Positions 1-64,000 of a stretch of 64,000 nt of DNA are shown here, one piece after another. The stretch covers positions 248,001 to 312,000 of the forward strand of contig NZ_CP065800.1 in assembly GCF_023206215.1 (NCBI RefSeq), read 5' to 3'. The position numbers and the translations under genes were made by a program. The stretch's first letter is position 1. Each line of letters begins with the position of its first letter. This stretch comes from Butyrivibrio fibrisolvens (lineage in GTDB: Bacteria; Bacillota; Clostridia; Lachnospirales; Lachnospiraceae). The notes beneath the pieces are model-generated. The model worked only from the letters and a program-made list of their open reading frames with translations, was not told the origin of the DNA and ran no database searches.

Positions 1-1061
1 TTTCTTCTTATCTTTGCTTTAGGGGAGCGGTCTGCGAAGCTTATATGACTGCTATCTTCTTTATGAATAGAAGATATGTTTTCCTTTGGTTTTAGGTACT
101 CGACTTTGTCTCTTTCTTTGACCGCCGCTGTTTGCTGAAAGCGTTTATAGAAACTTATTATAAGTGACACAATGATATATATGCACAGCAGTATTACAGC
201 AATCGACATTACATATGACAATATCTCCCACAGCTTATCAAGGAATAGGTTTTCTTCTTGCGGGGCAAGTTCTCCAAAATCTATGGCGCCTGCGCCTTGA
301 CTTCCGGTTACTGCCACCTCTTCCTGTGCTTCATAATCAAGTCCTGCAAACAGATATCTCAAGAATCCAAGTATCGCATTCCATATTGCATTTATTATCT
401 TCTCTCCATGCCCTATCATAAGGAATACTATCCCTATAAAAAATACTATACCGCTTCCAAATGACATAAGTATGAAATTGGCAGATCTGATTCTCTCGGA
501 AGGTACATAAGTTCTGTCACTGGATAGCCTTAATCTTCTATCTTGCCTATGCAGAACCGAGTATATGAATGAGAATACTATGATACATATAGTATATAGT
601 TCTCCAAACTGCAGAGGCATATTACTTTTCATAAATGTTGCAAGAAGCAGATATCCTCCAAGGTACACCAGTATCCAGTAGGTAGGCTGTATCACACAAA
701 CTTCGTTAAGATGTGCATATGTTGCCACAAGGAGTGCACCTATAAGTACTACCAAGACCGGTACATAGCTATAATTCCCTGCCTTGAATCCCTGCATCAA
801 GACAAGATAATTAAGTCCTATAAGTCCAAGACCTCCTGCAGCAAATGGCACCAGTCTTCTTAGGTATGCAAGTATAAAGTGAAGTACAACCACATCCGCG
901 CATATTATAAGATCAGCCATTAGCGTCATATATGACATATCTACATAGACCCCCTGAATCAGAAGCACTATGCTAAGTGCCACCATGCAGTTATTGATTA
1001 TGCGTATAACAGTCATTCCTTCAGTTTCTGCTATCATACTAAGTCTCTTTCTTTTCCTCAT
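1..1061 (-). CDS. Multi-pass membrane protein, DUF4129-like C-terminus (partial)
   Basis: Read directly from the minus strand. An ATG at 1061 overlaps the stop of the DUF58 gene by 4 bp (ATGA), and the frame stays open to the window edge, about 353 codons, so the 3' end is missing. The first two thirds hold several hydrophobic segments, followed by a soluble stretch, one more membrane segment (around residues 300-320) and a basic tail ending in SPKAKIRR. The end resembles the region before the conserved arginines of DUF4129 proteins, which usually follow moxR and DUF58. Function is unknown; a role in envelope or secretion complexes is inferred only from the moxR-DUF58 context. The family label is tentative because the diagnostic C-terminus is cut. 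Confidence 0.75.
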   Translation of the reverse strand, partial: MRKRKRLSMIAETEGMTVIRIINNCMVALSIVLLIQGVYVDMSYMTLMADLIICADVVVLHFILAYLRRLVPFAAGGLGLIGLNYLVLMQGFKAGNYSYVPVLVVLIGALLVATYAHLNEVCVIQPTYWILVYLGGYLLLATFMKSNMPLQFGELYTICIIVFSFIYSVLHRQDRRLRLSSDRTYVPSERIRSANFILMSFGSGIVFFIGIVFLMIGHGEKIINAIWNAILGFLRYLFAGLDYEAQEEVAVTGSQGAGAIDFGELAPQEENLFLDKLWEILSYVMSIAVILLCIYIIVSLIISFYKRFQQTAAVKERDKVEYLKPKENISSIHKEDSSHISFADRSPKAKIRR

Positions 1062-2278
1062 TCGTGTTTGACTTTATGGAACTGTATCCTGCCTTCAGGC
1101 ACTCTTACTTCCATGGATGGAGTAAGGGGGCTTAGCCATATAAGGCTTCCGTTTATATCTGCAAGTTCACCTGCTGCCCTGATAATATCATCTCTCTGGC
1201 AGCTTGATATAAGCATATACGTCACATCACTTTGCGAAGATCCAAGCTTTGCCTTTGGTATCACTCTGTCAAGGAGTATCTCTGACATAGGGCGCACATC
1301 CCTGGTCAGATCTATCCTTGCAAGATCCATAGCTATGCGGTGCCTGTGATCATCGGAGTTACCGCTGTTTTCTTCTATCTCATCGCCGGATATTATATCT
1401 CTTGCATTGGATATGAGTCTTATCGGTATATGTTTGGAGATGAAAAATGTCGTAAGTGACATGACAAGTCTGATACTGTCTTCCAAAAGCTCTGAATCAT
1501 ACAATACAGACGGATCCTCAACATTTAGAAGCAGTACTATCTCCTGTGATGATGTAGGATCATGAAGATTGACCTTTAGACCTGCACTTGCCGCGCTCGC
1601 CTTCCAGTTGATCGAAGATACAGTATCCTGCGTTGTATAATCTCTTATCCCCCTGAATGTGAAGACATCCTCCTGAAGGAACCTTCTAGTAACTACATCT
1701 CCCAGCATCTTAGAAAAAGAAACATCGAATCTGTCATTTGGAAGTACCATAGGATATACATACAAAGAGGTATTCTGATCTCTAAGAGCATAATGTTCTA
1801 CCGCTCCTATCATGTCATAGCCTACAAGGCTTGTTGACAAGACTTCATAATATCCTCTCCTTGCTCCATGGACAGGAAGTGTCCTTGTTATCTTCTCATA
1901 GCGTCTTAAGCTGAATATATCCGTGATATTGGTCCTGTCAGATACAGTTACGTTCTGACCGTTTTCTACTTCAAGTCCCTTACCGACCTGAAAACGTACT
2001 TCAAGAAAAGGGATACCAAGTCTCTTGCGATTAGATATAACTTCCTTAAGTACTGTATCTCCGCCCTCTACTATGTCACTCCCAAATGTCAGTGTAGCGC
2101 TTAGATTCTCAGACCACTTCATCTTAAAATAGGATCTATATAAATAGAATATAAAAAATGCTATAGGTATTATCAGTATTGTCTGCACTTCATCCCTCCG
2201 AAGCATCCTGATTTTATCTAAAGTTGTTATCCTTTGATCATCATCTGAACTCTTCTGTGGGGACCGGTACTTCATCAA
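1058..2278 (-). CDS. DUF58 domain protein (MoxR partner)
   Basis: The 406-residue protein has an N-terminal membrane segment (about residues 34-48) and a soluble domain with the DUF58 signature, seen as RDYTTQDTVSSINWKASA near residue 215. DUF58 proteins contain a von Willebrand A-like fold and nearly always follow a MoxR ATPase; their role is thought to be substrate recognition or complex assembly. The gene overlaps the upstream moxR by 38 bp with the TTG/ATG start near 2278/2275. An alternative start at about 2206 would remove the overlap but has no clear ribosome binding site, so the start is uncertain. It is translationally linked to the downstream membrane gene by an ATGA overlap. Confidence 0.9.
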   Translation of the reverse strand: MMKYRSPQKSSDDDQRITTLDKIRMLRRDEVQTILIIPIAFFIFYLYRSYFKMKWSENLSATLTFGSDIVEGGDTVLKEVISNRKRLGIPFLEVRFQVGKGLEVENGQNVTVSDRTNITDIFSLRRYEKITRTLPVHGARRGYYEVLSTSLVGYDMIGAVEHYALRDQNTSLYVYPMVLPNDRFDVSFSKMLGDVVTRRFLQEDVFTFRGIRDYTTQDTVSSINWKASAASAGLKVNLHDPTSSQEIVLLLNVEDPSVLYDSELLEDSIRLVMSLTTFFISKHIPIRLISNARDIISGDEIEENSGNSDDHRHRIAMDLARIDLTRDVRPMSEILLDRVIPKAKLGSSQSDVTYMLISSCQRDDIIRAAGELADINGSLIWLSPLTPSMEVRVPEGRIQFHKVKHE

Positions 2279-3179
2279 GGATCTTAAGGATTATATCTTC
2301 ACAAGAAGAGCTCTTTCCAAAAGTGTGGGGGATCACAAGTCTGTGGGCAAGCACAGGAACAGCCAGTTCCTTGATATCTTCAGGAACCACGTACTCTCTT
2401 CCTCTTATGAAGGCAAGTGCCTGGGCGCAGCGAAGAAGTGCTATACTGCCTCTTGGGCTTACTCCTGCCGCCACATCTGACCTGTTTCTTGTAGCTTTGA
2501 CTATATCAGTTATATAAGCTATCAGCTCTTTGTGGACACTGACACTACTTGCTTCCTGTCTCCATGCCAGGATATCTTCACCTGTTACTACAGCTTCAAG
2601 AACCTTTAATCTGTCACCTGTAAGAGCTCTTTCGAGGATTTTTTTCTCCTCATCCTGAGAAGGAAAGCCCATGGAGAGCTTCATCATGAATCTGTCCAGC
2701 TGAGCCTCCGGAAGAGGGAAGGTTCCTGCTGTCTCTATAGGGTTCTGGGTTGCGATTACGAAGAAGGGATCCGGAAGCTTTCTGGTAACACCATCTACTG
2801 TCACCTGGCGCTCTTCCATACATTCAAGAAGTCCTGCCTGTGTCCTTGGAGTAGCCCTGTTGATCTCATCTGCAAGAAGTATAGATGTGAATACCGGTCC
2901 TTTGTGAAAAGTAAATTCGCCGTTTTGAACATTTACGACATTTAGACCTGTGATATCTGTCGGAAGAAGATCCGGAGTGAACTGAATCCTCTCAAAATCA
3001 ATTCCTGCTGATGCAGCAATAGACTTGGCAAGGACAGTCTTGCCGGTTCCGGGCACATCTTCAAGAAGTACATGCCCATTTGCAATTAATGCACAAAGGG
3101 CAAGTTCCACTACACGGTCCTTGCCCACAATTACTTTGCCAATGTTGTCTTTTAGTATACTTATCTTGTCTGTATTCAT
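2241..3179 (-). CDS. MoxR family AAA+ ATPase
   Basis: A 312-residue AAA+ protein. Walker A is GTGKT (about residues 44-49, in EDVPGTGKTVLAKS), Walker B is LLADEINRA (about 101-109), sensor 1 is ATQNP, and a C-terminal lid follows. The GLLECMEERQVTVDG stretch is typical of MoxR proteins. A clear GGGAGG lies 5 nt before the ATG. MoxR ATPases act as chaperone-like remodelers working with VWA or DUF58 partners, and the next genes are DUF58 and a membrane protein. This is probably the first gene of the operon; the client is unknown. Confidence 0.93.
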   Translation of the reverse strand: MNTDKISILKDNIGKVIVGKDRVVELALCALIANGHVLLEDVPGTGKTVLAKSIAASAGIDFERIQFTPDLLPTDITGLNVVNVQNGEFTFHKGPVFTSILLADEINRATPRTQAGLLECMEERQVTVDGVTRKLPDPFFVIATQNPIETAGTFPLPEAQLDRFMMKLSMGFPSQDEEKKILERALTGDRLKVLEAVVTGEDILAWRQEASSVSVHKELIAYITDIVKATRNRSDVAAGVSPRGSIALLRCAQALAFIRGREYVVPEDIKELAVPVLAHRLVIPHTFGKSSSCEDIILKILDEVPVPTEEFR

Positions 3180-3288
3180 TTAGTCCTCCCATTAAGATAC
3201 TCATTTTTAGTATATGGAAGGAGCATGTGTACATATTTCGTAACATGTATCAAACAACTTTAGACAATGTATCATGTTGTTTAATACA

Positions 3289-4125
3289 TTATGTAAGCGT
3301 CCCCCATATTCTGCGCTGCCTGTTCATATACCCGGCAACGTCCATTCCATACGCTTCTTCAAGTACGTCTGCGGTCAGAACTTTGTCTTTTTCCCCCTTG
3401 CAAAGCACTTTACCGCTTTTAATAAATATCATATCACTTGATACTTCCACTGCAAGACTTATATCATGAAAAACTCCGATTAATGTATTAGGAACCACAG
3501 TTCCATCATATAAAGCTGTCTCTCCCTTAGACCAGGTCTCAAGATGCTCCATAAGCTCTGCCTGGTATTTAAGATCAAGGTGATTAGTCGGTTCATCAAG
3601 AAGTATTATGGGAGTCTCCTGTGCAAAACACCTTGCAAGAAAGACTCTTTGAAGCTGGCCTCCCGAAAGAGCACTTATCTGCTTTTTCTCAATATCCTTA
3701 AGACCTGTCATTTCTAGACATTTATCAACCACTTCTCTGTCATGTACAAGGCTTTGATGACTTAGCTGCATATTCAGAAATGAAGCACCCTTTTGATGTC
3801 TTTCATTATCACGTCTTGCATATCTTCCAAGCTCTACAGTCTCTCTGACACTATACGAAAAGTATACAGGAGACAGCTGTGACATCATGGCCATCATACC
3901 TGCTATCTGACGCCTTTTTAAAGATCCAAGATCTTGACCCAATATGCTGATATTGCCCTTATATCCAATAAGTCCTGTAAGACTTCTTAGAAGGGTAGTC
4001 TTGCCGCTTCCGTTAGCCCCCATAATAGAGAGATTATGCCCGCATTCAAGGTCGAAACTTATATCACTTATTACAGGATCACTTCCATATCCGGCTGACA
4101 GATTCGAAACAGATATTGCTTTCAT
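3289..4125 (-). CDS. btuD: Corrinoid ABC transporter, ATP-binding protein
   Basis: A 278-residue FecE/BtuD-type ATPase. Walker A is GANGSGKTT, the ABC signature is LSGGQLQR, Walker B is IILLDEPTNHLD, and the switch His lies in IGVFHDIS. I chose the ATG at 4125, which has GAGGTTAACT just before it, over the ATG at 4137, which would place the Shine-Dalgarno inside the gene. By sequence alone iron-siderophore and B12 importers cannot be separated; the cobalamin riboswitch in front of the operon decides for corrinoid. An insert between signature and switch (around GETALYDGTVVPNTL) is somewhat longer than usual. Last gene of the three-gene operon. Confidence 0.88.
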   Translation of the reverse strand: MKAISVSNLSAGYGSDPVISDISFDLECGHNLSIMGANGSGKTTLLRSLTGLIGYKGNISILGQDLGSLKRRQIAGMMAMMSQLSPVYFSYSVRETVELGRYARRDNERHQKGASFLNMQLSHQSLVHDREVVDKCLEMTGLKDIEKKQISALSGGQLQRVFLARCFAQETPIILLDEPTNHLDLKYQAELMEHLETWSKGETALYDGTVVPNTLIGVFHDISLAVEVSSDMIFIKSGKVLCKGEKDKVLTADVLEEAYGMDVAGYMNRQRRIWGTLT

Positions 4126-4154
4126 AGTTAACCTCATGACTCTTTATTTCATAC

Positions 4155-5189
4155 CTATGACTCTTTACTACCGCGAAGATACAACCATACAAAAAATGGC
4201 GCACCTATAACTCCCGTAACTGCTCCTACCGGAAGCTCTGACTCTACTGCTGTTCTTGCGACCATATCGCAAAACGCCATAAAAGCGCCTCCTACAAAAA
4301 ATGACATAGGTACGACTCTCTTATGAGATGATCCAAAAACAATCCTGACTGCATGCGGAGCGATCAGATCCACAAATCCTATCGTTCCTGAAAAGCAGAC
4401 TGATGCTCCTGTAAGAAGAGATGCAAGGAGAAGGAGTATTTTTTTCCTTGTTCTTACATTAACTCCCATTGCGTATGCCTGCTCATCACCAAATGACATG
4501 ATATCCATAGATCTTGCATGATACAGTGTCACGATCATTCCGAATATACACAGCGGAAGGAGTACCTGCACGTGATACCACCTTTTGCCTGAAAATGACC
4601 CCATCGTCCATAACAGAAGCTGCTGTGAATGTGCTCTGGCAAAAGAGCTTACAAGAGTCATAACCGCATTGGTAAAAAGGGATACAACCATTCCAATAAG
4701 TATAACCGTATTGGAATGAAGTGTATTATCAAATCTTGAAGCGATAGCTATTACAAGAAGAACTGTAGCAAAACCAAATGCAAATCCAAAGGTCGGAAGA
4801 AGGAAGCTTCCAAGTGCAGGAATAGTGAACTGGGTCACTATGATTATAGATGCTCCAAGGGATGCTCCACTTGATACGCCAAGAGTATACGACGATGCAA
4901 GAGGGTTCTGAAGTACAGACTGCATGATGGCACCTGACAAGGCAAGTGCTCCTCCTACAAGGAATGCAGTCATGGCTCTGGGAAGTCTTATAGTCCACAG
5001 AATAGACGTAGTTGCAGCAAGTTCATCCGGAATATATGTTCCGAAGATCTTACCTCCAAGGATTGTCATGGCATCCTTTAAAGGGATATCTACACTTCCT
5101 ATTCCCATGCATATTCCGAGAATTATAAGACATACCAGAATCGTTATGACTTCAAGAGTATTTTTTCCAAAGCTTTTTTCTTTACTCAT
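4155..5189 (-). CDS. btuC: Corrinoid ABC transporter, FecCD/BtuC-type permease
   Basis: A 344-residue, highly hydrophobic protein with about 10 membrane segments, normal for the FecCD family. Recognisable blocks are RLPRAMTAFLVGGALALSGAIMQ (about 68-90), NPLASSYTLGVSSGASLGA and GTIGFVDLIAPHAVR near the C-terminus, the cytoplasmic helix that contacts the ATPase. It forms the channel through which the substrate released by BtuF passes. It starts at the ATG at 5189 behind GGGGTTAG, which is part of a leader motif also found before two other genes. It lies 218 bp after btuF, with hairpins in the gap that could lower expression relative to btuF. Confidence 0.9.
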   Translation of the reverse strand: MSKEKSFGKNTLEVITILVCLIILGICMGIGSVDIPLKDAMTILGGKIFGTYIPDELAATTSILWTIRLPRAMTAFLVGGALALSGAIMQSVLQNPLASSYTLGVSSGASLGASIIIVTQFTIPALGSFLLPTFGFAFGFATVLLVIAIASRFDNTLHSNTVILIGMVVSLFTNAVMTLVSSFARAHSQQLLLWTMGSFSGKRWYHVQVLLPLCIFGMIVTLYHARSMDIMSFGDEQAYAMGVNVRTRKKILLLLASLLTGASVCFSGTIGFVDLIAPHAVRIVFGSSHKRVVPMSFFVGGAFMAFCDMVARTAVESELPVGAVTGVIGAPFFVWLYLRGSKES

Positions 5190-5191
5190 AT

Positions 5192-5233
5192 ACTAACCCC
5201 ATGTCACTAATAGCTAATGGTTTCAATTGGTGA
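5192..5233 (-). promoter_or_regulatory. Short copy of the repeated leader motif before btuC
   Basis: On the minus strand CACCAATTGAAACCATTAG is followed by GTGACATGGGGTTA, directly ahead of the btuC ATG. The same two blocks, in the same order and position, occur before murF (20291-20360) and before the gene at 43060. This copy lacks the left half that lets the others form a hairpin. It contains the Shine-Dalgarno. Confidence 0.55.
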
Positions 5234-5321
5234 AAAAATAGCAGCCGGGAAACTACGCATATCAATGATATTGTTAAGTCCCCGACTGCATATATAAATC
5301 TATAGTAAAAGACTTTATAAA

Positions 5322-5361
5322 ATGCCTTATGCCAGTTATCTAATGCTGGCATATAAGGCAT
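5322..5361 (-). terminator. Hairpin after btuF
   Basis: ATGCCTTATGCCAG pairs with CTGGCATATAAGGCAT across a 10-nt loop, with a two-base bulge. On the minus strand it follows the btuF stop and is trailed only by a weak T-rich stretch. It may therefore be a partial terminator or an mRNA-stability hairpin that sets more BtuF than BtuC/BtuD. A weaker GC-rich pairing lies at about 5242-5290. Confidence 0.5.
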
Positions 5362-5407
5362 CTGATGACTGGCAAAGTGCTTTTCTTAAGTCGTTTACTA
5401 TGATATA

Positions 5408-6520
5408 TTAGCGAGCTATTACTGCAAATGGATCTTCAAGATCTGCAAATACATCAGGATAGATGTACTTAGCCATCTCTACCATAGCACTTACTACGTG
5501 CTGGTTGGGCTGATTGAGCTCATTTGAAAGTTCCATAAGATATACATCGCCGTTAGCAACAGCTGTTACATTCTCCCAACCTGAAAGAGCAAGATGAGTA
5601 TCTACTGCATCAGGAGTGAACATATCTGTAGAGATGATAACATCAGGATTTATAGCAATAGCATCCTCTTCTGTAAGTGAAGGCCAGCCTTCCTGATCTC
5701 CTGTAGCATTGATAGCGCCCAGCTTCTCGATCATCTCGCCAATGTATGTGTCTGAACCTGCAGAATAGATTGTAGGATAGTCAGCTGTAGGAGTGTTGGT
5801 CTCATAAAGGACTGTCTTCTTCTCATCATCTGAGATTGTAGATGCAAGCTCTTCAATCTGAGCAAGAGTATCATTCATCTCCTCTAATATAAGTTCTGCT
5901 TCTTCAGATGTACCTGTGCATGCTCCGATGAATGTGATGCTCTCACCGATCTCATCAAGTGATGATGCGCTTGGGATATCAGCAACGCAGATGCCGGCTT
6001 CACGAACAGAGGCATATACATCACTACCTGTAGCATAGCTCATGCCTGTTGTGAATATGATATCAGGATTAAGAGCTACGATTGATTCCTGATCAGGAGC
6101 CATCATATCATACTGAGGAACATCTGCTACAAGATCATCGCCATAATATTCATAAGAATATGTATCGCATGCTACGATATAATCTGAAAGTCCAAGGTCG
6201 ATAAGAAGGCGTGTTGATGAAGGTGACATACTAACGATAGCATCAATCTCTGTAGGTACAGTGATCTCATTGCCTGCAAGATCTGTAGCAGGAGCTTCAC
6301 TCAGTACTATAGCTTCTACTGCAGCAGTCTCTTCCTCAGATGACTCCTCTTGAGCGTTCGATGCAGCAGTATCTGCTTCATCGCTTGCCTTACTGGCAGC
6401 ATCATCTGAATTTTCTGATACAGCTTCATCTTCTTTCTTGGAATCTGAAGATGCACATCCTACAAGCATTGTAAATGACAATGTTGTAGCCATCATTACT
6501 GATAACAGTTTCTTTTTCAT
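5408..6520 (-). CDS. btuF: Corrinoid-binding lipoprotein of ABC transporter
   Basis: A 370-residue solute-binding lipoprotein. MKKKLLSVMMATTLSFTMLVGCASS is a lipoprotein signal with lipobox LVGC. An acidic Ser/Ala/Glu-rich linker follows (about 25-75), then a Peripla_BP_2 (FecB/BtuF) domain: VSMSPSSTRLLIDLGL, then ALNPDIIFTTG, and later INPDVIISTD. The ATG at 6520 is preceded by GGAG with 6 nt spacing, so I reject upstream in-frame starts. It lies directly downstream of the cobalamin riboswitch, which makes corrinoid the likely ligand and explains probable repression when B12 is plentiful. Confidence 0.9.
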   Translation of the reverse strand: MKKKLLSVMMATTLSFTMLVGCASSDSKKEDEAVSENSDDAASKASDEADTAASNAQEESSEEETAAVEAIVLSEAPATDLAGNEITVPTEIDAIVSMSPSSTRLLIDLGLSDYIVACDTYSYEYYGDDLVADVPQYDMMAPDQESIVALNPDIIFTTGMSYATGSDVYASVREAGICVADIPSASSLDEIGESITFIGACTGTSEEAELILEEMNDTLAQIEELASTISDDEKKTVLYETNTPTADYPTIYSAGSDTYIGEMIEKLGAINATGDQEGWPSLTEEDAIAINPDVIISTDMFTPDAVDTHLALSGWENVTAVANGDVYLMELSNELNQPNQHVVSAMVEMAKYIYPDVFADLEDPFAVIAR

Positions 6521-6679
6521 AATATTCTCCATTCTGAAGCAAATCGAATCAGATTTGTATTCTTGATAGTGCTTCGCTATCAGGAACACATATGTTGACA
6601 CATAGGGAATTTTATAAGAACACCGGACAAAAGGGCATAAATGCAAAATATTTGACCGGCACTTATCTATGGTCCCGTA

Positions 6680-6862
6680 GAATCTGTGCCAATATGAGGG
6701 CAGGTATCTGGCTTAGGAACACATTTTGATGGCGCCCTCTTAACTGTATCCGGCAGTTAAGCGCAGCCTTTGTTCCAACACAGTAGCGGCACTGTCCGGG
6801 AAGCTCGCCCGGTTCCCTGTTAGGTTTGCTGCAATCGGATAATTGTAGCAAACACCCACATA
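6680..6862 (-). promoter_or_regulatory. Cobalamin riboswitch
   Basis: Read on the minus strand. The conserved core ACAGGGAACCGGGCG...CCCGG (6798-6820) is followed by the ACAGTGCCGCTACTGT block. After a variable arm comes the B12 box AAGCCAGATACCTGCC (6699-6714). These match the order and bases of the cobalamin riboswitch consensus (GGGAA, CCGCNACTGT, GCCAGGAGACCTGCC). It lies between a sigma-A-like promoter and btuF, about 160 nt before the start codon, so it probably controls translation or premature termination. Exact ends are estimated: the 5' end from the promoter and the 3' end just past the B12 box. Confidence 0.88.
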
Positions 6863-6869
6863 CGTTCGA

Positions 6870-6898
6870 ACCTTACCACAAAACGGACATGTAGTCAA
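6870..6898 (-). promoter_or_regulatory. Promoter of the btu operon
   Basis: On the minus strand TTGACT (6893-6898) and TAAGGT (6870-6875) are separated by 17 nt. Transcription would begin near 6862, just ahead of the first riboswitch helix, which supports the call. Confidence 0.6.
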
Positions 6899-6931
6899 AT
6901 GATGCGAGAAATCGGGCCGATAGGTTGTGCC

Positions 6932-7215
6932 GGAGCCTTGTAAAATAGGGCAGATTTCGAGAGGCACTGGCGTGGAGCGGGTTACAAAGGATTTCCGCGT
7001 TATTGAGCGTGTTATAATTCAAGGCATGATATCTGGCTCCTTCTATTCTGGGGGCCGAAACTCGCTTACGCGGGGGCATGCGGCCCCCAATGCAGAATAG
7101 AAGGAGCCATCTATCACGCTCTTGAATTTAATAACACGCTCAAAAAACGCGGAAATCCTTTGTAACCCGCTCCACACCATTGCCTCTCGAAATCTGCCCT
7201 ATTATACAAGGCTCC
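6932..7215. repeat. Giant hairpin element, copy A
   Basis: Two arms of roughly 125 nt (from GGAGCCTTG at 6932 to GGGGCCG near 7057, and from CGGCCCCC at 7081 to CAAGGCTCC at 7215) are near-perfect inverted repeats with only about ten mismatches or small bulges. They close on a loop of about 23 nt containing GAAACTCGCTT. No coding frame is supported. It sits between the btu promoter and the pectinesterase gene. A second element (33147-33433) shares the tip and several internal blocks but has different lower arms that pair equally well. Mechanism unknown: structured RNA, DNA cruciform and mobile remnant are all possible. Confidence 0.85.
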
Positions 7216-7352
7216 TGTGTTGCAATCAGACTTTTGTCTATATAGCTTTTGTAATAGAATAATATATAGACTCTTTTCATGAGTATATAACAAACATATC
7301 GCAAACTTTAAAACTAACGATCAATCTATCACCAAAAAGAAAAAGAGGCACT

Positions 7353-8210
7353 ATGAAAGAGATTTTTTTTGATAAGGGAACATATTATAAGAAGCTATAT
7401 TATGATTCGGAGTATTTTAAGGAGAATGGTGACTCTGATGCATCGCTCCATATAAAGGGCGCTGGGATGGATGCTACTACTATATCATGGTCTGATGGGG
7501 GATTTGACAAGGCGCCGGATGATGGCAGTATCAAGCTTGGCACATTTAGAAGCTATACCATGTTCGTATCGGGCAAGGAAGCTATCATCGAAGATCTTAC
7601 TATTGAGAATACCGCGGGAGATGGACGTCTTAGAGGACAAGCTATCGCCCTTTATGCAGATGCTACGAATGTTATATGCAGACGTGTTCATTTAAAAGGG
7701 CATCAGGATACTCTGTTCATGTCTCCTCTTCCTCTTGAAGAAAGGGAGAAGGGCGGCTTCACAGGACCAAGAAAGGACTGCCCCCGTCTTATGACCACCC
7801 AGTACTACGAAGACTGTATTATAGAAGGTGATGTTGATTTTATATTCGGCGGAGCCAATGCCACTTTTAAGAACTGCACTATAGTATCACTATACAGGGC
7901 TCCTCTTCGTGATATGACTACTATATCAAAAGAACAGCCCGCTACATATGTTGAGCAGGCTGTTCAGGGATTCGTATGTGCTCCCAATACTCCAAATGGA
8001 GAATCCGGTTTACATTTTATAGATTGCAATTTTATAACCGACAGGTGCCCAGACGGATCTGTATATCTTGCACGTCCCTGGCGCCCTGACGGCGCAGCAG
8101 TTTTTGAAAACTGTACTTTTGGACCTCACATTCATCCAGATCTTTTTGCAGGATGGAAGGATATTCATACACTAGAGCCTACTGCTAGATTTACAAGCAT
8201 TCGCCGCTAG
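7353..8210 (+). CDS. Pectinesterase (CE8), apparently cytoplasmic
   Basis: A 285-residue right-handed beta-helix enzyme that removes methyl esters from pectin or oligogalacturonides. The catalytic motifs are present: LKGHQDTLFM (about 112-121, first Asp), EGDVDFIFGGANATF (about 157-171, second Asp and following aromatic residues) and LARPWRPDGAAVF (substrate-binding Arg and Trp). There is no signal peptide or membrane segment, so it probably acts on imported methylated oligogalacturonides in the cytosol. RBS-like AGAGGC precedes the ATG. It lies next to a LacI regulator and uronate isomerase, consistent with pectin catabolism. It is shorter than plant pectinesterases but complete for the bacterial form. 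Confidence 0.9.
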   Translation: MKEIFFDKGTYYKKLYYDSEYFKENGDSDASLHIKGAGMDATTISWSDGGFDKAPDDGSIKLGTFRSYTMFVSGKEAIIEDLTIENTAGDGRLRGQAIALYADATNVICRRVHLKGHQDTLFMSPLPLEEREKGGFTGPRKDCPRLMTTQYYEDCIIEGDVDFIFGGANATFKNCTIVSLYRAPLRDMTTISKEQPATYVEQAVQGFVCAPNTPNGESGLHFIDCNFITDRCPDGSVYLARPWRPDGAAVFENCTFGPHIHPDLFAGWKDIHTLEPTARFTSIRR

Positions 8211-8291
8211 CATTGTCACGCTTTTATGTCACAGTAGATAAATTCATAGATAAATAATTAAATATGAATGTACCAGTACGCAATAAATAAT

Positions 8292-8324
8292 CCCGCTTAT
8301 TCCCAGATAAAGGAAGTAAGCGGG
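8292..8324. terminator. Shared terminator hairpin between convergent genes
   Basis: CCCGCTTATTCC pairs with GGAAGTAAGCGGG around a short loop, between the convergent pectinesterase and lacI-type genes. T-tracts on either side are weak. Confidence 0.65.
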
Positions 8325-8332
8325 ATCTTATA

Positions 8333-9337
8333 TTAAAAGTCTGTAGTGCAGCGCTTTACAAGTCTTGACTCTATCACGGTCTTGTGTTCAACCTTCTTGC
8401 CCTGAAGACATTCCATCATCTTGTCTACAGCGACATGAGCCATGTCCTTGATAGAGGTATCTACTGATGTAAGTTCAGGTTCTACGAAATCAGCAAGTGG
8501 AGAGTTATTATATCCGATTACGCTTATATCCTTAGGAACCTGGAGCATTCTTGCCTTAGCGTACTTAAGTACTCCTACTGCGAGTTCATCAGTTGTAGCG
8601 ACTGCTGCATCGAACTCAAGATCTTTTCTCATAAGAAGGAGATCTCTTTCTTCATGAAGTGAACATGTGATCTTGAGCTTGAGATTGCCATCTACCGGGA
8701 TTCCATTATCTCTAAGGGCATCTTCATAGCCTGCCATCTTCTGATTGGAAGAGTAAGACTCGGAATCATAGAGGAAGAGGATCTTCTTCCTTCCTGCCTT
8801 TATAAGGGATTCTGTCGCATTGTACATGGCATTGCGATCATCTCCCAGTACTCCGTATATATTCTCGTTCTCAAGATATCCGTTTAGTATGAATACCGGA
8901 ACCTGCTCAGCATCTCTGTGAAGGTATGCAACCTCATCCTTCTCGCAATTACCAAGGAACTGCGAACCTATAAGGATAAGTGCATCTACCTTCTTCTTAA
9001 GAAGAAGATCTACTGCATGCTCTCTGGATTCAAGATCATAACCACTGCACAGGAGCATGTAATCATAGCCGTATTCATGAAGCTTTTTCTCAAGGATAGA
9101 AACCATGCGGGCCATATAATCATCTTTGATATCTGCGCATGATATTCCAACCATTTTCATAGAATTGAACTGAAGACTTCTTGCAAAGGGATTGGGAGTA
9201 TAGTCGTACTCCTTCATAACAGCAAGAACCTTCTCTCTGGTCTTATCACTGACACTTGGATTACCGTTAACAACACGGGATATTGTAGCTATTGACACCC
9301 CCGATAATCTTGCTATGTCATAAATAGTTACTGCCAT
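8333..9337 (-). CDS. LacI/GalR family transcriptional regulator (uronate genes)
   Basis: A 334-residue repressor. The N-terminal LacI helix-turn-helix is TIYDIARLSGVSIATISRVVNG (residues 4-25), followed by the hinge YTPNPFARSLQ and a periplasmic-binding-protein-like sensor domain ending in the usual region of about 330 residues. Its position between pectinesterase and uronate isomerase, with two LacI-type palindromes in the intergenic region upstream, makes it the likely local regulator of galacturonate or glucuronate use. The ligand is not known. Start ATG at 9337 is preceded by GAGGTTTTTGTAA. Confidence 0.9.
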   Translation of the reverse strand: MAVTIYDIARLSGVSIATISRVVNGNPSVSDKTREKVLAVMKEYDYTPNPFARSLQFNSMKMVGISCADIKDDYMARMVSILEKKLHEYGYDYMLLCSGYDLESREHAVDLLLKKKVDALILIGSQFLGNCEKDEVAYLHRDAEQVPVFILNGYLENENIYGVLGDDRNAMYNATESLIKAGRKKILFLYDSESYSSNQKMAGYEDALRDNGIPVDGNLKLKITCSLHEERDLLLMRKDLEFDAAVATTDELAVGVLKYAKARMLQVPKDISVIGYNNSPLADFVEPELTSVDTSIKDMAHVAVDKMMECLQGKKVEHKTVIESRLVKRCTTDF

Positions 9338-9436
9338 TTACAAAAACCTCATTTCCTGGATAACCCCATCATTGGACACAAGAAGGCCTATGGATCACTC
9401 TAACGGCCACTTGTCATATATAAATATTTACATGTC

Positions 9437-9450
9437 TGTAAATACTTACA
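9437..9450. promoter_or_regulatory. LacI-type operator 1
   Basis: TGTAAATACTTACA has inverted half sites TGTAA/TTACA, as in LacI-family operators. It lies 100 bp upstream of the regulator start, consistent with autoregulation. The 540-bp gap 9338-9880 otherwise shows only AT-rich sequence. Confidence 0.5.
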
Positions 9451-9595
9451 TATCGCTAACATTATATATTAAATCAAACACCTGTACAACCAAAAAAAAA
9501 ATATACTATTTTCTATTAATTTTGCCCATAAAAATCGAATTTATTTGGGCAATGCAATGTCTTGAAATTATCTGTCCAATCGAATATAGTATTTT

Positions 9596-9609
9596 TGTAA
9601 GCTCTTACA
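9596..9609. promoter_or_regulatory. LacI-type operator 2
   Basis: TGTAAGCTCTTACA is a 6-bp inverted repeat (TGTAAG/CTTACA) with a 2-bp centre. Except for CT instead of CG at the centre, it equals the common LacI/CcpA-type operator TGTAAGCGCTTACA. A half site, CGCTTACA, lies nearby at about 9628-9635. It is placed between the divergent regulator and uxaC. A CcpA catabolite site cannot be excluded. Confidence 0.5.
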
Positions 9610-9880
9610 CAAAATATCATTACATCGCTTACACTTATGTCAAAACGATATGACACATTGTCCATCAATCATTTTTGTATGCATTTCTTATCAAAAAGAC
9701 TGCACATTTCAAAACTGATTACTTACTTTGCAATAATCGCAAAGAAGTTTTGGCTTTAATCACTTCGTGTGTCACATATGTTTTAATATACCATAGCAGT
9801 AGCGCTCACTGCTGTAGTATTGAAGATATTTTTTATTTTTTAAAACCAACCTTTATTTGAAGCGCAGAAATGAGGAAACT

Positions 9881-11296
9881 ATGACAAAGTTTATGGATGA
9901 AGATTTCCTTCTTAACACAGACGCGGCCAAGAAGTTATACCATGGCTATGCTGAAAAGATGCCAATACTTGATTATCACTGCCACATCAGTCCGATGGAA
10001 ATCGCACAGGATCGTAAATTCGAGAATATCACACAGCTCTGGCTCGGCGGAGATCACTACAAGTGGAGACAGATGCGTTCTAACGGCGTACCTGAGAAGT
10101 ACATCACAGGCGATGCTTCAGATTATGAGAAGTTTGAAAAGTGGGCAGCTACTCTTGAAAGAGCAATCGGCAACCCTCTTTACCACTGGAGTCATCTTGA
10201 GCTTCAGAGATATTTTGGATATCACGGCGTTCTTAATTCTAAGACCTGTAAAGAGGTATGGGATATCTGTAATGAGAAGCTTGCACATACATCATGCAGA
10301 CAGCTCATCAAGGATTCAGGCGTAACTCTTATCTGCACAACAGATGATCCTGCTGACAGTCTTGAATGGCATGAGAAGATCGCAGCTGATCCTACATTCG
10401 ATGTTAAGGTTCTTCCAGCATGGAGACCTGACAAGGCTACCAATATCAACAAGCCTGACTATGCAGATTATCTTGAGACACTTTCCAAGGTTTCTGGTGT
10501 TACTATAAATTCATTTGCTTCTCTTAAGGAAGCTATCAAGATCAGAATGGAATTCTTCATCCAGCATGGTGCTAACGTATCTGATCACGGTATTGATTAT
10601 GTTCCATATGCTCCTTCTACAGACGAAGAGATCGAACAGATCATGTCCAAGAAACTTGCAGGAGAAGAGCTTACAGATCTTGAAGTAGATAAGTACAAAT
10701 ACGAGTTCCTTCTTTTCCTTGCCAGGGAATATAAGAAAAAGAACTGGGTAATGCAGCTCCACTTTGGATGCAAGCGTGACAACAATGCTGCAATGTTCAA
10801 AAAGCTCGGTCCTGATACAGGTTTTGACTGCATCGGTGATCAGGTTTCTACAGCAGCTGTTGCTAACTTCTTCAATGCGCTTAGTGCTACAGGAGACGTA
10901 CCTAAGACAATCCTTTATTCTCTTAATCCTAACGATAATTCCGCACTTGGAACTATCCTTGGATGCTTCCAGAATGATGATGCTATAGGCAAGATCCAGC
11001 TTGGTTCCGGATGGTGGTTCAATGATCACTTCAAGGGAATGACAGATCAGCTTACAGACCTTGCTAACCTTGGTCTTCTTGGTAACTTCGTAGGTATGCT
11101 TACAGATTCCAGAAGCTTCATCTCCTATGCTCGTCACGAGTACTTCCGCAGGATCCTCTGCAGGCTCCTTGGCAGCTGGGTTGATGACGGACAGCTTCCT
11201 GAAGACTATGAATATCTTGGAAGCATAGTAAGAGACATTTCTTACAACAACGCAGTTCGTTACTTCGGTTTCGATCTTACTACTGTCAATGAGTAA
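9881..11296 (+). CDS. uxaC: Uronate isomerase
   Basis: A 471-residue enzyme that converts D-glucuronate to D-fructuronate and D-galacturonate to D-tagaturonate, the first step of uronate catabolism. Family features: the metal-binding DYHCHISP (about residues 28-35), the HFGCKRDNN block, GSGWWFNDHFKGM near 380, and the RHEYFRRILC region near the C-terminus. I chose the ATG at 9881, which has GAGG at 5 nt spacing, over the TTG at 9857. The dense codon bias toward C-ending codons suggests a highly expressed gene. It works downstream of the pectinesterase, and its regulation is probably by the adjacent LacI-type protein. Confidence 0.95.
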   Translation: MTKFMDEDFLLNTDAAKKLYHGYAEKMPILDYHCHISPMEIAQDRKFENITQLWLGGDHYKWRQMRSNGVPEKYITGDASDYEKFEKWAATLERAIGNPLYHWSHLELQRYFGYHGVLNSKTCKEVWDICNEKLAHTSCRQLIKDSGVTLICTTDDPADSLEWHEKIAADPTFDVKVLPAWRPDKATNINKPDYADYLETLSKVSGVTINSFASLKEAIKIRMEFFIQHGANVSDHGIDYVPYAPSTDEEIEQIMSKKLAGEELTDLEVDKYKYEFLLFLAREYKKKNWVMQLHFGCKRDNNAAMFKKLGPDTGFDCIGDQVSTAAVANFFNALSATGDVPKTILYSLNPNDNSALGTILGCFQNDDAIGKIQLGSGWWFNDHFKGMTDQLTDLANLGLLGNFVGMLTDSRSFISYARHEYFRRILCRLLGSWVDDGQLPEDYEYLGSIVRDISYNNAVRYFGFDLTTVNE

Positions 11297-11345
11297 GAAG
11301 ATTAATGCATCATTGCTATAATCCTCAAAAGGTTTTCAAAAAGTT

Positions 11346-11369
11346 GAGCCGGCTTAGATCAGCCGGCTC
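11346..11369. terminator. Terminator after uxaC
   Basis: GAGCCGGCT pairs perfectly with AGCCGGCTC across a 6-nt loop, followed by ATTTATATT on the plus strand. It lies between convergent genes. Confidence 0.75.
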
Positions 11370-11449
11370 TATTTATATTCAATTATAGATTTATAAGCAG
11401 ACATCACAATACTATAGTCACAAGGCTACGCCTCTGCTTTGTTTAAGCT

Positions 11450-11854
11450 TTAGACTGAAGTAAATCCCTTATTGGTAAGGATGTTCTCAACCTGGTAGAT
11501 TCCTTCTGTATGAAGTACCATAATAGGCTTACCTGATTCTCTGTTAAAAGAAAGGTAGATATAATCTACATTAATGTTGGCATCATACAGAGCATCCAGA
11601 AGGTTGTTAAGTGCTCCGACCTTATCTTCTGTCTCAATTCCAAGAACAGGAGTGGTCTTGCACATGTATCCGGCACCGCTAAGCACTTTGATGGCCTTGT
11701 CAGAATCAGATACTACCATTCGTACCATACCGTATTCTGCGCTGTCATTGGTTACAGAGCCAAGGATATTGATATCGTTTTTGGATAACAGTCCTGTAAT
11801 ATCTCTGTACACCCCTTTTTTGTTTTCTGCATAGATTGAAACCTGTTGTAACAT
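11450..11854 (-). CDS. Tandem ACT-domain regulatory protein
   Basis: A 134-residue protein made of two ACT-type domains: QQVSIYAENKKGVYRDITGLLSKNDINILG (first about 30 residues), and TPVLGIETEDKVGALNNLLDALYDANINVDYIYLS in the second half. Such free-standing ACT proteins bind amino acids and are thought to sense them; no catalytic domain is attached. The ATG at 11854 follows GGGAGGAAAAA; the longer reading from 11881 has no site. It stands alone, convergent with uxaC. Its partner enzyme is unknown. Confidence 0.85.
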   Translation of the reverse strand: MLQQVSIYAENKKGVYRDITGLLSKNDINILGSVTNDSAEYGMVRMVVSDSDKAIKVLSGAGYMCKTTPVLGIETEDKVGALNNLLDALYDANINVDYIYLSFNRESGKPIMVLHTEGIYQVENILTNKGFTSV

Positions 11855-12111
11855 TTTTTCCTCCCTTGCGGCTTTACACAAGTCATTTATGATAATTTGG
11901 TTATTGGTTTACTATATTAGATTTTTTATTTATAATAACATAACATTAACATTTTGATCACATTTTCATCCAAAAAGTGTGATAGTATAAATATTTGTGA
12001 GTCTATTTAATAATTGCAATCTGTCTTTTTATATTTATACTTGCAATTATTTTATAACTGCTTTAATTATGTACTTGCTTTAATTTTTAAATTTTTGGAG
12101 GCCAACTCTTA

Positions 12112-12894
12112 ATGAAAAGAAACATAATAATCATCGCATCAGTAGTAGTCATATCCATCATACTGATCGGAGCTTCTGCCTATTATAAATTCAATTCCCA
12201 GACCGAGCAATCGTCAAACGAGCTTGATCCTTCCCTGGCTGCATCCATAATAACAGATGAAATATCAGGAACAATCTCTTCTGATGACAGCGACTCTACA
12301 GATTCTACACTTACATCTGTGCCTGAAGGCGTATATACCAACGGAAGCGAATCCATGATATTTACAGCTGATACAGTTAACATATCAGGAATGATTTTTA
12401 ATTACACTCTTGAAGATGGCTATGTTAAGCTCGATGTAGACAATCTCACTTTCTCTGACGAGTTCGTAGATTTATATAAATCTCAAAACCCGGATGATGC
12501 CGATATCGATGCTCAGCTTGAAAAAACAAAAGAATCCGCTTCAGATATCGTGATCCAATACAATGAACAGTTCGACTGGGTCACTTATGAAGAGTATATT
12601 TTCAAAAGAACAGAAGATTACTCTACAGGTCCTTCAGGAACTTATCAAAATGAAGAAGACCCTGATGTAACACTTTCTTTTGATAATGGAACTGCAACTT
12701 ATGTAAATGGTGATACTACCGAGTCTTATCCATATGTTATATATCTTGACGGCGAACAGACACTTGTAACTTTCTATACCTTGGATCTGTACTCCGGAAG
12801 TTTCTATAACTCATACTGTGAGAACAACTACTTCTACTATAGTGATGCCTCTTCTATAGATCTTGGATTCGGAACATTTGTAAAGACCAAATGA
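12112..12894 (+). CDS. Membrane-anchored extracellular protein, unknown function
   Basis: A 260-residue protein I do not recognise. An N-terminal hydrophobic segment (residues 4-24) with little room for cleavage suggests a signal anchor, followed by an acidic Ser/Thr/Asp-rich linker (about 30-65). Then come two similar beta-rich stretches: GVYTNGSESMIFTADTVNI and GTYQNEEDPDVTLSFDNGTATYV both begin G-x-Y-x-N and end in aromatic-rich strands. That pattern suggests a small internal duplication. A strong GGAGG precedes the ATG. Monocistronic, with its own terminator. Confidence 0.8.
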   Translation: MKRNIIIIASVVVISIILIGASAYYKFNSQTEQSSNELDPSLAASIITDEISGTISSDDSDSTDSTLTSVPEGVYTNGSESMIFTADTVNISGMIFNYTLEDGYVKLDVDNLTFSDEFVDLYKSQNPDDADIDAQLEKTKESASDIVIQYNEQFDWVTYEEYIFKRTEDYSTGPSGTYQNEEDPDVTLSFDNGTATYVNGDTTESYPYVIYLDGEQTLVTFYTLDLYSGSFYNSYCENNYFYYSDASSIDLGFGTFVKTK

Positions 12895-12935
12895 TCTAGT
12901 ACAACTGCTCATTCATATTTAGAATGTTTAACTTT

Positions 12936-13000
12936 CCAATTGGTCAGAACTATATTCATAAAGATTTTGTGAATATAACTTCTACCAATTGGATTTTTTT
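12936..13000 (+). terminator. Long-stem terminator
   Basis: CCAATTGGT (12936-12944) pairs with ACCAATTGG (12984-12992), with a second inner pairing of ATATTCA and TGAATAT, followed by seven T on the plus strand. It ends the 12112-12894 gene. Confidence 0.8.
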
Positions 13001-13014
13001 ATGAGTTGAGGCAG

Positions 13015-13036
13015 GTGTCAAAAGTTCCTTTTGTCC
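13015..13036. repeat. Dispersed TCAAAAG/CTTTTGA palindrome, copy 1
   Basis: TGTCAAAAGTTCCTTTTGTCC is a degenerate copy of the palindrome found also at 13747-13769 and 20489-20513. It lies just past the 3' end of the cytidylate-kinase-like gene. Confidence 0.5.
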
Positions 13037-13067
13037 CTTATGCCATAAGATACTTTATATGTCCTTT

Positions 13068-13715
13068 TTATTGTTCAAATACATCCTCTCCAAATCTAAC
13101 CTTCATATACTCTTTGATAGCTTCTACGCACTTCTCAAATCCAAGCCTTCCTGAATTTAGACACAGATCATAGTTATAAGCATCTTCCCATCTCTCACCG
13201 GTATAGTATTTGTAATAATCAGCTCTGTACTTATCAGTATTTTTGATAAACTTCTCAAGTTCCTTGCCTCGCATAGGCTGTTTAAGAGCTGCCTGCTCCA
13301 TTAGGAAATCCGAAGGAGCATGCACGAAGACGCTCACTACGTTATCATAATCTCTAAGTACATAATTGGCACATCTTCCAACTATAACGCAAGGCTTTGT
13401 CTCAGCCAGCTTTTTGATAACGTCTGCCTGATAATTAAACAGGTTCTGCATGGAAGTAAAATCATTATCTCCGGGAGATATAAGTTCTCCTTTATAGACA
13501 TTTTTTTTCATCCTGCGAAGAAGAGGAGCCCTTCCCTGACGTATACTTTCATCTGCTTCTACAAAAAGAGCTTCGCTTATACCGCTTTCATCTGCCGCCA
13601 GCTTCACAAGCTCCTTGTCATAATAATGTATGCCAAGTTCATTTGCCAGCATCTCTCCGACTGTACGTCCGCCGCTGCCATATTGCCTTTCGATCGTAAC
13701 TACGACTTTTTTCAT
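13068..13715 (-). CDS. Cytidylate kinase-like family protein
   Basis: A 215-residue P-loop protein. The N-terminus VVVTIERQYGSGGRTVGEMLA carries a Walker-A-like GSGG-RT, followed by LGIHYYDKELV (residues 28-38), typical of the cytidylate-kinase-like (AAA_26) group common in Firmicutes. Further blocks: CVIVGRCANYVLRD (about 109-122) and SVFVHAPSDF. The P-loop lacks the usual lysine before the Ser/Thr, as is normal for this group; its true substrate is not established. It lies 65 bp from livF in the same direction, but a palindrome separates them. Confidence 0.85.
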   Translation of the reverse strand: MKKVVVTIERQYGSGGRTVGEMLANELGIHYYDKELVKLAADESGISEALFVEADESIRQGRAPLLRRMKKNVYKGELISPGDNDFTSMQNLFNYQADVIKKLAETKPCVIVGRCANYVLRDYDNVVSVFVHAPSDFLMEQAALKQPMRGKELEKFIKNTDKYRADYYKYYTGERWEDAYNYDLCLNSGRLGFEKCVEAIKEYMKVRFGEDVFEQ

Positions 13716-13746
13716 TTAAAGCCTCCAATCATGTGTTATAAGGTAG

Positions 13747-13769
13747 ATGTCAAAAGATTCTTTTGACCC
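13747..13769. repeat. Dispersed TCAAAAG/CTTTTGA palindrome, copy 2
   Basis: ATGTCAAAAGATTCTTTTGAC is a perfect TCAAAAG-N3-CTTTTGA inverted repeat. It lies in the 64-bp gap between livF and the cytidylate-kinase-like gene. Confidence 0.6.
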
Positions 13770-13779
13770 TTACATCATG

Positions 13780-14496
13780 TCATTCACCAAGATATGCCTT
13801 ACGTACACGTTCATCATTGAGAAGGTCTGATGCCTTTCCTTCCATCTTGATCTCTCCCGTCTCCAGAACGTAGGCTCTGTCAGCTATTGAAAGAGCCTTC
13901 TTGGCATTCTGTTCTACAAGTAGTACTGTTACGCCGTCTTCATGTACACTTCTTATGATATCGAATATCTCATTTACAAGAAGAGGTGACAGCCCCATGG
14001 AAGGTTCATCCATAAGTATGATATCAGGATGAGACATAAGTGCTCTTCCCATTGCCAGCATCTGCTGCTCTCCTCCTGACAGGGTTCCGGCAAACTGCCC
14101 TTTCCTTTCACGAAGTCTTGGAAAGCGTTCATATACTTTTTCGATAGTGTCTTCTACCTCAGCTTTATTCTTCCTTGTATAAGCTCCAAGTGCCAGGTTC
14201 TGAGCAACTGTCATATCTGCAAAGACTCTCCTGCCCTCCGGAACCTGAGCCATACCCATCTTAACTATCTTATGTCCGGGAATAGTGGTTATATCATTGC
14301 CTTTATAATAAACACCACCGCTTCCTGCCTTTATAAGACCTGCTATAGTATGAAGCGTAGTGGTCTTACCTGCGCCGTTAGCTCCTATCAAAGCAACGAT
14401 CTCACCCTTATCTACATGGAAACTTATCCCTTTAAGGGCCTGTATCACTCCATAGTATACATTTAAATCCTTAACTTCTAAAAGTGCCATATTCAT
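13780..14496 (-). CDS. livF: Branched-chain amino acid ABC transporter ATP-binding protein
   Basis: A 238-residue LivF-type ATPase. Walker A is GANGAGKTT, the signature LSGGEQQMLAMGRAL, Walker B IILMDEPSMGLSP and the switch VEQNAKKAL, with Gln-Asn in place of His-Asp as is usual for LivF. With LivG it powers the LivHM channel for Leu/Ile/Val or related solutes. A site AGGTAAG precedes the ATG at 14496; a second in-frame ATG lies at 14490. It is the last gene of livJ-H-M-G-F. Confidence 0.93.
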   Translation of the reverse strand: MNMALLEVKDLNVYYGVIQALKGISFHVDKGEIVALIGANGAGKTTTLHTIAGLIKAGSGGVYYKGNDITTIPGHKIVKMGMAQVPEGRRVFADMTVAQNLALGAYTRKNKAEVEDTIEKVYERFPRLRERKGQFAGTLSGGEQQMLAMGRALMSHPDIILMDEPSMGLSPLLVNEIFDIIRSVHEDGVTVLLVEQNAKKALSIADRAYVLETGEIKMEGKASDLLNDERVRKAYLGE

Positions 14497-14515
14497 CTTA
14501 CCTGCCCTTTTATTA

Positions 14516-15280
14516 TTATTCTCCGATATACGCCTTGATAACTTCCGGATCGCTTAATACCTCTTTGGTACTTCCTTGTCTTAATACACGTCCGAAATTA
14601 AGAACTGTAAGCCTTTCGCAGATACCTCCGACAAGCTTCATATCATGCTCTATCAAAAGTATAGTCATTTCGAACTTGTCTCTTATTAGCTGTATAGTCT
14701 CCATAAGCTCAGCTGTTTCATTTGGATTCATACCTGCAGCAGGCTCGTCCAGTAGAAGGAGTTTGGGCTTTGTTGCCATCGCTCTTGCTATCTCAAGCTT
14801 TCTCTGCTTACCATAAGGAAGATTGGATGCAAGAACATCTTTTTCCTCATCAAGACCGAAGACTGCAAGAAGAGACAGCGCTCTTTGTTCTATCTCCTTC
14901 TCTATCCTCCTGTACTTGGGAGTATGAAGGATGCCGTCCAAAGTAGAATATGAAAGCTCCTTATCATTCTGAAGACCTACTTTGACATTGTCTATCACAG
15001 ACATCTTCTTAAAAAGGCGGATATTCTGAAATGTTCTTGCTATTCCTACCTGATTGATATCTATAGTCGTATGACCTGTTATATCCGTGCCATCCAGCTT
15101 TATAAGACCTTCTGTAGGCTTATATACACCTGTCAGAAGATTGAATACCGTAGTCTTGCCTGCGCCGTTAGGACCTATGAGACCATAAAGTTCTCCCTTT
15201 TCTATAGAAAAAGTAAGGTCGTCAACTGCTCTAAGACCGCCAAATGAAATTGAAAGATTATTTACATCAAGAAGCGCCAT
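14516..15280 (-). CDS. livG: Branched-chain amino acid ABC transporter ATP-binding protein
   Basis: A 254-residue LivG-type ATPase. Walker A is GPNGAGKTTVFNLLTGVY, the signature LPYGKQRKLEIARAMA (the LivG variant with PYG), Walker B LLLLDEPAAGMNP and the switch IEHDMKLV. The GIARTFQNIRLF Q-loop is typical. It overlaps the livM stop by one base (TAATG), so the two are translationally coupled. Forms a heterodimer with LivF. Confidence 0.94.
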   Translation of the reverse strand: MALLDVNNLSISFGGLRAVDDLTFSIEKGELYGLIGPNGAGKTTVFNLLTGVYKPTEGLIKLDGTDITGHTTIDINQVGIARTFQNIRLFKKMSVIDNVKVGLQNDKELSYSTLDGILHTPKYRRIEKEIEQRALSLLAVFGLDEEKDVLASNLPYGKQRKLEIARAMATKPKLLLLDEPAAGMNPNETAELMETIQLIRDKFEMTILLIEHDMKLVGGICERLTVLNFGRVLRQGSTKEVLSDPEVIKAYIGE

Positions 15281-16341
15281 TATTTACTGCTCCTTCCTGT
15301 TTTTCTCATACCGGAAAACTTTGATAACACCTTGGCACGCCAGTCTCTTGCAGATGGTGCCCAGTTAAAAAGCATCATCGCTATAAGAACGATGGAGTAT
15401 ATAAGCATTCTGTATGTATTAAGTCCTCTGAGCATCTCAGGAAGCATATACAGGATCGCTGCTGCGATGACACTTCCCTTGATATTGCCTATTCCGCCCA
15501 GAACCACATATACAAGTATAAGGATTGAGATATTATAACCAAAGTTGCCACTGGTAGCCTGAAGTGATGATATGTTATGACCAAAAAGAACACCTGCTGC
15601 TCCTGCTATTGCGGCTGATATTGTAAAAGCAAGGATCTTGAACCTTGTAATATTAATACCTACAGATTCTGCTGCGATACGGTTATCTCTTATAGCCATG
15701 ATCGCACGTCCATCACGGGACTTTACAAGATTCTGAACTATGAACAGGGATATCAGAAGAACAACTATAGCAATTGTAAAGTTCGCATCACGAGGTGTAC
15801 CTGTTATACCCATAGGTCCTGAAATGATAGTCCGCCCGCCGGCTTCCATATTCATATCACTTGCACTTGTAAGAGACATATGAAGACCATTTGCATCAAC
15901 GCCTACATACATAGCATTGATAATAGTCTTTATGATCTCGCCGAATGCAAGAGTTACGATGGCAAGATAGTCTCCGTTAAGACGAAGAACAGGTATACCA
16001 ATTAAAAAACCAAATAAAGCAGAAACTAAAATTCCTACTACAAAAGCAAGGAAGAAGCGGATCCCTCCTGGGATAGTATCTGCAAAGGTATTTGAAAAAA
16101 TAGCACTTGAAAAAGCTCCAACACACATAAAACCCGCATGTCCTATAGAGAGCTCGCCAAGTATACCAACACAAAGATTAAGACCAACAGCTGCGATAGC
16201 ATAGTATACCATAGGAACCAAAAGTCCCTGCATATGGCTTGAAAGAGATCCTGTTAATATAAGAATCTCAAAAATAATATATGCTGCTATTACTATAAGA
16301 TATGTAGTAAGATCTCCATTTAGCTTTAAAATTTTCTTCAT
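15280..16341 (-). CDS. livM: Branched-chain amino acid ABC transporter permease
   Basis: A 353-residue permease with 8-10 membrane segments. The family blocks are LNLCVGILGELSIGHAGFMCVGAFSSA (about 53-79), LRLNGDYLAIVTLAFGEI, and RDNRIAAESVGINITRFKILAFTISAAIAGAAG (about 218-250). It pairs with LivH to form the channel. The basic tail RDWRAKVLSKFSGMRKTGRSSK is cytoplasmic. The start is preceded by AAGGAAAG. Two hairpins sit in the 90-bp gap after livH. Confidence 0.94.
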   Translation of the reverse strand: MKKILKLNGDLTTYLIVIAAYIIFEILILTGSLSSHMQGLLVPMVYYAIAAVGLNLCVGILGELSIGHAGFMCVGAFSSAIFSNTFADTIPGGIRFFLAFVVGILVSALFGFLIGIPVLRLNGDYLAIVTLAFGEIIKTIINAMYVGVDANGLHMSLTSASDMNMEAGGRTIISGPMGITGTPRDANFTIAIVVLLISLFIVQNLVKSRDGRAIMAIRDNRIAAESVGINITRFKILAFTISAAIAGAAGVLFGHNISSLQATSGNFGYNISILILVYVVLGGIGNIKGSVIAAAILYMLPEMLRGLNTYRMLIYSIVLIAMMLFNWAPSARDWRAKVLSKFSGMRKTGRSSK

Positions 16342-16373
16342 AAATCTTTCCTTCCCTAAGTTTTAGCCCCCGG

Positions 16374-16429
16374 ACATTGTGGCTTCGCCACAATGCCCTG
16401 CGATAGAAAAAATATATTTTTTCTATCGC
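16374..16429 (-). promoter_or_regulatory. Two hairpins in the livH-livM gap
   Basis: Right after the livH stop lies GCGATAGAAAAA...TTTTTTCTATCGC (16400-16429, perfect stem). Next comes CATTGTGGC-ttcg-CCACAATG (16375-16395), a stable stem with a tetraloop-like centre. Neither has a T-tract on the minus strand. Likely mRNA-stability or attenuation structures setting livH over livMGF. Confidence 0.55.
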
Positions 16430-16430
16430 C

Positions 16431-17318
16431 TTACACCTTCTCCTGAATCTGCTTGCCAAGAAGACCTGTAGGCTTAACCAGAAGTACTATGATAAGTACT
16501 GCAAATACAATAGCATCAGAAAGCTGTGATGACACATAGCTTCTTCCAAGGATCTCGATAACTCCAAGCACGATACCACCTATCATAGCTCCGGGAATAG
16601 AACCGATACCACCAAGAACTGCCGCTACAAATGCCTTGATACCCGGCATAGCACCTGTATAAGGATTAAGAGTCGGATATGCTGAGCAAAGGAGCGCTCC
16701 TGCAATTGCCGCAAGGAAAGAACCTATAGCAAAAGTAAGAGAAATAGTTCTATTAACATTAATACCCATAAGAGTTGCAGCACCTCTGTCCTGAGAAGCA
16801 GCAAGCATTGCCTGTCCGTCTTTGGTCTTATGTATAAAAAGTTGTAATAAAACAAGGACAATGATACTGACACATATAGTAACTATAGTAACGCCCGGAA
16901 TCTTAAGAGATGCGATAGTAATACCTTCCCATTTAATGATCGATGAAAAGGACTTAGGATCTGATCCAAATATAAGAAGAGCGAGATTTTCAAGAAGATA
17001 GCTGACACCGATAGCGGTTATCAGAACAGCAAGAGGCGAACCGGCCTCCCTTAAAGGTCTGTACGCAATACGCTCTGTAAGAACACCGACAGCTGTACAT
17101 ATAACTGTAGCAGCTATCACGCCTATCACCATACCAAGACCTGAGCCACTGAAAGCTCCAACGATTGTAAAGATAGCATAGCATCCAACCATAATGAAAT
17201 CGCCATGCGCGAAATTGAGCATCTTGGCAATTCCATATACCATAGTATAGCCAAGAGCTATGATAGCATAAACACTTCCAAGGCTTATGCCACTGATAAG
17301 ATAAGTCAGGAAATTCAT
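16431..17318 (-). CDS. livH: Branched-chain amino acid ABC transporter permease
   Basis: A 295-residue permease with about 8 membrane segments. The family blocks are GISLGSVYAIIALGYTMVYGIAKMLNFAHGDFIMVG (residues 10-45), AYRPLREAGSPLAVLITAIGVSYLLEN (about 86-112) and the cytoplasmic coupling region ASQDRGAATLMGINVNRTI. It forms the membrane channel with LivM. A GGGG-rich site precedes the ATG. The gap before it (17319-17567) holds a hairpin and the livJ terminator. Confidence 0.94.
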   Translation of the reverse strand: MNFLTYLISGISLGSVYAIIALGYTMVYGIAKMLNFAHGDFIMVGCYAIFTIVGAFSGSGLGMVIGVIAATVICTAVGVLTERIAYRPLREAGSPLAVLITAIGVSYLLENLALLIFGSDPKSFSSIIKWEGITIASLKIPGVTIVTICVSIIVLVLLQLFIHKTKDGQAMLAASQDRGAATLMGINVNRTISLTFAIGSFLAAIAGALLCSAYPTLNPYTGAMPGIKAFVAAVLGGIGSIPGAMIGGIVLGVIEILGRSYVSSQLSDAIVFAVLIIVLLVKPTGLLGKQIQEKV

Positions 17319-17343
17319 AACTATAACCCCTTTTTTATTTAGG

Positions 17344-17376
17344 ATGCACTTCTACTGTACATGCCCAGAAGTGCAT
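17344..17376 (-). promoter_or_regulatory. Hairpin upstream of livH
   Basis: ATGCACTTCT (17344-17353) pairs perfectly with AGAAGTGCAT (17367-17376). A second direct copy, ATGCACTTCTATGTAC, follows at 17379, so two alternative pairings are possible. It lies in the leader of livH after the livJ terminator. Confidence 0.5.
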
Positions 17377-17493
17377 GGATGCACTTCTATGTACTATTAA
17401 TTTTACCTTAATAAAACGCTTCTTTCTAGAGATATGCATCAAATAAAGCTTAAAAAACATCAAGTTTTCAACTTGATTTAGTATTTTAAAAAA

Positions 17494-17532
17494 GGCATCC
17501 GGTACGGACTTCTATGCCCGAACCGGACTGCC
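17494..17532 (-). terminator. Terminator (or attenuator) after livJ
   Basis: On the minus strand GGCAGTCCGGT pairs with ACCGGATGCC, with further inner GG/CC pairing, followed by TTTTTT. It lies 35 bp after the livJ stop, so much transcription probably ends here and readthrough feeds livHMGF, giving more binding protein than channel. Confidence 0.8.
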
Positions 17533-17567
17533 TGCAATATTATCTGTATATATACGGATACAATTAA

Positions 17568-18743
17568 TTATTCTGCAAGTACATACTCACCGTTTTTGAT
17601 AACAACAGCCTTAGGCTCCTTGGTAGGCTCGCCCTCTGCTGACCATGTCATACCTGAAGATGTAAGACCATCAACTGTTACCTGTGTCATTGCAGTCTTC
17701 ATAGCATCACAGATATCAGATACGCTCATAGAAGGTGTAACACCGGCCTTCTCAGCTGCTGCCTTGATAGCATATACAGCGTCATAAGCATCCGCTGCAA
17801 ACTGGTTCGGAACGATATTATGTGCTTCCTGGAATTTCTTAACAAAGCTCTGTGTCAGATCATCAGTAGCATCTGCTGAGAAAGGAGTAAGAAGCATAAG
17901 TCCTTCTGCAAGAGATGTATCAAAGTTCTCAACTCCAAGGATACCATCCATACCATCGCATCCAAAGAATGTAGCAGTTACGCCCATAGTGGATGCCTGC
18001 TGGAGGATAAGTGCTGCCTCTGAATAATAGATAGGAAGGAAGATAAGCTCTGCCTTGCCATCGATTGCTTTCTGAATCTGAACTGAGAAGTCAGTCTTGG
18101 AATCTGATGTGAAAGCTTCCTGAGATACGATCTCAAGACCCTGGTTAGCAGCTTCTGCTACGAAAGTCTCTGTGATACCTGATGAGTAAACATCAGAGCT
18201 GTCATAGATGATCGCGATCTTAGTAGCAAGTTTGTTGGTTCCAATATACTGAGCGGAAGCTGTTCCCTGTGCCGGATCTGAGAAACATACACGGAATGCA
18301 TTGTCATATTTAACACAGTCAACTGCTGATCCTGAAGGAGTTATCTGGAAAAGGTTGTCATTGTGAGACTCATCAGCAACTGCAATACAGCATCCACTTG
18401 TTGTAGAACCTACTATAAACTGAGCGCCCCAGTCTTTTAATGTATTGTAAGCATTAACTGACTTCTGGTTATCAAGCTCGTCATCTTCGGCCTTGTATTC
18501 AATCTTATATCCATTGATACCACCTTCGGCATTGATCTCATCTACTGCGATCTGTGCGCCCCAGGCAACTGCATTACCATAAGCTGCTGCGCCGCCTGTA
18601 AGAGGTCCTATAGCACCAATCTTAAATACATCCGAAGATCCGCCTTCTGAGCCGGAGCCAGAGCCTGAATTTGATCCGCAGCCTGACAGAAGTGAAAGTG
18701 CCATAACTGCGCACATAGATATGCCTAACAGTTTCTTTTTCAT
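17568..18743 (-). CDS. livJ: Branched-chain amino acid ABC transporter substrate-binding lipoprotein
   Basis: A 391-residue Peripla_BP_6 lipoprotein. The signal is MKKKLLGISMCAVMALSLLSGC with lipobox LLSGC (Cys22), followed by a Gly/Ser-rich linker. The binding domain begins FKIGAIGPLTGGAAAYG, then VDEINAEGGINGYKIEYKAEDDE, both hallmark LivJ/LivK blocks. It delivers substrate to LivHMGF; the exact ligand cannot be read. Preceded by GGAGGATTTATT and a good promoter. Confidence 0.93.
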   Translation of the reverse strand: MKKKLLGISMCAVMALSLLSGCGSNSGSGSGSEGGSSDVFKIGAIGPLTGGAAAYGNAVAWGAQIAVDEINAEGGINGYKIEYKAEDDELDNQKSVNAYNTLKDWGAQFIVGSTTSGCCIAVADESHNDNLFQITPSGSAVDCVKYDNAFRVCFSDPAQGTASAQYIGTNKLATKIAIIYDSSDVYSSGITETFVAEAANQGLEIVSQEAFTSDSKTDFSVQIQKAIDGKAELIFLPIYYSEAALILQQASTMGVTATFFGCDGMDGILGVENFDTSLAEGLMLLTPFSADATDDLTQSFVKKFQEAHNIVPNQFAADAYDAVYAIKAAAEKAGVTPSMSVSDICDAMKTAMTQVTVDGLTSSGMTWSAEGEPTKEPKAVVIKNGEYVLAE

Positions 18744-18824
18744 AATAAATCCTCCTTAATTTTAGTATATGGGAACGAAACAAGACTTGTATCCTTGTAT
18801 ACAATATACTCAAAATCTTATTTT

Positions 18825-18854
18825 TTATTATGTCACACTTTTACACTTTGTCAA
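18825..18854 (-). promoter_or_regulatory. Promoter of the liv operon
   Basis: On the minus strand TTGACA (18849-18854) and TAATAA (18825-18830) are spaced by 18 nt, about 80 nt before livJ. A GTATAC-centred palindrome sits in the leader near 18800. Confidence 0.6.
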
Positions 18855-18869
18855 GTCAAAGCGTTAAAT

Positions 18870-20282
18870 TTATGCATTATCTTTACAAAACTGGGCTAAT
18901 TTCTCAAGTGCCATGGCATGAGATGCCTTGAAATAAAGAACTGCTCCATCAGTAAGAAGGTTATTTAACTGATCCTTGGCGCTCTCGGCATCATCATAGC
19001 TTGTAATATCCGTAAGACCGCCGCGCCTTGCTTCATCAGCTATATACCTTGCTCTCTTACCTATAGTTATGAGAGTATCTATAGACAACTCAGCAGCTTT
19101 TTTGCCAACACTTCTGTGAAGATCTTCTTCGAGATCACCAAGTTCCAGCATATCTCCAAGAACAGCTATGCGCTTCGTTGCATCTGTATTGGCAAGTGTA
19201 TGAAGACCTGCTTTCATAGACTGAGGATTTGCATTATAGGTATCATTATAGATTATGATACCGTTTCCGAGTTTCCAGGTCTCCATTCTCATGGCTGTGG
19301 GCTTATAGTGCTTTATTCCGGCGAATATCTCTTCATAAGACATATCCAGCTTCTTAGCAATAGCTGTCGCAGTAAGAACAGGATATATCATATGTCTTCC
19401 TCTTGCAGGAACCTTGATAGTATCTCTTTCATCAATTCCTGAACGGGTTCTTCTGACTATCATAGTGAATTCAAGACCGTCCTGAATGGTATCATCAATA
19501 CTCAGAGCACCAAAGTCTGCATCTTCATCTTCACCGACCCATTTGAACTTATAATCAGACATCATCTGCTCATCATCTTTGAGTTTAACAAGATACTCGT
19601 CGTCAGCATTCATGACAGCAAGACCGCCAAGAGACAGTCCTTCAAATATCTCACACTTAGCCTTGAAGATGTTCTCTCTTGATCCAAGATTACCGATATG
19701 AGCATCACCTATATTGGTTATGACAGCCATAGTAGGATGCGCCATGTGAGTAAGATATCTGATCTCACCTTCATGATTCATCCCCATCTCAACTACTGCC
19801 ACTTCAGTATCTCTATCTATTCTAAAAAGAGTTCTGGGAACACCTATATTATTATTATAGTTACCTTCAGTAGCTACTACTTTGTACTTCTCTGAAAGTA
19901 CGGATGCTATCATATCCTTCATTGTTGTCTTACCAACACTGCCTGTAACTGCAATTACAGGAATCTGGAACTGCATGCGATAGTAGCTTGCAAGATCTCC
20001 TACTGCAAGAAGAGTATCAGGAACAAGTACATAGAACTTGCCAGGGATCATCTCTTCAGGCTCTTTGGATACTATAGCTCCGACTGCTCCCGCATTAAGA
20101 GCCGGATTTACAAACTTGTGACCGTCCATTTTTTCGCCAACTATAGCTATAAACAGATCACCTGCCTGCGCCTTTCTGTTATCGGATATGACGCGTCTTA
20201 CAATTGTATCCTCCGGAATATCGGGAGTTAAAAGTTTACCATTTGTAGATTCAATAATTTCTTTAAGAGTAATATTCTCCAT
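18870..20282 (-). CDS. murF: UDP-N-acetylmuramoyl-tripeptide--D-alanyl-D-alanine ligase
   Basis: A 470-residue Mur ligase that adds D-Ala-D-Ala to the UDP-MurNAc-tripeptide in the cytoplasm. Visible: the N-terminal MurF domain with SDNRKAQAGDLFIAIVGEKMDGHKFV, the ATP loop ITAVTGSVGKTTMKDMIA (TGSVGKTT), EGNYNNNIGVP, MGMNHEGEI, and the C-terminal YNDTYNANPQSMKAGL and AVLGDMLELG blocks. The ATG at 20282 is taken because it gives the family N-terminus. The frame stays open upstream only through a repeated leader element and that extension is not protein. It follows ddl, which makes its substrate. Confidence 0.95.
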   Translation of the reverse strand: MENITLKEIIESTNGKLLTPDIPEDTIVRRVISDNRKAQAGDLFIAIVGEKMDGHKFVNPALNAGAVGAIVSKEPEEMIPGKFYVLVPDTLLAVGDLASYYRMQFQIPVIAVTGSVGKTTMKDMIASVLSEKYKVVATEGNYNNNIGVPRTLFRIDRDTEVAVVEMGMNHEGEIRYLTHMAHPTMAVITNIGDAHIGNLGSRENIFKAKCEIFEGLSLGGLAVMNADDEYLVKLKDDEQMMSDYKFKWVGEDEDADFGALSIDDTIQDGLEFTMIVRRTRSGIDERDTIKVPARGRHMIYPVLTATAIAKKLDMSYEEIFAGIKHYKPTAMRMETWKLGNGIIIYNDTYNANPQSMKAGLHTLANTDATKRIAVLGDMLELGDLEEDLHRSVGKKAAELSIDTLITIGKRARYIADEARRGGLTDITSYDDAESAKDQLNNLLTDGAVLYFKASHAMALEKLAQFCKDNA

Positions 20283-20290
20283 GCTTATCC

Positions 20291-20360
20291 TTAACCTCAT
20301 GTCGCGAGCAAAGCGAGTGACTAATGGTTCAAATTGGTGGAGCTCGCGACACCAATTTGG
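20291..20360 (-). promoter_or_regulatory. Repeated structured leader before murF
   Basis: On the minus strand CAAATTGGTG pairs with CACCAATTTG (10 bp, loop TCGCGAGCTC). The loop, as TCGCGAGC, can also pair with GCTCGCGA just upstream of the ATGAGG Shine-Dalgarno (20295-20300). The same element precedes the gene at 43060, and a shorter form precedes btuC. A separate perfect hairpin, GTTTGAAAGTG-AAA-CACTTTCAAAC, lies at 20361-20385. Confidence 0.6.
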
Positions 20361-20488
20361 GTTTGAAAGTGAAACACTTTCAAACTTATACTCATCTTTC
20401 ACTAACAATACAAATACTATCTATATCATTTATTATATACGAAATATTGGTAATTGTGATTATTATTAATCGTTATATAAACAAAGAA

Positions 20489-20513
20489 GGCGCCAAAAGA
20501 TTCTTTTGACACC
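20489..20513. repeat. Dispersed TCAAAAG/CTTTTGA palindrome, copy 3
   Basis: GCCAAAAGATTCTTTTGACA has the same core as the copies at 13015 and 13747. It lies just past the ddl stop in the ddl-murF gap. Confidence 0.55.
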
Positions 20514-20523
20514 TACTATGTTT

Positions 20524-21624
20524 TTATTTTGTACTTTGTATATCACTATCTGTTGTATATCTGCGGCGCCACTTATCAAGCGCATCCTCAACTATAAGCT
20601 GACACAGATCATCATATTCGATACCTACAACACCTGCTTCCTGAGGCACAAGGCTTGTAGGAGTCATGCCGGGAAGTGTATTTACTTCAAGGAAGTATAT
20701 ATTGTCATTAGCATCTACTATAAAATCCGAACGGGAATAGGTCCTAAGTTCAAGAGTCTCATGAACTTTAAGAGCCATCTCACCCATCTTCTTTGCAAGA
20801 TCATCTGAAAGTCTGCCGGGACATATATGATCAGCTCCGTCAGCATTGTACTTATTCTTGTAGTCGTATCCGCCTTCTACAGGAACGATCTCTACGCTTG
20901 GAAGTGCTTTTCCTTTAAGTACTGCATTGGTAAATTCTCTTCCCTCGATGAACTGCTCTATAAGAACATCACTGCCATATTCAAGAACATTTCTAAGTGC
21001 GCTCTCAAACTCATTCTTATCTTTGATGATATATACACCAACTGACGATCCGCCGGTAGGAGTCTTAACTACGCATGGAACATCGTTCTCTTCCATCATA
21101 CGCGGGATGTCTGCTTCTGTTACACCTGTGTAGGAATTCCACTTAGGAGTATTAACTCCCTGAGGCGCAACCATCTGTTTAGTCATGATCTTGTCCATAC
21201 CGATAGCTGCTCCAAGGTGTCCTGATCCTGTATAAGGTATTCCCAGAAGATCGAAAGTTGCCTGAAGACGTCCGTCTTCACCATTAAGTCCGTGAAGAGC
21301 TACAAATACAACATCTGCCTTAGTACATATTTCAAGAACTCCTCTTCCAAAAAGTGAAGGACTCTTGAACTTACGCTCAGATCTTACCCTCTCAAGATCA
21401 GGTGTAAGACCGTCAAAAGACACCTCCTTAAGCTCAGGAAGATTATCAAAGAGCTGTCCGGGATCTGCAATAACATCCTCTCCCATCTCTTCAAGACCCA
21501 TATACATATCTACAAGAACTGCTCTGTGACCTTTTCTTCTGAGTGCTCCACACACCTTGGTTCCTGAGATAAAAGAAATCTCACGTTCTGTGGAAAGACC
21601 TCCACATAATACAACTATATTCAT
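20524..21624 (-). CDS. ddl: D-alanine--D-alanine ligase
   Basis: A 366-residue ATP-grasp ligase that joins two D-Ala for peptidoglycan. Visible: N-terminal VVLCGGLSTEREISFISG (residues 4-21), VFVALHGLNGEDGRLQATFDLLGIPYTGSG (about 111-140), the ATP-binding VVKTPTGGSSVGVYIIK, and the catalytic EVNTLPGMTPTSLVPQEA near the C-terminus. The LNGEDG segment is a little unusual but the core residues are intact. ATG preceded by GAGGTTTATT. It lies 16 bp after the dipeptidase gene and before murF. Confidence 0.95.
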   Translation of the reverse strand: MNIVVLCGGLSTEREISFISGTKVCGALRRKGHRAVLVDMYMGLEEMGEDVIADPGQLFDNLPELKEVSFDGLTPDLERVRSERKFKSPSLFGRGVLEICTKADVVFVALHGLNGEDGRLQATFDLLGIPYTGSGHLGAAIGMDKIMTKQMVAPQGVNTPKWNSYTGVTEADIPRMMEENDVPCVVKTPTGGSSVGVYIIKDKNEFESALRNVLEYGSDVLIEQFIEGREFTNAVLKGKALPSVEIVPVEGGYDYKNKYNADGADHICPGRLSDDLAKKMGEMALKVHETLELRTYSRSDFIVDANDNIYFLEVNTLPGMTPTSLVPQEAGVVGIEYDDLCQLIVEDALDKWRRRYTTDSDIQSTK

Positions 21625-21640
21625 AATAAACCTCTTTTAC

Positions 21641-23089
21641 TTATGCATCAGATCTGGCATAAGAATTCTTCATAACATTGCTGGCTTCTTTGAGAACCTG
21701 GTTCAGAACCTTGCGAGTCTCTTCCTGAACCATCTTAGCAGTTTCATTATTGGCTTTCTCGCTTATCTTAACAGCTGCTCCGGCTTTGGCATTTTTAAGC
21801 TCTTCATCATAACGGTTAATGATCTCATGACACTTTCCATGAACCTTGAGCTGATAACGCTCTATAAGATTAAGACTTGTCTTATATGAAGCATTGGCAA
21901 GAGCACCTATAAGTCTGCTGTTCCAGTAGAAAGAATCAGTGGATACGTCCGCATCACAGGTTCCAAGGAACTTGGGCACTTCATTTATATTAACGTACAT
22001 AGGAACCATTACGTTAAATACATTGGATCCGAATGCAACCCACTGGATTGCAGGAGCATCAGGTCTTATCTGAAGAAGTGACATAAAGTCTGTACGGTTA
22101 ACTCCTATAGAACGGAATGCTCCTCTCATAGAAGGATCCCCGTAACTTGCATATGGATCATACGGTGTTCCCTGGAAGTGGCTTGACAGAAGATACTTAA
22201 CATCCTCTTCTGTGATCTTCTTCTCAGGAATAAGTGACCATGGTATATCATTAGAATCAGGTCTATAGTCTGCTGTAGGTCCGTCCCAATAATAGGTATG
22301 AGGATTTAAGTATCTCTCCATATACCATGCTCTTGGTGTGTTATATACATGATCTGCATCTTCATGTGAACCAAAAGCATATCTTGCATTAAAGCCTTCA
22401 GAAATCGACAGATCAAGATGACCTTTTTCTATAAATTCTCTCATATCAGATGAGCACATATGTTCTTTCTGAGCGCCGAGAGCATCATCAAGGTCAAACA
22501 TATCTATACCCATCTGGTTGGGCATTACAACATAAGCTTCATCCGGAACTCTTCTTGCGATCCAGTGATGTCCGCCTATTGTCTCAAGCCACCACACTTC
22601 ATCCTTATCTGCAAATCCGATACCGTTCATCTCATAGGTACCATATTTTTCAAGAAGTGATCCAAGACGCACTACACCTTCTCTTGCACTCTTTATATAA
22701 GGCAGTGTCAGAACCACAAGATCCTCTTCACCGATTCCGCCTTTTTTAAGTGACGCATCAAGACAAGGATCAAGTCCCTGAACTCTCTCGTTAGAAGTTA
22801 TAGTCTCTGTAGCTGTCATAGCTACTCCTGCGGCATTGATACCACTTGCTGCCCATATTCCTTCTCCTTCTACAGCATTGGGTACGCAGGTATACTGCAT
22901 AGGATCATCAGGAAGATCTATCTTGGCATTTGAAATAACTGATTTATATTTTCTAGGCTGCTCCTTAGGCTTTACTACAGTGAATTTCTTGGGAGTGTAT
23001 CCACCGGCACCGGAATCATCGTTTCTAGCCATCATAGTCGAGCCATCGTAAGAAGCTTTCTTACCTACAAGTATTGTAGTACAAGGCAT
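21641..23089 (-). CDS. pepD: C69 family dipeptidase
   Basis: A 482-residue N-terminal-nucleophile hydrolase. It begins MPCTTILVGKKASYDGS with the catalytic Cys at position 3, then MMARNDDSG, as in Lactobacillus PepD-type C69 dipeptidases. Further family blocks: GINAAGVAMTATET, WWLETIGGHHWIARRVPDE and YVMPNQMGID. It has no signal peptide, so it is cytoplasmic and probably recycles dipeptides. The strong site AAAGGAGG precedes the ATG. The neighbours ddl and murF may hint at peptidoglycan-peptide recycling, but that is inference. Confidence 0.92.
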   Translation of the reverse strand: MPCTTILVGKKASYDGSTMMARNDDSGAGGYTPKKFTVVKPKEQPRKYKSVISNAKIDLPDDPMQYTCVPNAVEGEGIWAASGINAAGVAMTATETITSNERVQGLDPCLDASLKKGGIGEEDLVVLTLPYIKSAREGVVRLGSLLEKYGTYEMNGIGFADKDEVWWLETIGGHHWIARRVPDEAYVVMPNQMGIDMFDLDDALGAQKEHMCSSDMREFIEKGHLDLSISEGFNARYAFGSHEDADHVYNTPRAWYMERYLNPHTYYWDGPTADYRPDSNDIPWSLIPEKKITEEDVKYLLSSHFQGTPYDPYASYGDPSMRGAFRSIGVNRTDFMSLLQIRPDAPAIQWVAFGSNVFNVMVPMYVNINEVPKFLGTCDADVSTDSFYWNSRLIGALANASYKTSLNLIERYQLKVHGKCHEIINRYDEELKNAKAGAAVKISEKANNETAKMVQEETRKVLNQVLKEASNVMKNSYARSDA

Positions 23090-23112
23090 GATTGTTCCTC
23101 CTTTGTAGTTCG

Positions 23113-23186
23113 TTTAGGGCCTGAATCAATAGAATCACCGGACCATCTTGCATACTCCTTATGACTATATTGATTCAAGTCCTAAA
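23113..23186 (-). promoter_or_regulatory. Long-loop leader hairpin before pepD
   Basis: TTTAGGGCCTGAATCAATA (23113-23131) pairs with TATTGATTCAAGTCCTAAA (23168-23186) with one or two mismatches, enclosing a 36-nt loop. It ends 24 nt before the pepD start, where it could mask or expose the translation start region. Confidence 0.5.
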
Positions 23187-23784
23187 TATCCAAAAATAAA
23201 ACTAAACCCTACATATAATAACTGTATTCCTATAAAAACTCAACCCGGGCCCTACTGCCACATGTAGGTTATATCTATGACTGGTTTCTTTTTGCAATTA
23301 TCAAAGCATCTTTTGCCACAAGGCATTCATCCATTATCTTATTTTGTAATTTACTGATCCGATATCTCATTTTATGATTTACTAATCTGATACATTTAGT
23401 GATTTACTGATCTAATATATTGTTCGGTTACATTATAGTAGTATCCCATGCTAAAAGGTGTATACGTTATATCGTTTACCGCTAGTAAACAAAAGAATAT
23501 AATAATTATTAATTGGATAGATATTGTTACTAATCCAATATTTATTTTCGATTTTCGAAGATACATCATAAAAAGCGTGAATAATACTGTATTATCAAAA
23601 GCATAGAATTAGTAAAAAAGTATCTTAATAGTCATTGTTTTTATATTATTTTAAATATTTTTTTGGTAAACCCTAATATTTTTAATATTTTTGGCGAAAT
23701 ATGATTTGGAACCGTTTTTTCGTTAACTTTGTGTCCTGATTTTTCAGGGCGCCTTAAAGATTTTTTGAAAAAAGGAGAAAAATC
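23187..23784. other. AT-rich intergenic region with short repeats
   Basis: No gene is supported in this 600-bp divergent gap. A 17-bp unit of the form ATTTACTGATCTGATAT recurs at 23349, 23377 and 23402 with small changes. The remainder is AT-rich, with the ribosome binding site AAAGGAG of the next gene at its end. Confidence 0.5.
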
Positions 23785-24717
23785 ATGGCAAAAGCAAGTC
23801 CTGCAGCAAAAGCTGCAAAGAAACCTGTAACGGCCAAAAAGGCAGTAGCTGCCAAGAAGCCGGCTGCAAAAAAGACTGCAGCAGTAAAAGCTGAAGCTAA
23901 GAAGACCGAAGCTAAGAAGCCCGCTGCAAAAAAAGCTGAAGCTAAGAAAACTGCTACTAAGAAGACAGCTGCAAAGGCTACACCTGCTAAGAAGGTTGTA
24001 GCAAAGAAAGCCGCTACAAAGACAGTAGCTAAAAAGCCCGCAACCAAGAAGACCGTAGCTAAGAAGACTGCTATCAAGAAGGCTGCTACCAAGAAGACTG
24101 TAGCTAAGAAGGTTGCAGCTGCTAAGAAAGCTCCTGCAAAGAAGGTTACAACAGCTAAGAAGGCTGTAGCTAAAAAGCCTGTAGCTAAGAAAGTAACTTC
24201 TATCAAGAAGGCTGCTAAGAAGACTGTAACCAAGAAGGTTGCAGCTGCTAAGAAAGCTCCTGCAAAGAAGATCGCAGCAGCTAAGAAAGCTACCGCTAAG
24301 AAGGTTACAACTGTTAAAAAGCCTGCTACCAAGAAGGCTGTCGACAAGAAGGTTCTTGTAGCTGATCCTTTGAAGTCCGTATCCGTAGCTGACAGAAAGA
24401 TGGCTAAAGAGCAGTACGGCAAGAGAGTTAAAGAGCTGCGTCAGTCCTGTGGTCTTACACAGAGTGACCTTGCTAAGGCTCTTGGCGTAACTCCAGGCTA
24501 TATCAGCAATGTTGAGAACAATCGTACAGCGATGTCTCTCCATATCCTGATCTATTTCGCTCAGCTTACAGGCCAGACACTTGATTCACTTGTTGGTGAA
24601 CTTGAGCCCGCTTACAAGCAGTCCGCAATTGATAAGAAGATCAACACGATCGTATCAAAACTTAGCAACAAGGACAAAGAAAAGCTCGTTAAGATGCTCA
24701 GCGTATGGTCCAAATAA
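23785..24717 (+). CDS. Histone H1-like Lys/Ala tail fused to XRE helix-turn-helix
   Basis: A 310-residue protein. Residues 1 to about 195 are almost only Lys, Ala, Thr, Val and Pro in repeating AKKxxAKK and PAKK units, as in histone H1 C-terminal tails and bacterial H1-like proteins. Residues about 213-270 form a Cro/C1 helix-turn-helix, with [40 protein letters not shown] short Lys-rich tail follows. The tail would bind DNA non-specifically and the HTH sequence-specifically, so a chromatin-organising regulator is likely (inference). Strong AAAGGAG site and its own terminator; a single-gene unit. Long antisense frames here are artefacts of the repeats. Confidence 0.9.
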
Positions 24718-24794
24718 TATCAAAGACTAAGATTCATCCGTGATATACCTTATCTGCGATGAATTTTGATCAAGGATTTTATATCCGACAAAAA

Positions 24795-24833
24795 AGGTAC
24801 CCTCAGTACAGACTCTGCGCTGGGGGTACTTTT
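24795..24833 (+). terminator. Terminator after the H1-like gene
   Basis: GGTACCCTCAG pairs with CTGGGGGTAC (one G-T pair), followed by TTTTGTGTTT on the plus strand. Confidence 0.8.
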
Positions 24834-24915
24834 GTGTTTCGTTTGCTTTAAATGCTTTCCACTTTGAATATGAATATCTCTAGTGTAAATCTCATTTTAT
24901 AATAATTTTTTATTT

Positions 24916-25530
24916 TTATTTTTTATAATCAATGTCGCGTTCTCTGGCGCCTGTAACTTCGCCGCTTCTAAAGTGACGTCTGCAGACTGATACATAGGCT
25001 TCATCTCCGCCCAGCATGACCTGCTCTCCTTCTCTTACGATCCTGCCACCTACTACTCTTGCATTAAAGTGCGCTCTTCTTCCGCACCAGCATACAGTAG
25101 GAACCTCTTCGATCTTATCAGCTATCTCCATAAGACGCTTAGATCCCGGGAAGAGATTGCTCATAAAATCTGTTCTAAGGCCATAGCACATAACGGGAAG
25201 ATCATAAGAATCAACCAAAAGAGCGAACTTGTCCACCTGCTCTTTGGTAAGGAACTGGGCTTCATCTATGATGACACAGTCAAGATTCTTCCAGTCGTCT
25301 TTTTCTCCTTTTATCCATTTATCAGCTTCTTCTAAAAACTCTTCCACAAAATCACACTCTTTTGAAAGACCCATTCTGGATTTTATGATTCTTTCGCCAT
25401 CACGAGTATCGGTTTTAGGTTTTAACAAGATTGCATTCTGTCCTTTTTCAAGATAATTGTGATGAACCATGAGAGCATTAGCTGTTTTGGAGCTGCCCAT
25501 AGCGCCGTACCTGAAATAAAGCTTAGCCAT
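24916..25530 (-). CDS. tdk: Thymidine kinase
   Basis: A 204-residue type II thymidine kinase. The P-loop is GAMGSSKTANAL (residues 9-20, Ser instead of the usual Gly before Lys), Walker B is CVIIDEAQFL (about 85-94), and the lasso domain carries the zinc ligands TVCWCGRRAHFNAR and, near the end, SVCRRHF. It phosphorylates thymidine for salvage. A GGGGGATATAGTT site precedes the ATG. A small hairpin, TACCGCAAGGCGGTA, lies in the leader. Confidence 0.94.
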   Translation of the reverse strand: MAKLYFRYGAMGSSKTANALMVHHNYLEKGQNAILLKPKTDTRDGERIIKSRMGLSKECDFVEEFLEEADKWIKGEKDDWKNLDCVIIDEAQFLTKEQVDKFALLVDSYDLPVMCYGLRTDFMSNLFPGSKRLMEIADKIEEVPTVCWCGRRAHFNARVVGGRIVREGEQVMLGGDEAYVSVCRRHFRSGEVTGARERDIDYKK

Positions 25531-25595
25531 AACTATATCCCCCGTTTTTATTTACCGCCTTGCGGTATTATTATAGGCTCAAACTTACCACCAGT

Positions 25596-25639
25596 GTACT
25601 GGCTTGTTATTATTTGATCAAAAATGAACAAGCCAGTAC
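25596..25639. repeat. Perfect 13-bp hairpin, dispersed family
   Basis: GTACTGGCTTGTT pairs with AACAAGCCAGTAC across an AT-rich 18-nt loop containing TTTGATCAAAA. A diverged relative with the same order of blocks lies at 28287-28340. Confidence 0.6.
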
Positions 25640-25673
25640 CCCAGGCTGTGCAACAAGTCTGAGTTGCCATAAA

Positions 25674-25704
25674 AAAAGTGCCAGCAGTAACATGTGGCAC
25701 TTTT
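25674..25704 (-). terminator. Terminator of the 25791 gene
   Basis: On the minus strand AAAAGTGCCA pairs with TGGCACTTTT, and the T-run continues to seven T at 25671-25677. It lies 87 bp after the stop of the SGNH gene. The plus strand also ends in TTTT. Confidence 0.8.
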
Positions 25705-25790
25705 ACTCTTATATTTTATTATACACAATGGGACATAGAAATACATCCTTGTATTTCTATACATGTCCTTAATACGTCCATCAAATAATC

Positions 25791-26819
25791 TTAATCGATC
25801 ACTGAAATATAATAATTATAAAGGCTTGTATATGTAGCATTGTTATAGTGCAGGCCGTCAGAAGATGAGAAGCCGTTTTGCATAAGATAATTATAGCTGT
25901 CTATCCATTTGATCCTGGAATCAAGTCCCGACTTAAGTGCACTGTTAAATGTCTCTATCTGCTCATTGGTAACTGTTGTATCGCCAACAGGTGTTACCGC
26001 TGAGTAATACACTTCCATTCCTTTACTTTCCCAAAGGTCTATATAGGAATTGATAAGCTCTATATATTTAGAAGCATTGCCAAGATCGTTGACACCAAGA
26101 TTGATGATAACTTTGGTACCTTCATGTGCATAATCGTCAATAGAATCTATATTGTCCTTGAGCCAATAATAGCCCTTGCCGACTTCGCACAGCCAGGTAT
26201 AATCACCATTCTTAACTGCATATTCCATACCTACGGTTCTGGAATCGCCTACAAATATGATATCAGATGAAGATTCCACAGGAGCTGTGTCTATAACAAG
26301 CGGCTCCGGCTCTGTATCCTGCATATATGCATCAATAACATATACAGTCTGACCGTCATAATCAAGTGCATACCAGCCGTTATCAGTCTGACCTGTTGCA
26401 ACAACCTGTGTGCCGTAAGCTAGAGTTGTGACTACATCATAGGATGTATCAGGGCCAAGTCTTACGTTAACATTATTGTTGGCATAAAGCGGTATCGCAT
26501 CATCATACCATGTCACAGTATAAGTCTCTTCCTCTTCTTCCTGGTCTACACGTCCTGACAGAAGAAGTGTATCTTCAAGCTCGCCGTTATCAGCACTATC
26601 TTCAGAAAGCACATCAGCTGATGAGTCTTCGATAGATGCCTTATAAGAAGCCAGATCAAGAGTAGCAGCTTCTGCATATCTTACATTGGCAGATTCCTTA
26701 TAAGATACATAAGATCCATAAGAAATCAGTGATAATGTCAAAGCCGAAAGTATTGTAACCGGTATAACGATAACCTTTTTATTTAATTTGGAACATTTTT
26801 TAAATTTCGTTGCTTTCAT
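25791..26819 (-). CDS. SGNH hydrolase with SH3b domain, membrane anchored
   Basis: A 342-residue protein. A signal anchor (about residues 16-36) is followed by an acidic linker, a bacterial SH3 domain (about 100-165, with NVNVRLGPDTSYDVV and a W-YALDYDGQTVYV strand) and an SGNH/GDSL esterase domain. Its blocks are IIFVGDSRTVGM (catalytic Ser), INLGVNDLG (Asn) and SSDGLHYNNATY (Asp and His). It probably adds or removes O-acyl groups on cell-wall or surface glycan. The promoter lies so close that the mRNA may be leaderless. It is related to the next gene upstream and lies near an MBOAT acyltransferase. Confidence 0.87.
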   Translation of the reverse strand: MKATKFKKCSKLNKKVIVIPVTILSALTLSLISYGSYVSYKESANVRYAEAATLDLASYKASIEDSSADVLSEDSADNGELEDTLLLSGRVDQEEEEETYTVTWYDDAIPLYANNNVNVRLGPDTSYDVVTTLAYGTQVVATGQTDNGWYALDYDGQTVYVIDAYMQDTEPEPLVIDTAPVESSSDIIFVGDSRTVGMEYAVKNGDYTWLCEVGKGYYWLKDNIDSIDDYAHEGTKVIINLGVNDLGNASKYIELINSYIDLWESKGMEVYYSAVTPVGDTTVTNEQIETFNSALKSGLDSRIKWIDSYNYLMQNGFSSSDGLHYNNATYTSLYNYYISVID

Positions 26820-26827
26820 AACGTCGT

Positions 26828-26856
26828 ATTATAATAGTTATTACATTTTTTGTCAA
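26828..26856 (-). promoter_or_regulatory. Consensus promoter with almost no leader
   Basis: On the minus strand TTGACA (26851-26856), 17 nt, TATAAT (26828-26833), then only 8 nt to the ATG at 26819. Transcription would begin at or within two bases of the start codon, and no Shine-Dalgarno is visible. Confidence 0.75.
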
Positions 26857-26943
26857 ATCTTTATAATCGATCGTTCATATTTGCATTGTTTATTATTATA
26901 ATAAAGGCCTGTCAGAGGCGCTTCTATTCTGAATCTATATACT

Positions 26944-28203
26944 TTACTGCGCAGCTACAGCAGCATGGGTCTTGAGATATTCATACCACATAGTATAGGC
27001 AGCCGCTTTGAGATGGACTCCGTCAAAAGATATATCAGCCTGAAGATTGCCATACTCATCATCAAATGCTTCATTGATATCAAGATAGAAGATCCGTCTG
27101 TTATCAGCCAAAGTCTTTAGAGCTTCACTTCGAGTATTGATAACTCCATTGATAGAGTCATTCGGTGCCTTGGTGTTATCATACTCTGCCGTAACATGCA
27201 TGATAGCCTGAAGATAGATAATAGCATCAGGACATGCTGCCTGTATCTTGCCGATAACTTCTATATAATTATTGAGCCATCCATCTGTTGATCCATATCC
27301 TATCTCATTGATACCTACCATGATATAGACTTTCTTAAAGTCCTTGCCTGCAAGAGCCTGATCAAGCGTAAGTTTGCTCCCACCGGACTTTACAAAGGCT
27401 TTGTTATTGGCTTCATAGATAGAAAGTGAAACCTTACCATAGAAGGTTGCCTGTGCATCCAGCTCCTCGCAGTACTCAGAAAGTCCCACAGTCCTTGAAT
27501 CCCCTATAAAAAGGGCATCTGCAAAGTAGTCAGCATCGACAGTCCCTGTAGTAGTCATATATGGAAACTTCTCTACAGGCGCTTCTTCACTACTATCCAT
27601 AGTTCCGGATGCATCTTTCGTAGAAGCATCAGCCTTACCTGTAGCAGAACTTAAATCACCCTCAGAAGAATCATCTTGGCTCTGGCCTTCAGTGCCTGCA
27701 TCAGAAGCTTTATTAGAAGCTGCATTTGAAGCTGTATTAGAAGCTGCTTCAGAAGATCCCCCAGCTACTGTATTATTTGCAGCATTTTCTTTGGAAGAAC
27801 CCTTATCTGCACTATTCTTTTTATCATCTTCAGATGAACTGCCGCTGCCAGGTACCAGCTTGTTGTTACCGCCGCTACCACCATTTGCATTATCATTTGA
27901 CAATCCGGCAGAATCCGAGCCGCCGTCCTTGATACTACCTCTTGTAACATCAAGATAATACTCAGCATCGTGAGTCTGAGTCATCTCTATAAAATCATCT
28001 GTCACATAAAATGGTGTGGCACCATCAGCTATCCCTCTCATGGCAAGAGATAACAAAGGGGTCTTATAGTCATAATTATAGTATGAGTATATACCGTCTT
28101 TTTGATATGCTGAAATAAACGTCACGATAAGCGACGATGTAACTACTGCTGTTAAGAGTGGAGCATGTATTAAGTTATACCATTTTTTGTTTTCTTCGCT
28201 CAT
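26944..28203 (-). CDS. SGNH hydrolase, membrane anchored
   Basis: A 419-residue protein. The N-terminal membrane segment HAPLLTAVVTSSLIVTFIS is followed by a long disordered region rich in Ser, Gly, Asn and Ala (about 90-200). The SGNH domain follows: ALFIGDSRTVGLSEY (Ser), IMVGINEIGYGSTDGW (Gly/Asn block) and ISFDGVHLKAAAYTMW (Asp-x-x-His). Start ATG at 28203 is chosen for its GAGGTCAAAC site. It lies directly after the MBOAT gene in the same direction, and MBOAT plus SGNH pairs commonly transfer acetyl groups to exported polysaccharide. The role here is inferred. Confidence 0.87.
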   Translation of the reverse strand: MSEENKKWYNLIHAPLLTAVVTSSLIVTFISAYQKDGIYSYYNYDYKTPLLSLAMRGIADGATPFYVTDDFIEMTQTHDAEYYLDVTRGSIKDGGSDSAGLSNDNANGGSGGNNKLVPGSGSSSEDDKKNSADKGSSKENAANNTVAGGSSEAASNTASNAASNKASDAGTEGQSQDDSSEGDLSSATGKADASTKDASGTMDSSEEAPVEKFPYMTTTGTVDADYFADALFIGDSRTVGLSEYCEELDAQATFYGKVSLSIYEANNKAFVKSGGSKLTLDQALAGKDFKKVYIMVGINEIGYGSTDGWLNNYIEVIGKIQAACPDAIIYLQAIMHVTAEYDNTKAPNDSINGVINTRSEALKTLADNRRIFYLDINEAFDDEYGNLQADISFDGVHLKAAAYTMWYEYLKTHAAVAAQ

Positions 28204-28286
28204 GTTTGACCTCATGATCATCATTAGCCCATGTTATGTAAATTCATAGACAAGTAATTGGATTAAATGTAAATAAGCAAGTAACA

Positions 28287-28340
28287 CTAGTATGCTGGCT
28301 CATTCATATTTGATTAAATTTGAACGAGTCAGTACACTAG
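28287..28340. repeat. Hairpin related to 25596-25639
   Basis: CTAGTATGCTGGCTC pairs with GAGTCAGTACACTAG with G-T pairs, around an AT-rich loop with ATTTGATTAAATTTG. The right end overlaps the MBOAT stop codon. Confidence 0.5.
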
Positions 28341-29707
28341 AATCTCAGATACATAAGCGGATTACCTGCTGTATTTGCAATACTAAAGATACAAAGCCAG
28401 AACAGTGCAAAAAGGACAACAATAGAAAGCGGATGCTTTCTTTTCTTTTCACAAAAATCAAATACACATGGTATAAGAAGGACAAGTCCCGGCAATATAT
28501 ACGGCCAATATAAGCCCAGATACTTGATATAATCAGAGGAATTGACATATGCACTATTTCCAAAAAACGGGAATAGCCTTGTCATATATACCTTGAGCCT
28601 GTCCATATCACTTATTGCAAAAATAACCCACGAAACAGGGATCAGTATGATTACATTCAACCTTGATACTACGTTAAATAGTTTATCACTTAATGATATT
28701 ATATACTTTTCTGAAAGAATTATTACGAATAACAACATCCCCCAGATAATAAAGTTGGGAGTAACCCCATGCCAGATACCTGTCACAAGCCATACCACAA
28801 ACAGGTTGACGATGCTGCGAATATCGCCCTTACGGCTTCCTCCCAGGGGTATATAGATATAGTCCCTAAACCAGGTTCCAAGGCTCATGTGCCATCTTCT
28901 GTAAAAATCCCTGACGCCTTTTGCAGCATACGGGTGATCAAAGTTCTTAATAAACGGAAATCCCAAAGCTACGCCAAGACCTGCTGCCATGAGTGAATAT
29001 CCCCAGAAATCAAAGTACAGGTCAAGTGAATAGGAAAAAGCTCCTATCCAGGAAAGAGGGGCCGAGATACTCTCATATCCTATCGTATTAAGATCTCTCC
29101 AAAGTATAGCCAGATGGTCAGCTATAAGTATCTTCATAGACATTCCTGCTATGAAGTATTTAAGACCATCTTCTATATTGCTTAGATATATGCCTACCCT
29201 CTCTTTTCTTGATGATATGTCCTTGTCTATGAGAATCGCACTACTGTACATGTCATCGGCACGCATGATAGGCCCTTGCAATATCTGTGGGAAAAAATAA
29301 AAGTAGGAGGCAGTTGTCTTAAAATCAAGGCGCTCTTTAAGCTTGCCCGTATACAGATCTGCCTGATAAGATATCATCTTAAAGACATAGAAGCTTATAC
29401 CAATAGGAAGATAATCCATGGAGATAAATAGTCCCAGCATCTTGAATAACATTAATAGACCGGCATCCAATAAAACAGCCAGTGCAAGGAACTTCTTATC
29501 ACCAAGACTAGTCTTAGCTGCGATCAGATAATTGATCACAGTAGCGCCCAAAAGCACAAGGCACCATTTTGGTTCTCCAAGGGTATAAAAAATAAAGCTT
29601 CCGAAAAATAGTACCCACATGCGCATAGCAGCAGGTACTATATAATATATAAGAATAAAACACGGAACGAATCTAAAAATAAATAAAAGGTCCGTAAGTG
29701 ACGACAT
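28337..29707 (-). CDS. MBOAT family O-acyltransferase
   Basis: A 456-residue polytopic membrane protein of the AlgI/DltB type. Landmarks: LPIGISFYVFKMISYQADLYTGK (about 101-123), YFFPQILQGPIMRADD, FYRRWHMSLGTWFRDYIYIPLGGSRKG (about 270-296) and GIWHGVTPNFIIWG with the catalytic His (about 318). It passes acyl groups, usually acetyl, across the membrane for transfer to a surface glycan. The following SGNH hydrolase is the likely acceptor-side partner, as in AlgI-AlgJ/X or PatA-PatB systems. The acceptor is unknown. Confidence 0.92.
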   Translation of the reverse strand: MSSLTDLLFIFRFVPCFILIYYIVPAAMRMWVLFFGSFIFYTLGEPKWCLVLLGATVINYLIAAKTSLGDKKFLALAVLLDAGLLMLFKMLGLFISMDYLPIGISFYVFKMISYQADLYTGKLKERLDFKTTASYFYFFPQILQGPIMRADDMYSSAILIDKDISSRKERVGIYLSNIEDGLKYFIAGMSMKILIADHLAILWRDLNTIGYESISAPLSWIGAFSYSLDLYFDFWGYSLMAAGLGVALGFPFIKNFDHPYAAKGVRDFYRRWHMSLGTWFRDYIYIPLGGSRKGDIRSIVNLFVVWLVTGIWHGVTPNFIIWGMLLFVIILSEKYIISLSDKLFNVVSRLNVIILIPVSWVIFAISDMDRLKVYMTRLFPFFGNSAYVNSSDYIKYLGLYWPYILPGLVLLIPCVFDFCEKKRKHPLSIVVLFALFWLCIFSIANTAGNPLMYLRF

Positions 29708-29719
29708 TTATGTATCCTC

Positions 29720-30499
29720 TTATGAAGGAAGATATGACATAAATGACTTCTCGTCCCTGTTAGCTACAAGCTCCATCGGGAAATCTACACTTTCAAGGAG
29801 CTTAACTACATTATCAAATCTTCCAACATCATATGAAACATGTGCATCTGTTGAAACGCAGATAGGAGCGCCCAGCTGCGCGCAGCGCACAAGTATTTGT
29901 TTGCATCTATCGTAAATCATATCATCCCAGCCAAAGCTGTGTTCATTGATCTCAATGAGCTTGTGCATATCACGAGCAGCTTTGACAACACTGTCTATAT
30001 CAAAGTCAAGACCAGATCTTCCGATATGACCAAGAATAATAACCTTGGAATTGGAAAGAGCCTTGATATACATATCTGTGATCCGGCTCTTTGAAACATT
30101 ATCTGTAAAATCCTTATTATGAACAGATGCGATGATATAATCAAGTCTTCTGGCAACCCGTCCGTATAAAGAATCTGCTTCACTTATATTCTTGTCGATA
30201 ACTCCTTTTTCAGCATTTATATCGTGTCCAAAAAGATTACCTTCAAGATCCACTATGTCAGCTTCGCATCCGCGAAGAAGCCTGACACCATACCACTGTC
30301 TTGGAAGACAGTTCAGATTATAAAAATACTGATAATGCTTGCTTTCCATATAATCAGGAAAAAGCATAGCACTAAAATGATCTGTAACTCCTAAAAGCTC
30401 AAGATTCTGAGCACATGCTGCTCTTACATTCTCTTCAATGGTCGAATACGCATGTCTTGAATACAGAGTATGCGTATGTAAATCTGTACGTAATTCCAA
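29720..30499 (-). CDS. PHP-domain metal-dependent phosphoesterase (YcdX-like)
   Basis: A 259-residue PHP-family protein. Metal-binding blocks: RTDLHTHTLYSRHAY (residues 4-18), GVTDHF, GCEADIVD, DYIIASVHNKDF, ILGHIGRSG, IEINEHSFG and VSTDAHVSYDVG. The complete set suggests an active phosphatase. Substrates of this group range from nucleotides to sugar phosphates, and none is indicated here. It lies between an epimerase gene and MBOAT in one direction, so membership in the glycan-modification cluster is likely. Confidence 0.88.
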   Translation of the reverse strand: MELRTDLHTHTLYSRHAYSTIEENVRAACAQNLELLGVTDHFSAMLFPDYMESKHYQYFYNLNCLPRQWYGVRLLRGCEADIVDLEGNLFGHDINAEKGVIDKNISEADSLYGRVARRLDYIIASVHNKDFTDNVSKSRITDMYIKALSNSKVIILGHIGRSGLDFDIDSVVKAARDMHKLIEINEHSFGWDDMIYDRCKQILVRCAQLGAPICVSTDAHVSYDVGRFDNVVKLLESVDFPMELVANRDEKSFMSYLPS

Positions 30500-30635
30500 A
30501 ACTAAAACCTCTAACTAAAATACTAAAACAAAAACACTTAAATAAAACTTAATACCTAAACTTCTCTATCTGCGTCCCGGTGCAGATAAGAGCAGTTAAA
30601 GACTTACTACATTAACAAATGTATTAACCCCTGCG

Positions 30636-31763
30636 TTAATCACCGGCCTGTTTTATGATACGGATCGTGTGATCGGCGCCTTGTCTTGCATCAAATAGTC
30701 CTCTCCAGCCAAGAGACAACAATTTATCAGAGTCAAGACTTGAATCAGGCATTGGATTATCAGAAACCTTACCCGCATTAAGACTTGAACCGTACATTGT
30801 ATTGTCCAAAGCCAAAGCCTCGCTACTATCCTGTGAGATATCATTATCTGCTATAGATAATCTGACACCACCTGCACTTGCAATATGGCTCATCATACTC
30901 CTAAGAGTAAGCACAGACTCGGGATTTGAGATATTATAAGCATCTGCGCTATTACCGCGAAGTAGTATCGTCAGAATCGCAGACGCACAATCAAGCATAT
31001 AACAGTATGACCTTCGTTGCAAGCCTTGGCTTTTCATCTTGAGTTCACGGCCATGTGCAGCATCTATTGCAAACTGCGCTGCGATATGATCATCTCCGGG
31101 TCTTGCAGTAGGCCCATATACATGCCCGGGTCTTGCTATTACAGTTTTTATTTTCCTATCAAAAGCATAGCATGCGCAAAGTGTCTCACAGCTTCTTTTA
31201 CCGCAGGAATATGAAGATCTTGGATTTAATATATCAATGTAACCGTAGTCATCCTCTTTAAATGGTCCGCCTTTTTCGCTTATGCCATACACTTCTGATG
31301 ATGATATATATAAGGTTGAGATAGTCTTATTAGCATCTGCATATTCCAAAAGCTCTCTAAGAAGGCCCATATTATAATACAAAGAATCAATTGGATGAGT
31401 GCCAATATCCGACGGAGCTGACGGTCCTATCCCATCTATGATATAAGAAATATTATCAGGAAGCTTATCTATAAGACTCCCCTTCTTACTACTGTCAAAC
31501 TCAACAGCTGTACAGTATTCAGACTCTGCATATTTGGAAAACCGCTCTAGCAGCGCCTTATCATCACGCCCTGCAAGATAGATATGAATACCTGCATTTT
31601 CTTTTTCATTATATCTAAAAAGAAGATCAGCTATAGCAGAGCATACCATACCTCTTGCACCTACGATAAGGACAGATGTTCCCTTCATATCCTTAAGCAC
31701 ATCTGTATGCTCTATGATAAGATCAAGATCTGACATATATAGATCGCTTTTATATAGATTCAT
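30636..31763 (-). CDS. NAD-dependent epimerase/dehydratase family protein
   Basis: A 375-residue extended SDR. The Rossmann motif is VLIVGARGMVCSAIADLL, a variant GxxGxxxxxI with Val-Cys in the loop (about residues 30-50). The catalytic triad region is LYISSSEVYG (Ser) and SSYSCGKRSCETL (Tyr-x-x-x-Lys, here Y-S-C-G-K). Later GHVYGPTARPGDDH matches nucleotide-sugar enzymes. It is 15 bp from an IspD/TarI-type cytidylyltransferase, a pairing seen in CDP-sugar or CDP-polyol synthesis. The exact reaction is not determinable. AGGGAATATTT precedes the ATG. Confidence 0.85.
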   Translation of the reverse strand: MNLYKSDLYMSDLDLIIEHTDVLKDMKGTSVLIVGARGMVCSAIADLLFRYNEKENAGIHIYLAGRDDKALLERFSKYAESEYCTAVEFDSSKKGSLIDKLPDNISYIIDGIGPSAPSDIGTHPIDSLYYNMGLLRELLEYADANKTISTLYISSSEVYGISEKGGPFKEDDYGYIDILNPRSSYSCGKRSCETLCACYAFDRKIKTVIARPGHVYGPTARPGDDHIAAQFAIDAAHGRELKMKSQGLQRRSYCYMLDCASAILTILLRGNSADAYNISNPESVLTLRSMMSHIASAGGVRLSIADNDISQDSSEALALDNTMYGSSLNAGKVSDNPMPDSSLDSDKLLSLGWRGLFDARQGADHTIRIIKQAGD

Positions 31764-31778
31764 AAATATTCCCTGCTA

Positions 31779-32492
31779 TCACTGCTTGAGCCATTCACTA
31801 CGTTTTGCTGACAAAAGAGCCTTGAATATATCTATATCTTCAAGTGTTGTCAGCTTTACATTTTTTTCAGAACCTATGGAAAAATGAACCTGCTGCCCCA
31901 TTTCTATCATAAGGGTACATGATGCTATAGAACCGGTAATGCCCTTGTCAAGAGCTCTTCTATGAAGATCGCATATATCTCCAAGCCTAAAGCCCTGAGG
32001 AGTCTGTGTTCTCTTAAGTCCATCCCTTGGATATGAACCTGTAGATACCTTCTCATCGTCAGTTGTGAGCATAGCTTCTGCACAGGGGATAACAGCTATA
32101 GCATTGCCATACATGCTTGTAACTCTGATGCAGTCTGATATTATCTCAGCTGATACAAGAGGCCTTATGGCATCATGGATCAGGATTATGTCATCCTTAG
32201 CATGGCTCTTCTCCAGAGCATAGACGCCATTTCTTATAGATGCCTGTCCGCAGTCGCCGCCTGGGATCACGCTTTTAAGCTTAGTGATACCAAACTGCCT
32301 TGCATAGGCCATAAGAACCTGTTCCCAGCCTTCTATACAGACAACTGCTATCTCATCTATCTCAGGATGATGCTCGAAAGCTTCAAGTGTATATACTATT
32401 ACCGGTCTGTCGTTTATAGAAAGGAACTGCTTAGGGATATCCTGATGCATCCTCTCGCCGCTTCCACCGGCTATGATAAGTGCTATATTCAT
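31779..32492 (-). CDS. IspD/TarI family cytidylyltransferase
   Basis: A 237-residue CTP-dependent nucleotidyltransferase. N-terminal IIAGGSGERMHQDIPKQFL is the CTP-binding signature. IILIHDAIRPLVS (about 101-113), the KRTQTPQGFRL loop and the SEKNVKLTTLEDI ending fit both IspD (isoprenoid) and TarI (ribitol-5-phosphate) enzymes. Because an SDR epimerase/dehydrogenase lies 15 bp downstream and no other MEP gene is present, a surface-polymer role seems likelier than isoprenoid synthesis. Start preceded by GAGGTTTATT. Confidence 0.85.
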   Translation of the reverse strand: MNIALIIAGGSGERMHQDIPKQFLSINDRPVIVYTLEAFEHHPEIDEIAVVCIEGWEQVLMAYARQFGITKLKSVIPGGDCGQASIRNGVYALEKSHAKDDIILIHDAIRPLVSAEIISDCIRVTSMYGNAIAVIPCAEAMLTTDDEKVSTGSYPRDGLKRTQTPQGFRLGDICDLHRRALDKGITGSIASCTLMIEMGQQVHFSIGSEKNVKLTTLEDIDIFKALLSAKRSEWLKQ

Positions 32493-32536
32493 AATAAACC
32501 TCGTATACTTAATGGGCTATCCGCCATACAAAAAGA

Positions 32537-33115
32537 TCACCTTGGAAATGGAACTCTTCTGTCCATACTTTTAAATGCAGGTGTAGCTGTAACGCACATG
32601 GCTATAAGTACTCCTACAAAAGCGCCCAATGTATTGCACAAGAAATCATCCATCTCAAATACACCGATATTCAGCCCCAGCTGAGTGTATTCTATAGTAA
32701 GTGAAAAAGCTGCCATGATAAGTGTGACCATCATGATCCTTCTAAAAGGTCTTACGTTTCTTATTATAATACCTAGGAGAAAAGCCGGGAACATGAGCAT
32801 CAGGCAGTTCTCAAGAGCAAGCCAGGCAAGATTGGGATTGCCTGTATTCTTAAGTACAGTATACCAATTGAATGGCATAAGGGAAACTGATCTTCCTATC
32901 GCTCTGGAACCTCGCATGAGGACTGTAAGAGAATATACTCCGAACATGAATCCGAAAAATAGTGCAAGCAGTACTCTGTCATGCATCTTCCGTCCGGGGA
33001 TCAGGAGTATCACAGCAAGAAAAAATACTACCATAATACATATGGCAATATATCCCGAACTTGTCATATAAGAATAACTAAAGTGATTCCTAAGATCGCT
33101 TAAAATATAATCCAT
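32537..33115 (-). CDS. VanZ family membrane protein
   Basis: A 192-residue protein with about five membrane segments. The VanZ signature includes FNWYTVLKNTGN and, near the C-terminus, IEYTQLGLNIGVFEMDDFLCNTLGAFVG (glutamate after the fourth segment, then D-D-x-L-x-N-T-L-G). VanZ proteins confer teicoplanin tolerance in some settings, but most homologues have no known function. It is probably cotranscribed with the cytidylyltransferase 45 bp downstream. Confidence 0.88.
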   Translation of the reverse strand: MDYILSDLRNHFSYSYMTSSGYIAICIMVVFFLAVILLIPGRKMHDRVLLALFFGFMFGVYSLTVLMRGSRAIGRSVSLMPFNWYTVLKNTGNPNLAWLALENCLMLMFPAFLLGIIIRNVRPFRRIMMVTLIMAAFSLTIEYTQLGLNIGVFEMDDFLCNTLGAFVGVLIAMCVTATPAFKSMDRRVPFPR

Positions 33116-33146
33116 GATAACTCCTACTGTTTATGTGTCGCGGAAT

Positions 33147-33433
33147 CTTCCCACCCTAGCGGTGCAGTATTAAAAAAGGCTTTGGCGAGTCTGGCAGAAT
33201 ATAAATCATTTCCGCGCTGTTAATTGATTTATAAATTCATGGCATGATATCTGGAGCTTTTTATTCTGGGGTCTGAAACTCGCTTCGCTCAGACATGCAG
33301 ACCCCGGGCAGAATAAAAAACTCCATCTATCACGCTCATGAATTTTATAAATCAATTAAAAAGCGCGGAAATGATTTATATTCTGCCAGCCCCGTCAAAG
33401 CCTTTTTTAATACTGCACCACTAGGGTGGGAAG
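33147..33433. repeat. Giant hairpin element, copy B
   Basis: The left arm starts CTTCCCACCCTAG at 33147 and ends GGGGTCTG near 33275. The right arm starts CAGACCCC at 33298 and ends CTAGGGTGGGAAG at 33433. The arms of about 128 nt pair with few mismatches. The loop again has GAAACTCGCTT and CATG. It fills the gap between vanZ and the nucleoside hydrolase gene; no reading frame is supported. Lower arms share little with copy A, while the tip, ATTTCCGCG and the GCATGATATCTGG/AGCGTGATAGATGG internal loop are shared. Confidence 0.85.
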
Positions 33434-33537
33434 TTTGGTTTAATTATAATTCATTTTGATTCGTGTTTGCCCCAGATCGAATGTGAGATTACGGTTCTTC
33501 CATAAACGCAATGTAGCAGGTGGGAGATCGATAAGGA

Positions 33538-34422
33538 TTAGTTGTCTCCGTATGAAATCTCAAGTTTGGATATAAAATCTTCCAGTACATATCGTGAATC
33601 GATGTCGGTATATATGCGAATCTGAGGGTTATCTTCTTTGATAACAGATGAAGTGTCATCGGCTACGTATGGGGCCCTGGCGTAGTGATAGTGACCGCAT
33701 CCTTGGTTGATCGCAATAGCTATCGCTGGGGAGTCTCCCAGTGACCAGCTTTCGCCCTGGGTCCAGCAGGCGTAGGGGGAGATGTTATAATCTGTCATAT
33801 TTTTAAACAAATGCTCTCCTATCTTGCCGCAGGGTCTGATCCTACGCTGTATCTCTGCAAGTCCTATATTAACTGTAATATATACATGTGATGGTACAAG
33901 CCATAGGTCTATGCCGCTGCTAAGTACGAGGTTAGCAGCTGGGATGTCATTGACTGAGTTGAATTCTGTAAACGGCGCTTTGCAAGGAGCTTCACCGTGT
34001 GTTCCTATCCATATCACGGTGATCTTATCTTTGATCCTTGGTTCTACACTTATAGCCTTGGCTACATTGGTTATAGCTCCCTGACAGAGTATGAAAAGTT
34101 TATGGTCATCCTCTTTTAAGGCTTCATCTATTATAAATCTTACTGCATCTGATACGCTCTCATCCTCAGATAATGGTCCGTCCTGACCTTTAAATATCGG
34201 AACGTTAAGGTCCATAGCTTCAAGAATTGTCTCAATCTCCTTATAGCTGCGCTCCATAGACCCTGCTTCCTTAAAGTGCTCTGCTATGATCCCCTTGACC
34301 ATGAGCTTAGGGCTTATAAGCGCATGCGCTATAGCAAAAGGATCATCTGCTTCGCAAGCAGCATCTGTATCCACGATAACTCTCAGCTTCTTATAATCCG
34401 GAACCTCATACATAAAACCCAT
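33538..34422 (-). CDS. Inosine-uridine nucleoside hydrolase-like protein
   Basis: A 294-residue protein of the IUNH superfamily. The N-terminal Ca-binding motif is VIVDTDAACEADDPFAIAHAL, with D-T-D and D-D spaced as in the divergent (DUF1593-like) members rather than the classical DTDPGxDD. Also seen: LFILCQGAITNVAKAI, IVWIGTHGEAP, and GDSPAIAIAI near the C-terminus. It probably cleaves N-glycosidic bonds of nucleosides. The ATG at 34422 has GGGGGAG at 6 nt spacing; the upstream ATG at 34437 overlaps that site. It is not obviously cotranscribed with the neighbours. Confidence 0.82.
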   Translation of the reverse strand: MGFMYEVPDYKKLRVIVDTDAACEADDPFAIAHALISPKLMVKGIIAEHFKEAGSMERSYKEIETILEAMDLNVPIFKGQDGPLSEDESVSDAVRFIIDEALKEDDHKLFILCQGAITNVAKAISVEPRIKDKITVIWIGTHGEAPCKAPFTEFNSVNDIPAANLVLSSGIDLWLVPSHVYITVNIGLAEIQRRIRPCGKIGEHLFKNMTDYNISPYACWTQGESWSLGDSPAIAIAINQGCGHYHYARAPYVADDTSSVIKEDNPQIRIYTDIDSRYVLEDFISKLEISYGDN

Positions 34423-34562
34423 CTTGATCTCCCCCATATTCTAGTCTTTTTTGCTCAAGCTTCGCAACATTGCGGTAATGTTTGAGTTATTAATATCAAT
34501 TATATACTAAAACTCCCCGCTTGGACGGACCAGCATCCACAAAGAATTTGCACACCACAACA

Positions 34563-34590
34563 AAGCGGCAGATCAGTTCATCTGCCGCTT
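34563..34590 (-). terminator. Terminator of the polar amino-acid ABC operon
   Basis: AAGCGGCAGAT pairs perfectly with ATCTGCCGCTT. On the minus strand it is followed by TTTGTTGT, 16 bp after the operon stop. Confidence 0.75.
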
Positions 34591-34605
34591 AAAATATATT
34601 GTCTT

Positions 34606-35361
34606 TTATATATAAAGCGCGCTGTCATACTCAAACGTTCTTAAGAACTTCCTTGCACGCTCTGTCTTAGGCTCTTTAAAAAATCCCTTAACATCCTCTG
34701 CCTCTTCAACGATCTCCCCGTTATCGAAGAAAAGGATCCTGTCTGCAACAGCCTCTGCAAAGCTCATCTCATGAGTTACTATAAGCATTGTAGAGCCTGA
34801 CTTGGCCAGTCTTAGCATTGTTTCAAGTACCTCGTGAACCATCTCAGGATCAAGAGCCGCTGTAACCTCGTCAAACAGCAGAACTTCCGGATGCATAAGA
34901 AGCGCTCTGACTATTGCAACTCGCTGTTTCTGACCGCCTGATAACTGGCGGGGGAAGTAGTCTTTTTTGTCAAGTAATCCAACTCTGTCTAAAAGCTCTG
35001 TAGCTTCCTTGACTACATCTTCCTTTTTTCTCTTCTGAACCTTGGTAGGAGCCAGCGTCAGGTTATCGATCACAGACAGATGAGGAAAAAGTTCATAGGA
35101 CTGAAACACCATTCCTATCTTCTGGCGAAGCTTCGTGATCTCTTTTTTGCCGGATTCTACAGGGAGTCCGTCCACAGTGATGACGCCGCCCTGAATCTCT
35201 TCAAGGCCGTTAAGGCAGCGCAGGAAGGTACTTTTACCACATCCGCTCGGGCCTATGATCACGACAACCTCTCCCTTATCCACCGAGAGATTTATATCTT
35301 TTAATACAACATTTGCGCCAAACTCTTTATGTAAATTCTTGACCTTTAATACTTCGCTCAC
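34606..35361 (-). CDS. Polar amino-acid ABC transporter ATP-binding protein
   Basis: A 251-residue GlnQ-type ATPase. Walker A is GPSGCGKSTFLRCLNGLE, the Q-loop MVFQSYELFPHLSV, the signature LSGGQKQRVAIVRAL, Walker B VLLFDEVTAALDPE and the switch VTHEMSFAEAVADR. The GTG at 35361 is chosen: it overlaps the permease stop (GTGA) and has GAGGTGGGCTCT upstream; the longer frame would run 50 bp into the permease gene. Final gene of the four-gene operon. Confidence 0.92.
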   Translation of the reverse strand: MSEVLKVKNLHKEFGANVVLKDINLSVDKGEVVVIIGPSGCGKSTFLRCLNGLEEIQGGVITVDGLPVESGKKEITKLRQKIGMVFQSYELFPHLSVIDNLTLAPTKVQKRKKEDVVKEATELLDRVGLLDKKDYFPRQLSGGQKQRVAIVRALLMHPEVLLFDEVTAALDPEMVHEVLETMLRLAKSGSTMLIVTHEMSFAEAVADRILFFDNGEIVEEAEDVKGFFKEPKTERARKFLRTFEYDSALYI

Positions 35362-36035
35362 AGAGCCCACCTCTTCTCTAAATATACTGACAGTCTGCTG
35401 ATAGGCCAGCAAACAAGAAAATAAAGCAAAAAGACAACTGCAAATACTCCAAATGCCGCATTTGGCGATGCCTTCCTGTTGGCCTCGATTATCTGCTGGG
35501 CAACCTTTAATACCTCTACGATTCCTATCATCATCACAAGCGATGTCGTCTTGATCATTCTGGTTATGAGATTTATAGAAAGAGGAATCAGCCTTCTGAT
35601 CGTCTGAGGCAGTATTACATATAGGTATGTCTGGAGCTTACTCATACCAAGTGCAAAGGATGATTCGAATTGTATCTTATTTATACTTTTGATAGATCCT
35701 CGTACCAGATCACCCATCTCTGCAGTTCCCCAGAAGCAGAACACGAATATAGCTGACGATTCTGCAGATAAGTCCCAGCCAAAGACTCTGGTGGTTCCAA
35801 AGTATACTATAAACAAAAGAACCATCTGTGGCATGATCCTGACTATCTCAAGATAAACTTTTAAAACTGCGCGAAGAACAGGATTTTTTAAAGTCATCAA
35901 AATTCCAACTAATAGACCAAGCAGTATGCTGATCACAACTGATATAAGGCTGATCCTGGCTGATACCCACAAACCCTGGAGAAGGCGAAGGAAGTTGGTT
36001 CCTTTAAATAAAACATCAATCCCCAAATCCTGCAT
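35358..36035 (-). CDS. Polar amino-acid ABC transporter permease (second)
   Basis: A 225-residue permease of the HisM/GlnP group with about five membrane segments. The start of the conserved domain is LLQGLWVSARISLISVVISILLG, and the EAA loop SFALGMSKLQTYLYVILPQTIRRLIPLSIN is clear at about 140-170. ATG at 36035 follows AGGAGG. It overlaps the first permease by 20 bp and the ATPase by 4 bp, so the three are coupled. It forms a heterodimer with the other permease. Confidence 0.92.
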   Translation of the reverse strand: MQDLGIDVLFKGTNFLRLLQGLWVSARISLISVVISILLGLLVGILMTLKNPVLRAVLKVYLEIVRIMPQMVLLFIVYFGTTRVFGWDLSAESSAIFVFCFWGTAEMGDLVRGSIKSINKIQFESSFALGMSKLQTYLYVILPQTIRRLIPLSINLITRMIKTTSLVMMIGIVEVLKVAQQIIEANRKASPNAAFGVFAVVFLLYFLVCWPISRLSVYLEKRWAL

Positions 36036-36675
36036 AGCGAAGCCTCCTTTCCAAAGCAGAACCAAGAATGGATACCGGAAGCAGCATTATCAGATAGAAG
36101 ACTACCAGAAGGAATAAGCATTCTATAGTTTTGGCATACATTCCGATAAGGTCCTTGGCTGTAAACATCAGGTCCATAAGGCTTATGGTTGAAAAAACCG
36201 ATGTCTCTTTTAACAAAAAGATGACATTTGCAAGAAGTCCGGGAATGCTTATGGATACTGCCTGAGGCAGGATTACATAGAAAAATGTCTGCTCTTTGGA
36301 CATACCAAGACTAAGTGCACTCTCTGTCTGGATAACAGCGATCGACTCAAGACCGCTTCTAAAACTTTCTATCATATAAGCACCACCCAAAAGTCCAAGT
36401 CCCAGAACTCCGCAGGTCTGGGCTGTAATCTTTATTCCTACCTTGGGCAGAGCAAAATACAAGAAGAAAAGCTGTACCAGAAGTGGTGTGTTCCTAAAAA
36501 GCTCGATATATATTCCTATTATATTTTTTAAAATCCTCACCTTAAAATGTAAGATGGCAGCGCCCGCAAGGCCTATCAAAAGGCTCAAGGCGATGCCCTG
36601 CCATCCTATCTTAAGAGTAAGGAGAAGCGCATCCTTATATAAAGGAAGATAGCTTTCTATAACCGCATAGTCCAT
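36016..36675 (-). CDS. Polar amino-acid ABC transporter permease (first)
   Basis: A 219-residue HisQ/GlnP-type permease. Landmarks: DALLLTLKIGWQGIALSLLIG at the start, YIELFRNTPLLVQLFFLYFALP (about 56-77) and the EAA loop SALSLGMSKEQTFFYVILPQAVSISIPG. The N-terminus starts near the ATG at 36675, and the 20-bp overlap with the second permease is normal for such operons. Confidence 0.92.
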   Translation of the reverse strand: MDYAVIESYLPLYKDALLLTLKIGWQGIALSLLIGLAGAAILHFKVRILKNIIGIYIELFRNTPLLVQLFFLYFALPKVGIKITAQTCGVLGLGLLGGAYMIESFRSGLESIAVIQTESALSLGMSKEQTFFYVILPQAVSISIPGLLANVIFLLKETSVFSTISLMDLMFTAKDLIGMYAKTIECLFLLVVFYLIMLLPVSILGSALERRLRYAGFGD

Positions 36676-36782
36676 TACTCAGTTTCCCTTTATGGTTTTT
36701 CGTTCATCTTTGGTTCTAATGCACTATTGATCACTAATTTTAAAGTGTCATGCAAAAATTCATATTTTAAAGCAAATGTCTA

Positions 36783-37691
36783 TTATTGTTTGGAAGGTTC
36801 AAGTACGAGTGTATCTTCATAATCTGCGCCATATGTATCAAGAAGTGTAGCTTCATAATCTGCATGGAAGAAGTTCTCACTGCCAAGTGCTACAAGCTCG
36901 TCGTTAAGCCATGCAAGGAGAGTTTCATTACCCTTAGTAACAGCAGGTGCGATTGTATCCTGATCACCAAGTGAAGGTATACCTACAACATAGCCTTCGT
37001 TCTCAAGAGAAAAAGCTATAACCTCTGTATTATCATTAGCCCATGCAACACCGTTGCCGTTCTCAAATGCTGTCTTAGCTTCTGCATATGCATCATACTT
37101 CTGAAGCTTGATATCAGGATAGTTCTTGGTAAGATATGTCTCTGCTGTGGTTCCGGAGATAACGATAACCTGATCATCAACGCCTATACTATCAAGACTG
37201 TCTACTACAGCACCCTCAGGTGATACAACACCAAGAGCTACATTCATGTATGGAAGAGCAAAATCAACTTCCTGTGCTCTCTCTTCTGTAACAGTGAAGT
37301 TAGCAAGGATTATATCAACCTTACCTGTCTGAAGATACTCAATTCTGTTAGCTGCTTCTGTAGATACATAATTAATCTCAACTCCAAGATCCTGACCCAG
37401 TCTCTCTGCAAGGTATACATCATAGCCTGCATAATCACCATTTTCATCAACATATCCAAATGGGCTCTTGTCTGAGAATACACCGATGTTGATCACACCA
37501 CTCTCCTTGATCTGGTCAAGTGTTCTATATCCATCTGAAGAACTCTCTGTATTATCTGTATCTGCTGAAACTGTATTATTAGCTGCATCACTACCTGCTG
37601 CGCTTGTAGATGAGCAAGCTGTAAGTCCTGTCATTGCAAGTGCGCTCACAAGAGCAAGTCCAGTTACTTTGTTAAATAGATTCTTCTTCAT
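36783..37691 (-). CDS. Polar amino-acid binding lipoprotein
   Basis: A 302-residue SBP_bac_3 lipoprotein. The signal is MKKNLFNKVTGLALVSALAMTGLTACSS with lipobox LTAC (Cys26). The ligand domain begins INIGVFSDKSPFGYVDENGDYAGYDVYLAERL, with the conserved KVDIILANFTVTEERAQEVDFALPY (about 130-155). The transported amino acid cannot be told from the sequence. A GGAGGACAAATATT site precedes it, and its promoter includes a palindrome at 37752-37770. Confidence 0.92.
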   Translation of the reverse strand: MKKNLFNKVTGLALVSALAMTGLTACSSTSAAGSDAANNTVSADTDNTESSSDGYRTLDQIKESGVINIGVFSDKSPFGYVDENGDYAGYDVYLAERLGQDLGVEINYVSTEAANRIEYLQTGKVDIILANFTVTEERAQEVDFALPYMNVALGVVSPEGAVVDSLDSIGVDDQVIVISGTTAETYLTKNYPDIKLQKYDAYAEAKTAFENGNGVAWANDNTEVIAFSLENEGYVVGIPSLGDQDTIAPAVTKGNETLLAWLNDELVALGSENFFHADYEATLLDTYGADYEDTLVLEPSKQ

Positions 37692-37751
37692 AATATTTGT
37701 CCTCCTTTTATTAACGGCTGTTTTATAGCTTTTTGATGTTTAAACTATATT

Positions 37752-37798
37752 TCCTATCGACTTAGTAGGATATTATCACAAAAAAGAAATCAGGTCAA
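37752..37798 (-). promoter_or_regulatory. Promoter and palindrome of the polar amino-acid ABC operon
   Basis: On the minus strand TTGACC (37793-37798), 17 nt, TAATAT (37770-37775). The palindrome TCCTA-N9-TAGGA (37752-37770) begins at the -10 and covers the start site, where a repressor could bind. The -35 lies inside the terminator hairpin of the gene before it. Confidence 0.6.
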
Positions 37799-37809
37799 CA
37801 ACCTGATTT
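37778..37809 (-). terminator. Terminator of the HTH/DUF3990 operon
   Basis: On the minus strand AAATCAGGT pairs with ACCTGATTT, followed by CTTTTTTGTG. It lies about 30 bp after the HTH gene stop. Confidence 0.8.
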
Positions 37810-37837
37810 CGATTTTTTTAAAATGTTTTTGTAAAGG

Positions 37838-38476
37838 TTACATCTCGCACAAATCTTTCACATCACATTTCAAAACTCTGCTAAGAGCTAAAACAGTTGC
37901 AACGGACGCCTTATTTATATCCTTTGCTCCTATCTCATACTGCTGCAGAGTCCTTAGATTAACTCCGGATTCACTTGCAAGCTGGCTTTGAGACATCCCA
38001 AGAAGCTTTCTATATGCCTGAATCCGTCTGACCGAAGCCATATTTTTAGCCTTTTCGTTTATATATTCAACAACTTTTTCCTCATCCATTTCATGATAGG
38101 GATGATATTTCATTCGCAGCTGCGCAGGCGTAATGATTCTCTGGATTTCTTTAAATGTTTTACCAGATTCCCATTGATAATAAGCAAGCACCCATCCCGT
38201 CCAGTATTCTTTTGTTGGTTCTGAATATGACAGATCGATTTTTTTCAGACTATCATCTCCATATATCTTTGAAACAACACATTCAACCAGCTCTGTGCCT
38301 GATTTACCTGCAACATACCTTGGATTACCCACTTCAAACTGAGCCGCTATACCTGAATTAATAAATAGATGCATGAAAAAATCGATCTCAAATCCGTAAT
38401 CATTCACCGCTACATCAAATGCATCTGCCAGATTCATCATCGCATCACTTAGATACAGTTGATCATATGCATGCAT
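37838..38476 (-). CDS. XRE-type HTH protein, probable antitoxin partner
   Basis: A 212-residue protein. The N-terminal 130 residues form an alpha/beta domain without a familiar motif, including YWTGWVLAYYQWESGKTFKEI. The C-terminal third is a Cro/C1 helix-turn-helix: VRRIQAYRKLLGMSQSQLASESGVNLRTLQQYEIGAKDINKASV (about 148-192). It follows the DUF3990 gene with a 4-bp gap. An HTH protein tightly coupled to a small predicted toxin, with a palindrome over the promoter, fits an antitoxin that represses its own operon. The order (toxin first) is the less common one. Confidence 0.82.
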   Translation of the reverse strand: MHAYDQLYLSDAMMNLADAFDVAVNDYGFEIDFFMHLFINSGIAAQFEVGNPRYVAGKSGTELVECVVSKIYGDDSLKKIDLSYSEPTKEYWTGWVLAYYQWESGKTFKEIQRIITPAQLRMKYHPYHEMDEEKVVEYINEKAKNMASVRRIQAYRKLLGMSQSQLASESGVNLRTLQQYEIGAKDINKASVATVLALSRVLKCDVKDLCEM

Positions 38477-38480
38477 AAAT

Positions 38481-39134
38481 CTATTTCTCCCTTCTCATCA
38501 GATCTACCAGATATACGCCATCTCTATCAATAGTATTTGAAATATTGTAAAAACTATCCCTAGCACTTTTATCTCTGGACATTTTCTTGGGATAATAAGA
38601 GGCATTATCAACCTGAATAGCTTCAATAAACTTTAATTTAGAAAAAGCTTTTTTACTCTTAATAAAGTATTGTGTTCCAAGTTCGCCAAGGTACATTGCT
38701 TTTTCTAACTGAGCTATACTGATAGTATTTGAGATGAATGCTCTGGCAAAAGAAAAATAAGAATCATCTGCCCTATATCCCAATATAAGATCATAATCTT
38801 CTAAATCCACATGATAATGGTTCTTTAAATAATCAAGACCATCTTGAGCAATAGGACTATTAATATTAACGTTACGATGCTCCAACAATACAGTCAGCCA
38901 ATGCAAAATAGAATAATCCTTACTGTTAAGATCCAGAATCCTAAGTCCATCAATATCTATTTCATAAGAATTGACAAAACCAGGCCTTTCATCATCTACA
39001 GCCCATTCTTTGGCAAGTTCTAAATGCTTTGTGCAATAAAAACCCTGTCCATAATCATTGCTTATCTTCCCACCTGTTAAAACGGGCTTTTTAATAATTT
39101 TCTCTGAACCGTGATATAAAATGATCTTTTCCAT
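38481..39134 (-). CDS. DUF3990 protein, predicted ADP-ribosyltransferase-like toxin
   Basis: A 217-residue protein. It begins MEKIILYHGSEKI, then GGKISNDYGQGFYCTKHLELAKEWAVD (about 20-46). YHGS followed by Y/F-G-Q-G-F-Y-C-T matches the His and Tyr/Ser motifs of the ADP-ribosyltransferase fold in DUF3990 members; later EYxID-like blocks such as SYEIDIDGLRILDL follow. A C-terminal Glu expected for catalysis cannot be assigned with certainty. The ATG at 39134 is chosen because AGGAG lies 6 nt ahead; the ATG at 39140 would touch it. NAD-dependent modification of a host target is inferred from the fold only. Confidence 0.78.
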   Translation of the reverse strand: MEKIILYHGSEKIIKKPVLTGGKISNDYGQGFYCTKHLELAKEWAVDDERPGFVNSYEIDIDGLRILDLNSKDYSILHWLTVLLEHRNVNINSPIAQDGLDYLKNHYHVDLEDYDLILGYRADDSYFSFARAFISNTISIAQLEKAMYLGELGTQYFIKSKKAFSKLKFIEAIQVDNASYYPKKMSRDKSARDSFYNISNTIDRDGVYLVDLMRREK

Positions 39135-39144
39135 AAACATCTCC

Positions 39145-39198
39145 TATACTTCTCTGGAAGTATAATTATATTATAACTCTGTAGAAGTATAGTTGCAA
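39145..39198 (-). promoter_or_regulatory. Promoter with operator palindrome for the DUF3990/HTH pair
   Basis: On the minus strand TTGCAA (39193-39198), 17 nt, TATAAT (39170-39175). TATACTTC-N4-GAAGTATA (39145-39164) is a perfect 8-bp inverted repeat between the -10 and the RBS, and a further half site CTATACTTCTACAGAG lies within the spacer. Confidence 0.65.
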
Positions 39199-39226
39199 TT
39201 TGTGGAATGAAGTAAGTGAATTATCT

Positions 39227-39314
39227 AATGAAGTGTAGTGTATTTTGTAGTGAAGCACTGTGAAGTTTTTAGTGAAGTATAGTGTAGTTTTTAGTGAAGT
39301 GCTGTGAAGTTTTT
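39227..39314. repeat. Four tandem 22-bp repeats
   Basis: Units start at 39227, 39249, 39271 and 39293, each of the form AGTGAAGTNNNGTGNAGTTTTT. They end 2 bp before the -35 of the next gene, which is followed by a reverse copy, AACTTCACTG. Each unit contains two GTGAAGT-like half sites 10-11 bp apart, so a protein could bind one face of the helix. Confidence 0.85.
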
Positions 39315-39315
39315 G

Positions 39316-39344
39316 TTTACAACTTCACTGTATTTTTTTATAAT
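39316..39344 (+). promoter_or_regulatory. Promoter of the AlbA_2/ATPase gene
   Basis: TTTACA (39316-39321), 17 nt, TATAAT (39339-39344), 32 nt ahead of the ATG. GGGAGG lies before the start codon. Confidence 0.7.
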
Positions 39345-39376
39345 TTAGATATAAAGACATTTGGGAGGCTTCCAAT

Positions 39377-40840
39377 ATGCGCATAGAAGAGCTATTTCCA
39401 GAATATGGTTTAGAAGATAAAAATACTGAATATAAAGGGATAATCAAAGAAGGAAAAAGTGATAAAGGAAAAAATCTTGAAATAGGTTGGCTCAAGACAA
39501 TTGTGGCATTTGCAAACACTGAAGGTGGTAAATTAATCATTGGCGTTGAGGATGACACACATAAAATTGTAGCCTTGGACAAAAAAACTGCTGATAAGAT
39601 CATCTTGATGATACATCGCCAGATAAAAGAACGAATCGATCCGGAAATTCCTTATGATATAAAAGGAATCAATGCAGTAACTGGCAGCGAACCAAGATAC
39701 ATTATAGAAGTGACAGTAGAAAAGAGTAAGAATTTACCAGTGTCACTACACGAATACGGACTGCTTGGTATATATGTACGAAATTATGGGCGCACCGATA
39801 TTGCCACATCTGAGCAGATTAAAGATCTTATCCTTATGAGCGATAATACCCCTTTCGACACTGCTTCAACAGGTATCCCTTATATTGAGAACAATTATAA
39901 AAAGCTTCATTTAGTTGCCGAGGAACGAAAATCCAAGATTACAGAAAAAGAGCTTATATCCAAAGGTGCTATTACAGAAACCAAGATAGTATCTAAAGGC
40001 ATGCAACTTTTTGCAGATGATTATGATGGTTTAAGAACAAAACTTGTTGCTACTGTCTGGCCCGGATTAACCAAGGGTGGCTCTATCGTCACAGCTTCAG
40101 AAGAGTACACTGGCAATATACTATCCGTACTTGAAAAAGCGATCAGTTTCATTAACTCACATTCAGCAAATGGATTTAGAAAAGTGGATACCAAAACTGT
40201 GCCATATATAGCATATCCCGCCAGAGCTGTCACAGAAGGTGTAGTCAATGCTATCGGACACAGAAACTACTATATGCATGGTACTCAAATTGAGATAAAT
40301 ATTTTTCCGGACAGACTTGAAATAACTTCTCCCGGAGCGCTTTTAGGTGTACGAGAACTCTATAAAGAGAAAAATATTGCTTCTATTATCCCTCGTAGAA
40401 GGAATGATATTATTTGCAATATTTTAGAGATGTGTAAATACATGGAGAAAAAAGGCTCTGGATTTGATTTTATAGAAGAAGACTATGCAAAAGCCGGTGA
40501 AGAATTTGCACCATTTATAACCGCAGATGCAAATTCATTTACATTGACCTTGCCAGATCTAACATTTGAAAAAGGCGTCATTGATATTACCGCTGAATCA
40601 CCAGATGTATATGTAGAAGAAATACTGGAAGGAAAAAACGATCTGAAAATCTTATCATATTGCTATAACACTAAGCACACCGTTAAGGAAATCGCCACTA
40701 AGATAGGCGTTACTCCATCAACTTATTTTAGGAGCAAGGTAATTGATAGATTGGTGAACTCTGGAATGCTTATTGAAATAAAGAATCCAACAGCCAGTAT
40801 GTATACTGCCAATTTAGAAAAAGTAAAATTGAAAATTTAA
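39377..40840 (+). CDS. AlbA_2 (Schlafen-like) DNA-binding protein with GHKL-type ATP-binding domain
   Basis: A 487-residue protein. Residues about 10-130 are an AlbA_2 domain: NTEYKGIIKEGKSDKGKNLEIGWLKTIVAFANTEGGKLIIGVEDD, IRRQIKERI-like helix and GIYVRNYGRTDIAT. Residues about 280-400 are the HATPase_c_4 domain: AVTEGVVNAIGHRNYYMHGTQIEINIFPDRLEITSPGALLG. A winged-helix end follows (KEIATKIGVTPSTYFRSKVIDRLVNSGML). These proteins are annotated as regulators or helicase-like and also occur in defence islands. The tandem repeats directly upstream suggest autoregulation. Confidence 0.88.
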   Translation: MRIEELFPEYGLEDKNTEYKGIIKEGKSDKGKNLEIGWLKTIVAFANTEGGKLIIGVEDDTHKIVALDKKTADKIILMIHRQIKERIDPEIPYDIKGINAVTGSEPRYIIEVTVEKSKNLPVSLHEYGLLGIYVRNYGRTDIATSEQIKDLILMSDNTPFDTASTGIPYIENNYKKLHLVAEERKSKITEKELISKGAITETKIVSKGMQLFADDYDGLRTKLVATVWPGLTKGGSIVTASEEYTGNILSVLEKAISFINSHSANGFRKVDTKTVPYIAYPARAVTEGVVNAIGHRNYYMHGTQIEINIFPDRLEITSPGALLGVRELYKEKNIASIIPRRRNDIICNILEMCKYMEKKGSGFDFIEEDYAKAGEEFAPFITADANSFTLTLPDLTFEKGVIDITAESPDVYVEEILEGKNDLKILSYCYNTKHTVKEIATKIGVTPSTYFRSKVIDRLVNSGMLIEIKNPTASMYTANLEKVKLKI

Positions 40841-40869
40841 AAGATTTTCATAGAATGCAACTAAACATT

Positions 40870-40894
40870 AAAAGCCCTCGTTCAGAGGGCTTTT
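40870..40894. terminator. Bidirectional terminator
   Basis: AAAAGCCCTC pairs with GAGGGCTTTT around a 5-nt loop. T-tracts exist on both strands. It separates convergent genes. Confidence 0.85.
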
Positions 40895-40910
40895 ATACTT
40901 ATGACATTTT

Positions 40911-40930
40911 TATTTGACGCGCGTCAAATA
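40911..40930. repeat. 20-bp palindrome, copy 1
   Basis: TATTTGACGCGCGTCAAATA is a perfect palindrome, located 15 bp after the stop of the orphan membrane gene. Exact second copy at 42863-42882. Confidence 0.85.
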
Positions 40931-40944
40931 GCTTTATCTTGTAA

Positions 40945-42657
40945 CTATTCTATAACAAAGTATTCTCCATCAGTTTTAATAGTGATCGTATCTCCAACAT
41001 TTACAAGCAACATATCGATAACATCTACATATAACGCTTTATAAATTTTGTTATTCTCATCAACAATGTAAATATAAGTGTTACCGCTCTCTACAATAGT
41101 TTCTATTTTTATAATAGTAATCTGCTTCGTTGGGGCATCAGACAAATCCTTAGAAATCGGTTTTGTCTCTGGTGTTGCTGTACTCGTTGTGTTCTCTGTA
41201 TTTGCTTCTTCTACAGATAGTGTCCCATTAAGAAGTGCCTTATAGTTAGCAATACAATCCTCCTGAGTTGTAGCTGTAGCAACCAGATTGTACTGCTCAA
41301 CATTTACTGCTGCATACATTTTTACTAAGCCGGCATTATCTTTTAGCACCATTATATAGGTTGGATTATTATCAACCAGAATAAGTGATGGAAATGATGC
41401 AACATACCCCTTTTCCTGAATCTCACCCTCAGCTGCTGCCATAGCTGAAAATTCATCAGCGCCTGTACATGGTATAAATAGTGTTTCTTCTGTTCGTTCA
41501 TTTGAAAGAATGAAACCTATGTTAGAACTGTCTGAATTTACAGAAGTAACACCTGTATATATCCAGATATCTCCATCTTTGGCCACATACCCATAGTCAG
41601 AAACACTATCTGAATCTGAAGATTCTGTAATCTTCTTACATCCAACCTGCCCAAACTTTGAATTCCAATAACCGCCATTAAGCTGAGCATAATAATTGTA
41701 CTGCTTACAGATTAGATCTCCTTTGAATACCACATCTACCCATGTAGGAATTTCATCAAGACTAAGCTTTTGGGTTTCACCATTAAACGGATTAACCAGT
41801 ATACAGCCAGTCACCTGTTTACCATCGAATAATCCAAATTGCTGCTCGTATACTGAATACACGTACCAGGGTGTTCCCTCTTCATCTATTTCAAAATGGC
41901 CATTAGAAAATATGGTAGTAGGATACGTAAATCTTACGTGGCGTTTTAAATTCTGACTAAAGCAAGCTGATGGAACATACTTCATTCCTTCATCCAATGC
42001 CACATATTCCGCATCCATATTGACTGGATCAACAGTAACATATCCAGGAATACCTGTATCTTTGTTTTTCAGCCACTTAAAAAAGTCCGCATATTTTAAA
42101 GGTGCAGTTTTGATTGGGCAGCCCTGAAAATCTATCTGGGTATAACCTGCCACATCATACTGGCTGACAACATTTGATAATGCACCAATTTCTCTATCAC
42201 CAAGTTTGGTTGCTGACTTAGTATCCATCAAAGCAATGGAACTTGTTCCTTCCGCAGAAGGTATTTCTGATACATCAGCCTCAGTTACAGTTATAAGCTC
42301 ACTATATTTCTTGGAATGAAAGATTTCGCCTTCAGCAAAGAAAGACAAAATAAACATCGAAGCAAATATCCCAAGAGCAACTCTAAATCCAATACTTTTG
42401 AACATATATTTAATCAGAGTCATACTTTGATTATCTTTACTGGAGCCAGTTGAAATCACTCGAAGAGATCTTTCTTTTGGGCGTCTTCCCTGCTCTTTTG
42501 AAATTCCAAACATCTCAATAGTTCCGTAAAACATGGCTACTGAGATTGCAAAAAACCACAGCCCCTCACTATGAATGTTCAGAGCCGGGGTGGTCTTGTA
42601 ATACCACAGCGGAATAAAAAACATTGTAGCTATGCCGCTTTTAATATGCTTATTCAT
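40945..42657 (-). CDS. Large membrane-anchored protein, function unknown
   Basis: A 570-residue protein with no family I can name. Two closely spaced N-terminal membrane segments (about 8-22 and 30-48) and a third at 88-108 are followed by a large outer domain (about 110-460). It is beta-rich, with repeated aromatic and Gly turns, such as GKQVTGCILVNPFNG, YGYVAKDGDIWIYTGVTSV and YVASFPSLILVDNNPTYIMVLKDNAG. After a Thr-rich linker a small OB-like domain ends it (TIIKIETIVESGNTYIYIVDENNKIYKALYVDVIDMLLVNVGDTITI). Similar proteins without assigned function are known to me from Clostridia. Palindromes lie on both sides. Confidence 0.8.
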   Translation of the reverse strand: MNKHIKSGIATMFFIPLWYYKTTPALNIHSEGLWFFAISVAMFYGTIEMFGISKEQGRRPKERSLRVISTGSSKDNQSMTLIKYMFKSIGFRVALGIFASMFILSFFAEGEIFHSKKYSELITVTEADVSEIPSAEGTSSIALMDTKSATKLGDREIGALSNVVSQYDVAGYTQIDFQGCPIKTAPLKYADFFKWLKNKDTGIPGYVTVDPVNMDAEYVALDEGMKYVPSACFSQNLKRHVRFTYPTTIFSNGHFEIDEEGTPWYVYSVYEQQFGLFDGKQVTGCILVNPFNGETQKLSLDEIPTWVDVVFKGDLICKQYNYYAQLNGGYWNSKFGQVGCKKITESSDSDSVSDYGYVAKDGDIWIYTGVTSVNSDSSNIGFILSNERTEETLFIPCTGADEFSAMAAAEGEIQEKGYVASFPSLILVDNNPTYIMVLKDNAGLVKMYAAVNVEQYNLVATATTQEDCIANYKALLNGTLSVEEANTENTTSTATPETKPISKDLSDAPTKQITIIKIETIVESGNTYIYIVDENNKIYKALYVDVIDMLLVNVGDTITIKTDGEYFVIE

Positions 42658-42760
42658 ACAAATAATACCTCCATATCAATGTCCTAGAATGGATGACAAT
42701 TTTCAATCAAACGTCATTCAGTAAAGACACCAAGATATAGTAACATATTTTTTGATTTTG

Positions 42761-42856
42761 GGAATTTTATAAAAAATGGAATTTTGTGATTTATTGATCC
42801 AAAATGCTGGGAATTTTGTGATTTTTCAGCCCTAAATACCAGGAATTTTGTGATTG
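42761..42856. repeat. Direct repeats of GGAATTTTGTGATT with 32-bp period
   Basis: GGAATTTTGTGATT occurs at 42778, 42810 and 42842, exactly 32 bp apart, with a partial copy GGAATTTTAT at 42761. They lie about 100-200 bp upstream of the orphan membrane gene start. The spacers differ. Confidence 0.75.
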
Positions 42857-42862
42857 CAAGTG

Positions 42863-42882
42863 TATTTGACGCGCGTCAAATA
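42863..42882. repeat. 20-bp palindrome, copy 2
   Basis: TATTTGACGCGCGTCAAATA, identical to copy 1. It lies just after the 32-bp repeats in the divergent intergenic region. Confidence 0.85.
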
Positions 42883-42907
42883 TTGTTTTATCATTATTGT
42901 GTGTTCA

Positions 42908-42927
42908 TATTTGTCGCACGTCAAATA
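42908..42927. repeat. 20-bp palindrome, copy 3 (degenerate)
   Basis: TATTTGTCGCACGTCAAATA differs from the other copies at two positions. Its start lies 45 bp from that of copy 2, so both could be bound on a similar helix face. Confidence 0.7.
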
Positions 42928-42989
42928 AAATTCATACACATGATATAAATACAAATTATAGTTGTACCCTAAGATTATGGAGTATTACG

Positions 42990-43059
42990 AATTGGTGTCG
43001 CGAGCTCCACCAATATCGAACCATTAGTCACTCGTTTTGCTCGCGACATGAGGTTAATT
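42990..43059 (+). promoter_or_regulatory. Repeated structured leader before the 43060 gene
   Basis: ATTGGTG pairs with CACCAAT, and GTCGCGAGC pairs with GCTCGCGAC further on, followed by ATGAGGTTAATT and the ATG. This is the same element as before murF, in the same orientation to its gene, with a few base changes (for example CTCGTTTTGC versus CTCGCTTTGC). Confidence 0.6.
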
Positions 43060-43884
43060 ATGGCTATCATTACAAAACGTAAAAAAATGAAAGCCTTTGA
43101 AATCATTGATGAAGAAAACAACTTATCTATTGGCACGTTACTATATTACAAAAAAGCCAACGACTTCTATATTGAACTTGTGGAAAAACTCGATGAATGG
43201 ACTGCTCCCCTCCTTCTTACAGCATACGTAAAATGCGGAATCTATACTATACCTCGTGATATCAGTAAATTATGGGTATGCGAAAGAATCATTCCTAGTA
43301 GCAGACAAAATATAGGATCAATCTTAACTACGCATAAGCTCAAAGCCTATGATGAAATGAAATTTCTCGAGCTATCAGAAGGCCGCTGCAGCCAGGACAG
43401 CCTGTATATCAAAAAAATAGATTCGCTTCCAGAATATGTACAAAAAAGAAATCTCCAAAACCTATCTGATTGTGTGGTTCTGGAGGATAATACAATTTTG
43501 TGTTTTTTCAATGATAATACTGCAAGGAAAATAGATTTAGCTAAGCTTGATCCGGTAGACGGGCTTGATAAGATACTCCAAAACAAAAAACTCTTTGAAT
43601 CCTGTAAAGTAGCTACCGGCGGATACGCTGCAACCTTTAATAACTCTATTGATATACCATCGCATATCCTCTATTCAAGTGGAAAAATCATCCCACTTGA
43701 GTACAAGGACTTTATTACTTTTGCCAAAAGAAACATTCTAGATACAACAAACGCTTGCGACGAATTAGAATGCTCCCGTCAGAATATATCTTATATGGTT
43801 AAGCAAAAGCAGCTAACGCCGGTTAAAGAAAATGTTAAGGGTAATCTTTACTTGAAAGGGGAAGTGCTAAAAAATAAATGGTAG
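43060..43884 (+). CDS. DUF2442-containing protein with C-terminal HTH
   Basis: A 274-residue protein. The N-terminal half has no recognised motif. Residues about 155-225 look like DUF2442: VVLEDNTILCFFNDNTARKIDLAKL, FESCKVATGGYAATFNNSIDIPSHILY. The last 45 residues form a helix-turn-helix (ACDELECSRQNISYMVKQKQLTPV). A DNA-binding role is likely; it is also the nearest candidate to bind the three palindromes upstream. The ATG at 43060 follows GAGGTTAATT; an earlier in-frame ATG at 43048 lies inside the leader. Confidence 0.75.
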   Translation: MAIITKRKKMKAFEIIDEENNLSIGTLLYYKKANDFYIELVEKLDEWTAPLLLTAYVKCGIYTIPRDISKLWVCERIIPSSRQNIGSILTTHKLKAYDEMKFLELSEGRCSQDSLYIKKIDSLPEYVQKRNLQNLSDCVVLEDNTILCFFNDNTARKIDLAKLDPVDGLDKILQNKKLFESCKVATGGYAATFNNSIDIPSHILYSSGKIIPLEYKDFITFAKRNILDTTNACDELECSRQNISYMVKQKQLTPVKENVKGNLYLKGEVLKNKW

Positions 43885-43897
43885 GATTAAAATTCCC

Positions 43898-44523
43898 TTA
43901 CATAGCTATAAACTCTTTACCTCTTGGCGTCTTCCTGCACCATGTCTTTAAAGCCTGCTCTTTAATGAATGTTACGAATCCATCTATCTTATCAGAATGA
44001 TCAAAGAGCCATAAAATATGTCTCTTTGTCTTCATCAAAGATAATGACCGGAGGAAGATCATTCCTTACAAATATAATCCACCTCTTCTTGAACATCTTC
44101 TGGTGGAACACCTACTGATAATCCGACTCCATAATAATTCTTTTTGTATTCACCAGGCCTTTCGCCCTTAGCCCATCTGGTCTCGTCGTAACAACCATGA
44201 GTAAGCTTCTCATGCATCTGTTTGATCAACCCTCCTGATAATGGCTCTTTAGCTATAAGTTTTTCCTTCAAAAACTCGTAGCAGATCTTCTGATTCTCAG
44301 TTTCAAAAAGAGCTTGTAAATCACCGGTATAGTTGATAACCTTACCGTTTTCAAAAATCTCCCTAGTATGATCAATTGAAACTCCAGCATCTTCTATTTT
44401 ATTGGAATGAAAAGCGAAAAAAATCTTAAAATTCGAAAGAACAGCTTCAAAATCAGAAGCTGTTCTAATCTTTTTATCATGCCATACCTTTACTATATCT
44501 GAATAAGTTATTGGTCCTGACAT
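43898..44523 (-). pseudogene. Fic family protein, core deleted and frameshifted
   Basis: The N-terminal part (44523-44059) reads as a Fic protein: HSNKIEDAGVSIDHTREIF (inhibitory-helix-like), LSGGLIKQMHEKLTHGCYD, and a PGEYKKNYYGVG block. It then stops after VDYICKE. The expected HPFxxGNGR catalytic motif is absent. Downstream, two more frames give the Fic C-terminus, NDLPPVIIFDEDKETYFMAL then DKIDGFVTFIKEQALKTW...FIAM, to a stop at 43898-43900. So about 50 central residues were deleted and a frameshift followed. AMPylation activity must be lost. Start at 44523 behind GGAGATAACG. Confidence 0.85.
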
Positions 44524-44636
44524 CGTTATCTCCATATAATAAAAATCCACATCACATCATTTGATTGTTTTGCAGATAAAAGATCTATGAAATGTATTCA
44601 ATGGTACTAAAACCTCTTCTATGTTCACAGTTCCTG

Positions 44637-45216
44637 ATACCATAAATTCATAAAATCAGTAGGCGTAAAAGCAGCCAAAGGTTCCATAGCAGCAGAAGCA
44701 TACTCAATGATAACTGAGATAATGCATCTGGATAATGGCTTTGACGACCTGTCAAACAAAGACCGCAAAAAGCAGCGTCAGCTTGTCCTTCAGGACAAAG
44801 TCGATGCCTATTTTGAGTGGGTAAAACTCAAGTACAGTCAAGTTACACACAATAGCACCATCGGCAAAGCTCTGGCTTACAGCTTAAATCAGGAAGAATA
44901 TCTCCGTATGTTTCTGACTGATGGAAAAATACCTATGGATAATAACTACGCAGAGCAGGCCATACGCCCCTTCACCATTGCCAGAAAGAACTTTGTACTG
45001 ATGGAATCCGATAAGGGAGCGAAGGCAAGTGCCATGATATTCAGCATTGCTGAAACAGCCAAAGCTAATGCCATAAACACCTACGAGTACTTCAACCTCT
45101 TGCTGTCAGAGATTCCAAAGCATCAGAATGATAAGGATACTAAATTCCTAGATGCCCTTCTTCCCTGGTCAAAAACTGTCCAAAAAAAATGCCCTAGCAG
45201 ATTTAAAAAGTCTTAA
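44637..45216 (+). mobile_element. IS66 family transposase remnant
   Basis: An open stretch from about 44637, without a proper start, gives the C-terminal ~190 residues of an IS66 transposase: VDAYFEWVK, HNSTIGKALAYSLNQEEYL, DNNYAEQAIRPFTIARKNFV, AKASAMIFSIAETAKAN and PKHQNDKDTKFLDALLPWS. The catalytic first part and the accessory genes are missing, so it cannot move alone. It shows past insertion next to the broken Fic gene. Confidence 0.88.
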
Positions 45217-45242
45217 ATTTTCAAAGTTCATAAATCTATATC

Positions 45243-45271
45243 CAAATCCCTGCAGAAATGTGGGGATTTTT
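45243..45271 (+). terminator. Hairpin after the IS66 remnant
   Basis: AAATCCC pairs with GGGGATTT around an 11-nt loop, followed on the plus strand by TTTTTG. On the minus strand it also lies after the small ORFs. Confidence 0.55.
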
Positions 45272-45320
45272 GATATCCAGTACTCATGGATGAGGACTTA
45301 CCTTGGACAAAATAAAATAC

Positions 45321-45395
45321 TTATTCCTCTGAGTTCTTGCAAATACTAATTATGGTAACGATGATACTGATAATCGTCATCACAATCTCAATCAT
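45321..45395 (-). CDS. Small hydrophobic peptide, holin-like-toxin type (tentative)
   Basis: A 24-residue reading frame beginning MIEIVMTIISIIVTIISICK and ending NSEE: one membrane helix and a charged tail, like small type I or holin-like toxins. Its ATG overlaps the stop of a 9-codon upstream ORF (TGATG), which could let ribosomes restart. Reading upstream in the same frame, without an ATG, continues as GKSEARAIL, so a one-base deletion in an originally ~35-residue peptide is also possible. Too small to be sure of by sequence alone. Confidence 0.35.
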   Translation of the reverse strand: MIEIVMTIISIIVTIISICKNSEE

Positions 45396-45424
45396 CAAGA
45401 TAGCTCTAGCTTCAGATTTCCCAT
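45395..45424 (-). CDS. 9-residue upstream ORF with strong RBS
   Basis: ATG at 45424 has AGGAGGG (45432-45438) at good spacing and encodes MGNLKLELS. Its stop overlaps the start of the hydrophobic ORF. It may be a coupling leader or the start of a frameshifted gene. Confidence 0.35.
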   Translation of the reverse strand: MGNLKLELS

Positions 45425-45513
45425 ATAGTATCCCTCCTATAACACATGAGAGTTCTCAGGTCATCCCTGGCAAAATAGCCAACCGCCCACCGAAAATGGT
45501 AGCACCATTGGTT

Positions 45514-45534
45514 ATTATAGCAAACATTTGTTCG
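45514..45534 (-). promoter_or_regulatory. LexA (SOS) box over a -10 element
   Basis: On the minus strand CGAACAAATGTTTG (45521-45534) matches the Gram-positive LexA box CGAACRNRYGTTYC at 13 of 14 positions, directly followed by CTATAAT (-10 TATAAT, 45514-45519). The -35 is weak. The transcript would start near 45507 and has an early AATGGT/ACCATT hairpin. The rest of the gap 45217-45625 shows nothing else. Confidence 0.55.
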
Positions 45535-45625
45535 ATTTGCTATGATTCTTATTTTGCGCTATCATTTTAAGTGCTATCATTTTAATAATCAGGATTATCT
45601 ATATTGTATTAATCTACATTTATTA

Positions 45626-46702
45626 TTAGCGGCATATACGCTGCTTGCGTCTCAGCACAGTACATATACTACTGTAAGGTTTGAATATATAATCTCTTAT
45701 CCCATAATGCTTAATAGTTTTCACTAGCGCCGCAATTAAAACCAAAGTAATAGTAACATTCAAGAAAAGGCTAATTATTCCGTTACTGCATATTCTAGAA
45801 AGTAATAGTCTAAGCAATGTTATCAAATACTGGTGCAAAAGATATATTTCCAGACTAATAAGGCCAAGTTTTCTAAACACTCCCACATTTCCGATACTAT
45901 ACCACTTGCAAAAATATATAATTCCCAACGATAATCCAACTGCCATAATAACATGAATAAATCTCTGATTATCAGGCCGTTCTGTTTGAGCCATTGCAAA
46001 ATATAACGTTATAACTGAGGCAATAAAAAATATATATATAAGAGACTTTTTTAATAGAAAATGCTCTGGTTCTTCTTTCATCACTATACCAATATAAAAA
46101 TACAGCTCATATTTCATTATTCGTGCCAATAACGAAGCTATCATCGTATCGCGAGGAACAAAATCTGAGAACATGCAAAGCAGCACAAATGCAACTATAA
46201 AAACAGTGCTTTTATAAACATTTGTCAGCTTAACCAAATAAATATTTATAAAATAAAGGACAATCAAAACATGTAGATACCAGAGATGCCCGATGGGTTT
46301 TATGAAAATATACAGAATGCTATCGAAAGATATCGGTTCCAAAACATCATTTGAAAACATAATTTTTGAAAAGAAAGCCAGAAAGCTCATTAGAAAATAT
46401 AATATGCCCAAATCCAATACATGATTTTTCAATTTTACTTCACGAACTCTTTTTTCACTAAAAAAAACATAGCAATACACATACCCAGAGATCATCATTA
46501 GTAATGGCATATGAAACGCATACGTTATCTTGTAAACAAGTTCATACAAAGAATAATATTCTGGATAACTATCAAATTTCATGTATCGCTCTGCTATATG
46601 CGCAAAAACAACCAGGAATATCGCGATACCTCTAACGCAATCAATATAATCCAATCTAGCTAGTTTTTTCTCATTTTTTTCCATAGTCTTTGTATATTCC
46701 AT
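45626..46702 (-). CDS. Acyltransferase 3 family membrane protein
   Basis: A 358-residue polytopic protein with about 10 membrane segments. The N-terminus RLDYIDCVRGIAIFLVVFAHI is the conserved Acyl_transf_3 start (R-G near the first helix, then H), and LWYLHVLIVLYFINIYLVK is typical of the middle. It O-acylates sugars of the polysaccharide, usually with acetyl, in the membrane. It is the last gene of the exopolysaccharide locus in this window. Weak ribosome binding site; an alternative ATG is at 46684. Confidence 0.9.
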   Translation of the reverse strand: MEYTKTMEKNEKKLARLDYIDCVRGIAIFLVVFAHIAERYMKFDSYPEYYSLYELVYKITYAFHMPLLMMISGYVYCYVFFSEKRVREVKLKNHVLDLGILYFLMSFLAFFSKIMFSNDVLEPISFDSILYIFIKPIGHLWYLHVLIVLYFINIYLVKLTNVYKSTVFIVAFVLLCMFSDFVPRDTMIASLLARIMKYELYFYIGIVMKEEPEHFLLKKSLIYIFFIASVITLYFAMAQTERPDNQRFIHVIMAVGLSLGIIYFCKWYSIGNVGVFRKLGLISLEIYLLHQYLITLLRLLLSRICSNGIISLFLNVTITLVLIAALVKTIKHYGIRDYIFKPYSSICTVLRRKQRICR

Positions 46703-46715
46703 TTTTATCTTTAGA

Positions 46716-48104
46716 TTACAATTGTCGATAACTTCTGCTTCTCCAAAACCTAACTACTCCAACTACCAAAACGGCTGAAATGATTAAATATAGCAAAACA
46801 GCTTCCCAATAATATCCATTCATATATAGGAACATTTGCATTACCATTCCAAATAAAACCGTCAGCAGTTCCGCCCAATTAATCCTTATCTTTATGAAAG
46901 CCCTAGTATCAAATATTCTAAATACTCCCTGCGCAAAAAAACAAATAATACTCGATATACATGCTCCGAGAATTCCCAATTGCGGCACCAAAATCACACA
47001 CATAAAAACATTAACTATAGCCCCTATCAAAACACTAATAATAATCCTTTTTGTTCTTTTAAATACTGTATACAAGACCTTAAAATAGCAAAAAAAGCAA
47101 TCAACAATAGCACCTAATATAATTACAGGCAAGAAAACTACAGCAGAATAGAAATCACCGTGAAGTGTTATCCTTGCTATAACTTTGTACAGCATCATAA
47201 CAGCACCGCCAAAAATAAAAACTACAGCCAGATATATTTTTAATATATCGTCAAAATACTCATTACTGCCTTTTTGATCATATTGTTTTGCTCCATTTAA
47301 TTGAAATGCCATAAAAAAAGCTTGTTGTATCATATTGATAATCGTCGCAATCTTCATCGCAGCCAAGTATATTCCGGCATTTCCAACTCCCGAAAAAATA
47401 GAAATCGCATATCTACCGGACATGTTTGTAATCCAATATCCTGTATTATAAATGATCAAAGGAGTGCTATATTTGAGCATCTTTCTATATATCTCTTTAT
47501 CAATTGGCCAGATTGTTATAACCATCTTCTCTTCGATGCCAAATAACAAGAAGATTGATGTAACCATATATGCCAATGCTATAGATGCCAAGTATCCCCT
47601 CGCTTCAAAACCTAATAGTACCAAAAAAACACTACTAAATAAGAATAGTGAAAATGCATTAATCACCCCGCTTAATGCATAATAAACGCTTTTCCCTTTT
47701 CCTCTAATGTAATAGGCCAAGATCATTTTTAGCGAATATAAATAAACTATCACAAACAAGTAAACTATAGCCCAATCTTTGCTTATCAGCCAAAAAGCAA
47801 TTACTGCGACTCCACATATTATCGCACTCCTCATCAATAGACTAATTGCCGAATTAAGGAAAGCAGAATTATTCTCATTAACAGAGAATCTAAAAACAGA
47901 ATCATAAATACATAAAGTAGCAAACGGTAATAATAATTCGGAAAAATTGTTAATTAATTCTCCACTTCCATATGCATCTGTAGACATATAAGCAGTGAAC
48001 AATGGTAATAAAAAAAATTGAACTGCCTTAGCTAACACATTCCCAATTAAAAAAACTAAGACATCAAATGTAATTCCCTTGCTCTTACTAAAATTCTTAT
48101 CCAT
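46716..48104 (-). CDS. Oligosaccharide flippase (Wzx-type, MOP superfamily)
   Basis: A 462-residue protein with 12-14 membrane segments. The N-terminus has GITFDVLVFLIGNVLAKAVQFFLLPLFTAYMSTDAYGSGELI, the characteristic Wzx start, and central IYLAAMKIATIINMIQQAFFMAFQL. It moves lipid-linked repeat units across the membrane. ATG at 48104 is chosen; it overlaps the radical SAM stop by 8 bp. The upstream extension from 48170 lies within that gene. Confidence 0.9.
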   Translation of the reverse strand: MDKNFSKSKGITFDVLVFLIGNVLAKAVQFFLLPLFTAYMSTDAYGSGELINNFSELLLPFATLCIYDSVFRFSVNENNSAFLNSAISLLMRSAIICGVAVIAFWLISKDWAIVYLFVIVYLYSLKMILAYYIRGKGKSVYYALSGVINAFSLFLFSSVFLVLLGFEARGYLASIALAYMVTSIFLLFGIEEKMVITIWPIDKEIYRKMLKYSTPLIIYNTGYWITNMSGRYAISIFSGVGNAGIYLAAMKIATIINMIQQAFFMAFQLNGAKQYDQKGSNEYFDDILKIYLAVVFIFGGAVMMLYKVIARITLHGDFYSAVVFLPVIILGAIVDCFFCYFKVLYTVFKRTKRIIISVLIGAIVNVFMCVILVPQLGILGACISSIICFFAQGVFRIFDTRAFIKIRINWAELLTVLFGMVMQMFLYMNGYYWEAVLLYLIISAVLVVGVVRFWRSRSYRQL

Positions 48105-49221
48105 TTTTCTTTCTCTTAAGATATCTTTCAACCCGCTCCCAGCTTTCTTTTGGTTTACCCAAGATGCCACCTATAGCGTAGTAGTAATAGAGAATATTCT
48201 TTATTTTTTTGCTAACTAAACTATACTGTTCGTTACAATCATACAATTTTGTGCAGAAAAACTCCTTGCATTCGCCAACAATCCACTCACTTCCATCTGA
48301 GCATTTTTTATTTCTAATCTCGTTGTAATATGGTGTCTTTTTCTCTGGAATAATTCCCCAGGCCATATGGGCATGCGCATTTACACAATAAGGCAATTTG
48401 CAATGTCCTCCGATAGGAATACTCTTAAGTTTTTCTTCTGGATTTTCATATATATTTTGAATAACAGGCTGCCAATAACACCCTTGAACGTCACCAGAAT
48501 ACAAGTTAACAAAATAGCTCCAATCGCCGGCATAACAAAAACTTCGATTCTTTTTCCCTAAGATATCCATCTTAAAATCAAACATTTTTGATTCAAAGCT
48601 CCCCCATATACATCTATATTCTGCTTCAGGGTGCTTTGATAATAAAGGTTTAGAATTTATACTATCATTTCTACCTACCGTTAGATGGCAGTACGCTCCT
48701 ACCTGTTCTATACAGATCTTTTTAATACTGTCTATTTCATTTTCCAGATCATCATTCGGCATAAGTTCTATAGTAAATGACGATCCAGAACTTTTTTTTT
48801 TTTTAACATTATTCCAAAACACTTCCAAAAGGTTCTTGTTTACTAGTTCTGTATAATGAAATGAAATCTTAAAAAACAGATGAGCAAGATTATCGCAATT
48901 CTTATCTAGTATTCTATCAATAGCATTTGTAAGCACTCCATTAGTTACTATCTCCACAAAGTGGCCTTCATCCAAAAAAGCCTTTACTAGCAGTTCCACA
49001 TCGGGATGTAGCAATGTTTCACCATTCGCAGTAAGGTTTATAAGGCATGTTCCCTCCAATCTTTCTCTTGAAAAACACTTTCTAATATAGTCATAAGAAT
49101 ATTCAAGCTTTTTCGGTTTTTCCCATCTATCACTTTGCGTAATATAACAATATGAACAACGTAAGTTACAAGTATTATTTGGTAAATAACATAAAATTAG
49201 CTTCTTAATTACTTGACTCAT
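48097..49221 (-). CDS. Radical SAM protein in the exopolysaccharide locus (first)
   Basis: A 374-residue radical SAM enzyme. Cluster motif C18-x3-C22-x2-C25 (NNTCNLRCSYCY). Later conserved blocks: CLINLTANGETLLHPDVELLVKAF (GGE-like region as NGET) and FVEIVTNGVLT. In the C-terminal third several Cys occur (CIWGSFE, FCYAGDW, CYW, GHCKLPYCVN, CKEFFC), which suggests an auxiliary-cluster SPASM-like region. It overlaps the pyruvyl transferase stop by 4 bp. Its substrate in polysaccharide synthesis is unknown. Confidence 0.85.
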   Translation of the reverse strand: MSQVIKKLILCYLPNNTCNLRCSYCYITQSDRWEKPKKLEYSYDYIRKCFSRERLEGTCLINLTANGETLLHPDVELLVKAFLDEGHFVEIVTNGVLTNAIDRILDKNCDNLAHLFFKISFHYTELVNKNLLEVFWNNVKKKKSSGSSFTIELMPNDDLENEIDSIKKICIEQVGAYCHLTVGRNDSINSKPLLSKHPEAEYRCIWGSFESKMFDFKMDILGKKNRSFCYAGDWSYFVNLYSGDVQGCYWQPVIQNIYENPEEKLKSIPIGGHCKLPYCVNAHAHMAWGIIPEKKTPYYNEIRNKKCSDGSEWIVGECKEFFCTKLYDCNEQYSLVSKKIKNILYYYYAIGGILGKPKESWERVERYLKRKKNG

Positions 49222-50279
49222 ACTATTTGCCTCATATCGTCAAATCTTGAACGCAATAAATCTAAGTCAAAAGAATCCGGTATTTTAAGCGTATTTATCA
49301 TATTCTCAATATCCATTTCTGATACCTTGTTCTTTTCAACAAAACAAATCCACTTAAAGTTTCCCAACCATTCGTCGTATATCCCCCTTACCTTATGAGT
49401 TTTATTATCAATGGCTATGCACGGAATACCGAGAATTGCAGAAAGAATCATTGCATGTAACCTATCAGTAATAACACAATTACATTTTAAAAAATCCCTA
49501 ACAACCTTGCTAATCGCTTGTTTTCTATCTGCCAAGTGAACTCTATGTGGGTAAATGGTGTTTACTTTACGTATTTCATAATTATGTTGTTTTAACTGAT
49601 CACTTATATTACAGTCCACATCTTTCTCTCTGTCATTTCTCAGACAAACCCCTACAACATTGCTGTTTTTCTTTCTTTCCAACATATCATCAAAATTTTC
49701 AAAAAACGCAATGTCTGGGAACAAATATACATTTACGCCGACATAATTATTCTTAGCATAGTCATATGTTGTTCGTTCTCTTGCGCAGAAATACAAGTCA
49801 CTCTTATTTGACAAAACTTCTTTTTCACGTTTTTTCAATGTGCTCTCTAAGCTGTCATCATAATAAACAGTTTGTGGAAACACTACTATTCGCTTGTTTT
49901 CAAACACTTTGATCATATTCAAAAAGTTGTTTTCATCTTCTGGCCATAAATTCCCAAGCCATCCACCTCCACTTATATACACTGTCCCTATATAATCAAT
50001 TTTGTTTTGAATTCTCCCCTTAAAATACACAAAAGCTTCCATCGGAATTTCTATTACTTCTTTTTGACATCTAAGTAAAAATTGTTTTTCAGCTTCCGCA
50101 ATAATATGATCCCCAATATTCTGATGCAAAGGTGTTCCAACTAAAACATCAACAACACCGCTTTGTCCAATATTATTTATTCTATTTTTTAAAGTCCAAA
50201 AATCTTTTCCCATTTTAAGAAAAGCCTGGCATCTTTTTGGCAGTATCTTTTTTAGATTACTTTTAATTATCTTTATCAT
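49218..50279 (-). CDS. Polysaccharide pyruvyl transferase family protein
   Basis: A 353-residue PS_pyruv_trans protein. Blocks: VVDVLVGTPLHQNIGDHIIAEAEKQFL (about 42-68), VYISGGGWLGNLWPED, VVFPQTVYYDD, LYFCARERTTYDYAKNNY, VCLRNDREKDV, and CVITDRLHAMILSAILGIPCIAIDN near the C-terminus. It adds pyruvate from phosphoenolpyruvate to a sugar of the repeat unit, giving an acidic polymer. It overlaps the SGNH gene by 17 bp. Confidence 0.92.
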   Translation of the reverse strand: MIKIIKSNLKKILPKRCQAFLKMGKDFWTLKNRINNIGQSGVVDVLVGTPLHQNIGDHIIAEAEKQFLLRCQKEVIEIPMEAFVYFKGRIQNKIDYIGTVYISGGGWLGNLWPEDENNFLNMIKVFENKRIVVFPQTVYYDDSLESTLKKREKEVLSNKSDLYFCARERTTYDYAKNNYVGVNVYLFPDIAFFENFDDMLERKKNSNVVGVCLRNDREKDVDCNISDQLKQHNYEIRKVNTIYPHRVHLADRKQAISKVVRDFLKCNCVITDRLHAMILSAILGIPCIAIDNKTHKVRGIYDEWLGNFKWICFVEKNKVSEMDIENMINTLKIPDSFDLDLLRSRFDDMRQIV

Positions 50280-51309
50280 TCCATCCCCTTAGTATGCTTA
50301 TCACTTGCCTGGCAAGATAATCCATTCCATCGTCATTAGGATGTCTATCATCAGCAAGTAGCTTTCGTCTCTCATCGATAGAACTACTACCCGCATTTAT
50401 GTGAAATAATGCTTTATCACCCATTTCTCTTCCGTATCCAATTGTTCTTTTTATTATTTCTTCTCGTCTCCGTGCTTCAGATTCAGAAACTGATATTCCA
50501 TACGACAGCCTTGAAATAATAATAATAGGTGTCTCTGGATTCTCTTTTCTGATTGTTTTATAAAACTCCAAATGCCTTTCAGTTAACTCTTTTTCATCAG
50601 AATTATGATCATATTCGATTACATAGTAGTCTGCATGTTTTAAAGCCAAGAATTCAGCTAATTCACGTTCGCCCCTAGCGCCCTCAGAAAACCCAAAATT
50701 CAAAACATTCAAATCCATGGCTATGGCTATTTTTGAAACATAACTACTACTCGTCGCACTAGCTGCACAGCCTTGAGTTATACTCGATCCATAAAACAAT
50801 ATGTTCTTTCTATGGATAGATACCTTTTTTATTTCTTTTGGTGCCACTAATGATATCCTGTCTATTTTCGCGAACGAAGGTAAAAAAATAGCTATTTCAT
50901 TGGGATCAGCGCTATCTATTGGTACTCTCTTTTGTATAAATAGTCCATGCGGATTCTTAGGTGCTATTTCCGCGAGTTTCTCATACTTTCCCTTATCTAC
51001 TCTAAATATGCTCAACGCACTTGTAGCCTTAGGTGACATATTTTTAATGAAACATCTTTTACTATATATAACTGCAATATCAAAATAATTACCCTCAAAT
51101 ATAAATCGCAATATTTTGCCTGCAGGATACTGCTTATTCTTAGAAATCTTCTTATTAGCATTCGGAGTATAATCTCCTAATTCTCGTTCATACGAATTTT
51201 CTAGTGCAAGATATTTTTTTCCATTATCATAAATATCGAAATACAGTAGCCTAATCTTTATTTTTTCTAAATTCTGTATCACTCTATTTAGAATAACCCT
51301 TATATTCAT
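50263..51309 (-). CDS. SGNH/GDSL hydrolase family protein
   Basis: A 348-residue protein. An N-terminal beta-rich domain (about 1-165) precedes an SGNH domain: ILFYGSSITQGCAAS (catalytic Ser; the GDS block is GSS), YVIEYDHNSDEKEL (Asn block) and DDRHPNDDGMDYLARQVI (catalytic Asp/His). No signal peptide is seen, so it may act in the cytoplasm. It may remove acetyl groups from, or add them to, repeat-unit sugars. Start 51309 chosen, with AGGG 9 nt upstream. Confidence 0.85.
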   Translation of the reverse strand: MNIRVILNRVIQNLEKIKIRLLYFDIYDNGKKYLALENSYERELGDYTPNANKKISKNKQYPAGKILRFIFEGNYFDIAVIYSKRCFIKNMSPKATSALSIFRVDKGKYEKLAEIAPKNPHGLFIQKRVPIDSADPNEIAIFLPSFAKIDRISLVAPKEIKKVSIHRKNILFYGSSITQGCAASATSSSYVSKIAIAMDLNVLNFGFSEGARGERELAEFLALKHADYYVIEYDHNSDEKELTERHLEFYKTIRKENPETPIIIISRLSYGISVSESEARRREEIIKRTIGYGREMGDKALFHINAGSSSIDERRKLLADDRHPNDDGMDYLARQVISILRGWNDKDN

Positions 51310-51323
51310 ATGTATTATCCCTA

Positions 51324-52444
51324 TTACCACAACTGGTAGAACGTATAATTCAATACATCCGAATAATTACCCTTTAATTGCAGATACATAAAAACAAATA
51401 ATGGTGCAAACAGTACTATGGCGATATATTTACCCAATTTGCCAAAATTATCGATTGCATTAGAAAGCAGTACCAGAATATAAATAAATAGCGTATATGT
51501 AAGCCTTGTAAAAAGAATAACTGTTGGGTGAAAACCATTTATAACCACCACAATTACCAATAAAGCCATCAATTCGTACATAAATGCTATACTATCCTTG
51601 TTTAGAACTCTTTTTCCACATATTCTCCTATCTCCGATTGTAAATACAAATCGTCCTTCACTTACAGCCATCCAATACAAAGATAAAACTATAGCTGTAA
51701 CACAATAAAGGGCCAGTAAAACAGAAGTACGTCCATTTGATGACCACTCGTATAAGAAGGATGTTTTAACCATCCATTTGTATCTCGGAAAAACAAAGAG
51801 AAAAAGTCTCAAAAAGAATCCTATAGACAAGCTTGCAGCAGTCGCGCATGCGGAATAACTAATGAACAATGCCATATTCCACTCTATCATATGAATAATG
51901 TAATATGCTCCGAATACAATAGTTGAACTGTGCATCAATACAGCAAATAAATAGAACACAAACGAAAGCAATAGCTTTTTTTCGCGTAGCAAAATAAAAG
52001 CGACAATGCTTAATGAAATGGCAAAAAACTGTCTTCCTGCGTTCATAGAAAAGAAGTATAAATAAAAGCCCAAATATAGATAAATGCTATAGAAGTAATT
52101 TTTGAATATTTCTTTATCAGGAGAAATACACCACTAATCGTTGGAATTGATGTTGTAATCATATATCCATTTCTGCCAGGAAAAAATATAGAAACAAAAG
52201 AAAAATATCTATGCATCAGAGATGATTTTGGTATTGTTACGCTTCCACCAAAAATATTTTTTGAAATTCGCAGGTAGTCGCTAGAATATCTAAATGTATC
52301 TGTACCAATCCTAATTCCTCTAAGGGCCGCCAAAGAGCATAAATGTATGAAGGAAATCCATAAATATATTTCCTTTTTATTAAACTTATTCAGAATCAGT
52401 GAATATGCAAGAAATATAGCTGCATTAACTCCCCAAAACTGCAT
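51324..52444 (-). pseudogene. epsG: EpsG/Wzy-type polysaccharide polymerase, frameshifted
   Basis: Two overlapping frames of one EpsG protein. The first (52444-52043) has the N-terminal IGTDTFRYSSDYLRISKN block and ends IYIWAFIYTSFL-stop. The second (entered at about 52080) continues YLGFYLYFFSMNAGRQFFAISLSIVAF, the conserved EpsG middle. The shift falls near 52080-52090 at ATTTATCTAT. Whole length would be about 370 residues, normal for the family, so only one indel separates it from an intact gene. It may be a real mutation, phase-variable, or a sequencing error. EpsG polymerises repeat units. Confidence 0.82.
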
Positions 52445-52459
52445 CGTTCAAATCTCCAT

Positions 52460-53455
52460 TCATTTTTGAATATGGTAATACCCATATTTCAGGCGTTCAA
52501 ACAATCCAACTGTAAACCTAAAGAATAGTGGTCCTAGGAAAGAAGAAAATGCCAATAGTCTTTCATACGTTTTTGCTTCTTTATCAAGCATAACTTTCTT
52601 TCTATATGTAGTAATTTGCTCCCAAATTTGGCTTCTAATCATATGATAAGGCACCTTTGAAAAAGCCACCCTGTTAATTCGGAAACATGCGTTTGCTGCC
52701 GCATTTTGATAAAGAGGATCATTTCCCAAGTGCTCTTGCAATATTTGAGCCACACGGACACTACTCATATTCCTTCCACCAAATTTACTACTTATAATTG
52801 ATTGTTTCCTTTTTCTGTATCCGTATAATTTTTTATTCAAAACAACAATTTGGTTAGCATTCATAAACAACCTGAAAGTAACTGCCAAATCTTCGTAAAT
52901 AATACCTTCCGGAAAAAATATATCCTTGAAAACTTGTCTTCTATACACTTTATATGGAATCTCAGTTATCCTTATTTTTTCATATAAATTATCCTTTATC
53001 GCTCTTTCCTTAGTGTAAATTGTTCCATTGACATCATTTATTCCAAATTCCGACCAGCATTTTCGTGCCTTATTTGATCCATCTTCAATAAACTTTACAC
53101 TCTCACAACAAGAGATATCACAATCATACAATTGGATAGAACTAACCATGGCTTCAACAAAAAAAGGTGCAACTATATCATCACTATCTACGAATACCAG
53201 ATACTCTCCGTTAGCCTTTCGTATACCAGCATTTCTTGCACTGGACAGTCCTCCATTTTCTTTGTTAATAACACACACCCTTGAATCGCGTTCTTCATAC
53301 AATGAACAAATCAAAGAAGAGTTATCAGTCGAACCATCATTAACTAATATAACTTCCAAATTTTTATATGTCTGCTCAAGTATAGAATCTAAGCACTCTT
53401 CTAAATACTCTTCAGTGTTATAAACAGGAACAATCACGCTAACCAACTCGTTCAT
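52460..53455 (-). CDS. Glycosyltransferase family 2
   Basis: A 331-residue GT-A enzyme. VSVIVPVYNTEEYLEECLDSILEQTYKNLEVILVNDGSTDNS is the GT2 N-terminus (residues 5-46), followed by NGGLSSARNAGIRKANGEYLVFVDSDDIV with the D-x-D motif (D92-D94 region). It transfers a sugar from a nucleotide donor to the lipid-linked acceptor. AGGA precedes the ATG. It stands alone between epsG and the radical SAM gene with short gaps. Confidence 0.93.
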   Translation of the reverse strand: MNELVSVIVPVYNTEEYLEECLDSILEQTYKNLEVILVNDGSTDNSSLICSLYEERDSRVCVINKENGGLSSARNAGIRKANGEYLVFVDSDDIVAPFFVEAMVSSIQLYDCDISCCESVKFIEDGSNKARKCWSEFGINDVNGTIYTKERAIKDNLYEKIRITEIPYKVYRRQVFKDIFFPEGIIYEDLAVTFRLFMNANQIVVLNKKLYGYRKRKQSIISSKFGGRNMSSVRVAQILQEHLGNDPLYQNAAANACFRINRVAFSKVPYHMIRSQIWEQITTYRKKVMLDKEAKTYERLLAFSSFLGPLFFRFTVGLFERLKYGYYHIQK

Positions 53456-53465
53456 AAATAATGTC

Positions 53466-54434
53466 CTATCGTTTTTTTACAATATTCACAATCAACCAAC
53501 TAGCTGGAATCCATATTTTTTTCTTTATGGCGCTTTGAACATTACAAATAGACCAACAATTTAACTTGCAATTCCTACATTTGCTATTAATTGTTTCTGC
53601 TATCTCACTTGAAATAATTTCTTCCCATGTCTGCATTTTTAGATTTCCCATTACCCATGGCATAGGAGTCATATTACACGGAAGTACATTTCCATCGCAC
53701 TCAATGGTGAACGAACTCACTCCGGCATCACATTTTACAGGCATAGGTTTTCCATCTATATAGTTAATACTCATATCATTAAAATATGCCCTTGCCCAAT
53801 CTTTCTTTCTTGTGGATTTCAGTTGTAGATCAACAAGAGACTTCAAAGCATTCTTTAATGAGTCTTCACTTTTTATAGCATTATCGGATTTATTAAAATA
53901 ATAAGAGTTATGAATAACGCTAACGCCGAAATCCACTTCCTTTTTTAAGGCAAACCTGTACATATCAATCAGCTGATTAACATTTTTTTCCTGAAGTGTA
54001 AAGCTAATTCCCAAATCCGTCACTCCTAGCTTTTTTACTTCTTCAAGACTATTCACTGCTCTGTCATAAATATCAATACCTCTAATTTCATTGTGAATTT
54101 CTTTATTTCCATCAATAGATATTCGTATTGCAAGCTTAGGATACTTGCAGCAAATACGCACTAATTCATCTGTAAAATATCCATTGGTATTAATCATTAA
54201 CCGCTTTGATTTTCTATACAAAATATCAACTATTTCTTCTAAATCCGTTCGCATAAATGGCTCACCGCCAGTAATCTGAATAAACTTGGAATTCGGAATC
54301 TTCTTTATATCATCCAAGCTTATTTCTTCACGAGCGCATATAGCATTTTCATATGAATTGCACATTCTGCATCTGGCGTTACATCTATGTGTAATCACCA
54401 CTGTAATATCATAATTTTTAAACATTTTATCCAT
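53466..54434 (-). CDS. Radical SAM/SPASM protein in the exopolysaccharide locus (second)
   Basis: A 322-residue radical SAM enzyme. Motif C18-x3-C22-x2-C25 (THRCNARCRMCN), then FIQITGGEPFMRTDL and MINTNGYFT. The C-terminal SPASM region has CDAGVSSFTIECDGNVLPCNMTP and CRNCKLNCWSICN, giving the multiple Cys that bind auxiliary clusters. Unlike peptide-modifying members, no precursor peptide gene is seen nearby, so action on a sugar or lipid carrier is possible. Start is uncertain: ATG at 54434 (GAGA 8 nt before) or 54425. It overlaps the glycosyltransferase stop. Confidence 0.85.
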   Translation of the reverse strand: MDKMFKNYDITVVITHRCNARCRMCNSYENAICAREEISLDDIKKIPNSKFIQITGGEPFMRTDLEEIVDILYRKSKRLMINTNGYFTDELVRICCKYPKLAIRISIDGNKEIHNEIRGIDIYDRAVNSLEEVKKLGVTDLGISFTLQEKNVNQLIDMYRFALKKEVDFGVSVIHNSYYFNKSDNAIKSEDSLKNALKSLVDLQLKSTRKKDWARAYFNDMSINYIDGKPMPVKCDAGVSSFTIECDGNVLPCNMTPMPWVMGNLKMQTWEEIISSEIAETINSKCRNCKLNCWSICNVQSAIKKKIWIPASWLIVNIVKKR

Positions 54435-55467
54435 ACACGTTCTCATATTTTTCACACATTTTTGTCAAAGAATAATTAGAAATAATACTTTGCCTAGCAT
54501 TTTCTCCAAAAGTCTTTTTATTAGCAGCTAATGCCTTGCACGCTTCATCTAGTGATTTGAACAAACATCCTGATGTATTATCTATAATCAGCTCATTATT
54601 CCCCTCAATATCCGTAACAACGCATTCTTTTCTCATATACATTGCCTCCATGAGAGCAATTGGCAATCCCTCCCATAGACTTGTAGATATATAGCAATCG
54701 TAGTTAACAGATTTTTTTATTACATCTCTTCTATCAAGCAGCCCTGTCACTTCAATATTCTTACTTTTAAGCAACTCTCTATCTTCACCATCTCCTATCC
54801 ATACAAACTTATAATCAGTCATTTTTTCAGCAATTTCATTAAATAACCTTGGATTCTTTTGCGGTCCAATTCTTCCAGCTGTATAAATAGTGTATTGGTG
54901 ACCATATCGCTCTATATCTTTTAAAGTATTGTCAATAAAATCTGTATCTAAGCCATTCTCTACCAAAAAAGCTTTTGAGGTTATTTTCTTTGCTTCTTCA
55001 TATTCATTTTTCCCGCAGGCAATTATCCCATCACACAATTTAGCTAGAAAGCTTTCCATTTTCCTTAGAATAACGCGCTTATACCAGGATTGATCTTTCC
55101 GCAAAAAGCAAAAGCCGTGAGGGGTATAATATTTCACTGCTTCACATCCCAATAGCCCGATTCGTGCATCTATACCAGCTTTTGTCGAATGTATATGAAC
55201 TATATCAGGCTTTTCTTCTTTTACAATTTTTCTTATCGCTCTAATAGCATTACAATCTCCCTTAAGTGACATTTTCAGTTTTAACTCTGGAATTGGAATC
55301 ATTTTTATTCTGGAATCAAAATGAGTAGAAAGATTACTAGGCATATCTGGCCTTATACCATATGCGACAACAAAATTATACTTATCGCATAAACCATTAC
55401 ATATACCAGCCACTACCGGAAGAACCCCACCTGACAACACTTCTGTTACATGTAATATAGTTTTCAT
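54427..55467 (-). CDS. Glycosyltransferase family 4
   Basis: A 346-residue GT-B enzyme. N-terminal TILHVTEVLSGGVLPVVAGICNGL (acceptor side), DIVHIHSTKAGIDARI, and the donor side IYTAGRIGPQKNPRLFNEIAE plus STSLWEGLPIALMEAMYMRKECVVTDIEGNNELI (E-x7-E motif). It adds one sugar to the repeat unit. ATG at 55467 follows GGGGGCGGAG; an earlier in-frame start at 55479 is too close to that site. Confidence 0.92.
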   Translation of the reverse strand: MKTILHVTEVLSGGVLPVVAGICNGLCDKYNFVVAYGIRPDMPSNLSTHFDSRIKMIPIPELKLKMSLKGDCNAIRAIRKIVKEEKPDIVHIHSTKAGIDARIGLLGCEAVKYYTPHGFCFLRKDQSWYKRVILRKMESFLAKLCDGIIACGKNEYEEAKKITSKAFLVENGLDTDFIDNTLKDIERYGHQYTIYTAGRIGPQKNPRLFNEIAEKMTDYKFVWIGDGEDRELLKSKNIEVTGLLDRRDVIKKSVNYDCYISTSLWEGLPIALMEAMYMRKECVVTDIEGNNELIIDNTSGCLFKSLDEACKALAANKKTFGENARQSIISNYSLTKMCEKYENVYG

Positions 55468-55611
55468 CTCCGCCCCCAAAATTTGTCACTAACTATACCT
55501 ATACATAATTAATTATAAACTATATAATGTTTCTTGTCATAGGTAAAAACGTTAATTTTGTATCTGATATATACTTCTATTTCTTTATTTAACGCCTTAT
55601 ATATAACTCAA

Positions 55612-55642
55612 AAGCGTAGACTCTTTTTGAGAATCTACGCTT
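55612..55642 (-). terminator. Hairpin after the priming sugar transferase
   Basis: AAGCGTAGA pairs with TCTACGCTT plus an inner TC/GA pairing. On the minus strand CTTTTGAG follows, a short T-tract. Readthrough or a new start would be needed for the downstream glycosyltransferases. Confidence 0.6.
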
Positions 55643-55666
55643 CAATAATTACCTTTTACTAAATAA

Positions 55667-56371
55667 TTAATATGCTCCGTCCTTGCCAAATACTGCAGGG
55701 AAGGTTCTAAAAATAAGTTCTATATCCTTAATAATACTCATATCTTCTATGTATTGAAGATCCAATTCCACCCAACGATCCCATTTAATCTTAGCTCTGC
55801 CACACACTTGCCAATAGCACGTAAGACCCGGCTTCGCAATAAGGCGCTGCCTCTCATACGCGTTACATTCTTCCATCTGGTTATAAAGAATAGGTCTAGG
55901 ACCTACTATACTCATATCACCTTTAATTATATTCAGTAACTGAGGAAGTTCGTCGATTGAGTATCTTCTGATGAATTTTCCTACATGAGTTATTCTGGGG
56001 TCATTCTTTATCTTGAAGGCATGCCCTGTTTGCTCGTTCTGAGCCTGCATACGTTCAAACTGGGATTCTGCATTTTTGTACATACTACGGAATTTATATA
56101 TTTTAAACGGTTTCATGTTCTGACCGGCACGCATTTGAGTGAAGAACACAGGTCCTCCATCTTCCAGCTCGATTGCTAGTGCAGTCAAAAGAAATACTGG
56201 AAAAAGCAGAATTAATGCAATACTTGCTGCTACAATATCAAAAGCTCTTTTTGTCCATTTGTAGATGTTAGGCTTGTAATCAAAGATTTCCTGATAATTC
56301 AATTCAATGATTTTACGGCCTACAAACGTATTGTTTAAGGCTTCTGCCCTAAGCGTTGCTGTTTTTGCCAT
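55667..56371 (-). CDS. Priming sugar-phosphate transferase (undecaprenyl-phosphate)
   Basis: A 234-residue bacterial sugar transferase of the WbaP/EpsL group. One N-terminal membrane helix (KRAFDIVAASIALILLFPVFLLTALAI) then FFTQMRAGQNMKPFKIYKFRSMYKNAE (about 77-102) and GKFIRRYSIDELPQLLNIIKGDMSIVGPRPI with the Asp-Glu catalytic pair (about 130-160), and PGLTCYWQVCGRAKI. It transfers hexose-1-phosphate to undecaprenyl phosphate, starting each repeat unit. A GGGGG site precedes the ATG. Confidence 0.95.
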   Translation of the reverse strand: MAKTATLRAEALNNTFVGRKIIELNYQEIFDYKPNIYKWTKRAFDIVAASIALILLFPVFLLTALAIELEDGGPVFFTQMRAGQNMKPFKIYKFRSMYKNAESQFERMQAQNEQTGHAFKIKNDPRITHVGKFIRRYSIDELPQLLNIIKGDMSIVGPRPILYNQMEECNAYERQRLIAKPGLTCYWQVCGRAKIKWDRWVELDLQYIEDMSIIKDIELIFRTFPAVFGKDGAY

Positions 56372-56401
56372 CTCATTACCCCCTTATAGGCTGTGATTGG
56401 A

Positions 56402-56430
56402 TTTCTACAAGCTATAAGTATCTCTGTCAA
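56402..56430 (-). promoter_or_regulatory. Possible promoter before the priming transferase
   Basis: On the minus strand TTGACA (56425-56430), 17 nt, TAGAAA (56402-56407). The -10 is weak. The 256-bp gap 56372-56627 shows nothing else clear. Confidence 0.35.
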
Positions 56431-56627
56431 TGCAAGTCTTTCATAACGTCTAGGATTATGATATCCGCGCTATGCAATGTTGGCATCTCCACAACTTCAA
56501 GGTAGAGATATCTTCCGGGGGCTTTGACATGAGCAAATAATAAAATTTCTGATGATAAAGCCAGTTCCGGGCCGCAGAGCATTAGTTACTTCAAAGGAAG
56601 TCTCCCTTTCAGTCATGAGTGCTTTCA

Positions 56628-58616
56628 TCAAGCATCCACTTCGGTGTAGAAGACATCTAAGATAAGGTCATACAAACCTTCTTCATCATAGATGAATTCT
56701 TCAAAACCAGATCTCCCTATGATACTCTCTCCCTTCATCTGGTATATTTTTGTGGAATCGAAGCTATACTGCGCTGCTTCATTTCCAAGATACACTGCTT
56801 CATTTAGTCCTATATCTGTCACCATATATGGGGACAAAGCACTGTAAATTGAAGCAATTGATTTTGGGTCCTCTTTTACTTTTTCCTGAAGAGCCGGTAC
56901 GAACTCTATCAGGTACTGAAGCTGCCTTTCAAGTCTTTCGTTAGCACTCCAGTCTACATTTATATCCCTGTGCTGGGTGTACCAGTATGCATCATCTCCC
57001 GTTAGCGTCACCGTTTCTCCCTTACGAAGTGACCTGTACTGCCCTGCTGCTGGAAGATTATACAATACTTTTAATGTTACTCCACCAACCGTATTGTTTA
57101 CTGTTGGTATAGCTCCCATGTTAATAGATATATATCCATTTATCGGAAGCTCATGGAACAAATTCCTTACCGTCTTAACTGTTCGATCGCAGCTTTGAGT
57201 CAGCCCGTCTCCAAATCCGTGCTGAAGGCATATCTGAGCTTCTCCCGTTCCTACATATATACCTTCTTCATTGTAGACATCTATATCTGTCATTGTGTTT
57301 CTGTTAATAGCTATAACTTTTATTTCTTTATTGTCAGGATCGAGTACCAGGAAGAACATTGCATCTGACTGTCCGCCGCTTATGCCGTCTTCTCCTTCAT
57401 GAACCTTGTCCATGCTGTCGATTCCAAGCACAAGGAATGTAAGAAGATTTGAATTATATGCATATGTCTTTCCGTCGTATCTGATCCATCCGGACTGCCA
57501 GGTTGATGCAGATGCTGTAAGAGGCATCTGATCATTTCCTATAGTAACACCCTCGTACAAAGGAGCCTGTGACAGATCAGGAGCCTGATCCTGGGTTCTA
57601 CCATATAGTGACAAGCCTCCTGTATAGTCCATGATCCTGTATGCGCCATAACCAATTCCTGCAAATCCTATGACTACCACAAGGGCAATTAGCACTATAT
57701 TTCTGAATATTCTTAAAACCTTACGAGCTTTTGAATGGTGATGTCTGTGACTATGATGTTGTTCCTGTGTCTTAACTGAGCCTCTGCTTTTGATCTTGCT
57801 TGGATCAAAGCCATCAGAAATGTTTATAAAATCGTCTTCTTCAACCTCATCATCTTTTACAGGCTCTTTATATTTTTCTTGATGATATTCTTTATAATCT
57901 TCCCTATAATTATCTTTTCTATTGTCTCTTGCTTTTTCTCTTGTTCTTTCTTTGAGCAACTCTTTTGCAAAGAAAACATTTGAATCGTCAGCTTTAGAAG
58001 CTTTTACCCTTCTTTTCAGTTCTTCATATGATGGCTCCAATGATTCCTCGCCATCATCAAGATCGAATATTTTTTTTAGTTCTTCAGTCCTTCGCCGGTC
58101 TTCGTCTTTCTGTCTTTTAATACCTAATTCCCGCTGTCTTTCCTGTGCAAACTTTCTGATTTCTTCTCTGCGCTTCTTTTCCGAAAACTGGTATCTGACT
58201 TCTTCAGCTCTGCTGACAAAGGGCTTTGGTGGAGGGTTATCTCCTCTTATCTCCGCAAGCTGTTCAAGTGCTGTCTTTCTTTGCCCTGATTCTTTCTTAT
58301 CTTCTTTTTTAGGCTCTGTATAATCAAGACTTAAATTGTTAATGGAGCTTTCATATAGCTGCCTGTTATTTACATATGAACCGTTTTTTACTGTCCTTAC
58401 AGCACTTTTCTTTGAAGATACCCACCCTTCAACATCATCGTTATAAGCATCTCTGTGCCTATTATTGCTGATATCTTCGAACTCAAAATCAGGATTAACA
58501 ACCTTGCCTTGCCTTCTGTCCAGCATTATGTCGCCCATATCATAGTCTATTACAAGGCTGTTATCTTCTTTCAGGGGAGAAGTATCTTTATTAAATTTTC
58601 TCATTTTCCTATGCAC
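56628..58616 (-). CDS. LytR-CpsA-Psr (LCP) family protein with long charged N-terminus
   Basis: A 662-residue protein. Residues 1 to about 305 are cytoplasmic, highly charged and low complexity (Lys, Arg, Glu, Asp-rich helices such as EELKRRVKASK and KKRREEIRKFAQERQRELGI). A membrane helix follows at about 310-332. Then comes the LCP domain: FLVLGIDS, DAMFFLVLDPDNKEIKVIAINRNTMTDIDV, YISINMGAIPTVNNTVGGVTL and YTQHRDINVDWSANERLERQLQ. LCP enzymes attach polymers from the lipid carrier to peptidoglycan. The N-terminal part is far longer than usual. Start 58616 (GTG) or 58604 (ATG) is unresolved. Confidence 0.9.
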   Translation of the reverse strand: MHRKMRKFNKDTSPLKEDNSLVIDYDMGDIMLDRRQGKVVNPDFEFEDISNNRHRDAYNDDVEGWVSSKKSAVRTVKNGSYVNNRQLYESSINNLSLDYTEPKKEDKKESGQRKTALEQLAEIRGDNPPPKPFVSRAEEVRYQFSEKKRREEIRKFAQERQRELGIKRQKDEDRRRTEELKKIFDLDDGEESLEPSYEELKRRVKASKADDSNVFFAKELLKERTREKARDNRKDNYREDYKEYHQEKYKEPVKDDEVEEDDFINISDGFDPSKIKSRGSVKTQEQHHSHRHHHSKARKVLRIFRNIVLIALVVVIGFAGIGYGAYRIMDYTGGLSLYGRTQDQAPDLSQAPLYEGVTIGNDQMPLTASASTWQSGWIRYDGKTYAYNSNLLTFLVLGIDSMDKVHEGEDGISGGQSDAMFFLVLDPDNKEIKVIAINRNTMTDIDVYNEEGIYVGTGEAQICLQHGFGDGLTQSCDRTVKTVRNLFHELPINGYISINMGAIPTVNNTVGGVTLKVLYNLPAAGQYRSLRKGETVTLTGDDAYWYTQHRDINVDWSANERLERQLQYLIEFVPALQEKVKEDPKSIASIYSALSPYMVTDIGLNEAVYLGNEAAQYSFDSTKIYQMKGESIIGRSGFEEFIYDEEGLYDLILDVFYTEVDA

Positions 58617-58653
58617 TGATACATCGCCCCCTTGCCCTTATGAGACTTTGGTT

Positions 58654-59286
58654 TCAGTTCACAACTATTGCAAAGCTTCCCATATCGTCCATTGTTACAG
58701 ATACTTTACCGCCTACAACAACTGATGATGCAGCTGTAACAGATCCGTCCTGATGTATCTGGTAGATAGTAACATTTCTTCCCTCGTAAGCATTACCAAC
58801 ACCATAAGTTGATGTGAAGGTACCAAATCCTGACCATATCGATACTCCGGCTACATACATACGAAGTTTGAATGGTCCTATTACAGTCTTTCCTCCGGAC
58901 GCGCCATTAACATATGCCATAAGTGTATCTGACAGGCTGTCTGTTCCTGGCTTTGGTGATATCGCAGTTGATACTGCTCTTCCATCTGTAACTCCGCTAT
59001 AGGTTGATGTAATACGTACAGGAGTTCCGCTTCTTGGAATTACATATGCAGCGCCCATACTGTTACATGGAACAGATGATCTTCCGCCGCCTCCGCCGGA
59101 TGACCTTCCGCCACCGCCTCCGCCGCCGGAATTACCGCCGCCGCCGGAGCTGCCACCATTTACATATATATTAGTGATGATGGTTACATTAGCAGTCGTA
59201 GGACTTGTTGCGGCACTAGTACTGAATGCACATGTGTAGCAAAGAAGAAGAACTGCTGCCCAGACTGACATGATTTTCTTTTTCAT
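58654..59286 (-). CDS. Secreted Gly/Ser-rich protein of the exopolysaccharide locus
   Basis: A 210-residue protein. Cleavable signal MKKKIMSVWAAVLLLCYTCAFSTSAA, then a Gly/Ser/Arg-rich linker of about 30 residues (45-75) and a beta-rich domain ending with VSVTMDDMGSFAIVV. No family recognised; the ending resembles extracellular repeat proteins with Thr/Val strands. It sits between the dead sortase-like gene and LCP, with 15 and 37 bp gaps, and no LPxTG-type motif is seen. ATG at 59286 behind GAGGTATGTT. Confidence 0.8.
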   Translation of the reverse strand: MKKKIMSVWAAVLLLCYTCAFSTSAATSPTTANVTIITNIYVNGGSSGGGGNSGGGGGGGRSSGGGGGRSSVPCNSMGAAYVIPRSGTPVRITSTYSGVTDGRAVSTAISPKPGTDSLSDTLMAYVNGASGGKTVIGPFKLRMYVAGVSIWSGFGTFTSTYGVGNAYEGRNVTIYQIHQDGSVTAASSVVVGGKVSVTMDDMGSFAIVVN

Positions 59287-59301
59287 AACATACCTCATTT
59301 C

Positions 59302-60141
59302 TCACTGGATCTGTGAACCTGAATAAGTGCTGTAAACAAAATATCTGTTGGTTGAATCTGTGGAGGATCCTGCTGATAACGTAAGCATTCTCCAGCCGTT
59401 AATCACTGCTTCCTTAAGATAATCCGTCTTCTGCAAATCCATACTTCTGGATGCATATATCTGTTCTACATATCTACTAAAAACATCATAATCATAACAA
59501 TTAGTATTTGTGAGTATATCTGTATCGCCACCGCTCATTGCAGCAAACACTCTGAATTCAAGTACGTATCCCGGAATATACAGGTATATAAATGGATTAG
59601 CTTCAAAGTATTCAGGATTTCCATATATTCCAAGGTATTCAAGAGGGCCACCATTTTCGTTGCTTCCGTAGATTATAGTATTAGGATCTGTATAATCAGC
59701 ATTATTGCCTATATCAAGATGAAGTGCTCCGCCTTCCTGAATATTACCTTTTGAATTATGCGTGTCATAATAGGTCTGGTCTCCTGCTTTCTGCATTACA
59801 GGAACTGTTATTCCGGCTTCAGGTATGACAAGATATGCAACGGTATCAGGATTTTCAATAAGTATAGTATCCCAGTCAGGCTTTAGATCAGGAACTGTGC
59901 CCTGACATACGAAGGCATCGCTTGCACCGCCAACCAGCACTTCTCCGTCTTCAAGGTCTTTGAGATAGCTTTCTGCAAGTCCTTCTTCCAATACTTCTAC
60001 AGTTGACTGATAAGTTGCTCCATCAGACAGGGGCGTACTCTCATCATCTATACTGAAAGATCCGATCTTACTACATCCGCTTACCAAAGTTAATGTCATA
60101 AGACAGCAAATAGTGCATTTCCAGTTGAAGTACATTCGCAT
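59302..60141 (-). CDS. Class B sortase-like lipoprotein lacking catalytic residues
   Basis: A 279-residue protein. Lipoprotein signal with lipobox LVSGC (Cys23). The sortase B fold is clear: NPDTVAYLVIPEAGITVPVMQ, YYDTHNSKGN, GALHLD, DPNTIIYGSN, FRVFAAMSGG and RMLTLSAGSS...NRYFVYSTY. In active sortase B the blocks read IIYGHN and LTLSTC; here His is Ser160 and Cys is Gly258, while Arg266 remains. So transpeptidation is not expected. It may be a structural or binding subunit for the polymer or for LCP. It lies between BY-kinase and the Gly-rich protein. Confidence 0.87.
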   Translation of the reverse strand: MRMYFNWKCTICCLMTLTLVSGCSKIGSFSIDDESTPLSDGATYQSTVEVLEEGLAESYLKDLEDGEVLVGGASDAFVCQGTVPDLKPDWDTILIENPDTVAYLVIPEAGITVPVMQKAGDQTYYDTHNSKGNIQEGGALHLDIGNNADYTDPNTIIYGSNENGGPLEYLGIYGNPEYFEANPFIYLYIPGYVLEFRVFAAMSGGDTDILTNTNCYDYDVFSRYVEQIYASRSMDLQKTDYLKEAVINGWRMLTLSAGSSTDSTNRYFVYSTYSGSQIQ

Positions 60142-60180
60142 CTTCTCCCTTCGAACCCTTATGTTTTAAGTCCTTACACT

Positions 60181-60894
60181 TTACTGATAATCTCCGTAGT
60201 TGCCATAGTATTTGCCATAATACTTACCATAGTATTTGCCATAATACTTACCATAAAATTTATTTCCATCCATGGAAACCATGTTCATGACTGCACCCAG
60301 TACGTGGCATCCTGCCTTGCGTAACTGGTTTTGAACATTTTGAACGAATCTATAGCTTATCCTGCCGCTGGCTATAACGAGAACTGTACCGTCGCACTGT
60401 TTGCCGACGATAGCGGCATCTATAACTGATCCAAGAGGTGGTGTGTCGATAATGATGATATCGAATACATCATGAGCCTCTTTTAACAGCTGCCCGAACA
60501 CTTCACCTCCAAGTAACTCTGATGGCATCGGTGTGTTCGGCCCCGAGAATATCATGTAGAATCCGGGCTCATCTGTCTGGCACAGACAATCATCGATCTT
60601 GCAGTGTCCTACGAGGAAATTGGTAAGACCATATCTGATCTTGCCGTTTTTAAAATGCTCTCTCATAACAGATTTTCTGAGATCCGCATCTATCAGAAGT
60701 ACTTTTTTATCAGCCTGAGCAAAGGTTCTTGCAAGCTCGAATGCAACTTCTGATTTACCCTCATTAGGTGTGCTTGATGTAATTGCTATTGTACGTATGT
60801 CCCTGCCACTGAACTCGATGTTACTTCGAAGCGTCTTATACGCTTCTCTGGTCCTGAATTCAAGTTCATTATCCCTTATCATTACTCTCTGCAT
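60181..60894 (-). CDS. CpsD-type bacterial tyrosine kinase
   Basis: A 237-residue BY-kinase. Walker A ITSSTPNEGKSEVAFELA (about 40-57), A-prime VLLIDADLRKS, Walker B IIIIDTPPLGSV. The C-terminal tail is unusually regular: four GKYY units and further Tyr (YGKYYGKYYGKYY...YGDYQ), giving over a dozen Tyr for autophosphorylation. It works with the Wzz-like activator encoded next to it and the CpsB phosphatase to control polymer length. ATG at 60894 behind AGGGGAG; the longer frame from 60945 has no site. Confidence 0.94.
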   Translation of the reverse strand: MQRVMIRDNELEFRTREAYKTLRSNIEFSGRDIRTIAITSSTPNEGKSEVAFELARTFAQADKKVLLIDADLRKSVMREHFKNGKIRYGLTNFLVGHCKIDDCLCQTDEPGFYMIFSGPNTPMPSELLGGEVFGQLLKEAHDVFDIIIIDTPPLGSVIDAAIVGKQCDGTVLVIASGRISYRFVQNVQNQLRKAGCHVLGAVMNMVSMDGNKFYGKYYGKYYGKYYGKYYGNYGDYQ

Positions 60895-61013
60895 GTATTC
60901 TCCCCTATATAGGACTATGTCATAGATAATCAAAGTCCTACGCACTAAAGATATCGGCTACAATCAACTTATTATTTACATTTTTTGAGAAAAATCTTTT
61001 ATAGATATAACTC

Positions 61014-61865
61014 TTATGAGCCTGTATTCGATTCAGAATCGTCCATATCACTTACGCCAATATGACTGATCTCCCGTGATTCTCTATGCTTTCTTGATTT
61101 CTTACTATTTTTACTGTTCTGGGAACCTATATCCTGAGTAACATTTTCATCAAACGGGATGATACCAAGAGCACTGATGCCAAGATATCTCTCAACATCT
61201 TCAGAGGTCTTGACTGTATCATCTACAAGAAAATGTATGATAAGAAGAGCTGCAACAAGAACTGTTCCAAGTACGAATCCTCCAAGTGTCCATAGAAGAC
61301 AACTTGGAGCTGATTTTTCGGTCGGAAGATTTGCAACTTCTACAACGTTAACGGCATCAATGTCCATAACATTTTCAATATGCTGGGCACTGACTTCTCT
61401 TATGTAATTGGCCATGGTCTGGGCTGTATATGGATCAGTATCTGTTACTGTAATAGCTACGATACGCGTATCCAAAGGAGTATTAACAGATACTTTTTTT
61501 AGAAAATCATCATAATCATATCTGTCACCTATACCAAGAGTATCAATGACAGATTCAAGAACGTAGCGGCTCTTAATAAGCTCCGCATAGTCTTTGGTCA
61601 GCTGGGAACCAACCTGAAGATCTGTATAGATATTGCTGGAGTCAGCGCTATCTTTATCAAGAACAAAAATTTTTGTAGTCGATCTGAATTCTTCGGGTAG
61701 TACGAATTTACTGAAGGCAAATCCTGCAACAGCGCATCCTATCGAGACGATCGCAATAAGCCACAGGCGATGAACAAGCACACCTATGATCTCACCAATG
61801 TCAATCTCTATTGCGGTCTTGCCGTTTTGAGCATTCTGGCTTACATTAACATCAGTCTGTTCCAT
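61014..61865 (-). CDS. Wzz/CpsC-type chain length determinant and kinase activator
   Basis: A 283-residue protein with two membrane helices (VHRLWLIAIVSIGCAVAGFAFSKFVLP, about 27-53, and LWTLGGFVLGTVLVAALLIIHFLV, about 180-203). The Wzz domain lies between them: STTKIFVLDK, AELIKSRYVLESVIDTLG. The cytoplasmic tail with ISALGIIPFDE is typical of activators of separate BY-kinases. It controls chain length and switches on the kinase. ATG at 61865 behind TTGGAGG. Confidence 0.93.
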   Translation of the reverse strand: MEQTDVNVSQNAQNGKTAIEIDIGEIIGVLVHRLWLIAIVSIGCAVAGFAFSKFVLPEEFRSTTKIFVLDKDSADSSNIYTDLQVGSQLTKDYAELIKSRYVLESVIDTLGIGDRYDYDDFLKKVSVNTPLDTRIVAITVTDTDPYTAQTMANYIREVSAQHIENVMDIDAVNVVEVANLPTEKSAPSCLLWTLGGFVLGTVLVAALLIIHFLVDDTVKTSEDVERYLGISALGIIPFDENVTQDIGSQNSKNSKKSRKHRESREISHIGVSDMDDSESNTGS

Positions 61866-61897
61866 ACGTACCTCCAAACTCTTTTAACGTAAAAGGT

Positions 61898-62614
61898 TCA
61901 TAGCGTTCTCATATAGAATTTCTCTGGCGTAATCTTCTCCGTATTTTTTCTTATATAGTTAGCACAATCAAGCATATCAGGAATACGACTGCCCGTATCT
62001 CTGTGTGCATCCGTACCTACAAAACTGATTTTTTCCTGGGATAGAAGCTTTCTTACAAATCGGCCCACGGGGTTAAACATTCCCATCATAACGCTGTCGG
62101 AATTGATCTGAAGTCGCACTCCTCCATCTATTATTTCGTCAATTCTTGATTTATCTTTATAGAAACATTCATATCTTTCGCAATGGGCCAGTATAGGATC
62201 CCATCCCTCATAGGCCAGGCGCCTTAATCCCTCAGAAATATAGCTGTACTCATCCGAAGGATTAAATTCAACAAGTATATCTGACGATTCTCCCATGGGA
62301 AGGGCATTTCCTTCTTCAAGCCTTTGGGGAAGTGTTTCGTCGTAGTATAGTTCATTGCCTGGATATATCTTTATGTCGATACCTGCTTTATCAGCTTCTT
62401 CCTGAAGCTGCATGACCCTTTTATGGATGCCTTTGGGAGATACGGACTTAACATAGATCTTGTTATGAGGCGTAGCGATAATTGTCCGTATATTATTTTC
62501 ATAGGCAATCCTAAGCATGTTAAGTGACATCTCCATACTTTTGGAGCCGTCATCAACAGCAGGGATCACATGGCAATGCATATCCACAAAACCATACTTG
62601 AAATTTTTACTCAT
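61898..62614 (-). CDS. CpsB/CapC-type tyrosine-protein phosphatase (PHP fold)
   Basis: A 238-residue PHP-family phosphatase. Metal blocks: FVDMHCHVIPAVDDGSKSMEMSL (residues 9-31), TIIATPHNKIY, GNELYYDE, ILAHCERYECF and FVGTDAHRDTGSRIP. It removes phosphate from the BY-kinase tyrosines, the third part of the Wzz-kinase-phosphatase control loop. It overlaps the upstream glycosyltransferase by 4 bp. Confidence 0.94.
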   Translation of the reverse strand: MSKNFKYGFVDMHCHVIPAVDDGSKSMEMSLNMLRIAYENNIRTIIATPHNKIYVKSVSPKGIHKRVMQLQEEADKAGIDIKIYPGNELYYDETLPQRLEEGNALPMGESSDILVEFNPSDEYSYISEGLRRLAYEGWDPILAHCERYECFYKDKSRIDEIIDGGVRLQINSDSVMMGMFNPVGRFVRKLLSQEKISFVGTDAHRDTGSRIPDMLDCANYIRKNTEKITPEKFYMRTL

Positions 62615-64000
62615 GTTGTTCTCTCTTCTTGCTTATTTTCTTTAGGGACACCTATATTCTGGTACAATCTTGTCATGAAAGCTACTTCCTGCTCAATGTT
62701 AAGTCCTGCATTTTTAAATATTCTCTCAACCATCTGAGGCGATGCACTTCTGTTAAGGAGATAGCTTCTTTGATCGAACTGCATCTGTGTTTCCTTATCA
62801 TCCTTGCCTGAAAGAAGGCGATGAAGATTCATAAGTGTATCATAGTCATAATATTCATCTGCGCCCGATCTTGCAGGTGCTATGACACCCATTTTGTTCA
62901 TCTCATCAAGGATGTGGTATGCCCAGGCCTCTGGTGGATTCTCCAGTGAAAAATAGTTTATGAGTCCTGTCAGATTTATATCTTTTGAAATAGTATCAGA
63001 CGCCATGCATGGAAGTCCAGATACTTGCGCTTCCATAAGGGCTGCCGGAGCTCCATTTACATTTGCAGGATATATAAAATAGTCCATAATTTGATAAAAA
63101 TCGTATACATTGCCCCAGGTGCCAAGGAAGAGTATATTGCCTATTATTCCAAGCTGCGCCGCTATCTGTGCGCAGTCCATAAGTTCTTCTCCATCGCCTA
63201 TAAGAAGAAGCTTCATAGGAAGGCCTTTAAGGCTGTCAAATTCCCCAGTAGGGTCTTCTGCCAATATTTTCTGCATCCAGGCAAAGACATGAAAAAGAAA
63301 TTCATGATTCTGATTTTTATGAAACTGTGCCACGCATCCAAAAACATAGGTATTCGCAAGGCCTAGTTTTTCGCGGAAGGCATCACGTATTTTGCCATTA
63401 TACAAAAAGCTTTGTATATTGATTCCATCCTGTATTACATGTATTCTTCCTGCATCTACTGCAATATCTCCAAAGATGGCTCTTGCAGCTCCCATACTTG
63501 ATGCAAAGCAGATGTCCGCGCAGTCTTCTTTTAGTATAGGTGATGTGAAGTTAGCTTTTCTTATCTTCTGAACGAGTCCTGCATCAATTACGCTTCCTAC
63601 ATGCATGATTGTTATCGCGCCGTGTCTTTTGGCAAGGGGAAGATATATTGACGCAGCAGAATACATATGCCCTTCCACGATCTTCCATTCACCTTCGTGC
63701 TGGGCAAAAAAGCTGTTCACAAGCTCTGTATATCCAAAAAGGTTATTGCTGTTATATGTCGGTATGGCATAAACGTGGCCACCGAGCCTTGTTATCTCTG
63801 CATCAAAGAATCCTGCTCTTCTATGGCGAAGCAGCTCATCAGATGATGGGAATTCTTTACCTGTCGGGGTTGGATCTCTTGGAATCAAAAAATCGAACTG
63901 AATCTGGCTTCTGTCAAAATTTCTGTACAGATTCATGATGTGTGCCTGCATTCCGCTCAGATCGATGGAATTAAGTACATGAAGTATTCTGATCTTTGCT
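62611..64000 (-). CDS. Glycosyltransferase family 4 (partial, 5' end outside the window)
   Basis: More than 460 codons visible; the frame is still open at the right edge and reads KIRILHVLNSIDLSGMQAHIMNLYRNFD, so the true start lies just outside. The acceptor half has the long early loop FLIPRDPTPTG. The donor half has VFGCVAQFHKNQNHEFLFHVFAWM and FIYPANVNGAPAALMEAQVSGLPCMASD (E-x-Q-V-x-G like E-x7-E region). A C-terminal helix bundle follows. It starts the visible part of the exopolysaccharide operon, with a 4-bp overlap into cpsB. Confidence 0.9.
   Translation of the reverse strand, partial: AKIRILHVLNSIDLSGMQAHIMNLYRNFDRSQIQFDFLIPRDPTPTGKEFPSSDELLRHRRAGFFDAEITRLGGHVYAIPTYNSNNLFGYTELVNSFFAQHEGEWKIVEGHMYSAASIYLPLAKRHGAITIMHVGSVIDAGLVQKIRKANFTSPILKEDCADICFASSMGAARAIFGDIAVDAGRIHVIQDGINIQSFLYNGKIRDAFREKLGLANTYVFGCVAQFHKNQNHEFLFHVFAWMQKILAEDPTGEFDSLKGLPMKLLLIGDGEELMDCAQIAAQLGIIGNILFLGTWGNVYDFYQIMDYFIYPANVNGAPAALMEAQVSGLPCMASDTISKDINLTGLINYFSLENPPEAWAYHILDEMNKMGVIAPARSGADEYYDYDTLMNLHRLLSGKDDKETQMQFDQRSYLLNRSASPQMVERIFKNAGLNIEQEVAFMTRLYQNIGVPKENKQEERTT

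Follow-up and report, generated by a model that had tools for sequence, protein, structure and literature searches.

Two giant hairpins in the window

The window, a stretch of 64,000 nucleotides, covers positions 248001-312000 of contig C1 in the genome of Butyrivibrio fibrisolvens (4.45 Mb, two contigs; G000 below) and contains two giant hairpins. Copy A (6932..7215, tip oriented on the plus strand; C1:254932-255215 in the genome) is located between a periplasmic binding protein gene, which has a cobalamin riboswitch, and a pectinesterase gene. Copy B (33144..33436, plus strand) is located between a VanZ-like gene and a nucleoside hydrolase gene. The riboswitch (RF00174, 57.4 bits, minus strand) occupies positions 6682-6874, upstream of the binding protein gene (5408-6646) and 57 nt from copy A. 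The two copies are the longest inverted repeats of the window when arms at most 600 nt apart are considered; further, shorter inverted repeats with arms of 28-38 nt were seen at 12935-12993, 39129-39207, and 42858-42932.

The earlier note on this DNA had described both copies as giant hairpins, and folding bore this out. Copy A was predicted to form one single hairpin of 284 nt with a minimum free energy of -220 kcal/mol (z -28.47), the segment 33147-33433 of copy B reached -186.8 kcal/mol (z -25.00), and in both cases none of 200 shuffled sequences folded as well, which rules out chance palindromes. The arms of copy B extend to 33144-33436. The features said to be common to both copies were present as described, namely the tip, the ATTTCCGCG block, and an internal mismatch of GCATGATATCTGG versus CCATCTATCACGC, and so was the compensatory change between the tip stems of A and B. 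The estimate of about ten mismatches proved too low, since the arms of copy A are 88% identical over 135 alignment columns, gaps counted.

In copy A, the apical stem GGGGGCCG/CGGCCCCC spans positions 7050..7088 of the plus strand. The tip consists of AAACTCGC at 7058-7065 and, at 7070-7078, of GCGGGGGCA in place of the common 3' half GCTCAGACA. This rarer GCGGNGGCA form, on which the earlier note had not remarked, was found in 4 of 109 own-genome copies, and the common motif in 92. Below the tip, a conserved one-base bulge is formed by GGC (7023..7025, plus strand) and GCTC including the unpaired T (7118..7121, plus strand); a block of the GCTCNTGA type is present in 100 of the 109 copies. Copy B carries the common tip motif, AAACTCGC-TTC-GCTCAGACA, at 33276..33295 of the plus strand (C1:281276-281295), and the two sides of its GGC/GCTC bulge are found at 33241..33243 and 33334..33337, again on the plus strand. 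It also has a left terminal repeat that is degenerate in comparison with (C)AAACTTCSCACTTG (AATCTTCCCACCCTAG, 33144..33159, plus strand) and a right one (CTAGGGTGGGAAGTTT, 33421..33436, plus strand). Copy A is probably old, because it has no recognisable terminal repeat.

Copy number in the genome

When 96 bases of the core of copy A were used as the query, G000 had 41 matches, including copy A's own reverse strand. A covariance model, R1, which was built from 30 copies, yielded at least 149 matches (150 of 2691 candidates scored) and, after opposite-strand matches of the same place had been dropped, at least 111 places. The two weakest of these scored below 60 bits. C1:7596 and C1:4112409 probably represent a single place, since roughly the first 9 kb of C1 recur as its last 9 kb (offset about 4,104,814 bases); the chromosome is therefore likely to be a circle of slightly smaller size. 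The tip was recognised by script in 109 copies, and about 110 copies of the foldback element is a lower bound for this genome. The elements have a median length of 294 nt (range 92-419) and a median arm identity of 0.88. They have no coding capacity: in 103 full-length copies, the longest ORF had a median of 58 aa and a maximum of 97 aa.

Terminal repeats, target duplications and an empty site

The analysis of the element's ends and flanks covered G000. Intact copies are about 300 bp long and are bordered by terminal inverted repeats, (C)AAACTTCSCACTTG. The end motif CAAACTTCSCACTTGS occurred at 216 sites with at most two mismatches, compared with 5 sites for the reversed control pattern. Both ends were found in 54 of the 109 copies, one end in 21, and none in 34, so that most copies are not demonstrably intact transposons. 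In 19 of the 54 two-ended copies, the flanks contained a 9-base repeat with 8-9 matches, whereas 2.75 were expected from swapped partners; perfect repeats (9/9) numbered 7 versus 0.55 expected, and repeats with 7/9 matches or fewer were as frequent as expected. These target duplications are AT-rich and about 9 bp long, and older copies lack them. Element and one duplication together measured 303-309 bp at all seven sites with a perfect repeat.

One site, that of C1:994426, was tested for an empty counterpart. When the flanks were joined, they aligned unbroken to the congener G102 (query positions 1-468, 74%). In a second congener, G061, the same gene pair is separated by a shorter spacer that has no element. 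Both congeners carry copies at other places.

Deleted forms were also found. In 7 of 18 orphan-end loci, a remnant of 44-45 bp joins about 30 nt from the left arm to 14 nt from the right end, and other loci hold longer remnants. The same short remnant is present at L101, L102, L193, L196, L200, L201, and L202; it is perhaps the product of recurrent deletion between short CCAA repeats, or a mini-element in its own right. No transposase gene was found between matching ends in the 18 orphan-end loci that were read. At one locus, L098, a 177-bp remnant is adjoined by an IS1634-family transposase gene (574 aa; L098:1375-3743, C1:2374-4742 of G000). This insertion sequence, however, has different ends and is flanked by a perfect direct repeat of 205 bp, which begins inside the end of the deleted hairpin element. 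Long duplications are typical of IS1634.

Together, the terminal repeats, the target duplications, and the empty site indicate a mobile, MITE-like foldback element. The element is MITE-like by all tested features except one, as a parent transposase was not found in the loci read. The copies are thus above all mobile elements, a reading that the earlier note had not proposed.

Covariation and copying between the arms

Changes on both sides of the arms were counted between copies in three identity classes. They numbered 164 versus 5.3 at 93-97% identity, 1454 versus 72 at 88-93%, and 17 versus 0.5 in the remaining class, with copy pairs that are not independent of each other. Similarly, 23 of 33 core pairs had changed on both sides in 32 sequences from several congeneric genomes, and one-sided changes were few.

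The internal TC/TC mismatch is present in its usual form in 99 of the 109 copies. In six copies, the right arm has been rewritten as the complement of the left, and the mismatch has been erased; five of these six are nearly identical and perhaps go back to one or two events. In a further copy, C1:2899234, both arms match at this site in another sequence. The mismatch was dropped as a conserved feature, since it has been lost in some copies. The erased mismatches point to arm-to-arm copying, of which they are the footprint. Gene conversion or template switching between the arms, which the earlier note had offered as the alternative to selection, has therefore left direct traces. Its statement that selection keeps the shape was supported for the tip and one bulge, which are constant while the arms change; for the arms, selection is not needed, although it could have helped the copying.

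The tip in other genomes and phyla

The covariance-model search for homologues that had been proposed was carried out, and the same tip with covarying stems was found in other genomes, as the earlier note had predicted; as far as homologues are concerned, the refutation that it had set thus failed. Members of R1 were present in 7 of 61 genomes, the own genome included. A second model, R2, had matches in at least 23 of the 79 genomes of the genus (42 candidates scored per genome) and in at least 10 of 344 genomes of the order (9 candidates scored per genome). When the weakest order-wide matches were folded, L224-L227 formed such a hairpin and L228 and L229 did not. The hairpins of congeners are of similar size and have other arms, yet the tip is the same and the GGC/GCTC bulge is kept.

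The tip motif can be written as stem-AAACTCGC-N-GCTCARACA-stem. The pattern AAACTCGC-N2-16-GCTCARACA was found in 24 of 398 genomes of the phylum, and the reversed control had none among the matches listed. In named genomes, at least 118 stretches contained the pattern (80 listed with titles; many of the records are MAGs). Isolates with the match inside a hairpin include Ralstonia, Variovorax, Herminiimonas, Flammeovirga, Cellulophaga, Clostridium magnum, Cellulosilyticum, and Baia. At least eight contiguous pairs directly bordered the tip in 64 of 128 matches, compared with 0 of 128 when partners were swapped; a convincing stem was absent in about a third of the 128, and some distant matches, for example in G779 and G680, have short stems only. 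In 79 loci with at least six Watson-Crick pairs, the stem begins directly 5' of AAACTCGC and usually one or two bases 3' of ACA. By eye, the arms in seven distant genomes are common within a genome or genus and not between genera. Also by eye, further internal-loop blocks (CTACGGCTCA/TTTCGCC and CTAA/TTAAG) seem to recur in the distant hairpins L391, L252, L241, L245, L299, and L279. Carriage by phages was set aside; 103 stretches were found among 2.9 million viral contigs.

The presence of one tip on otherwise unrelated hairpins in several phyla suggests a wide class of mobile hairpins. In the PMC literature, which mostly leaves out subscription papers, we found no paper that describes the tip, no match to it as 17-base strings, and no report of miniature inverted repeats for Butyrivibrio. 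As far as these searches go, it has not been described before that a single tip passes between arms that are unrelated.

Genomic context of the copies

All 13 close pairs of opposite orientation in G000 run with the tip first on the plus and then on the minus strand, as do 9 of 10 such pairs elsewhere, the own-genome pair excluded. Placement relative to genes was determined with simple ORF calls, which are crude. With these, the left end was at most 40 nt from the stop codon in 40 of 58 copies that have a plus-strand gene at the left, and at most 40 nt from a gene start in 23 of 51 cases. The right end was within the same distance of a stop codon in 22 of 54 cases and of a plus-strand gene start in 1 of 55 (p 7.5e-8 for the bias in placement at 5' ends). 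An unusual neighbour gene was rejected after 517 ORFs near tip hairpins had been clustered, as the largest cluster comprised 8 loci. Cargo between paired elements was likewise rejected: two pairs enclose ORFs that, judged by eye from their translations, resemble gamma-carbonic anhydrase and dephospho-CoA kinase, and the 107-aa ORF enclosed by a third had no Pfam match.

Proposed recognition of a mobile hairpin by shape and tip

The best reading is that these are REP/MITE-like mobile hairpins recognised by their shape and tip. The whole explanation, in which both hairpins of the window belong to a mobile foldback element that is non-autonomous and present in high copy number, is on balance probable. 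The element would be moved in cut-and-paste fashion by a transposase acting on double-stranded ends, with a 9-bp staggered target, and would fold when single-stranded or extruded. Through template switching from arm to arm, one arm may be copied time and again into the complement of its partner; the shape would then persist while the arm sequence drifts. We infer that the tip is the recognised part: a protein would bind it as DNA or as RNA (internal loop AAACTC/TCARACA with a GC/GC clamp) together with the GGC/GCTC bulge, because these parts alone stay constant where copying would erase asymmetry. The hairpins matched no Rfam family, and neither a parent transposase (18 orphan-end loci read) nor a linked gene was found.

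More tentatively, the hairpins may belong to a cross-phylum superfamily that inherits shape and not sequence. In such a superfamily, the tip AAACTCGC-N-GCTCARACA would be a tag for a transposase or a host factor, and the arms of each lineage would be free to change by template switching.

Alternative explanations

A role as structured RNA is a weaker explanation than a mobile hairpin, and we regard it as rather improbable. The hairpin would then be transcribed on the strand CTGTYTGAGC..GCGAGTTT, the tip, the bulges, and the pairing would be selected as RNA, and the spread would be a side effect. Conservation of bulges and tip and the biased orientation of copies near genes would agree with this. 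Selection at the RNA level should lead to more G-U than A-C pairs on the transcribed strand, and on the tip strand of G000 A-C pairs indeed exceeded G-U pairs, which means G-U wobble on the other strand (307 versus 131 in 105 copies; 162 versus 107 beyond 70 nt from the tip). The cross-phylum set had the same sign (A-C 130 versus G-U 79; loci 42 versus 16, p 9e-4). However, the sign was opposite in the congeners (G-U 103 versus A-C 63; loci 20 versus 7), and part of the excess in G000 is made by one conserved A-C position. The wobble count for 16 phylum-scan loci was 15 versus 29. Moreover, pairs have changed on both sides with few one-sided intermediates, and the patchy distribution, the target duplications, and the empty site indicate mobility. 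Rfam 15 gave no match at the gathering score: on the window, it returned the cobalamin riboswitch alone and nothing on the hairpins, and in 14 loci at E <= 0.5 it returned a nearby tRNA, three microRNA-family matches below threshold on hairpins, and one match to 6S-Flavo. Strong covariation alone is no proof of a functional RNA.

It is unlikely that the element is an ordinary MITE for which the terminal repeats are the sole recognition site, with arms that are alike through template switching and a tip inherited from an old ancestor with horizontal spread. The ends, the duplications, and the stumps are present, copying between arms was seen, and the asymmetry of the tip would be the slowest to homogenise. 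As far as the accessible text of PMC10969869 goes, the element also shares with prokaryotic MITEs, among them Chunjie of Geobacter, Correia/NEMIS, ERIC, and QMITE2, the small size, the lack of coding capacity, the many copies, the terminal inverted repeats, the intergenic position, the formation of stem-loops, the short target duplications in young copies, and the presence of partial and deleted copies. Unlike in MITEs, nearly the whole element of about 300 bp consists of two paired arms, whose sequences change in concert from copy to copy; what is conserved is the tip, and this is found again in other phyla with arms that are unrelated. All 17 bases specified in the tip are shared by distant genomes on arms with no similarity to the eye, where the terminal repeats apparently differ too, and in G000 the exact motif is kept in 92 of 109 copies. 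A shared tip on unrelated arms argues against a neutral tip, since a neutral loop should diverge before the arms.

That the hairpins are REP/REPIN-type elements, recognised in folded form and moved by a tyrosine transposase of the IS200/IS605 kind (RAYT), is very unlikely, and this mobilisation was rejected. Tyrosine transposase genes (Y1_Tnp, PF01797) did not co-occur with the hairpins over 35 genomes: they were found in 16 of 17 carriers, G033 being the exception, and in 17 of 18 non-carriers. None of the three such genes in G000 was flanked by an adjoining tip hairpin or end motif. To our knowledge, 9-bp duplications are not expected of the RAYT mechanism. The high copy number, the occurrence in many phyla, the close opposite pairs, and the position near gene ends do resemble REPs and REPINs, which are described in the available portion of PMC3733652 as GTAG- or CGTC-tagged palindromes with RAYT transposases. 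In that description, REPs are 20-40 bp long and have the tag at the foot of the stem, whereas the giant hairpins measure 40-390 nt and have the constant motif at the tip; they also fall outside REPs by their size (median 294 nt in G000) and by Y1 transposase linkage.

That the hairpins are regulatory or termination elements placed at gene ends is extremely improbable in spite of the placement bias described above (40 of 58 left ends near stop codons, 1 of 55 right ends near plus-strand starts), since insertion plus purifying selection against blocked promoters gives the same bias, and simple scans of both window copies revealed no terminator or promoter beyond shuffles, except that promoter-like matches were slightly more numerous than expected around copy B (5 versus 2.2 +- 1.4).

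Relation to other hairpins and significance

Integron attC sites are folded single strands that are recognised via a few unpaired bases and have poor sequence conservation. The signatures of attC are located at the base of the hairpin, whereas the constant motif of the giant hairpins lies at the tip. Quasipalindrome correction, a form of template-switch mutation (Monttinen and Loytynoja 2022, PMC8794818), has in common with our observations that hairpin arms are homogenised in one event; in the accessible part of that paper, the concern is with rRNA stems, and here it is with a mobile element family that has arms of about 140 bp. An intrastrand-triplex motif (PMC4666352) was rejected as a counterpart on the basis of its published description.

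If the proposed explanation is true, repeats that seem unrelated genome by genome form one family that can be recognised by its tip only, and clustering by sequence would miss such a family. The tip would then be a probe for fishing out its recognising protein, and the 110 or so copies in one genome would be natural replicates for measuring template switching in long palindromes.

They would also be material for asking how bacteria tolerate long palindromes. Loss of SbcCD, a nuclease that acts on hairpins, was rejected as the reason for tolerance, since G000 has an SbcD frame (452 aa) with a match of 170.9 bits in two stretches. Among congeners, 37 of 79 had an SbcD match above the cut-off. 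The family match is split in the frame of G000 (C1:851119-852015) and likewise in that of G061 (441 aa), and lengths of about 380-420 aa prevail among the remaining SbcD matches of the genus.
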